DNA of 40,360 nucleotides, from the NCBI GenBank assembly GCA_015055975.1, contig SVHF01000018.1:1-40360 (forward strand), read 5' to 3'. Both the position numbers and the translations under genes were made by a program. The notes beneath the pieces were generated by a model. The model saw only the letters and a list, made by a program, of their open reading frames with translations. It had not been told where the DNA came from and made no database searches. Positions 1 to 40,360 of this stretch are shown piece by piece (positions within the stretch are counted from its first letter, which is position 1; each line of letters begins with the position of its first letter). The stretch comes from Clostridiales bacterium (GTDB lineage Bacteria > Bacillota > Clostridia > Christensenellales > UBA3700).

Positions 1-94
1 TTGTATGTCTTTCACCATACTGAACATATCTGTCGTCTTAGATATGCTCTCTACTATGCAGTTGTCAATGTACAAAAAAATCTGGTTAGATTTG
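1..94 (-). other. rRNA internal-transcribed-spacer-like sequence downstream of tRNA-Ile, probably leading into a 23S rRNA outside the window
   Basis: Minus strand reads GTACATTGACAACTGCATAGTAGAGAG, resembling the ACATTGAAAACTGxATA element common in Firmicutes 16S-23S spacers. The 23S itself is not visible. Confidence 0.55.
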
Positions 95-171
95 TGGTAG
101 GCTCAAGTGGACTCGAACCACCGACCTCACGCTTATCAGGCGTGTGCTCTAACCAGCTGAGCTATGAGCCT
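95..171 (-). tRNA. tRNA-Ile (GAU), CCA encoded
   Basis: Minus strand AGGCTCATAGCTCAGCTGGTTAGAGCACACGCCTGATAAGCGTGAGGTCGGTGGTTCGAGTCCACTTGAGCCTACCA; cloverleaf pairs, anticodon GAT. Confidence 0.96.
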
Positions 172-176
172 ATATG

Positions 177-253
177 TGGTGGAGATAAAGAGAGTCGAAC
201 TCTTGACCTCCTGCTTGCAAGGCAGGCGCTCTAGCCAACTGAGCTATACCCCC
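177..253 (-). tRNA. tRNA-Ala (UGC), CCA encoded
   Basis: Minus strand GGGGGTATAGCTCAGTTGGCTAGAGCGCCTGCCTTGCAAGCAGGAGGTCAAGAGTTCGACTCTCTTTATCTCCACCA; anticodon TGC. Confidence 0.96.
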
Positions 254-309
254 ACATTCGGGTTATTTAATCGTGACATTTTTACGCATCACTCTTAAAC
301 AGCCATTAT

Positions 310-338
310 ATAATAGCAAAGCCATTATACGTTGTCAA
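310..338 (-). promoter_or_regulatory. Strong sigma-A type promoter for tRNA-Ala/tRNA-Ile
   Basis: Minus strand TTGACA (338-333), 17 bp spacer, TATTAT (315-310). Confidence 0.75.
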
Positions 339-390
339 ACAATTTTTTAGAAAATTTTATCAATTTTTTTATAGAATATTAAAAGGCCCA

Positions 391-410
391 AAAAGATGCA
401 AAAATGCACT
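391..410 (-). terminator. Weak candidate terminator after corA-like gene
   Basis: Minus strand GTGCATTTTTGCATCTTTTT: short stem followed by T-run. Confidence 0.35.
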
Positions 411-434
411 ATTTTTAGATGTTAATATTATATA

Positions 435-1418
435 TTATAGTAATTTCTTCTTCTTTAATATCCAAACTGATAGCGCTGTTACTACAACTGATACTACTGC
501 AAGTACTGTAAATCCGATCCAGCTTGATTGCCCTGGCACCCAAGTATTCATACCCCAAATGCTGGCAATCAATGTTGGAATTGAAATTACAAGTGTTATT
601 GATGTTAATAATTTCATCACACTGTTTGCGTCATTTGATATAACTGAGGCATATCCTTCTGTTGTAGTTGCTAAAATGCTTCTATAGATCGAACACATTT
701 CTATAGCTTGCTTATTTTCTATTGATACGTCTTCCAAAATGTCCATGTCCTCTTCGTATATTCTCAAGAACTTACCAAGTTGACCTTTAGCGTTCATAAT
801 CTTCGAGATAACAGTATCGTTACCTGTTAAAGATGTTGAGAAATAAACTAGAGAGTTTTGTAAATCTAACATTTGAATGATTTCTTTATTCTTTGTAGAT
901 TTACGTAATTCGATTTGGATACGTTGAGATGCTTTATCTATTTGCTTTAGATATGCCAAGAACTTAGCAGCTGTATTTCCAAGGATTTGGAACATAAATC
1001 TAGATTTCATAGAAGTTGAGAATCCTTTGATTCTATTTCTTACAAAATCTCTTATAACTGCAGTGTCTTTTAAACATATTGTAATAAATAGGTCATCTTT
1101 AACGATTGTTCCAAGTGGGATTGTGAAATATGAATAATAATCATCCTCTTCTTCAATAACTGGAATGTCAACAAGGACTAAGGCATAATTATCCTCAAGC
1201 TCGATTCTTGAACGTTCTTCATCATCTAGAGCGGCTTTGATTGCATCATCGTCTACTCCACTCATTTTGGAGATTAGGGCTACTTCTTTGTCGCTAGGGT
1301 TAACAAGATTAATCCAACAATGCTTTGGATCGAAATCGTTTGCCATGTATGATTCTTCTGTGATTACTTCTAACTTGTTTTCTGAATTTGTCTTGAAGAT
1401 TTCAATCATAGTCCTCAC
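435..1418 (-). CDS. CorA-like divalent cation transporter
   Basis: 327 aa; cytoplasmic coiled domain then two C-terminal TM segments with a GMN motif (SIWGMNTWVPG); GGAGG RBS upstream. Confidence 0.9.
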   Translation of the reverse strand: MRTMIEIFKTNSENKLEVITEESYMANDFDPKHCWINLVNPSDKEVALISKMSGVDDDAIKAALDDEERSRIELEDNYALVLVDIPVIEEEDDYYSYFTIPLGTIVKDDLFITICLKDTAVIRDFVRNRIKGFSTSMKSRFMFQILGNTAAKFLAYLKQIDKASQRIQIELRKSTKNKEIIQMLDLQNSLVYFSTSLTGNDTVISKIMNAKGQLGKFLRIYEEDMDILEDVSIENKQAIEMCSIYRSILATTTEGYASVISNDANSVMKLLTSITLVISIPTLIASIWGMNTWVPGQSSWIGFTVLAVVSVVVTALSVWILKKKKLL

Positions 1419-1494
1419 CTCCTACGAATTACTTTCGCCTTCATAATAACCTATTTAAAAAACTTTTTGCAAGTAATTGAGCGTACGAAAAAAA

Positions 1495-4400
1495 TTATTT
1501 TTTATCAATTATTTCTATTTGCATATTTTGGCCTAGTACATATATGTACATTCTATCTACTTTTTCACCATAACAGCACTCTATAGCTTTCTTATATAAT
1601 TTCAATTGTTTATTATATGTATTTGCTATTTCTTTTTCGTTCGCGCTCGAATATTTATAATCTATTAATATACCTTCTTTATTTGTTTCTGATCTTGGAA
1701 TAAATAAATCAAAGGTTCCTTGAACTAATATCTTATCTTGGATCGTTGTTTCAACGACTTCATTCATAGGTACATATAACTTAAATGCAGCTTCTTTTAT
1801 ACATCTATTTTTCTTAGCAATTTGCATAAGTGGGCTGTTAATACAATCTAATATATTGTTTGTATCAACCTTATCTCGTTGCTCTTTAGTTAATAGCCCA
1901 TCGATTACCATTTGCTCGATTGCTGATTCTACATCGCCTAATGTATATGTATCATTGAAGTCTAATAATTCTAATACTCTATGATATGCTGTACCTGCAG
2001 CTGGATTTGTAACTTCCTTTTTACCAAAGAATTCTTCAAAATCATAAACCACATTAAAATCATCCTCTGCCAATTCTTGAGATGGAAGTTTATTGATTTG
2101 TGTTACAGAATGCCATATTGGAGTTATTGTGCTTTCTTTATATGCATAATCATCTACGACTTCTTTATTGAATTTGCCTAAGAAATCATCATCTAACTCT
2201 ATTTCGTCGATATTGAATTTTCCCCTCTCGTCGTCTTCTTTGTCGCTATCTAAATCAGTAACATATTCACAATATTTTTCTTTGAATCCATTTGTTACAG
2301 ATGAAGCATATTCAATAAGGCCAAAATAGCTTGTAGCATCTTTAGGCTCGTTTGCTGATTCATTAAAGCCTGCTATATCTTTATTTGATGTTGTTGTTAC
2401 AAATAGATATTCTTGAGCTCTAGTTAAAGCAACATACAAACCACGCATTGCTTCTTCTCTATTTGTATTTCTTGAATTTGCATTTAAATAGTCATAAATA
2501 AGCGAACTAGATGCCGTTGAACTTTCTTCGTCATAGTCTTTAATAGCAAAGCCATATACCTTGTTGTAAATAATCTTTTCTTTTTCAGTGTTTTCTCTAT
2601 GCTTTGCATCAACCAAAAATACAATTGGATATTCAAGACCTTTTGAACCATGAACAGTATTACACTTAACACAATTGTCTGTTGAGATAGAAGATTCTTT
2701 TGTAGAATCAATAGATCCATATTCTCTATAAATAGACAAGAATTTAGAAATCGATGCATTATATGATTTTGCTGTTAGTGCATTTAAGAATGTATACAAT
2801 TGCATTAATACGCTTTGTCCATTTTCTTGAGATAAGACATATTCATCAAACATGTTTTCTTCTATTATGATTTCTAATAATCTATCAACTGGTGTGAATT
2901 TAGATAAGAATCTATAACGCTCAATCATCTTATTGAAATTTGCAATCTTAGCGTTAATTTCTTTATTTGGGCCTTCGCATGTATAGAATGCGGTATAGAA
3001 TGGAACTTTGCTTCCATTGCATGCTCTTCTAACTTCTGCAAGTTCTGCCATATTAAATCCTCCAAATACACTTAAAAGCACATTTGTTAATTCAATATCT
3101 TGTTGCTCATTATCTATTACATTCAACAAAGAAATCAAAAGTGATGTCGCGAAGTTCTTAGAATCTTCAATCGCGTTAGATATATCAATTGGAACTCCTA
3201 GCTTTTGCAATTCTGAAACAATTGGCATTGCACCACTTCTTGCTTTAAACAAAATTGCTATATCGCTATATTTCACTTCTCTAGGTCCCTTATCTGTTGG
3301 GATTTGAACCTTTCCTACAAATTCATCAATCTTGCTCTTTATATATAAAGCTTCGTTGTTTTTATCATTCTTAATTTCAAATACGTGATCTTTTGGAGAA
3401 TAAATACCATCTTCAGGAATATTTGAATGAACTGTCTTTTCTGCTTTTGGGACAATGGCAACTTTTACTCTTTTAACTCCTGTAGATTTCTTTTTCTTAC
3501 ATGCTTCTAATTCTGCATCCTTTTTATAGTTTATTCCGCCAAATGATTCTGTCATGTTAGCATCAAATACATTATTTACAAAATCAATTATTTCACCACG
3601 AGATCTAAAGTTTTCATTTAAATCTACAGCATTACCTTCTTTTTTGTCCTTTTTATAGTTATCATATTTTTTCAAGAAGATTGTAGGGTCAGATAATCTA
3701 AAGCCGTAAATACTTTGCTTAACATCGCCGACCATAAACATATTATCGCCCTTTGACATTGAAGTTAAAATCTCATCTTGCAGTGGATTTATATCTTGAT
3801 ATTCATCAATGCAAATGTAGTCATATTTATCTTGCAATTCTTTCTTTGTATTTTCATCAGATAATACAAGCAATGTTTTTTGTTCAATATCATTAAAATC
3901 TAATTTATTGTCTTCTTGTTTAGATTGAACATATTCTTCATCAATTTCTTTTAATAAACGAGAATATTCTAAAAGCATTTCATAACTTTGTTGAATATTG
4001 TCATAGAAAGCATCTTTATCATTTGATGTAATACTACATAAAGCAGATTCTATCATTCCCTTTGCTCTTGAATAAACATTTGCTGATGCCTTGTAAATTG
4101 GTTCATCTTCTGGCACAGCAAATTTTGAATCGCCTGGAGTATTACTTAATTTGTATTCAAGTGAAATCAAATCTTCAATACAACTAGCCTTTTTTATCAT
4201 TGCACAAAGGTCGTGAATATTTTCAAAATACCCTGTAAGCTTTTCGCGCTTTTTATCTTCTTGAATGTTCATTACATTCTTTAATTCTTGAGTGCAAATA
4301 TCATCTACATTGTCTGCTGCTTTCTTAACGCCATCCCAAAATGCCTTATATACTTCGCTTTCTTTGAAATCTTTATATGTAACGATTGCTTCGTTATCCA

Positions 4401-4986
4401 AATATTTAATGTAATCTTTATGATTTCTAATAGCGTTATAGCCCTTTTGAATAAGCTTTTGCAAATCTGATCCTAAGAACTTTTGTAATGCTAAATACTT
4501 GCTCGTAGCTGCTAAATCGTTTTTACGAAGAACCTTTGTAACAGCTCTAAAGAAATATAAATCTGCTTCTTCTTGTTCCATAACAGTAAATGCTGGATCA
4601 ACATCTGCCTTTTGGAAATACATTCTAACAATACTTGAACAAAGTGAATCAATTGTTGAAATACTTGCAATTGATATGTCTTCAATTTGGTTAATTAAGT
4701 GTTCAGCTTCATCCGGATATGCATAGATAGATTTAACAAGCTTTCCTGCAACTTTTATCTTTAATTCTCTTGCAACTTCTTTTGTGAAAGTTACAATCAT
4801 CATATTTTTGATTTGCATTGGCTTATCTAGGCCTTTAATATCCTTATTTGCGACCATTCTCGCAATTTTTTCCATCATCAAAGAAGTCTTTCCGCTACCA
4901 GCTGAAGCAGAAACTAAAGTGTTTTGCTTTATTGACCCAATCGCTTCTAATTGACTAGGTGTCCATTCAACTTTTTCTTCAGCCAT
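1495..4986 (-). CDS. addA: ATP-dependent helicase/nuclease subunit A (AddA)
   Basis: 1163 aa UvrD-like helicase: Walker A SASAGSGKTS, YICIDEYQDINPLQ, VHGSKGLEYPIVF, plus C-terminal RecB-like nuclease motifs (GTAYHRVLE, ILIDYKYS, QLKLYKKAI). Adjacent to addB. Confidence 0.95.
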   Translation of the reverse strand: MAEEKVEWTPSQLEAIGSIKQNTLVSASAGSGKTSLMMEKIARMVANKDIKGLDKPMQIKNMMIVTFTKEVARELKIKVAGKLVKSIYAYPDEAEHLINQIEDISIASISTIDSLCSSIVRMYFQKADVDPAFTVMEQEEADLYFFRAVTKVLRKNDLAATSKYLALQKFLGSDLQKLIQKGYNAIRNHKDYIKYLDNEAIVTYKDFKESEVYKAFWDGVKKAADNVDDICTQELKNVMNIQEDKKREKLTGYFENIHDLCAMIKKASCIEDLISLEYKLSNTPGDSKFAVPEDEPIYKASANVYSRAKGMIESALCSITSNDKDAFYDNIQQSYEMLLEYSRLLKEIDEEYVQSKQEDNKLDFNDIEQKTLLVLSDENTKKELQDKYDYICIDEYQDINPLQDEILTSMSKGDNMFMVGDVKQSIYGFRLSDPTIFLKKYDNYKKDKKEGNAVDLNENFRSRGEIIDFVNNVFDANMTESFGGINYKKDAELEACKKKKSTGVKRVKVAIVPKAEKTVHSNIPEDGIYSPKDHVFEIKNDKNNEALYIKSKIDEFVGKVQIPTDKGPREVKYSDIAILFKARSGAMPIVSELQKLGVPIDISNAIEDSKNFATSLLISLLNVIDNEQQDIELTNVLLSVFGGFNMAELAEVRRACNGSKVPFYTAFYTCEGPNKEINAKIANFNKMIERYRFLSKFTPVDRLLEIIIEENMFDEYVLSQENGQSVLMQLYTFLNALTAKSYNASISKFLSIYREYGSIDSTKESSISTDNCVKCNTVHGSKGLEYPIVFLVDAKHRENTEKEKIIYNKVYGFAIKDYDEESSTASSSLIYDYLNANSRNTNREEAMRGLYVALTRAQEYLFVTTTSNKDIAGFNESANEPKDATSYFGLIEYASSVTNGFKEKYCEYVTDLDSDKEDDERGKFNIDEIELDDDFLGKFNKEVVDDYAYKESTITPIWHSVTQINKLPSQELAEDDFNVVYDFEEFFGKKEVTNPAAGTAYHRVLELLDFNDTYTLGDVESAIEQMVIDGLLTKEQRDKVDTNNILDCINSPLMQIAKKNRCIKEAAFKLYVPMNEVVETTIQDKILVQGTFDLFIPRSETNKEGILIDYKYSSANEKEIANTYNKQLKLYKKAIECCYGEKVDRMYIYVLGQNMQIEIIDKK

Positions 4987-7900
4987 TGTTTTCCTCCACT
5001 TCTTTTGATTTGTTTGTGTTTATATTTCTAATCTTTTCTGGGAATGATTCTATTCCACACATTGTCTTATATTTGCAATACTTACATTCATGAGGATCGT
5101 CATCATTCTTCCTAGCTAAAGGCGTTGCTTTTATAAAGCCCTCTTTCATTTCTTTTGCGACTTTCTTTAGCATCTTTTTAGCATATTCGCATAGTTCTTC
5201 ATATTCTTCTTTTGTAACTAAACTTGAACCACCTGGAGCTACTATCTCTCCACTCTTTAAAGACTTTAGTTTTAATGGGAATAATGCACTTTGCCAATTC
5301 TTTACATCGGTTGCAATAGTTTTATCTAAATCGTTTAAGTTGCTATCCGTATTTATAACAAGTCCAGCATATTTAATCTTATCTTCTTTAGATGTTGAAC
5401 CTACACTATCTTGTAAAGACAAATACAAAGCTCCTACTGGAATTGCTTTTTCTACATCTGCTACTTCCATTAAATAAATTAAAGGTTGTAGTTTATTTCC
5501 ATATGTAATGTCATCTTTTGTGAATGAAACATCTCTCTTTGTCTTATAATCTATAACAATTACTCGTTTTGTCCCGTTTTTATCTAAAGAATCTACTCTA
5601 TCGATTTCGCCATTGATCTTAATTCCATCGCCTATATCCATAGAATGCCATATTGGACTTTTTCCATGAGATTCAGTTTCTGCAAATCTTGCTTCTAATT
5701 TATATGGCCTAAATGCGGTTACTTCCATCTTCTTTACAAGAATCTTTAAAGATGTAGTTGCATTGTTTATTATCGAATTGTAAACGCTCTTAAATTCTGG
5801 CTCGTTTAAATATGAATATTTAGGCTCTTTTGTAATTATTGCATCCATTTGATTAATAACAAATGTTGTTATTTCTTCATCACTCATTTTGTCATAATCA
5901 TTTTTTGAGAAGAATGCTTCAAAGATCATGTGCAAAATAGTACCTGTATCTTGAACTTTTACACCAGCTATTTCTCTTTCTTGAAGATATAGAACATTGT
6001 CTATGCAATACTTAAATGGACATTGTAAATATTTTTCAAATTTAGACATAGACAATTCACCCTTTGGCAATACAGAAAAGCCTTCAATTGATTTGTCGAC
6101 TTCACGTTTTCCTGAATCTAATTGCTTAACTTTTACTTCGTCTTGTAATTCTTGTTTAGAAATCTCATATAATGATTTCATAACTTTCTTTAAAGTATCT
6201 GTTAATGTTAATGAATTTGATTCGACTTTTGCTTTTAATTCCAAATATACTTCTAGTGCATTTTTTCTTGAACCAACATACCATGCGTATTTTTCTAGCG
6301 TCCAATCATCAGAAGGTGCATCGATTGCATAAGCTTGAAATTCACATTCGCCTGTCTTTTCATCAATTGGGCCTTGCTTTATTATTCTCAATAACTCTGT
6401 AACTGCACTTGATGTTTCAAGTTTGTTTGTTTGCATATCTACAAGTGGATATGAAATAATAAGCTCTTCCTTTGGCTTGAATAAGACCATCATTACATTT
6501 AATTTTGCATCTCTATTTACATCTTTAATTGATGGATATATCTCAACACCTTTGCTTTGCCATTCCAAGAATTCTTGTGATGTTAAAAGACCGCCTTCTT
6601 GAGCTTCAACTGGGAACACCCCATCATTTGCTCCAACAATAAATATGAAGTCTTTTCTTTCATATCTACTCTTTTGTAGATCACCTACATATACGCAATC
6701 AATATACATTGGAATTGTAGTAATAGTTACAGATGCAAGCGTTGATTCTAAAATCTTAAAGAATCTTTGAAGTGTCATCTTTATTGAACCTAGCATTGCT
6801 TCAAATTGATCCAATATTGCATAAATCTTTTTTGGAACTTGCTTTGTAACACTGCTTTCAATGTTGTATCCTAAATCCATTTGTTCTTTAGACAAGTCTT
6901 CACATAGCTTTTGCGCATTTACTTTGTCCAAAAACTCACGAATGCAATTTGTAAAATCCTTTACCTCAACACATTCTTTAAAATTAAGTGGAGATAAATA
7001 ATCTAAGATTTTCTCTCTTGTTACGTTTACTCTATCTTGTCTTTCTATATCTCCAGGGCATACAAATGGTTGAGTAAATTTATTCTCGAAATCTATTCCA
7101 TATTGCAAACAGTAATTTTCAAATTCATTTAAATCACTTCTTGATATTAAAGCATCTAATTCTTTTGCAAATGCAAAAACATCTGCCTGAGAATAGTTGT
7201 TTATTTTTGTTTTAATTGCGTTTATCAATATCTTGGATAGGTTTTGATTTACTAATTGTTCTTTAGTATCCGCAAAGAATGGAATATTGTATTTTCTAAA
7301 TACGCTTTGAATTATTGCTGTATAATTAGCAACATCGCAACAAACTACAGCGATATCTTTATATCTCTTGTTCTTTCTAATTAAATCTTTTATTTGTATA
7401 GCTAAAGCCTTTATTTCTTCTTCTGGATTTTTAGCAACTTGGATTTTTACACCCTCTAAATACTTTTCAGATTCATATTTTGAAAAGCTAAATAATTCGT
7501 TGCTAATGACTTCTCTAAATCTATATTTTGCTCCTTCATCCAAATCTTCTTGTTTATACACTTCAATTACATTGCAATTTTGTCCTGCATCTCGTGCTAA
7601 TTTTTCAATACCTTCAACTGTTTTTTTAGGATATAAATAGTTGTTACCTTTATTTTCAGAATAAGGCAATGTAATGTATACTTTCCCGACCGATTTAATC
7701 ATTTCAAAAATAATATCCATCTCGATTTTTGAGAAAGTATCAAATTCAGATATATAGACATCATAATCGCTATAGATGCTATCTCTAAAGGCTTCTTTTA
7801 ACCCTTCTAATTTTGAGATGTAGTCTGAATAGCCTTCATTTAAAAGGTTCATATATGATTCATATATCAATAAGATATCTGCTGTTTTGTTATGATATTT

Positions 7901-8317
7901 TTGATCAAGTCTTGAAGATAGGTTTCTAATCTGGTCAACATCTATCCCATTTCCTCTAATTAAAGCAATTAAATCTAAAACTTCTTTTGCAAACCCAATA
8001 AACGATGATGCCTTTTTGTAATATAAGAACTTCCCTTGATTATCTTCAATAATCTTTCTTATAAGCATTATCTCTGTTTGTTGATTTAAAGTCTTTGCTT
8101 CTTTATCTTTTAAAACTGCATCTGCAAGTGTTCTAAACGAACGAACTTCAACATTTGTAGCACCAGGAAGGCCTAAAGCTTCTAAAACTAACATTTCATA
8201 AGATAGAACAATTCTATCTGGAACGATGACTAAATATTTCTTATCTTGTGAATAAGGTTTCATCGCATCAATAATGTATTTGCTATCGATAGTTTTTGTA
8301 AGATATAAATTAACCAT
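4979..8317 (-). CDS. addB: ATP-dependent nuclease subunit B (AddB)
   Basis: 1112 aa; C-terminal nuclease domain with Fe-S type Cys pattern (YLQCPFKYC ... CKYCKYKTMC) and VIDYKTK; overlaps addA by 8 nt. Confidence 0.93.
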   Translation of the reverse strand: MVNLYLTKTIDSKYIIDAMKPYSQDKKYLVIVPDRIVLSYEMLVLEALGLPGATNVEVRSFRTLADAVLKDKEAKTLNQQTEIMLIRKIIEDNQGKFLYYKKASSFIGFAKEVLDLIALIRGNGIDVDQIRNLSSRLDQKYHNKTADILLIYESYMNLLNEGYSDYISKLEGLKEAFRDSIYSDYDVYISEFDTFSKIEMDIIFEMIKSVGKVYITLPYSENKGNNYLYPKKTVEGIEKLARDAGQNCNVIEVYKQEDLDEGAKYRFREVISNELFSFSKYESEKYLEGVKIQVAKNPEEEIKALAIQIKDLIRKNKRYKDIAVVCCDVANYTAIIQSVFRKYNIPFFADTKEQLVNQNLSKILINAIKTKINNYSQADVFAFAKELDALISRSDLNEFENYCLQYGIDFENKFTQPFVCPGDIERQDRVNVTREKILDYLSPLNFKECVEVKDFTNCIREFLDKVNAQKLCEDLSKEQMDLGYNIESSVTKQVPKKIYAILDQFEAMLGSIKMTLQRFFKILESTLASVTITTIPMYIDCVYVGDLQKSRYERKDFIFIVGANDGVFPVEAQEGGLLTSQEFLEWQSKGVEIYPSIKDVNRDAKLNVMMVLFKPKEELIISYPLVDMQTNKLETSSAVTELLRIIKQGPIDEKTGECEFQAYAIDAPSDDWTLEKYAWYVGSRKNALEVYLELKAKVESNSLTLTDTLKKVMKSLYEISKQELQDEVKVKQLDSGKREVDKSIEGFSVLPKGELSMSKFEKYLQCPFKYCIDNVLYLQEREIAGVKVQDTGTILHMIFEAFFSKNDYDKMSDEEITTFVINQMDAIITKEPKYSYLNEPEFKSVYNSIINNATTSLKILVKKMEVTAFRPYKLEARFAETESHGKSPIWHSMDIGDGIKINGEIDRVDSLDKNGTKRVIVIDYKTKRDVSFTKDDITYGNKLQPLIYLMEVADVEKAIPVGALYLSLQDSVGSTSKEDKIKYAGLVINTDSNLNDLDKTIATDVKNWQSALFPLKLKSLKSGEIVAPGGSSLVTKEEYEELCEYAKKMLKKVAKEMKEGFIKATPLARKNDDDPHECKYCKYKTMCGIESFPEKIRNINTNKSKEVEENNG

Positions 8318-8323
8318 ATCTCT

Positions 8324-8352
8324 ATTTTAACGACTCAATTTATTGTTTTCAA
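8324..8352 (-). promoter_or_regulatory. addBA promoter, predicted leaderless
   Basis: Minus strand TTGAAA (8352-8347), 17 bp, TAAAAT (8329-8324), then only AGAGAT before the addB ATG. Confidence 0.6.
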
Positions 8353-8495
8353 TAACAATAAAGAAAAAGGAGCCCACGTGCGACATTTTTGTCCTACTAT
8401 TCGCGCCTTCGTGCATTATACGCACGCACATATTTACTTTACAATATAATGGTCATTTGTTAAAATTATCTAGAAATTACAAAAGGATACACATT

Positions 8496-9365
8496 ATGAA
8501 GAAGATTATATTATTAGCAGTTATCGTTGTTTTAGTATTATCTATTAGCATCTTCTCTTTTATGGGATGCCAAGGACAAACATCTTTAACTCAAATCTTT
8601 AGCGAAGAAAATATTTGGAGAGAAGCACAATTCCCAGAAACATTTACATACAACATGTATAAGGGTGAAGATACAACATCCATTGGAACACTAACAATGG
8701 AAGTTGTTAAGCTAAACACAAGCACAACATATTACATGGGACAAGATGGGTTATCTTCTCAAGAGGCTCAACATTATTATGAAGCAACAACTGCAGCTGG
8801 TAACGCAACTTACATGGCAACAACTACTCTAACATTAAACGATGCTTCTTATTCTCAAAAATCTATTGCTATTTTTGCAAATAACTACAAAATGCTTATG
8901 ACATATAGCAAAATTGTAGAAGGTGAAAAAGTTAGCGCTTTTGTAGCATATAATGAAGATGGAAAGCGTTATTACTATAGAACTAATGCTAATTGGGATG
9001 ATGAAAAAGCTATAAAGAATGGTAAATATGTATCATCTCCATATTTTGATAACACTATGGTTTATTATGTAGCAAGAAGCATTCCAAACGATACAACATA
9101 TTCTACATTTGCATTTAACATCTTTAACCATGAAACAAATGCAAAAGAAAAAGTTTCTCTATACAATTCTTGCGATACAGCAGCAACTATTATCATTGGA
9201 GACAAAACATACAGCTGTAGAAAGATCGGAATGACAACTTCAGACGTTTTACTTGGAAGAACAAATAACATCGCTTGTTATGTAACATATGAAAACATTG
9301 GAAAGAGTAAGCAAGTTATTACAAGAATTACAGAAGGCGACTATAGATACGATTTAGTTGCTTAA
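8496..9365 (+). CDS. Putative lipoprotein of unknown function
   Basis: The track ORF starts upstream, but ATG at 8496 has an AGGA RBS and begins MKKIILLAVIVVLVLSISIFSFMGC: signal peptide with lipobox-like MGC. Confidence 0.75.
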   Translation: MKKIILLAVIVVLVLSISIFSFMGCQGQTSLTQIFSEENIWREAQFPETFTYNMYKGEDTTSIGTLTMEVVKLNTSTTYYMGQDGLSSQEAQHYYEATTAAGNATYMATTTLTLNDASYSQKSIAIFANNYKMLMTYSKIVEGEKVSAFVAYNEDGKRYYYRTNANWDDEKAIKNGKYVSSPYFDNTMVYYVARSIPNDTTYSTFAFNIFNHETNAKEKVSLYNSCDTAATIIIGDKTYSCRKIGMTTSDVLLGRTNNIACYVTYENIGKSKQVITRITEGDYRYDLVA

Positions 9366-9388
9366 TAAACTCAATAAAAAAAAATTAA

Positions 9389-9416
9389 GGGCTAGCAAAA
9401 ATGCTAGTCCTTTTTT
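9389..9416 (+). terminator. Rho-independent terminator after the lipoprotein gene, possibly bidirectional
   Basis: GGGCTAGCAAAAATGCTAGTCCTTTTTT; an A-tract on the 5' side could serve the minus strand (rplI). Confidence 0.85.
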
Positions 9417-9432
9417 GATGCTTTGATGCTTT

Positions 9433-9876
9433 TTATTTCCCTACTACCTTAACATTTATTGTAAAGCTAACTCCAGGATAAATCTTTACTTCTACCCCAT
9501 ATATACCAGCAGCTTTAATTGGTTCTTTTATAATAATCTTTTTCTTGTCGATATCATAGCCCATTTCAGATAACACTTGAGCAATTTCCTTGTCGGTTAC
9601 AGATCCAAAGAATTTACCATTATCTCCCATCTTGATTCCAACTTCAATTTCTTTTGTATCAAGTTGAGCTGCAACATCTTTTGCTGCTTGTAAAGCTGCT
9701 GCTTTATTTTTAGCTTCTTGAGCATTCTTTTGATTTGTTTCATTAATAACGCTTGCGGTAGCTTCTTTAGCAAGTCCCTTTTTAATTAGGAAGTTTCTTG
9801 CATAGCCATCGTTTACTTCAACTATTTCGCCTTTCTTTCCTTGAGCTTTTACATCTTGTAATAATAAAACTTTCAT
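9433..9876 (-). CDS. rplI: Ribosomal protein bL9
   Basis: [36 protein letters not shown]. Start reassigned from 9918 to the canonical MKVLL with RBS GAGGTG. Confidence 0.96.
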
Positions 9877-9969
9877 ATATTCACCTCGCAATAATATTAA
9901 CACAAGCCCATACAACATTCAATATGGACTTTTTGAGAATATATAATATAATTATATAGAGGTGATTTT

Positions 9970-10143
9970 ATGATACCACAAGATCCAGTTATGCTATTGA
10001 GTTATATCAATTTAAAACTAAGAGATGAATTTTCCTCTTTGGACCAATTATGCGACATCCTTGATGTTTCAAAAAGCGAAATAATAGAAAAGCTTAAATC
10101 AATAAACTACGAGTATTCTGAAGAACAAAATCAATTTATATAA
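9970..10143 (+). CDS. DUF4250-like small protein (57 aa)
   Basis: MIPQDPVMLLSYINLKLRDEFSSLDQLCDILDVSKSEIIEKLKSINYEYSEEQNQFI; RBS AGGTG; ends TAA; below the ORF track cutoff. Matches the recalled DUF4250 pattern (PxDPxMLLSxxNxKLRDxxxSLDxLC ... YxxxQNQF). Confidence 0.85.
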   Translation: MIPQDPVMLLSYINLKLRDEFSSLDQLCDILDVSKSEIIEKLKSINYEYSEEQNQFI

Positions 10144-10171
10144 ACTATACTCTTTTGAAAAACAATAAAAT

Positions 10172-10200
10172 AGCCTGGAACAAGTCCAGGCTGATTTTAT
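10172..10200 (+). terminator. Terminator between convergent DUF4250 gene and rplL
   Basis: AGCCTGGAACAAGTCCAGGCTGATTTTAT: 8 bp stem; A-rich on the other side (AAACAATAAAAT). Confidence 0.75.
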
Positions 10201-10225
10201 ATTTATCATTACGAAAATTAAAAGC

Positions 10226-10597
10226 TTAGATTAATTCAGCTGTAGCGCCAGCTTCTGTTAATTGCTTTAAGATATCTTCAGCTTCTGCCTTTGGAACAGC
10301 TTGCTTGATAACCTTTGGAGCTCCATCAACAAGAGCTTTAGCTTCACCAAGTCCAAGACCTGTAGCAGCCTTAACAACCTTGATAACTGGGATCTTGTTT
10401 GGACCAGCTTCCTTTAGGTTGATATCAAATTCTGTCTTTTCTTCTGCTGCTGGAGCTGCTGCACCACCAGCTGCTGGAGCTGCAACTGCCATAGCTGCTG
10501 CAGAAACACCAAATTCTGTTTCAATTGCCTTAACTAAATCGTTAAGTTCTAATACTGTCATACCTTTAATTTCTTCGATTAACTTTGCGATATCCAT
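10226..10597 (-). CDS. rplL: Ribosomal protein bL12 (L7/L12)
   Basis: 123 aa; N-terminal dimer domain, Ala-rich hinge, [19 protein letters not shown]. Confidence 0.98.
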
Positions 10598-10637
10598 GAT
10601 TTATATCCTCCAATAATTTCTAATTTAATTTAAGCGA

Positions 10638-11126
10638 TTAAGCTTGTTTCTCTGCAACTTGTTGCAAAGCTCTTGCTAAGCCACTGATTGGGCTTTGTAG
10701 CATACCAAGTAATTGTGCGATAAGCACTTCTTTTGATGGGATTGATGCTAATGCATTAACTGTGTCAGCTGTGATATATGCTTTATCCATAAATCCAGAC
10801 TTAATCTTTAATGCTGATACTGTACCCATAGCGTCTTTAAATACTTTAGCAGCGGCTGTAATTTCACCATTTGCAAAAGCAACAGCTGTAGGTTCTTGTA
10901 AATCATTAGCGAAGCCTTCAATTCCTAATTCTTCTAAAGCTTTGTTTACAAGTCTGTTCTTTAGAACTTTGTAATCAACGTTTGCTTCTCTACATTTAGC
11001 ACGTAAAGCTACGTCGTCAACTACGTTAATGCCCTTGTAACCAATTAAGATAAATCCGTTAGAATGTTGAATCTTTTCTTTAATCTCACCGATTTGTTTA
11101 GCTCTTAATTCTCTAGCTTCTGACAT
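10638..11126 (-). CDS. rplJ: Ribosomal protein uL10
   Basis: 162 aa; R-AKQIGEIKEKI, YKVLKNRLVNKAL, PTAVAFA; upstream of rplL. Confidence 0.97.
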   Translation of the reverse strand: MSEARELRAKQIGEIKEKIQHSNGFILIGYKGINVVDDVALRAKCREANVDYKVLKNRLVNKALEELGIEGFANDLQEPTAVAFANGEITAAAKVFKDAMGTVSALKIKSGFMDKAYITADTVNALASIPSKEVLIAQLLGMLQSPISGLARALQQVAEKQA

Positions 11127-11150
11127 TTTTTACCTCCTATAATGATAAAT

Positions 11151-11255
11151 CCCTCTACGCCAAAGACATAGAGGGATAATAATAAACTATACTATTTTCC
11201 ACATCCTCCTCGGCAAGATTTACGCTTTTTCAAGCACTTGCTGTCTTTGGCAAGA
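11151..11255 (-). ncRNA. Ribosomal protein L10 leader
   Basis: Minus strand CTTGCCAAAGACAGCAAGTGCTTGAAAAAGCGTAAATCTTGCCGAGGAGG ... CCCTCTATGTCTTTGGCGTAGAGGG, upstream of rplJ; matches the L10 leader family layout, including the terminal CCTCTAnGxxxTTTGGCGTAGAGG-type hairpin. Confidence 0.85.
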
Positions 11256-11269
11256 TATATTGTGTAATT

Positions 11270-11299
11270 ATAATAATATAATATTTATATTAGTGTCAA
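11270..11299 (-). promoter_or_regulatory. Candidate rplJL promoter
   Basis: Minus strand TTGACA (11299-11294), 18 bp, TATTAT (11275-11270), just upstream of the L10 leader. Confidence 0.6.
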
Positions 11300-11325
11300 A
11301 TAAATTTAACTACTAATATTTAAGG

Positions 11326-12006
11326 CTATTTTGCAATAACCTTGATGCCAGGGCCCATTGTTGAAGAAATAGAAACGCTCTTAACATATTGTCCCTTAGC
11401 TGAAGCTGGCTTAGCCTTTAAGATAGCATCGTAAATTGCTTCATAGTTTTGAAGTAACTTGTCAGCTCCGAAAGACTTCTTACCAATCAATACGTGAATG
11501 ATATTTGTCTTATCTAATCTGTATTCTACTTTACCTGCTTTAATTTCGTTAACTGCTTTAGCAACGTCCATTGTAACTGTACCTGATTTTGGGTTTGGCA
11601 TTAAACCTTTAGGTCCAAGGATTCTAGCAATTCTACCAATTTGTCCCATCATATCTGGTGTAGCAACGCAAACGTCGAAATCTAACCAGTTTTGTTGGAT
11701 CTTAGCGATCATTTCTTCGCCGCCAACATAATCAGCACCAGCTGCTGTAGCTTCATCAGCCTTAGCACCCTTTGTGATTACTAAAACTTTCTTTGATTTA
11801 CCTGTACCGTTTGGTAATACAACAACGCCTCTAACTTGTTGATCAGCGTGACGAGAGTCAACACCTAGTTTAACATGTAGTTCAACTGATTCATCAAACT
11901 TAGCTGTAGCTGTTTCTACTAAAAGTTTTAATGCATCAGCTGGTTCGTAAGCCTTAGTAGTATCTACTAACTTAGCTGCTTCTAAATATCTCTTACCTTG
12001 TTTCAT
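11326..12006 (-). CDS. rplA: Ribosomal protein uL1
   Basis: 226 aa; [22 protein letters not shown]. Confidence 0.98.
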
Positions 12007-12019
12007 ATATACTACCTCC

Positions 12020-12445
12020 TTACTCTTCTACTAGTACGCCCATGCTACGAGCTGTACCTGCTACCATGCTCATTGCAGCTTCTAAAGAACCTGCTGTTAG
12101 ATCTGGCATCTTTGTCTTTGCGATTTCTTCTACTTGAGCTTTAGTTAAAGTTGCAACCTTGTTTGTGTTAGGTTTGCCGCTTCCCTTTTCGATTCCAGCA
12201 GCCTTTCTGATTAGAACTGGAACTGGTGGAGTCTTCAAGACGAATGTAAAGCTCTTATCTTCATAGATAGTCATTACTACTGGAATAATGAAACCATCTT
12301 GATTCTTTGTCTTTTCGTTGAATTCCTTTGTGAATGCAGGAATGTTGATACCATGAGGTCCAAGTGAAGAACCTACTGGTGGTCCTGGTGTTGCTTTTCC
12401 GGCAGGTAATTGTAATTTAACGACTGCCTTAACTTTCTTTGCCAT
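12020..12445 (-). CDS. rplK: Ribosomal protein uL11
   Basis: 141 aa; [35 protein letters not shown]. Confidence 0.98.
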
Positions 12446-12469
12446 AGTTTAAATCCTCCTATGCAATAT

Positions 12470-12517
12470 GCGGTTCAAACGAAATGCAATGAAATAGATT
12501 TTGCACTTCTCCCGGTT
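12470..12517 (-). promoter_or_regulatory. Candidate rplKA (L11/L1) mRNA leader structure
   Basis: Minus strand ACCGGGAGAAGTGCAAAATCTATTTCATTGCATTTCGTTTGAACCGC: CGG/CCG closing a GGGAG...GAACC internal loop around a GTGCAA/TTGCAT stem. Confidence 0.45.
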
Positions 12518-12521
12518 TTAA

Positions 12522-13055
12522 CTAAACTTTTTCTACTTGTGCGAAATCAAGATCCATTGCTGTAGCACGGCCATAGATTTGAATGTTAACCTTAACCTTT
12601 TGCTCAGCTGGCTTAATTTCAATAACTTCACCTGTCCAATCTTTGAATGGACCAGCGATGATGTTAACTGTATCTCCAACTTCGATCTTTAGATCTTCTA
12701 CCTTAACTTCCTCAAGTTGTGTTCTCTTTACTTCTTCTGGAGCCATTGGTAGTGGAATATTATTAGAGTCTGTCAAGAAGTCTTGTACGCCTCTGCAGTT
12801 TCTAACCATGTACCAAACATCTTTTGTATAAATCATCTTGATGAAAAGATAATTTGGGAATCTGTTCTTTATAACTGTCTTCTTCTTTCCGTTTCTTTCT
12901 TCAACAACTTCTTCTCTTGGAACAACTACCTTGAAAATTAAATCTGCAAGGTCCTTGTTGTTAGCAACCATGTCGTTCAAGCTAGATTCAGCAATTTGTT
13001 CATAGCCGTATTGAGTTTTTAATACATACCATTGAGGTTCGTTCATGTCTAACAT
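12522..13055 (-). CDS. nusG: Transcription elongation/termination factor NusG
   Basis: QWYVLKTQYGYEQIAESSL, NRFPNYLFIKM, KOW domain VGDTVNIIAGPFKDWTGEV. Confidence 0.97.
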   Translation of the reverse strand: MLDMNEPQWYVLKTQYGYEQIAESSLNDMVANNKDLADLIFKVVVPREEVVEERNGKKKTVIKNRFPNYLFIKMIYTKDVWYMVRNCRGVQDFLTDSNNIPLPMAPEEVKRTQLEEVKVEDLKIEVGDTVNIIAGPFKDWTGEVIEIKPAEQKVKVNIQIYGRATAMDLDFAQVEKV

Positions 13056-13068
13056 ATACTGTACCTCC

Positions 13069-13383
13069 TTATGCTGATGCCTTTGTTAATAAAGATAGTA
13101 ACCATGAAGCTAAATAGTCAAAGCCCATAACGATTACCAAGAAAACTAGAACAACTACTAAAACTGTCAATAAAGAAGTAGCAGCAACCTTCCATGTAGG
13201 CCATGTTACTTTCTTTAATTCAGAGAACATTTCCTTAAACTTTGATCCAAGTTTAGAAAAGAAATTAGGCTTCTTGTTCTTATTATCTACTTTCTTTGAT
13301 TTAGAATCATCGTTAGTTGCAGCTAAATTTTCATTTAGTGGTGCGTTAACTTCTAATTCATTACTTAATTTATTTTTTGCCAT
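13069..13383 (-). CDS. secE: Preprotein translocase subunit SecE
   Basis: C-terminal ELKKVTWPTWKVAATSLLTVLVVVLVFLVIVMGFDYLASWLL; between nusG and rpmG. Confidence 0.95.
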   Translation of the reverse strand: MAKNKLSNELEVNAPLNENLAATNDDSKSKKVDNKNKKPNFFSKLGSKFKEMFSELKKVTWPTWKVAATSLLTVLVVVLVFLVIVMGFDYLASWLLSLLTKASA

Positions 13384-13401
13384 AAATTACCTCTACAAAA
13401 A

Positions 13402-13563
13402 CTATTTAGATTCCTTGTGAACCGTAGTCTTCTTACAGAATTTGCAATACTTCTTTAATTCCATTCTATCTGGATTGTTTTTCTTGTTCTTAAATGTATC
13501 GTAATTACGTTGTTTACATTCTGTACAAACTAGAGTAATTTTTACTGTATTTTCTTTTGCCAT
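13402..13563 (-). CDS. rpmG: Ribosomal protein bL33 (53 aa; absent from ORF track)
   Basis: [53 protein letters not shown]; two CxxC pairs; TAG stop; GGAGG RBS. Confidence 0.96.
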
Positions 13564-13577
13564 TTTGGTATTCCTCC

Positions 13578-13603
13578 AAAAAAATTACACCCTCTTGAGT
13601 GCT
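13578..13603 (-). promoter_or_regulatory. Terminator-like hairpin at the extreme 5' end of the rpmG-secE-nusG transcript
   Basis: Minus strand GCACTCAAGAGGGTGTAATTTTTTT: 5 bp stem, AAGA loop, T7, located between promoter and RBS. Confidence 0.45.
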
Positions 13604-13608
13604 ATGAT

Positions 13609-13637
13609 ATTTTAACATACGAAATATATACTGTCAA
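13609..13637 (-). promoter_or_regulatory. rpmG-secE-nusG(-rplKA) promoter
   Basis: Minus strand TTGACA (13637-13632), 17 bp, TAAAAT (13614-13609). Confidence 0.75.
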
Positions 13638-13671
13638 ACTAAATTATATAATTAAATATAAATAATATTTT

Positions 13672-13706
13672 AATAAAAAATTGGGCACGGATTTGCCCGT
13701 ACCCAA
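13672..13706 (-). terminator. Terminator after the 84-aa orphan protein gene
   Basis: Minus strand TTGGGTACGGGCAAATCCGTGCCCAATTTTTTA. Confidence 0.85.
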
Positions 13707-13723
13707 CTTGTTAGCTTATTGAA

Positions 13724-13978
13724 TTAAGCTTTCTTGAAAGCAGCGATTGCGCTCTTTGATGTTGTGAAGCTCTCTTTTGAATATTTAGAATCCTTACCAC
13801 CGTTTGTGTATAGAACTTCTGTTCCATCGTTTGTAACATATAATGATTCTTCGTATCCAGCTGGGTCACCAAAGTAACCGTATGTTCTCTTTTCAACTAA
13901 TCTTAAATTAGCTAATTCGAATTTTTCTACTTTCTTTGCTGCAGGCTTAGCTGCTGTTGTTTTCTTTGCTGTTGCCAT
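13724..13978 (-). CDS. Small protein of unknown function with Lys/Ala-rich N-terminal tail (84 aa)
   Basis: MATAKKTTAAKPAAKKVEKFELANLRLVEKRTYGYFGDPAGYEESLYVTNDGTEVLYTNGGKDSKYSKESFTTSKSAIAAFKKA; strong RBS, own terminator and likely promoter. Confidence 0.8.
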   Translation of the reverse strand: MATAKKTTAAKPAAKKVEKFELANLRLVEKRTYGYFGDPAGYEESLYVTNDGTEVLYTNGGKDSKYSKESFTTSKSAIAAFKKA

Positions 13979-14060
13979 AAGAAATAACCTCCTATTAAAT
14001 TTGTCGCCTATACTATACTATCATTTTGAAAAAATTCAAAATGTTTTACATAAAATTTGC

Positions 14061-14099
14061 AAAAAAATAAAGGAGGCTTGCTGATATGATACCTCCTTC
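14061..14099 (-). terminator. Terminator after the 83-aa membrane protein gene
   Basis: Minus strand GAAGGAGGTATCATATCAGCAAGCCTCCTTTATTTTTTT. Confidence 0.8.
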
Positions 14100-14117
14100 A
14101 TTATTGTTTTGTCGATT

Positions 14118-14369
14118 TTAGTTTGCTGGTGTTTCAGCTGGTTTATCTTGAACCTTATTCTCTTCTGCCTTTTTATCTTTCTTTGATGATATGATTTGGT
14201 ATACTGTGACACCACATATAGCAACTTGCAACACTATCATCACTATTAGCAACCACATAGGCAATGCAAGTGCTGGATTAGCAAACGCTAATGCATATGC
14301 AACAATTAATAAAATAAATGATGCTGAAAACACTATTAATAACACAGATAGTCTAGATAGTTTATTCAT
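14118..14369 (-). CDS. Small two-TM membrane protein of unknown function (83 aa)
   Basis: Two hydrophobic stretches and a charged C-terminal tail; RBS AGAGGTG; upstream TTTACA-18-TATAAT. Confidence 0.75.
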   Translation of the reverse strand: MNKLSRLSVLLIVFSASFILLIVAYALAFANPALALPMWLLIVMIVLQVAICGVTVYQIISSKKDKKAEENKVQDKPAETPAN

Positions 14370-14440
14370 AATTCACCTCTCAACCTTTCTAAAGATATTA
14401 TAACCCTTCTAGTCTAAATATGTAAATATCTCAAACGCCA

Positions 14441-14461
14441 AAGGAGGCATAGCCTCCTTAA
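14441..14461. terminator. Hairpin downstream of SDR gene, weak terminator
   Basis: AAAGGAGGCATAGCCTCCTT; perfect stem but poor T-run. Confidence 0.4.
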
Positions 14462-14463
14462 TT

Positions 14464-15420
14464 TTATACGTTTGTTAAATCGTCATTTTTAAATGTGCCT
14501 TCACTAACATCATCTATTGAATGTTTAATTAAGGCTTTTCTTTCCTTCTTTGCTGCTTTCAATTCTGCTTTTCTATCAATTTGTTCTTGATAAATTGGCT
14601 TGAATGAACCAACAAATCCAGATGCAGATTTCATCATACTTCCACTCATCTTTGGAGTGATTCTTGGCATAACTCTCATACCTAGAGACATAAGCTTTGC
14701 TAAGAAATCTGTGAAGAATCTAATCTTGCCTTTACCAAGTGCTTTTACAATTCTTCTTCCGGCTGTTTTAGCTGTAATTCCTACTGATTCAACCATTGAG
14801 TCAGCCTTGTTCTCTTTTTCGCCTTCACGAGCCTTATAAATATCTGTCTTTACTGGCCCTGGCATTACGCAAGTAACTTTAATATTAAATCCTTTTAGCT
14901 CTTGAGCTAAACATGTTGTTAATCCCCATACTCCAGCCTTTGTTGCTGAATAGATAGATTGTCCACCAAATGGCAATATTGATGATGCTGAAGCAACGTT
15001 ACAAATAGCACCAAATTTGCTCTTTTTGATTGTTGGGATGAAAGCTTTGCATCCATATACAACACTCAATAGATTTGTATTAACAATCTTCATAATTTGA
15101 TCATCTGTCATATCGTTGAATTGTCCGAATGGTTGAATCATACCAGCATTATTGATAAGAATATCTGTCATGAATCCCATATCCTCTAATTCTTTTGCAA
15201 AATTATGCCATTCTTCTTGTGATGAAATATTAAATCTTCTATATGAAAACTTGTCGCCAAGTTCAGCTTTAAGTTCATCTAATTTTTGTTTATTTCTTGC
15301 AACGCCCATAACGTTACAACCATATTTTTTAACCAATATTAAAAGTACTTCTTTACCCATTCCAGTTGAGCATCCAGTAAGTACAACATTTCTTCCGTAT
15401 AACCAATCTAGTTTTCCCAT
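14464..15420 (-). CDS. Short-chain dehydrogenase/reductase family oxidoreductase
   Basis: TGCSTGMGKEVL cofactor motif, NNAG, YSATKAG catalytic YxxxK. Start moved to MGKLDWLY, preceded by GGAGG. Confidence 0.9.
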   Translation of the reverse strand: MGKLDWLYGRNVVLTGCSTGMGKEVLLILVKKYGCNVMGVARNKQKLDELKAELGDKFSYRRFNISSQEEWHNFAKELEDMGFMTDILINNAGMIQPFGQFNDMTDDQIMKIVNTNLLSVVYGCKAFIPTIKKSKFGAICNVASASSILPFGGQSIYSATKAGVWGLTTCLAQELKGFNIKVTCVMPGPVKTDIYKAREGEKENKADSMVESVGITAKTAGRRIVKALGKGKIRFFTDFLAKLMSLGMRVMPRITPKMSGSMMKSASGFVGSFKPIYQEQIDRKAELKAAKKERKALIKHSIDDVSEGTFKNDDLTNV

Positions 15421-15436
15421 AGGTTCCCTCCAAGTC

Positions 15437-15468
15437 ATTAATGTAATTTACTCTAATTTTACATTAAT
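15437..15468. promoter_or_regulatory. Operator-like inverted repeat overlapping the SDR promoter
   Basis: ATTAATGTAA-N12-TTACATTAAT, perfect 10 bp arms; overlaps candidate minus-strand TTAACC-17-TAAAAT. Confidence 0.5.
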
Positions 15469-15502
15469 ATAATTTTAAGGTTAATTGACTAGAAAGTCAA
15501 TT

Positions 15503-15536
15503 AAAAAATATGGTGACCAATTTCTTGATCACCATT
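15503..15536 (-). terminator. tuf terminator
   Basis: Minus strand AATGGTGATCAAGAAATTGGTCACCATATTTTTT. Confidence 0.8.
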
Positions 15537-15563
15537 ATTTTACTTCGTAAGTTAAACGGTTAA

Positions 15564-16766
15564 TTAGCCTTCGATCTTAGATACAACACCTGAACCAACT
15601 GTTCTTCCGCCTTCACGAATAGCGAATCTTAATCCTTCTTCGATAGCGATTGGTGTGATTAATTCGATTTCCATAGCTACGTTATCACCTGGCATAACCA
15701 TTTCAACGCCTGCTGGAAGCTTGATTGAACCTGTAACGTCTGTTGTTCTGAAGTAGAATTGTGGTCTGTAACCATTGAAGAATGGAGTATGACGGCCACC
15801 TTCTTCTTTCTTTAGTACGTATACTTGAGAAGAGAACTTTGTATGTGGGTTGATTGTACCTGGCTTAGCAAGAACTTGTCCTCTTTCGATACCAGATCTA
15901 TCGATACCTCTTAGAAGAGCACCGATATTATCACCAGCATAAGCTTCGTCTAATAACTTTCTGAACATTTCAAGACCTGTGATAGTTGTTTCAACTGTAG
16001 GCTTAATACCAACGATTTCAACCTTATCTTGAACCTTAACGCATCCTCTTTCTACTCTACCTGTAGCAACTGTACCACGACCTGTGATTGTGAATACGTC
16101 TTCTACTGGCATTAAGAATGGCTTATCTGTATCTCTTTGTGGAGCTGGGATGTATGTATCAACAGCATCTAGTAATTCTTGGATGCAAGCACAAGCTGGA
16201 TCGTCAATTCTTCCTTCTGTAGCAGCATTTAGAGCTAGTAAAGCTGAACCCTTGATGATAGGTGTTTCATCACCTGGGAATCCGTACTCTGTTAATAGAT
16301 CTCTGATATCCATTTCAACTAAGTCTAGTAATTCTGGATCGTCAACTTGATCTGTCTTGTTCATGAATACAACGATATATGGAACGCCTACTTGTCTTGC
16401 AAGTAAGATGTGTTCTCTTGTTTGTGGCATTGGACCATCTGTAGCAGCTACAACTAGGATAGCGCCATCCATTTGGGCAGCACCAGTAATCATGTTCTTA
16501 ACGTAGTCAGCGTGTCCTGGGCAGTCAACGTGTGCATAGTGACGTGTTGCTGTTTGGTACTCAACGTGAGCTGTGTTAATTGTGATTCCTCTTGCCTTTT
16601 CTTCTGGAGCCTTATCGATTTGATCATATTTCATACCTTCAGCGAAGCCCTTAGCAGCAGAATACATTGTAATAGCGGCTGTAAGTGTTGTCTTACCATG
16701 GTCAACGTGACCAATTGTACCGATATTTACGTGTGGTTTACTTCTTTCAAATTTAGCCTTAGCCAT
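15564..16766 (-). CDS. tuf: Elongation factor Tu
   Basis: 400 aa; [44 protein letters not shown]. Confidence 0.99.
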
Positions 16767-16831
16767 TTTAAATATCCTCCTAATAATTGTGATAATTATT
16801 TTTTACTTTTTATAAAGTTTTCACTTTTTTA

Positions 16832-16860
16832 ATTTTATTATTTTTATAATAATTTGTCAA
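16832..16860 (-). promoter_or_regulatory. Internal tuf promoter in the fusA-tuf gap
   Basis: Minus strand TTGACA (16860-16855), 17 bp, TAAAAT (16837-16832). Confidence 0.7.
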
Positions 16861-16899
16861 TATAGGAAATGGGCGCGTGCCCAAATCCTATACTAATTG

Positions 16900-18996
16900 C
16901 TAGTTTTTCTTTGCAGCAGCTCTTTCGCCGATAATCTTTTCAGCTACGCTCTTTGGAACTTCAGCATAGTGTGAGAATTGCATTGAGAAGTTACCACGAC
17001 CTTGTGTAGAACCACGAAGTTCTGTAGCATATCCGAACATTTCTCCTAGTGGTACATCAGCGTCAACAACTTGAATACCATTTCTGTCTTCTGTTGTCTT
17101 GATGTTTCCTCTTCTTCCTGAAATTGTTCCAAGAACTGTTCCAAGGTATTCATCTGGAGCTACAACTTCTACTGACATGATAGGCTCAAGTAAAACTGGG
17201 TTAGCTCTTGAAGCACCATCTTTGAATGCCATAGAACCTGCGATTTGGAAGGCCATTTCTGAAGAGTCTACTTCGTGGTAGCTACCATCAACTAAGTCGA
17301 TGTTGAAATCTACCATTTCATATCCTGCTAAGATACCGCCTTGAGCAGCGTCTCTAATACCCTTTTCAACAGCTGGGATGAATTCCTTTGGAATTGAACC
17401 ACCAACAGTTTTATCAACGAATGTAATGCCCTTTCCTGGTTCGTTTGGTGATAGAACAACTTTACAATGTCCGTATTGACCTTTACCACCAGATTGTCTC
17501 TTGAATAGACCTTCTGCATTAACTGTTTGCTTGATTGTTTCACGGTAAGCAACTTGTGGGTTACCAACATCTGCTTCAACCTTGAATTCTCTCTTTAATC
17601 TATCAACGATGATATCCAAGTGTAATTCACCCATACCAGCGATGATTGTTTGACCTGTTTCTTGATCTGTGTATGTCTTGAATGTTGGGTCTTCTTCAGC
17701 TAACTTTTGTAGAGCTAAGCCCATCTTTTCTTGACCAGCCTTTGTCTTTGGCTCGATAGCGATTTGGATAACTGGTTCTGGGAATTCCATACTTTCTAGA
17801 ACGATTGGATGGTCTTCATCACACAATGTGTCACCTGTTGTTGTATCCTTTAATCCTACGATAGCTACGATGTCGCCTGCATGTGCTTCATCAATTTCTG
17901 TACGGCTGTTAGCGTGCATTCTAACTAGACGACCAATTCTTTCTCTCTTGTCCTTTGTAGAGTTATATACGTATGAACCCTTTTGAAGAACACCAGAATA
18001 TACTCTGTAGTATGCTAACTTACCAACGAATGGGTCAGCAGCAATCTTGAATGCTAAACCAGCTAGTGGTTCATTATCATCTGAATGTCTAACTTCTGTT
18101 AATTCCTTGCTTCCTGGAAGTGAACCTTCAACTGGTGGAAGATCAAGTGGAGATGGTAGATAATCAACTACAGCATCTAGTAATAATTGAACACCCTTGT
18201 TTCCTAAAGATGTACCACAGAAACATGGAGTCATCTTCATGCCGATTGTAGCCTTTCTTACAACTGGCTTAATCATTTCAGGTGTAATGTCATCATATTG
18301 TTCATCTAAGAATAACATCATGATGTCATCATCTAAGTTAGCAACAGCTTCTAGCATTCTCATTCTGTATTCCTTAGCACCTTCTAAGTACTTTTCTGGA
18401 ATAGGTCCTCTAACGATGTTAACACCGTTGTTACCTTCAAAATGAACTGCTTCCATTGTTAATAAATCGATAACACCTTCGAATTCCTTAGCACTACCCA
18501 TTGGGTATTGCATTGGAACTGCGTTTGCATTTAATCTCTTGTTCATCATGCCCATTGCTCTTTCGAAACTAGCATCATCTTTGTCCATCTTGTTAACAAA
18601 GGCAATTCTTGGAACATGGTATTTTGTAGCTTGGTGCCATACTGTTTCAGATTGTGGTTCAACACCACCTCTAGCACAGAACAAAGCAACAGCACCATCT
18701 AGAATACGTAAACTTCTTTCAACTTCTACTGTGAAGTCAACGTGTCCTGGGGTATCGATAATATTGATAACGTTACCTTTCCAGTGTGTTGTTGTTGCGG
18801 CAGAACAAATTGTAATACCTCTTTCTTGTTCTTGTTCCATCCAGTCCATAGTAGCAGCACCATCATGAACTTCACCTATCTTATGGTTGATACCTGTATA
18901 GAATAGGATTCTTTCTGTTGTTGTTGTTTTACCAGCATCGATGTGAGCCATGATACCGATATTTCTTGTATGGTCTAATGAATATTCTCTAGGCAT
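16900..18996 (-). CDS. fusA: Elongation factor G
   Basis: 698 aa; [54 protein letters not shown]. Confidence 0.99.
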
Positions 18997-19028
18997 ATAT
19001 TTTTTCTCCTAAATAATTTGTCGCTATA

Positions 19029-19499
19029 TTAATAACGATAGTGTGCGTAAGCCTTATTAGCTTCAGCCATTCTTTGCATTTCTTCTTTCTTCTTAACTGC
19101 ATTACCTGTGTTATTGAATGCGTCAATAAGTTCAGCAGCAACTCTTTCCATCATAGTCTTTTCGCCTCTCTTTCTTGCTGAAGCTACTAACCATCTGATA
19201 GCTAAAGTTTGACGTCTAGCTGGTCTGATTTCACAAGGTACTTGGTATGTAGCACCACCTACTCTTCTAGCCTTAACTTCTACTTCTGGTGTAGCATTTG
19301 CTAAAGCCTTTGTGAAAACGTCAACTGCGTCTTGTCCTAACTTATTGTTAACTATATCGAAAGCTCCATAAACGATTTCTTGAGCAGTTCCTTTCTTACC
19401 ATCATACATAACTTGGTTGATGAACTTAGCAATAACCTTGCTTCCGTAAGTAGGATCTGGTAGAACGTCTCTAACTGGAACGCTATTTCTTCTTGGCAT
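19029..19499 (-). CDS. rpsG: Ribosomal protein uS7
   Basis: 156 aa; [36 protein letters not shown]. Confidence 0.98.
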
Positions 19500-19543
19500 A
19501 TTTATTACCTCCTTAATTAGATTGTTGTGTTGCGTGCATCCGA

Positions 19544-19915
19544 CTATTTAGGTCTCTTTGCGCCGTATTTAGATCTGGCTTGCTTTCTCTTAGCAACGCC
19601 TGCACAGTCAAGTGTTCCACGAATAATGTGGTATCTAACACCTGGCAAATCTCTTACTCTTCCGCCTCTGATAAGAACTACGCTGTGTTCTTGTAAGTTA
19701 TGGCCTTCACCTGGAATGTAAATTGTACCTTCCATACCATTAACTAGACGAACTCTTGCAATTTTTCTCATAGCAGAATTTGGCTTCTTTGGTGATGTTG
19801 TAGTAACAGATAGACAAACGCCTCTCTTTTGAGGATTTTGCTTCATGATAGGTGTTGTGCTCTTTGCTACTTGCTTTTCTCTACCAGCCTTAAGTAACTG
19901 ATTGATTGTTGGCAT
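19544..19915 (-). CDS. rpsL: Ribosomal protein uS12
   Basis: 123 aa; [57 protein letters not shown]. Confidence 0.99.
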
Positions 19916-19929
19916 GTTATTACCTCCTA

Positions 19930-20075
19930 TGTTTTTTGATCGGATGAGCTACCCAGCAACCCCGAAGGGTAAACTCATTGTATATAGACATCGAGTCCTT
20001 CGTACACCGTGAATTTCTCGAACATAATACAATACAATACGTAGTCTCCTACGCACAGCAAAAGTATTTTTGCAT
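19930..20075 (-). promoter_or_regulatory. Structured 5' leader of the rpsL (str) operon, unassigned family
   Basis: Minus strand contains successive hairpins: GCAAAA-ATAC-TTTTGC (20073-20058), CGTAG-GAGA-CTACG (20053-20040), TCGAG...CTCGA (20020-19991), GAG..TACCC (19976-19946). Confidence 0.5.
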
Positions 20076-20133
20076 ATTAATATATATTAAGTCAAACGAA
20101 ATTATTAATTTTTTAAAATGATAAAAATTTATA

Positions 20134-20152
20134 TGTAAAATATATGTAAAAT
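20134..20152. repeat. Paired TGTAAAAT direct repeat (11 bp period), str operon copy
   Basis: TGTAAAATATATGTAAAAT. Confidence 0.6.
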
Positions 20153-20159
20153 ATGCTCG

Positions 20160-21218
20160 TTAGTCAGTAATTTTTACATTTGCAGACGCATCAAGGTCAA
20201 TATCTACCGGTTTTACACCTGCCAAAATTGAGTGATAAGCTTGAGATGCAATCATGACAGCATTATCTGTGCAAAGCTTAATTGGTGGATAATAAACATT
20301 GAAGTTATACTTCTTAGCACATTTATCCATCTTTGCTCTTAATACTTCATTTGAACCAACGCCACCAGCAATAACTATGTTATTGAGACCTTTGTCTTTA
20401 GCACAGCGAATTGTATTATTTACCATAATATCTGTTACTTTTTCTTGGAAAGAACAAGCTAGATCTTCTCTTGGAATTTTCTCTCCTTTTTGCTCTAATT
20501 TATGAACATAATTTATAACGGCAGTCTTTATTCCTGAGAATGAAAAATCGTATGTATCTACATCTTTATATGGTGTTGGAATTTCTATTGTTGGCTTACC
20601 ATTTTTTGCTAGTTTTTGAATTTGTGGACCACCTGGATATTCTAAGCCTAAAACTCTTGCTACTTTATCAAAAGCTTCCCCACAAGCATCATCTTGTGTT
20701 GTACCTAAAATCTCTATTTCATTGTATCCTTTTACGTGCGCAATAGCTGTGTGCCCGCCTGATGCGATTAAACAAATATATGGAGGCTTTAGCTGAGGAT
20801 TTGCGATGTAATTTACTGCAATATGACCCTTAATATGGTTAACAGCAATTAGTGGTTTTTGCGTAGCAAAAGCAAGTGCTTTTACATATGAAACGCCAAC
20901 TAATAATGCTCCTAATAAGCCAGCACCATAAGTTACTGCAAACAAATCTATATCATCAAGCGTCATATTTGCTTCCTTTAATGCTTCATCCACACAGTTT
21001 TGAATTGCCATGATATGGTTTCTTGACGCTATCTCTGGAACTACTCCACCAAATCTTTTATGTATTTCAATTTGAGAAGCAATTATGTTTGCCTTTATTT
21101 CTTTGCCTTTTAAAATAGCACATGCAGTTTCATCGCATGAACTCTCAATAGCCAAGATTACCTTGTCTTGTTTATCTTTAATTGCATCAAACTTTTTTAA
21201 AGCTTCTTCAAAATACAT
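20160..21218 (-). CDS. tsaD: tRNA N6-adenosine threonylcarbamoyltransferase TsaD
   Basis: 352 aa; ILAIESSCDETACAIL, VVPEIASRNH, NHIKGHIAVN, YPGGPQIQKLA. Confidence 0.97.
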   Translation of the reverse strand: MYFEEALKKFDAIKDKQDKVILAIESSCDETACAILKGKEIKANIIASQIEIHKRFGGVVPEIASRNHIMAIQNCVDEALKEANMTLDDIDLFAVTYGAGLLGALLVGVSYVKALAFATQKPLIAVNHIKGHIAVNYIANPQLKPPYICLIASGGHTAIAHVKGYNEIEILGTTQDDACGEAFDKVARVLGLEYPGGPQIQKLAKNGKPTIEIPTPYKDVDTYDFSFSGIKTAVINYVHKLEQKGEKIPREDLACSFQEKVTDIMVNNTIRCAKDKGLNNIVIAGGVGSNEVLRAKMDKCAKKYNFNVYYPPIKLCTDNAVMIASQAYHSILAGVKPVDIDLDASANVKITD

Positions 21219-22318
21219 TAGTTTGCCTTCGTTAAATAATCATTTATGAATCCTTCTAAATCTCCATCCATAACTTGAGAAATATTTGGATTTTCATAGT
21301 TTGTTCTATGGTCTTTTACAAGTGTATATGGGCAGAATACATAACTTCTAATTTGGCTGCCCCACTCAATCTTTTTAATATCGCCCTTTAGAGCTAGTTG
21401 TTGTTCTTGACGTTCTCTTTCTTGAAGTTCTACAAGCTTAGATTTTAACATAGCAAAAGCGACTTCCTTGTTTTGCAATTGAGATCTTTCATTTTGACAA
21501 GTAACAACTATTCCCGTAGGGAAATGCGTAATTCTTATGGCAGTATCGGTCTTGTTAACCTTTTGGCCGCCAGCTCCTGATGATCTAAATACATCAACTC
21601 TTATATCGTCTGGATTTATAACAACATCTGTATCATCTTCAACTTCTGGCATAACTTCTAATGATGCAAAAGATGTCATTCTCTTTGCGTTTGCATTAAA
21701 TGGAGAAATTCTAACTAATCTATGAACACCCATCTCTCCCTTTAGATAGCCATAAGCGTTTTCACCTTCAACAATAAAAGTTACACTTTTAATTCCAGCA
21801 TCATCGCCTAAAAGCTTATCTACTTCTCTTGTCTTGTAGCCCATACGTTCAGCATATCTTAAATACATTCTATATAGCATTTGCACCCAATCTTGAGCTT
21901 CTGTACCGCCAGCGCCTGCATGTAAAGTCAATATCGCGTTATTTGCGTCGTATTTACCTTTTAACAATGTAGAAATCTTAAATTCGCCTATTTCCTTTTC
22001 TAGGGCCTTAATTTCGGCGTCTAAAGATTCAAATTCTTCTTCTGAATTCATCTCTTCAGATAAATCTATTAAATCTTGCGCATCATTGACACGTTTTTCA
22101 AGCTTTAGATATTTATCTAACTTGTTATTAATTGAGGCAATTTCTTTATTTACTTGGCCAGCTTTTTTCATATCATCCCAAAAGCCATCTTGCTCTTGTT
22201 GTTTTAAAAGCTCTGCCTTTTTTGAATTAAGTGAATCCATATTCAAAGCAGCTTTCAATCCTGAAAGCTCCTTTTTAACTTCGTTAAGATTTATCTTTAA
22301 TTCATCTAGTGTAATCAT
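21218..22318 (-). CDS. prfB: Peptide chain release factor 2
   Basis: GAGGTEAQDWVQMLYRMYLRYAE, SSGAGGQKVNKTDTAIRITHFPTGI; start set to MITLDELK at 22318, coupled to the secA stop; continuous ORF. Confidence 0.97.
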   Translation of the reverse strand: MITLDELKINLNEVKKELSGLKAALNMDSLNSKKAELLKQQEQDGFWDDMKKAGQVNKEIASINNKLDKYLKLEKRVNDAQDLIDLSEEMNSEEEFESLDAEIKALEKEIGEFKISTLLKGKYDANNAILTLHAGAGGTEAQDWVQMLYRMYLRYAERMGYKTREVDKLLGDDAGIKSVTFIVEGENAYGYLKGEMGVHRLVRISPFNANAKRMTSFASLEVMPEVEDDTDVVINPDDIRVDVFRSSGAGGQKVNKTDTAIRITHFPTGIVVTCQNERSQLQNKEVAFAMLKSKLVELQERERQEQQLALKGDIKKIEWGSQIRSYVFCPYTLVKDHRTNYENPNISQVMDGDLEGFINDYLTKAN

Positions 22319-24993
22319 TATCTGCCGCAGCAATCCTTATACTTTTTGCCTGAACCACATGGACATGGATCGTTTCTTCCAACTTTCTTTGTTGCTGACA
22401 TTTGTTGAGGATTGTTTGTCTTTAATTCTTTTTTCTCTACTCTAACAACAGGAGCTCTTTCAATTCTTGCATGAGTTAAGATTCTTACAACGTCTTCTTG
22501 AATCTTTTGGTTCATAGCTTCGAACATTTCGTAGCCTTCTTGTCTATATACTAAAACTGGATCTTGATGTGCATAAGATACAAGTGAAATACCTTGCTTT
22601 AATTCATCCATAGCATCGATATGTTCCATCCAGTTAGCATCAACGTTATGAAGTAAGCAATCTCTTTCAAATCTTGCAAAATCTATTCCTAGATCCTTAG
22701 TGATTTGTGCTGCCTTTGCTTCATATTGTTCAACAGCTAAATTATATAGAGCTTCTGTGATTTCTTCTTCTGTTTCAAAGTTTACTACGTAGTCTGGATT
22801 CATAATATTTGTTCCTGGTTGAAGAACGTTGTTATCTAAGTCCTTATTGAATCCTTCATAATCCCATTCAACATGGTATACCTTGTAATCTACATATCTA
22901 TGAACGATTTCTGCTATAACATCTTTCATCATAGCCTTAATTTGTTCATGAACATCCATACCATCTAAAACTACTCTTCTTTGTTCGTAGATGATCTTTC
23001 TTTGTTCGTTCATTACATCGTCATATCCTAATACGTGCTTTCTTATAGAGAAGTTTCTATCTTCAACACTTGCTTGAGCGTTTCTAATTTGATTTGTAAT
23101 AATCTTTGCTTCAATTGGTGTATCTTCGCTAATTGCTAATCTTTCGCACATAGCTTTCATTGTGTCTCCACCAAATATTCTTATGATGTCGTCTTCCATA
23201 GACAAATAGAAGATTGATTCACCTGGGTCTCCTTGACGGCCTGAACGACCACGCAACTGATTATCGATACGTCTTGATTCATGTCTTTCTGTACCAATTA
23301 TCTTCAAGCCTCCAGCTTTAACTACTTCTTCTTTTTCCTTATCTACATCTGCCTTGAACAATTCGTAATACTTTTCATAGTCTGCTCTAGCTTTCAAAGC
23401 ATCCTTATTTTCTGGATCAATTGTAGCGTGAGATGAAGCAATCTCAATAAGTTCATGGTTGTAACCCATCTTTTCTAGTTTTTCTCTAGTTAAGAATTCT
23501 GCGTTACCACCTAGCAAGATATCCGTACCACGACCTGCCATGTTAGTTGCGATTGTAACGGCTCTTAGTTTTCCGGCTTGAGCTACGATTTCAGCTTCTT
23601 TTTCATGGTTTTTAGCATTTAATACGTTGTGTGGAATCTTGTTTCTCTTTAGAAGATTTGATAATTCTTCTGACTTATCTACAGATACTGTACCAACTAA
23701 AACTGGTTGACCTTTTTGATAGCATTCAATAACGTCTCTAATAACTGCATTATATTTTGCTCTCTTTGTCATATAAAGTTGGTCATTTCTATCTATTCTG
23801 ATGACTGGCTTATTTGTAGGAATTTCTACGATATCTAAAGAATAGATTGAAGCAAATTCATTCTTTTCTGTAGATGCTGTACCTGTCATACCAGATAGCT
23901 TTGGATATAATCTGAATAGATTTTGGAATGTAATTGTAGCTAAAGTCTTGTTCTCTGATTTAATTGGAACATTTTCCTTTGCTTCAATTGCTTGGTGTAA
24001 TCCATTTGAATATCTACGACCAATCATTTGACGACCAGTAAATTCGTCTACGATGATGATTTCGTTATCTATAACAAGATAGTCCTTTTCCTTCTTCATG
24101 ATTATGTTTGCTCTTAAAGCATTGTCGATATAGTGCTTTAATTCTTGGTTTTCATAATCTGCAAGGTTTTCAATGCCGAAGAACTTTTCTGCCTTTTCAG
24201 AACCAGATTCATTTAAGAATACTGTCTTTTCCTTTTCTTGAAGTTCATAATCATCTGGAGTTAAAGTCTTTACGAATCTATTTGCTGCAATATATGTATC
24301 TGCGCTCTTTTGGCCACGACCAGATATGATAAGTGGAGTTCTAGCTTCATCGATTAAGATAGAATCGACTTCGTCGATGATAGCAAAATGAAGACCACGT
24401 TGTACCATTTGAGATTTGTCGTTAACCATGTTATCTCTCAAATAATCGAAACCAAGTTCGTTATTTGTTGTGTACATGATATCGCAATTATATTGTTCAC
24501 GCTTATATTCTGGAGATGCTTGAGCAAGGTTGATCCCAACTGTTAGTCCTAAGAACTTATAGATCTTGCCCATCCATTCAGCGTCACGCTTTGCAAGATA
24601 TTCGTTAACGGTTACTACATGAACGCCTTTGCCTTCAAGAGCTGCTAAATATGCAGCAAGCGTTGCAACCAATGTCTTACCTTCACCAGTTTTCATTTCA
24701 GCGATTCTGCCTTGGAATAAAACGACACCACCGATTAATTGAACTCTAAAGTGTCTCATGCCTAGAACTCTTTTTGATGCCTCTCTAACTGTTGCGAAAG
24801 CTTCAACTAAAATATCTTCTAGTTTTTCTCCGTTTTGAATTCTTTGTTTATATGCGTCTGTACAAGCTCTTAGCTCGTCATCGCTCATAGCTTCAAATTG
24901 AGGCTCTAAAGCTTCAATCTTGTCTACTATCTTTTCAATTTTTGCAAGTTCTCTATCATTAGAACTTTTGAATAAGTTTGAAAAAAATCCCAT
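22318..24993 (-). CDS. secA: Preprotein translocase ATPase SecA
   Basis: 891 aa; MKTGEGKTLVATL, DEVDSILIDEARTPLIISG, C-terminal NDPCPCGSGKKYKDCCGR zinc motif. Confidence 0.99.
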   Translation of the reverse strand: MGFFSNLFKSSNDRELAKIEKIVDKIEALEPQFEAMSDDELRACTDAYKQRIQNGEKLEDILVEAFATVREASKRVLGMRHFRVQLIGGVVLFQGRIAEMKTGEGKTLVATLAAYLAALEGKGVHVVTVNEYLAKRDAEWMGKIYKFLGLTVGINLAQASPEYKREQYNCDIMYTTNNELGFDYLRDNMVNDKSQMVQRGLHFAIIDEVDSILIDEARTPLIISGRGQKSADTYIAANRFVKTLTPDDYELQEKEKTVFLNESGSEKAEKFFGIENLADYENQELKHYIDNALRANIIMKKEKDYLVIDNEIIIVDEFTGRQMIGRRYSNGLHQAIEAKENVPIKSENKTLATITFQNLFRLYPKLSGMTGTASTEKNEFASIYSLDIVEIPTNKPVIRIDRNDQLYMTKRAKYNAVIRDVIECYQKGQPVLVGTVSVDKSEELSNLLKRNKIPHNVLNAKNHEKEAEIVAQAGKLRAVTIATNMAGRGTDILLGGNAEFLTREKLEKMGYNHELIEIASSHATIDPENKDALKARADYEKYYELFKADVDKEKEEVVKAGGLKIIGTERHESRRIDNQLRGRSGRQGDPGESIFYLSMEDDIIRIFGGDTMKAMCERLAISEDTPIEAKIITNQIRNAQASVEDRNFSIRKHVLGYDDVMNEQRKIIYEQRRVVLDGMDVHEQIKAMMKDVIAEIVHRYVDYKVYHVEWDYEGFNKDLDNNVLQPGTNIMNPDYVVNFETEEEITEALYNLAVEQYEAKAAQITKDLGIDFARFERDCLLHNVDANWMEHIDAMDELKQGISLVSYAHQDPVLVYRQEGYEMFEAMNQKIQEDVVRILTHARIERAPVVRVEKKELKTNNPQQMSATKKVGRNDPCPCGSGKKYKDCCGR

Positions 24994-25021
24994 TTTTACC
25001 TCTTTGTGCGCACGCCTATAA

Positions 25022-25062
25022 TATAAAAAAGCGCCAATGTTAAATTATCATATTGACGCCAT
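25022..25062 (-). terminator. Terminator after the DUF4097-like lipoprotein gene, upstream of secA
   Basis: Minus strand GGCGTCAATATGATAATTTAACATTGGCGCTTTTTT. Confidence 0.7.
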
Positions 25063-25095
25063 TTAGTCAACAAGCATAGCTTGTTTGTGCTTTAT

Positions 25096-26313
25096 TCAGT
25101 TTTGATTATTATTTTGTTGGTTATTATTGCTTCTATATTCTTCAGGAATCTCAACATTTGGCGTATCGTATATATTATCAAATACTCCAGTATCGACGAA
25201 TGTATCATATAAGGCTTGCGAGTTATTTCCAAAGTATACATCTGCTCCACTTGAAACATTTACTTTATCTTTTCCGCCTCTTACTATCCAAGTATCGCCT
25301 TCATGAACCAAATCCAATTTATCATCTGGATCACCTGGTTGCAAATCTTCATCTAAAACATAAGCTATTCTCCCTACAAATGTTGGGTCTTTGTATGCTA
25401 AATTTGTTCCATATTCATTATAGTTTGACATCGTTACTTGGAAAGCTTGCTTGTAGTTCATAGCAACTCCAATAATGCCAGTTTTAGATTTGAAATTCAA
25501 TTTATTAAATGAATGTGCGAACACATATTTTGTTCCCAAAGCTCCATCAACATTTAGGCTTCTTACATTACCAGAACATAAGATATACACATCCCCAGAA
25601 AATGTATTTATTGTTGCTGAACTTTTAACCTCGCCAATATTAAAGATGAATTTGCTAAATGATGCAACACAATCAATTGTACCTAATTTTTGTGCAGTAA
25701 GGCGTCTAAAATATTGGTTAGCTACTTCATCACCATCTCCAATCATTCTAAAAGAATCTACATCTTTAAATTCTGCGTCAATATTTCCCCACTCAGCATC
25801 AAGATGAACATTTGGTTCACCATTGCATTCTCCAACAAACGAAACGTCTGGCAAATCGATGTTTATGCTACATTCACCTCTTGCTGTAACACTTAATTTA
25901 TTGTAAGATAAAACGTCTTTTGGAAGTAATACGTATAAATCCTTCTTGATTTCACTTAAATCAAACATTCCTTTGGCGCAATATTGGATTTGGTAATATT
26001 TGCCATATTCTGATGAATCCCAATATGCCCAGTGCAATTTTAAGTCATCAGATAAATCTTTATTTGTCTTTTCTAAAAATATAATCTTATCGCCATCATA
26101 TTGTGTTACGTTTACGCTCCCACCATACCAGTTAATAAGAATATCATCTGGAATGATATCGCCTTCTAAGTTGCCTACTGTATAAGCCCCTGATTGAACA
26201 TAACTTACATAAGTTTTGCCTGTAACTTTGGCAACTAAAGAGCATCCGGAAAAAGCGAATGCTAAAACGCTTAGTGTCACAATAATAGTTAGAATAATCG
26301 CAGTCTTTTTCAT
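25096..26313 (-). CDS. Putative lipoprotein with DUF4097-like repeats and Asn/Gln-rich C-terminus
   Basis: Signal peptide and lipobox AFSGCS; repeating polar/hydrophobic strands; C-terminal NNNQQNNNQN. Confidence 0.7.
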   Translation of the reverse strand: MKKTAIILTIIVTLSVLAFAFSGCSLVAKVTGKTYVSYVQSGAYTVGNLEGDIIPDDILINWYGGSVNVTQYDGDKIIFLEKTNKDLSDDLKLHWAYWDSSEYGKYYQIQYCAKGMFDLSEIKKDLYVLLPKDVLSYNKLSVTARGECSINIDLPDVSFVGECNGEPNVHLDAEWGNIDAEFKDVDSFRMIGDGDEVANQYFRRLTAQKLGTIDCVASFSKFIFNIGEVKSSATINTFSGDVYILCSGNVRSLNVDGALGTKYVFAHSFNKLNFKSKTGIIGVAMNYKQAFQVTMSNYNEYGTNLAYKDPTFVGRIAYVLDEDLQPGDPDDKLDLVHEGDTWIVRGGKDKVNVSSGADVYFGNNSQALYDTFVDTGVFDNIYDTPNVEIPEEYRSNNNQQNNNQN

Positions 26314-26370
26314 AATTCACCTATGCGTATATTATAACACGCAATATTAAAGAAAACTAAGTATTTCGAA

Positions 26371-28581
26371 TTATTGATTAAATTCGGCCTCTTGTCTTAA
26401 GAAAGTTAAAAGCATAGAATTACGCTTAATAATTATATTATTAGAAATCATTTTTGCAACAGTTTGCTTAGTCCCAAGAATAACAACAGCCTTTTTGCCA
26501 CGAGTAATTCCTGTATATAACAAATTCCTTGTTGCAAGCATTGGGTTGTTTTCAAATAAGACTAATAAAACTACTTTAAATTCACTACCTTGAGATTTAT
26601 GAACAGTTATAGCGTATGCAAGTTGGACTTCATCAAAATCTCCCATGCCATATTTAACGAATCTATTATCGTCATATTCAACAAGCATTTCTTTATCATA
26701 TGGGTCTACTTCTCTAACTATACCCATCTCTCCATTAAATACGCCCTTTCCAGATTTCCCATCTGGAGTTGTCCAAATAAGTTCGTAGTCGTTTTTAATG
26801 TGAATGACTTTGTCATTAGGTCTAAATTTTCTAAGTCCCACAACAAGCTCTAAATCGTCTTGTTTTGGATTTAAAATCTCTTGCATTTGCTCATTTAATT
26901 TATCTATCCCAGCAAGGCCTTTTTTTGCTGGTGCTAGAACTTGGATATCATCTTTAGATACTTTAAAGTATTTTGGTATTCTTGTAGATAACAAGTCTGT
27001 TAAAGTCTTTGCTATATCTTTATTCAATTCTGCATTGATAAAGAAGAAGTCTGTTGCCTTATTATCAAGCTTAATCATTCTTCCAGCATTTACTTCATGA
27101 GCATTTATTGAAATCATTGATCCATCGTCTTGCCTAAATATTCTATTTAAAAAGCTTACAGGTATTACTTTTGAGTTAATCATGTCAGATAAGATGTTGC
27201 CAGCACCAACGGATGGTAATTGATCTTTATCTCCAACAAATATTACTCTTGCTCCTGGCTTTATAGCATTTAGAAGCGATTTCATAATATATGTATCACA
27301 CATCGAAACTTCATCGACAATAATTACATCTTGAGAAAGATTATTTGTTTCATCAAACTTAAATCTAAAGAAACCATCTTCAACCGTTAATCCTAACAAT
27401 CTATGGATTGTTTGAGCATCATAACCCGTTGATTCTCTCATTCTCTTTGCCGCACGCCCTGTTGGTGCACACAATGCAAATGTTTTATGAATGCCATTTA
27501 GCATAGCAACTATTGCCTTTATAATTGTAGTTTTACCAGTTCCTGGTCCACCTGTAATTACAGAAACGCCATATATCAAACTATTTTTAATAGCTTCTAT
27601 TTGCTTTTCATCTAGCGTTATACCATTCATTTCTTGATAGATTTTCAAATCCGTATCTATATCCATCAAGAAGATATTTGTATTATTTGTACATAAAGAT
27701 ATTAACTTTTTTGCAATGAACTTTTCATGGTCGTATAAAATACGAGACATTATTATTTCTTTGCCTTCAACTTCAAGAGATATAACTTCGTTATCTTTTT
27801 CGCATTTTCTTAAACATGTTTCGACTAAATCTTCATCAAACGTTCTATCTAAACCTAAAAGATCTATTGCTCTATTTAATAAATCTCCATGGAATAAATA
27901 GGTGTGTCCCAATTTATCTGCAACGTCAGTTACGGTATACATAATGCCAGCGCGAACTCTTTGCTCGCCCTTTACTTCATAACCCATCTTAAGCGCAATC
28001 TTATCTGCAGTCAAAAAACCAAAGCCATCTACGTCTTTTATTATCTGGTATGGATTAGCTTCCAAAACTCTCTTTGTATCGTCTCCATAAGCCTTATATA
28101 GCTTCAAAATGGTATTAATGCTAAGTTCATGTGCTTGAAGTTCAATAATTAAATTCTTTAAAAAGATAAGATTGTTAAATCTATCTACAAGCTCAACTGC
28201 TCTATCATAGCTTATGCCTCTTACTTGAGATAATTCTTGTGGGTTTGTTGATAGAACTTCAAAAGTTCTTTTGCCAAACTTTGATACAATCTTTTTTGCG
28301 GTAACATCTTTGATGCCTCTAAATAAACCTGAGGCTAAATATCTAACCATGTCTTCTTCCTCATCCGGAAGTAAACATGCACATTTTTCAACTTTAAATT
28401 GTTCGCCGTATTTAGGATCTTGAATAAAATCTCCATCTACAACGACTCTTTCCCCTTCATATAAATCAGGAAAATAGCCGACGCATGTTATTATCTCTAT
28501 GTTCGTGAAAACATTTACTATTGTATAGCCTGTTTCATTATTAACATAGATTACGTCAACTACTTCCCCTTCTAATCTCAT
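26371..28581 (-). CDS. recD2: RecD2/TraA-like 5'-3' DNA helicase
   Basis: 736 aa; N-terminal domain plus GGPGTGKTTIIKAIVAML, IIVDEVSMCD, FVGDKDQLPSVGAGNIL, AYAITVHKSQGSEF. Confidence 0.95.
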   Translation of the reverse strand: MRLEGEVVDVIYVNNETGYTIVNVFTNIEIITCVGYFPDLYEGERVVVDGDFIQDPKYGEQFKVEKCACLLPDEEEDMVRYLASGLFRGIKDVTAKKIVSKFGKRTFEVLSTNPQELSQVRGISYDRAVELVDRFNNLIFLKNLIIELQAHELSINTILKLYKAYGDDTKRVLEANPYQIIKDVDGFGFLTADKIALKMGYEVKGEQRVRAGIMYTVTDVADKLGHTYLFHGDLLNRAIDLLGLDRTFDEDLVETCLRKCEKDNEVISLEVEGKEIIMSRILYDHEKFIAKKLISLCTNNTNIFLMDIDTDLKIYQEMNGITLDEKQIEAIKNSLIYGVSVITGGPGTGKTTIIKAIVAMLNGIHKTFALCAPTGRAAKRMRESTGYDAQTIHRLLGLTVEDGFFRFKFDETNNLSQDVIIVDEVSMCDTYIMKSLLNAIKPGARVIFVGDKDQLPSVGAGNILSDMINSKVIPVSFLNRIFRQDDGSMISINAHEVNAGRMIKLDNKATDFFFINAELNKDIAKTLTDLLSTRIPKYFKVSKDDIQVLAPAKKGLAGIDKLNEQMQEILNPKQDDLELVVGLRKFRPNDKVIHIKNDYELIWTTPDGKSGKGVFNGEMGIVREVDPYDKEMLVEYDDNRFVKYGMGDFDEVQLAYAITVHKSQGSEFKVVLLVLFENNPMLATRNLLYTGITRGKKAVVILGTKQTVAKMISNNIIIKRNSMLLTFLRQEAEFNQ

Positions 28582-29768
28582 TAAAGCTCCTCAATCGCTT
28601 TTTTTATCTCTTCTACTTTATCACACTTTTCCCAAGGTAAATAGTCCTTTCCAAAGTGTCCATAGTTTGTAGTTTTAGTAAAGATAGGCTCTCTTAAGTG
28701 CAAATTCTCAATAATTGCAAGAGGTCTAAAGTCAAAGACTTTATAGATTATCTTTGAAATGTCTTCATCAGAAATTGTACCTGTTCCAAATGTGTCTACT
28801 TGAATTGAAACTGGGTGAGCTACACCAATTGCGTAAGCAACTTCGATTTGACACTTTTGAGCAAGTCCTGCAGCAACGATGTTTTTGCATGCATATCTTG
28901 CCATATAAGCTGCAGATCTATCTACCTTTGTTGGATCTTTGCCCGAGAAAGCTCCGCCACCATGTGGACAATATCCACCATATGTATCTACGATGATCTT
29001 TCTTCCAGTTAAACCACTATCGCCATGTGGTCCACCGATAACGAACTTTCCTGTTGGGTTAATAAAGATTTTTGTATTGTCTGTAATTAATTCCTTTGGA
29101 ATTACTGCATCAATAACATATTCTTTAATATCTTTTCTTAATTGTTCTGTTGTAACGCAATCACAATGTTGAGTTGAAACAACAACTGCATCAACGCCAA
29201 CTGGTTTGCCATCTTCATATACAACAGTTACTTGTGCCTTGCCATCTGGTCTTAGATATTTTAAAGTTTTATTCTTTCTAAGCTCTGTTAGCTTTCTTGT
29301 TAATTTGTGTGCAAGAGAAATTGGCATTGGCATTAATTCTTCTGTTTCTGTACAAGCGAATCCAAATACCATACCTTGATCGCCAGCCCCGATTAAATCG
29401 AATCTGTCTTTTCCATCTTCTTTATTCTCAACAGATGAATCAACGCCTTGTGCAATGTTAGGAGATTGCTTTCCAACTCTAACTTCAACAGTACAAGTAT
29501 TACCGTTGAATCCTTCGCAAGAGCCATCATATCCTATATCCAAAATAGCTTCTCTTGCTATTTTTTCATAGTCAATTTCTTCAGCTGCTTTAGAAGTAAC
29601 TTCTCCCATAAGTAACACAAAGTCTGTTGTACAACTTGTTTCTAGTGCTACTCTAGAGTTTGGATCTTTTGCAATCAATGCATCTAAGATTGAATCAGAG
29701 ATTCTATCGCTGACTTTATCTGGATGTCCTTCAGTTACGCTTTCGCTTGTAAATAAATATTTTTTCAT
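28581..29768 (-). CDS. metK: S-adenosylmethionine synthetase
   Basis: 395 aa; [62 protein letters not shown]. Confidence 0.99.
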
Positions 29769-29783
29769 TTGTTCTCCTATTAA

Positions 29784-29817
29784 ATAAGGCCACCATCCTC
29801 GAAGATAGTGACCTTAT
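29784..29817 (-). terminator. Riboswitch expression-platform hairpin
   Basis: Minus strand ATAAGGTCACTATCTTCGAGGATGGTGGCCTTAT then TTAA; long stem, short T-run; CTATCTT can alternatively pair with AAGATAG in riboswitch P1. Confidence 0.7.
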
Positions 29818-29911
29818 ATTCTATCTTTCAAGTAATCTTGCAGGATTTAGCACCTTTCGAGAGGTTGCTGTGCGATCATTGGGCCTGTCCCTCCCGCACT
29901 CTCTATAGAAT
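29818..29911 (-). ncRNA. SAM-I (S-box) riboswitch upstream of metK
   Basis: Minus strand ATTCTATAGAGAGTGCGGGAGGGACAGGCCCAATGATCGCACAGCAACCTCTCGAAAGGTGCTAAATCCTGCAAGATTACTTGAAAGATAGAAT; P1 ATTCTAT/ATAGAAT; conserved GAGGGAcxGGCCCxATGA, CAGCAACC, AAGGTGCTAAxTCCTGCA, TTGAAAGAT. Confidence 0.96.
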
Positions 29912-29932
29912 TAAATAATATTGGTTATGTTA

Positions 29933-32900
29933 TTAGTCTACATCCTCAAGAGCAAACTTATCTGTGATTTCTTGCTCATTGATTCTGTTCATCTCTGATG
30001 CCTTAGATACTGTTGTTACGTCTCTATAGCACTTCATACCTGTACCAGCTGGGATTAACTTACCAATGATGATATTTTCTTTCAATCCCTTTAAGTGGTC
30101 AACTTTACCCTTCATAGCTGCATCAGCAAGCATTCTTGGTGTTTCTTGGAATGATGCTGCAGATAAGAATGATTCAGAAGATAGAGATGTCTTTGTAATA
30201 CCTTGAAGTATTCTAGCACCAAGTGCTGGCTCACCTTCAGATGCAACAACCTTTTGGTTAGTATCCTTGAATGTTTGGAAGTCAACGATATCACCAACTA
30301 GGAATCCTGTTGTACCAGCTTCTGTAATTCTAACCTTGCTTAGCATTTGTCTAATAATGATTTCCAAGTGCTTTTCGTTGATTTCAACGTTAGATGTTTC
30401 GTATGTCTTCTTAACTTCAGAAATGATGTAGTTTTGAACAGCAGCAATACCCTTTGTTCTTAACAAATCTTGTGGGTAAATGTTACCTTCAGTAATTCTA
30501 TCACCAGCTTCGATTGTATCACCAGTCTTAACTAGGATCTTTCTGTTGTAATCGATTACATACTTTTCTTCTTTAGCTTCACCAGTAATAGCATCTTTAC
30601 CAGATACGTATACAACTCTGCTTGTTCCTTCTTCAACAGTTACCTTACCAGCGATGTTAGAGATAACAGCTTGACCTTTTGGTCTTCTTACTTCGAACAA
30701 TTCTTGTACACGAGGAAGACCGTTTGTGATATCACCTGTTGTAGCAACACCACCAGTGTGGAATGTTCTCATTGTTAACTGTGTACCTGGTTCACCAATT
30801 GATTGAGCTGCGATAATACCAACAGCTTCACCAACTTTAACGATGTTACCAGAAGCTAAGTTCATACCATAGCACTTAGCACATACGCCATCTTTGCATT
30901 GGCAAGATAGATTTGATCTAATCTTAACTGACTTAATACCAGCCTTATCAATCTTCTTAGCATCTTGTAGCTTAATCATTGTGTTGTTTTCAATTAGAAC
31001 TTCGCCGTTTGCATCAACAACATCTCCGATTACGAATCTACCATTTAGCTTTTCGATGAAGTTTTGACCAGCCTTACCATTTAGAACAACTTCGTTGTTA
31101 CCCTTTTCTGTTTCAACTGGAATTCTTGCAATCTTAGCGTTGTAGATTTCAAGAGCCTTAGCTTCGTCGATAACTGTTCCCTTCTTGAACATTACAGAAC
31201 CATCTTTTCCTGTGATGTCAGCAAGTAACTTCTTATCTACGATTGCTTTGTATAATTCGATTAAGTCCATGTTCTTAACTTCAACACCTGACTTATCTCC
31301 ACAGTCTTCTTCTGTTACAACAACGTGGTGACATACATCAACCAAACGTCTTGTTAAGTAACCTGAGTCGGCTGTCTTTAAAGCTGTATCGGCCATACCC
31401 TTACGTCCACCGTGTGCTGAAATGAAGTATTCCAAAACTGATAGACCTTCTCTATATGATGATTTAATTGGAAGCTCGATATCTTTACCTGATGTAGATG
31501 CGACGATACCTCTCATACCGCAAAGTTGTGAAATCTGTCCGATACCACCACGGGCTCCTGATTCAGCCATCATCCAAATTGGGTTGTATACATCTTTGTT
31601 ATCTTCAAGTAACTTAGAAACCTTATCTTTAGCTTCTGTCCAAATCTTGATAGTTTCATGATATCTTCTGTCTTCAGAAACGATACCCATTCTTTGACCT
31701 CTTTCGATTTGTTGTACTTGCTTAGAAGCTTCTTCTAGGATTTCTGCCTTATCTTGAGGAACGTGCATATCGAATACTGATGCTGTATTTCCTGAAATTG
31801 TAGAATACTTATATCCGATTGACTTGATGTTATCCAAAACGATTGCTGTTTCTGTAGCACCCTTAGCTGCGAATACCTTATCTACGATTACAGATAATTG
31901 CTTCTTACCGATTCTTGAGTTGATCTTGAACTCAAATGTTGCGTTGTTATTCTTATTAACAACTTGCTTCTTGCTATCTTCTAGCGCGCCTGTATCAATA
32001 CCATAATAGATATCTTGAGGAATTGCTTCATTGAAGATGATCTTACCAACAGTTGTTCTAACTCTCTTAGAAACTGTTCTGCCTAGTTCATCTTGCTTTT
32101 CAACTCTTACTTCAATTTCTTTTTGTAAAGAAATTTGCTTTAATTGATAAGCCATCTTAGCTTCTTCAACATTTCTAAATACTCTTCTTTCTGAAGACAT
32201 CTTTTCTGGATTTTCATCCATTGTTAAATAGAAGCATCCGATAACGATATCTTGTGATGGAGAAACAACTGGTTTACCATCAGAAAGCTTTAAGATGTTG
32301 TTTGTAGATAGCATTAAGAATCTAGCTTCTGCTCTAGCTTCAAGTGATAGTGGTACGTGAACAGCCATTTGGTCACCATCGAAGTCGGCGTTGAACGCTG
32401 TACATACAAGTGGGTGAAGTTTAATAGCTCTTCCTTCAACGATAACTGGCTCGAAAGCTTGAATAGATAATCTGTGTAGAGATGGAGCACGGTTCAATAG
32501 AACTGGGTGATCCTTAATTACTTCTTCTAGAATATCCCAAACTTCAGCTGATGGGTTAACGTCGATTAACTTCTTACCGCTATGGTTATTTGTAGCTAAT
32601 CCTCTTGCGATTAATTCGTGTAGAACGAATGGTTTGAATAATTCAAGAGCCATTTCTCTTGGAAGACCGCATTGGTACATCTTTAATTCTGGTCCTACGA
32701 CGATAACTGAACGTCCTGAGAAGTCAACACGCTTACCAAGTAAGTTTAGACGGAAACGACCTTGCTTACCCTTTAGAGACTCTGTTAATGACTTAGCCTT
32801 CTTGTTGTTTGTTGTGATGGCCTTGCCACGTCTACCATTATCGATAAGAGCGTCAACAGCTTCTTGTACGATTCTCTTTTCGTTTCTTAAGATAATTTCT

Positions 32901-33736
32901 GGAGTACCATACTCTAACATCTTCTTTAGACGATTGTTACGCATGATAACTCTTCTATATAAGTCGTTTAAGTCTGATGCAGCAAACTTACCACCATCTA
33001 GTTGAACCATTGGTCTTAAATCTGGTGGAAGAACTGGAAGAACATCTAGAACCATCCATTCTGGCTTGTTACCTGATGTTCTGAAAGCTTCAACAACTTC
33101 TAATCTCTTAATAGCCTTTAACTTTGCTTGACCTTCTTTAGCTGTAGCGATAGTTTCTTTTAAAGCTGTAGCTTCAGCATCTAGGTCGATGTTCTTTAAT
33201 AATTCTTTAACTGCTTCACCACCCATTCCTACTTTGAATGCGTCTGCGCCGAATTCGTCGCAAGCTTCTAAGTATTCTCTATCATCGATGATTTGCTTAT
33301 AAGCAAAAGATGATTGACCTGGGTCTAAAACAACGTATTTTGTGTAGTAAACTACTAGTTCTAATTCCTTTAGAGGAATGTCTAGTAATTGGCTCATTCT
33401 ATATGGAGCACCCTTTAAGTACCAGATGTGTGTAACTGGACAAGCAAGTTCAATGTGGCCCATTCTCTCACGTCTTACAGATCTTGCAACAACGTCAACA
33501 CCACATCTATCACAAGTGATGCCTCTAGCCTTCATTTTCTTATACTTACCGCAAGCACATTCGTAGTCCTTAACCGGTCCAAATATTCTTTCGCAGAACA
33601 AACCGCCCATTTCTGGCTTTTGTGTTCTGTAGTTGATTGTTTCAGAATTTACAACTTCACCATGTGACCAACTTCTAATTGTTTCAGGAGAAGCGATTCC
33701 TATCTTTATTGCACTGAAATTATTTACATCTGCCAT
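29933..33736 (-). CDS. rpoC: RNA polymerase beta' subunit
   Basis: 1267 aa; zinc motif [42 protein letters not shown]. Confidence 0.99.
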
Positions 33737-33754
33737 TTTTCTATTTCTCCTTTA

Positions 33755-36700
33755 TTAGTCGTTAGCGTCATCGCTACCGTTGAATTGAGATAATAATTCG
33801 CTGATATCACCTGCGCCGATATCGTCATCATCATCTTCGCTACTAATAATATCTGTAGCGTCTTGCATTGAGTCGCTAGATGTATTGAAATCCAATCCTA
33901 ATCCGATGTCTTCATCTTCGTCATCCAACTTGAATTGAGCACCTAAATCGATTGATTCTGTTGGCTCGTCTGTTGAGTATGAAGTTTGATGCTTTGTAGA
34001 TGTTACTGTTGTTGTATCTGTGTAATCTCTAATACCAACTTCTTCACCGTTATCGTTTAGAACCTTAACTTCCAAACCTAAAGCCTTGAATTCCTTCATT
34101 ACAACCTTGAATGATTCTGGTGTACCAGCTTCTGGAATTGGGTTGCCCTTTACGATTGCATCGTAAACCTTTTGTCTTCCCATTACGTCGTCTGACTTGT
34201 TTGTCAAAACTTCTTGTAGGATGTGAGAAGCACCATAAGCTTCTAGAGCCCAAACTTCCATTTCACCGAAACGTTGTCCACCGAATTGTGCCTTACCACC
34301 TAGAGGTTGTTGTGTAATTAATGTGTACTTACCAGTAGATCTAGCGTGCATCTTTTCATCAACCATGTGGCATAGCTTTAACATATACATGTAACCAACT
34401 GTTACTGGGTTTTCGAATGGTTCACCAGTTCTGCCGTCATAAACAGTGAACTTACCATCTTTCTTTGGATCATGCTTTCCATCAACAGCAAGGTTGATAT
34501 CTGAATTCAATCTTTCGTCTTGGAATAGAGTCTTGATATCTGATTCTGTAGCACCATCGAATACTGGTGTAGCAACCATCATACCAAGCTTCTTAGCAAT
34601 ATATCCTAAGTGAACTTCTAAGACTTGTCCGATGTTCATACGTGAAGGAACGCCTAGTGGGTTTAACATGATTTGTAATCTTGTTCCATCTGGTAAGAAT
34701 GGCATATCTTCTCTTGGAAGAACTCTTGAAATAACGCCCTTGTTACCGTGACGACCAGACATCTTATCACCGACACCGATCTTTCTCTTTTGAGCAACGT
34801 AAACTCTTACTAACTTAGTTACGCCTGCTGGTAGGTCATCTTTTTCTTTCTTTGTGTATACCTTAACATCGATAACAACACCTGATTGTCCGTGTGGTAA
34901 GCATAGAGAAGAATTCTTAACTTCCTTACCCTTTTCACCAAAGATTGCTCTCATTAACTTTTCTTGTGGTGTTAAATCAACTTCACCCTTAGGGCTTGTT
35001 CTACCAACAAGGATATCTGATGAATCAACAGCTGTACCGATTCTTACAATACCGTTTTCATCAAGATTCTTTAATGCAGCTTCACCAACACCTGGAATAT
35101 CACTTGTGATTTGTTCATCACCACGAGATGTATTTCTAGATGTAATTTCGAACTTTTCAATATGTAGAGATGTGAATACATCATCTTTTACTAAGTCTTC
35201 GTTAATGATGATAGCGTCTTCGTAGTTGTATCCTTCCCAAGATGTGTATCCGATAAGGATGTTTCTACCTAATGACAATTCACCATTGTTTGTAGCAGGA
35301 CCATCAGCAAGTACCATACCCTTAAATACCTTATCGCCCTTATTTACGATTGGCTTTTGATTGATACATGTACCAGCGTTAGATCTTTCAAACTTTTGAA
35401 GATATACTGTTTCATCTCCGTTTTCTGTTTCAATAACGATTTTTGTAGAGTCAACAAACTTTACAACACCATCGAATTTAGAAATAGCTAGAACGCCGCT
35501 ATCGTAAGCAATCTTGTGCTCGATACCAGTAGCGATCATAGGAGCTTCTGTTCTTAGTAGAGGTACAGCTTGACGTTGCATGTTAGAACCCATCAATGCA
35601 CGGGCTGTATCGTCGTTTTCAAGGAATGGGATAAGAGCTGAAGCAACTGAAATTAATTGCTTTGGAGAAACATCTACATAATCTACCTTGTCGATGTTAA
35701 CTTCACGAATATCTTCCTTGATTCTACACATAGCACGGTTTTGTACAAATGTGCCATCTTCGTTAAGTGGTGTGTTAGCTTGAGCTAAGATGTACTTATC
35801 TTCATCATCAGCTTGTAGATAATCTACGACATCTGTAACATATGGTGTTCCATCTTCTTTCTTAGCAACTCTTCTATATGGAGCTTCGATGAAGCCATAT
35901 TCGTTGATTCTTGCATAAGAAGCAAGTGATGAAATAAGACCAATGTTTTGACCTTCTGGAGTTTCGATTGGACATAGACGACCATAGTGTGTATGGTTAA
36001 TATCACGAACTTCGAAACCAGCTCTTTCTCTGTTCAAACCACCAGGTCCTAAAGCAGATAACTTTCTCTTGTTTGTTAATTCTGCAGCTGGGTTATGGTG
36101 ATCCATAACTTGAGATAATTGGTTTGTGCAGAAGAATTGTCTAATAACCATGGCAATTGCTCTAACATTTAAGAATTGTTGAATCTTGTATTCATCATTC
36201 TCGCCTGTTCTTGACATGTTTTCCTTGATTGTCTTATCAAGTCTTGCCATACCTTCTCTGAACTTTTGTTGTAATAATTCACCTACGCAACGAACACGTC
36301 TGTTTGCTAAGTGGTCGATAATATCTGTAACACCGATACCATGAACTAAACCTAAGTTGTTGCTGTATGATGCAAGGATATCATCAACTGTTAAGTGCTT
36401 AATGATAAGAGCATCAACATTAGCCTTGATTTGTTCTTTTAATTCATCGCCCTTGAATTGAGCCATTAATTCCTTCAATGCAGGTAGATATACCTTTTCA
36501 TTGATTCCTAACTCTTCAGCGTTGAATTCTGGAAGTACAGCATTGAAATCTACAACGTTGTTACCACGAACGATAACTACTTGTGGTTTTTCTTCTTTAG
36601 ATAAAACTTTGATAGAAACGATACCAGCGTTTTGAATCTTGTCAGCATCTTCAGCTGTCAAAACTGTATCCTTTTGGCAAATTACTTCACCGTTTTCATC

Positions 36701-37603
36701 TATAGCATCTTCAGCTAAAGCAAATCCAACTACTCTTTGAGCATAAGATAACTTCTTGTTTACCTTATATCTACCTACTCTCATTAGGTCATATCTCTTT
36801 TCGTCGAAGAATAAGCCTTGGATTAATCTCTCAATTCCTTCTTCTGTAATTGTTTCGCCTGGACGTTGCTTTCTGTATAATTCTGTCTTAGCTTCAGCAA
36901 TATTTGTAGCTGAGTCCTTTTCAATTGTGTTTTCTAGAAGCTTTTCATGTCCGAACGTAGCATATAATTCTTCATTTGTTCCTTCCTTTAGTAAGCAACG
37001 AATTAATACAGTTGATGGGAATTTACGTCTTCTATCTACATAAACTGAAATTGTTTCTGTTGGATCTTGTTTGAATTCTACCCATGCACCTCTATGTGGC
37101 ATTATTTGTGTAGAATATCTTGGCATACCAGTCTTTTGATCCTTTTCGAATGTGTTGTAAACGCTAGGGCTTCTTACTAATTGGCTAACAACTACACGTT
37201 CAGTTCCGTTAATAATGAATGAACCTGCTTCTGTCATCTTAGGAATTTCACCCATGTATACATCATCTTCTAAGCATTCACCAGTGCTTGTGTTTACAAG
37301 TCTGATTCTAAACTTTAGAGGAATTGTGTAAGAACGTTCACCATCTTTACATTCTTTGATGGTGTACTTTGGTGTGCCATCTAGGGAATAACCTAGATAA
37401 TGTAGCTCAAATCTTCCAGCTCTATCTACAACTGGTGAGAAATCGTTCAAAACTTCTTGGATTCCTTCAGAGACAAATCTCTTGTAAGAACCAACTTGAG
37501 CTTCAAGCAAATATGGCATTTCTAGAACTTCTTTAATATGAGAGAAAGAATCTCTAACTGTATTGCCGTATTTAACTTTATGAGTCATATTGTTTTGAGG
37601 CAT
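33755..37603 (-). CDS. rpoB: RNA polymerase beta subunit
   Basis: 1282 aa; [56 protein letters not shown]; acidic low-complexity C-terminal tail. Confidence 0.99.
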   Translation of the reverse strand: [1282 protein letters not shown]

Positions 37604-37645
37604 GTCGTCCCCTCCTTATAAAATTTTCGTGATTAAAATGCACAT

Positions 37646-37680
37646 TAGCGCATACTACGCCCTAAATTATAGGTGCGCTA
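37646..37680 (-). promoter_or_regulatory. rpoB leader hairpin
   Basis: Minus strand TAGCGCACCTATAATTTAGGGCGTAGTATGCGCTA: outer TAGCGCA/TGCGCTA, inner CCTA/TAGG. Confidence 0.5.
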
Positions 37681-37683
37681 AAT

Positions 37684-37712
37684 AATTTACACGCATTTAA
37701 TATAGGTGTCAA
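37684..37712 (-). promoter_or_regulatory. rpoBC promoter
   Basis: Minus strand TTGACA (37712-37707), 17 bp, TAAATT (37689-37684). Confidence 0.75.
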
Positions 37713-37749
37713 ACGATTTTTTCAACATTTTCAAAACAATTTTTTGAAT

Positions 37750-37768
37750 TGTAAAATGTATGTAAAAT
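37750..37768. repeat. Paired TGTAAAAT direct repeat (11 bp period), rpoB-proximal copy
   Basis: TGTAAAATGTATGTAAAAT. Confidence 0.6.
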
Positions 37769-37811
37769 TATTAAAATTCACCAAATTTTGGGTAATTTTT
37801 GGCCCTACTTT

Positions 37812-37830
37812 TGTAAAATTTATGTAAATT
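37812..37830. repeat. Paired TGTAAAAT direct repeat (11 bp period), rqcP-proximal copy
   Basis: TGTAAAATTTATGTAAATT; one mismatch in the second unit. Confidence 0.55.
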
Positions 37831-37869
37831 TTTATTGTTAGATAGCCGAAGCTAAAGTCTTTGTCAATA

Positions 37870-37898
37870 TTGACTATATATATAAAATAATGTATTAT
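37870..37898 (+). promoter_or_regulatory. rqcP-ispDF promoter, predicted leaderless
   Basis: TTGACT (37870-37875), 17 bp, TATTAT (37893-37898), ATG at 37908. Confidence 0.7.
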
Positions 37899-37907
37899 TT
37901 TTAAAGT

Positions 37908-38156
37908 ATGAGATTGGACAAATACTTGAAAGTATCAAGAATAATTAAGCGTAGAACTATAGCAAACGAGGCTTGCGATGCATCTCGTGTTGAACTTAAT
38001 GGAAGACCTGCAAAAGCTGGTGCTCAAGTTAAGGTTGGAGATATTGTTACCCTACACTTTGGTGATACTAATTTCAAATTCAAGATCCTTTCTGTTCCAG
38101 ATGTCGTTAAAAAGGAAGATGCAAATTCCCTATATGAGGTAATTTATGAAGATTAG
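37908..38156 (+). CDS. rqcP: S4-domain RNA-binding protein, RqcP/YabO-like
   Basis: 82 aa; MRLDKYLKVSRIIKRRTIANEACDASRVELNGRPAKAGAQVKVGDIVTLHFG. Confidence 0.88.
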   Translation: MRLDKYLKVSRIIKRRTIANEACDASRVELNGRPAKAGAQVKVGDIVTLHFGDTNFKFKILSVPDVVKKEDANSLYEVIYED

Positions 38157-39279
38157 TGTCATTTTAGCATGCGCAGGAAGTGGAACTAGAGCTAATCTTG
38201 GCTTTAATAAACTTCGCTACGACATAGGTGGCATGTCTATATTTGAAAAGACTCTATCTAAATTTATAAGAGATGACATTTCTCAAATTGTCATCACCTC
38301 ATCAAACGAAGATTTGGAATATTTTACAAAATGCACTCAAAATCTTGAAATACCAACAATTGTCACATTAGGTGGCGCTACAAGACAAGAAAGCATCTTT
38401 AATGCTCTACAAGTTCTAGATGCAAACACAGATATTGTTGTTATCCACGATGGCGCTCGTCCATTTGTTACTAAAGAGATAATTGATGAAGCAATAGCCA
38501 TAGCTAAAAAAGATGGTAGCGCTATTGCATGCACTACTTTAATAGATTCTCTACGAAAGATAGATGGCTTAGATACAAAGGCAGTAAATCGCAAGGATTA
38601 TTTGATTGTTCAAACTCCTCAAGTATTTAAATATGATTCTATTTTGCGTGCGCACAACATGGCGCGCGAGGCCCAAAAGCAAGACTTTTTAGACGATGCT
38701 TCAATATATGAAGCATACATCGGGAAAGTAAGCATTACAAAGGGCTCTAAAGAAAACGTAAAGATAACAAATAAAGATGATTTGAAACTATTCACTCCAA
38801 ACAACTTCTATGTGGGCTGTGGATGGGATACACACGAACTTGTTGAAAACAGAAAACTTATTTTAGGCGGCATAGAAATTCCTCATACAAAGGGCCTTTT
38901 AGGACATAGCGATGCGGATGTTTTAACTCACGCTATTATGGATGCACTTTTATCTGCATCTCACAACAAAGATATAGGTCACCTTTTCCCAGATACGGAC
39001 GAAAAGTACAAAGGGATCTCTTCATTGCTTTTGCTAAAAGAAGTTGTTAAAATACTAAAGAAAGATGGCTATAAGATAAATAATATATCTGCAGTCATTA
39101 TGGCTCAAAAACCAAAGCTTGCTCCTCATTTGGATAATATCCAAAAGTGTCTAGCAAACGAGATGGGAATAGATATATCTCAAATATCTTTAACCTCAAC
39201 AACTACAGAAAAACTTGGGCTTGTAGGAAAAGAAGAAGCAATATCCGTTAACGCCTACTGCTCTTTATATAAGGAATAA
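38146..39279 (+). CDS. ispDF: Bifunctional IspD-IspF (MEP isoprenoid pathway)
   Basis: 377 aa; N-terminal nucleotidyltransferase (ILACAGSGTRANLGFNKLRYDIGG, VIHDGARPFV) fused to IspF (VGCGWDTHEL, GLLGHSDADVLTHAIMDALL, TTTEKLGLVGKEEAI). Confidence 0.93.
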   Translation: MKISVILACAGSGTRANLGFNKLRYDIGGMSIFEKTLSKFIRDDISQIVITSSNEDLEYFTKCTQNLEIPTIVTLGGATRQESIFNALQVLDANTDIVVIHDGARPFVTKEIIDEAIAIAKKDGSAIACTTLIDSLRKIDGLDTKAVNRKDYLIVQTPQVFKYDSILRAHNMAREAQKQDFLDDASIYEAYIGKVSITKGSKENVKITNKDDLKLFTPNNFYVGCGWDTHELVENRKLILGGIEIPHTKGLLGHSDADVLTHAIMDALLSASHNKDIGHLFPDTDEKYKGISSLLLLKEVVKILKKDGYKINNISAVIMAQKPKLAPHLDNIQKCLANEMGIDISQISLTSTTTEKLGLVGKEEAISVNAYCSLYKE

Positions 39280-39280
39280 T

Positions 39281-39613
39281 ATGGAAAAGAAGAAATTAAC
39301 AAAACAAGATATCATGGCATCTGATGCAGTATATATTGTATTTTCTATTGTTATTGCATTTTGCTTTATAGCATGTGCAGTTGTTTCAATATTTTTGATT
39401 GTATCTGGATGTATTTGGGTTGTTAAATCTTTCTCACTTGAGGAAGGAACAATAAAAGCACTAGCTTTGTCTATACTAATGCTTTTATCTTCTGCCTTAT
39501 TTGTTTGGTTAGATTATAGAATCTTTATAACTGTTAAATCTTCTATCACTTCTTATCTTTCTGAAAGAAAAGAACTATTAAAAGATATAGAAGAACCTAC
39601 TGAACAAGAATAA
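39281..39613 (+). CDS. Small membrane protein of unknown function
   Basis: 110 aa, about two hydrophobic segments, RBS AAGGA, one nt after the ispDF stop. Confidence 0.75.
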   Translation: MEKKKLTKQDIMASDAVYIVFSIVIAFCFIACAVVSIFLIVSGCIWVVKSFSLEEGTIKALALSILMLLSSALFVWLDYRIFITVKSSITSYLSERKELLKDIEEPTEQE

Positions 39614-40259
39614 CATCAGCCTTTATAGCATAATGGTCAGAATAGTAGATGGCGTTGCCATCTATTTCTTTATGTTCTTGAATTATATCGAACTTCAATG
39701 CAAAGAAATTGTTAGATACAAATATAAAATCTATTGGATCTTCGAAAGATAAATTCTTGCCACCAAAATCTTGGTAAGTTATTCCAGAATCGCTCTCTAT
39801 GGCTTTTTCTTGTGTAGAATTTAGCTTTGCCGAAATTGTTTCATAGCATGTAGAATCTGAAGTTGTATTAAAGTCTCCACAAACAATTATTTCTCTTCCT
39901 TCATCATTTTCTTCGATTCTTCTCATTACAAGCTCTATTTCTTTAGTTCTTGCTTTTTCCCCTAAAACCTCTAAATGAACACAATATACACTTATCTCTT
40001 TTTGCGTCTCTATTTCTTTCAAGATTGCATGTACACATATTCTTAAGAATAGCGCTCCATAGCCTTTAGATTCTTTAGATGGAGTTTCAGATAACCAGAA
40101 CATGTCTTGAGAAATTAGTTCAAATTTTGATTTATCAAAGCTAATTGCGAGTCCTTCTTCCGATTCATCAACCTTTCTTGAATACCAAATAGTTTCAAAG
40201 CCATCTAATGCCTCTTTTATATCTTTTGCTTGATTCTTTCTTACTTCTTGCATACACAA
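39597..40259 (-). CDS. Endonuclease/exonuclease/phosphatase (EEP)-family protein, N-terminus unresolved
   Basis: MQEVRK, IIVCGDFNTTSDS, DPIDFIFVS, SDHYAIKADV motifs; the first beta-strand region is missing from the TTG-started ORF and an in-frame TAA sits upstream. Confidence 0.75.
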   Translation of the reverse strand: MCMQEVRKNQAKDIKEALDGFETIWYSRKVDESEEGLAISFDKSKFELISQDMFWLSETPSKESKGYGALFLRICVHAILKEIETQKEISVYCVHLEVLGEKARTKEIELVMRRIEENDEGREIIVCGDFNTTSDSTCYETISAKLNSTQEKAIESDSGITYQDFGGKNLSFEDPIDFIFVSNNFFALKFDIIQEHKEIDGNAIYYSDHYAIKADVILVQ

Positions 40260-40360
40260 AATAGAAGGCGCATTATCTTTGATACCGCATGCGGACGAAA
40301 TTTTGAACCGATTTTAAATCTTATTATATTTTAGCATAAAGTCTCTAGGGCTTGCATATT

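Follow-up and report, generated by a model that had tools for sequence, protein, structure and literature searches.

Introduction

The synthesis of ribosomes and RNA polymerase is usually ascribed to control by ppGpp, by initiating-nucleotide levels, and by leader RNAs; few dedicated promoter operators are described for these operons. Among described operators, the PHO box consists of two 11-nt direct repeats, each with 7 conserved and 4 less conserved positions (PMC4415409). In PHO boxes of PhoB/PhoP, the unit is CTGTCAT in E. coli and GTTCACC in S. coelicolor. The WalR/YycF regulator is assigned the consensus TGTWAH-N5-TGTWAH (PMC4168254; PMC10746227), and a WalR site upstream of the -35 element is associated with activation (PMC10746227). 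WalR/VicR boxes occur in Bacillus, Staphylococcus, and Streptococcus, and WalR of S. aureus activates rplK, which is a ribosomal-protein gene.

In this study, we analysed a repeat with the unit TTTTACA. It resembles PHO boxes in having two 11-nt direct repeats, in its PhoB-like candidate regulator (C21), and in the identical box found upstream of pst-phoU-phoB-phoR in related families. It differs in its targets, which are the S10, rpoBC, str, and lipoprotein operons, and in that the C21 gene is unlinked to phosphate genes. The position of the site upstream of ribosomal-protein and RNA-polymerase operons suggests a two-component regulator rewired to the growth machinery. Leader RNAs (L10, S10-Clostridia) and ppGpp control the same operons, whereas the predicted operator would add a layer at transcription initiation, upstream of the promoter. 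In the open-access literature, nothing relevant was found on a response regulator at the S10 operon, on the TGTAAAAT repeat, or on regulon rewiring.

Materials and methods

The window is the whole stretch of DNA that was analysed (40,360 nucleotides) and corresponds to contig C11 of a MAG from an uncultured lineage of gut bacteria (G000; 1.59 Mb, 98% complete). The closest named RpoB relatives were uncultured Clostridia MAGs (91 and 88%) and "Christensenella sp. UBA3700" (71%); therefore, the family under comparison is probably the GTDB family UBA3700 within Christensenellales. The family set comprised 34 genomes, each at least 90% complete. The labels fusA and tuf were given by position and size only; the fusA start was read in G003, a genome of the same genus. 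The screen for regulators covered OmpR-family members only.

Results

Three exact sites in the genome

The exact pattern TGTAAAAT-N3-TGTAAAAT matched three times across the 1.59 Mb of the genome, and the matches precede rpsL (str), rpoBC, and rpsJ (S10). Markov models of order 1 to 4 predicted 0.0001–0.0003 matches in the window and 0.005–0.013 in the genome, and the reversed pattern had no match genome-wide. The preliminary description had reported the two tandem pairs of the window and their 11-bp period. Both are present, in the same orientation, upstream of minus-strand operons (Table 1), and the gaps to the -35 elements given there were reproduced on recomputation. It had also proposed a genome-wide motif count; three exact matches against about 0.01 expected contradict a chance frequency. 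The distal rpoB box and the S10 copy were absent from that description. The S10 copy lies on another contig (L001), upstream of an rpsJ gene recognized by Pfam, and has the same orientation to its operon as the rpsL and rpoB copies. With up to one mismatch, seven sites were found genome-wide, and six of these belong to rpsL, rpoB (two boxes), rpsJ, lipoA (contig 38), and a lipoprotein gene (contig 27).

Table 1. Location of the predicted operators, their promoters and operons, and the candidate regulator gene.
Feature	Position	Strand	Sequence	Remarks
str (rpsL) operator, predicted PHO-box type	20134..20152	-	window strand TGTAAAATATATGTAAAAT; coding strand ATTTTACATATATTTTACA	exact match; kept in G003
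rpoBC proximal operator, predicted PHO-box type	37750..37768	-	window strand TGTAAAATGTATGTAAAAT; coding strand ATTTTACATACATTTTACA	exact match; genus-wide
rpoBC distal operator, predicted	37812..37830	-	coding strand AATTTACATAAATTTTACA	one mismatch; 62 bp upstream of proximal operator
rpsL promoter -35	20090..20095	-	TTGACT, part of TCGTTTGAC	38 bp from operator; consensus match only
rpoB promoter -35	37707..37712	-	TTGACA, part of TCGTTTGAC	37 bp from operator; consensus match only
str operon	15564..19915	-		rpsL, rpsG (Pfam S12, S7), followed by two ORFs that read as fusA and tuf
rpoB and rpoC	29933..37603	-		rpoB 33755-37603 (Pfam); rpoC 29933-33736 (position and size)
C21 gene	contig 21, 156..857			PhoB-like OmpR/PhoB-family response regulator; own histidine kinase encoded alongside

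The extended -35 element TCGTTTGAC is common to the rpsL, rpoB, and rpsJ promoters and occurs only twice in the window (20091-20099 and 37708-37716). A two-mismatch box at 15445-15463 (minus strand), just upstream of an SDR-like gene (14464-15438), is probably a chance match.

Conservation and distribution in the family

The 34 family genomes contained 67 exact matches and none of the reversed pattern. Across 72 distinct exact family sites, identity was 0.99 within the site, against 0.36-0.38 for the flanking bases, and 69 of the 72 had A at the middle spacer position, which the search pattern left open. Twenty-nine of these sites lie at rpsJ, 12 and 6 at two large-lipoprotein families, 5 at rpoB, and 2 at rpsL. 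The rpsJ sites have one orientation throughout and mostly lie 229-245 bp from the S10 start, and the box is reversed at all 12 promoters of the first large-lipoprotein family. When rpsJ upstream regions were taken without selection, 31 of the 34 genomes were assessable; 26 had an exact box and 3 a box with one mismatch (29/31), and the box was absent from the rpsJ upstream regions of both genus g4 genomes.

The preliminary description had proposed that the rpsL and rpoB upstream regions be compared in relatives. The boxes are kept within the genus, but nearly all other genera are without them, which rules out the rpsL and rpoB sites as family-wide. No rpsL box occurs outside the genus among the family genomes compared. 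The rpoB box is double and genus-wide, with a spacing between proximal and distal boxes of 40, 51, or 62 bp in relatives, and other genera show a few scattered upstream matches only. S10 is thus the family-wide core target: the str copy does not extend beyond the genus, the rpoBC copy hardly does, and both are in essence additions made at the genus level. Earlier, the pair had been proposed as a regulator binding site for RNA-polymerase and translation operons; the reading is strengthened in that the site is above chance, is kept in relatives, and marks a third such operon, S10. Coordination of the S10, str, and rpoBC operons by the shared operator may be inferred from this distribution.

Triple tandem units, with three copies in 11-bp steps, were seen at L382:4412-4441 (an nptA promoter of G234) and in L066 (G009).

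Spacing and helical phase

At all 33 S10 promoters, the gap between box and -35 was 8-9, 19-21, or 29-31 bp, and the three classes are one helical turn apart (Rayleigh R = 0.92 at 10.5 bp, a statistic that ignores shared ancestry). Genera g1 and g6 each contain more than one class; therefore, gap changes arose repeatedly. The one-turn steps imply that a bound protein would be held on one helix face relative to RNA polymerase, as for an activator, and thus that activation would be face-dependent. The equal distance to the -35 element claimed for the two boxes of the window held for rpoB (36-37 bp across the genus) but not for rpsL, where the gap changes by two turns between two species (38 bp here, 59 bp in G003). 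The rpoB and rpsL boxes are roughly one third of a turn off the S10 phase. The distance from box to promoter shows no phase at the lipoprotein genes, probably because the lipoprotein promoters could not be placed. Overall, boxes lie 8-77 bp from the -35 element. At the phosphate promoters of other families, the -10 element was at box start +50, +50, +51, and +50 (four of six cases); these values are matched by the nearest S10 class (+50/51).

Box type and link to phosphate genes

The box is composed of two head-to-tail 11-bp units, TTTTACA-N4-TTTTACA, with about 7 conserved and 4 variable bases, which is the structure of a PHO box. Among 270 genomes of the order that lie outside the family, 20 matched, with 24 matches against 5 for the control. 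There, the exact box was found upstream of pst operons (5 genomes), nptA (3), and a PiT gene (1), and the neighbourhoods fetched were pstSCAB-phoU-regulator-kinase (phoB-phoR) or nptA-regulator.

No linkage of the box to phosphate genes was found in this genome or its family, as judged from the pst promoters read and the nptA upstream regions. The family nptA upstream regions are without the box. A pst-phoU-PhoB locus is kept in some members, and its promoters in G018, G019, G021, G028, and G030 have CTTACA-type repeats. The family pst promoters that were read have CTTACA-type (CTTACA-N5-CTTACA) or other boxes, not the TTTTACA box. A search of G000 for PhoU-domain genes returned only an nptA-type protein. 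Because this linkage was looked for and not found, the operator in this genome should not be classed as a Pho regulon. It appears to work like a PHO-box-type operator with rewired targets, and by descent it probably is one.

Candidate regulator

C21 was found in all 34 family genomes. Its phospho-acceptor Asp is retained, and its recognition helix is near-invariant. Searches with C21 in six genomes that have the box at a phosphate operon each gave, as the best homolog, the regulator of that same operon (43-50% identity). G000 has four clear OmpR-type regulators, of which only C21 falls in the PhoB-like clade with box-linked PhoB proteins (100/99 support). Its helix, ETRTLDMHIKSLRSK, resembles the box-linked ETRTVDMHIKTLRQK, and the pst-linked regulators read in the family (G018, G019, G021, and close relatives) have ETRALDMHIAEIRLK, not ETRTLDMHIKSLRSK. 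Against the NCBIfam PhoB profile, C21 scored 213.8 bits (cut-off 296.2). We regard as likely, with some confidence, a PHO-box-type operator that was reassigned from phosphate to growth genes and has C21 as its most likely regulator; binding of C21 to the boxes, taken by itself, is probable from these comparisons.

In seven of eight fetched regions, C21 is surrounded by a histidine kinase gene, a ManA-like isomerase gene, and a Sua5/YwlC-like gene, with no pst genes; given these neighbours, a pst-linked role of C21 in phosphate regulation was rejected for the family. In genus g4, C21 is present with nearly the same helix, yet the S10 box is absent. This pattern agrees with a basal lineage in which the regulon was never acquired; it agrees with another regulator too. 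The promoter of C21 itself has a two-mismatch box in G000 only, and TTTACA in that promoter mostly resembles a -35 hexamer; conserved autoregulation was rejected.

Many lipoA boxes adjoin the gene of a different response regulator, C38a (contig 38). A real operator owned by C38a, which is encoded directly upstream of the box-carrying lipoA, is an unlikely alternative. Sites frequently adjoin the gene of their regulator, and genera g1, g5, and g6 have the box between the C38a response-regulator (and kinase) genes and lipoA. However, no close ortholog of C38a was found in G005, G008, G018, G020, G023, G024, or G031, all of which have S10 boxes, and G006 and G007 have diverged homologs only (47-48%). 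The absence of a close ortholog from several S10-box genomes rules out C38a as the only regulator. Its helix, TVTEVYVSNLRK, is also unlike those of the box-linked regulators, and in several g6 genomes C38a has Glu in place of the phospho-acceptor Asp and lacks an adjoining kinase gene.

The C38a ortholog of G000 is at L330:4980-5669. In L109, L110, L111, L113, and L116 (G034, G022, G027, G025, and G033), C38a reads YDLVVTELILP instead of YDLIVLDLMLP. With Glu at this position and without an adjoining kinase in several g6 genomes, C38a is a natural, phospho-mimetic-looking orphan regulator upstream of lipoA. lipoA (L330:1-3522 in G000 contig 38; also L332, L333, and L334) carries the box downstream of the C38a genes and encodes a lipoprotein of >1,100 aa, for which no Pfam match was found. 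Near lipoA, g6 genomes also encode a secreted SH3/NlpC-P60-like protein.

Relation to WalR, UP elements, and chance

The operator could also belong to a WalR/YycF-type cell-wall regulator, tying envelope growth to ribosome synthesis in the manner of WalKR and rplK in S. aureus. As TGTAAA-N5-TGTAAA, the box exactly fits the WalR consensus, the candidate belongs to the OmpR family as WalR does, and surface lipoproteins are among the co-targets. The fit is offset by the lack of an ortholog: the four clear OmpR-type regulators all fall short of the NCBIfam YycF cut-off (NF040534, 340 bits), C21 with a score of 168.8. On this ground WalR was rejected as the owner in spite of its consensus. Moreover, the exact box marks phosphate operons in relatives, not cell-wall genes, and in this lineage it is found at S10, str, and rpoBC. 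We consider a WalR-type owner quite unlikely.

A phased A/T-rich UP element or curved DNA that touches the RNA polymerase alpha subunit would need no regulator, and the AT-richness, the 11-bp period, and the position upstream of strong promoters agree with it. An UP element is A/T-rich and has a fixed place just upstream of the -35 element; the boxes have no such fixed place. They have invariant TGT/ACA positions, occur in both orientations, and lie as far as 77 bp from the -35 element. Furthermore, few promoters carry the box, none of the rRNA or tRNA promoters of the window does, and phosphate operons are marked elsewhere. This makes such an element very improbable.

Chance similarity in AT-rich DNA has a negligible probability: in the window, sites with up to three mismatches are weakly above shuffles (7 seen, 3.0 expected), a count that is not decisive, but the family holds 67 matches to 0 for the control, and the site was kept while its flanks diverged. 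The AT-rich background, which had been named as the main caveat, fails as a cause, given that both orientations are used, the flanks diverge, and phosphate operons are marked in other families.

Discussion

We return to the C21-bound, PHO-box-type operator. Phosphorylated C21 would bind both units as a tandem dimer, on one helix face, upstream of the -35 element. Once bound, it would help RNA polymerase to start the S10, str, and rpoBC operons and the genes for the large surface lipoproteins. Activation of the target promoters by C21 is probable, at a lower confidence than binding, because the boxes lie upstream of the -35 element, a position associated with activation in the case of WalR, and hold phase at S10. 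In evolutionary terms, the regulator and its box probably moved together from phosphate genes to growth genes, to S10 in the family except for one genus, with rpoBC and str added as targets in the present genus. The full picture is one that we favour slightly: a rewired PhoB-like regulator would couple the transcription of the ribosomal (S10, str) and rpoBC operons with that of large surface lipoproteins, and the pst genes would stay, in those relatives that retain them, under a second PhoB whose helix and box are both altered.

If true, a two-component operator common to S10, str, and rpoBC would let a membrane sensor feed directly into the synthesis of the growth machinery. The lineage would then allow the rewiring of a regulon to be traced: the same box stands before phosphate genes in neighbouring families, before S10 in this family, and before rpoBC and str in a single genus. 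The rewiring would be accompanied by a matching split of paralogous regulators, which have different recognition helices and different boxes.

Several RNA elements were seen at or near these operons. The S10 leader looks conserved family-wide (GGGATGAAGCGGGAGGTTAC...), and the family may hold a diverged member of the S10-Clostridia leader; in a relative, a sub-threshold match to RF03136 (29.9 vs 35.1 bits) lies between box and rpsJ (L046:1351-1425, minus strand). In the window, an L10 leader (RF00557; 11135-11268, minus strand) lies upstream of the rplJ-region genes, which are without the box. A SAM riboswitch (RF00162, 78 bits; 29818-29911, minus strand) lies upstream of the gene at 28581-29768, which reads as metK.
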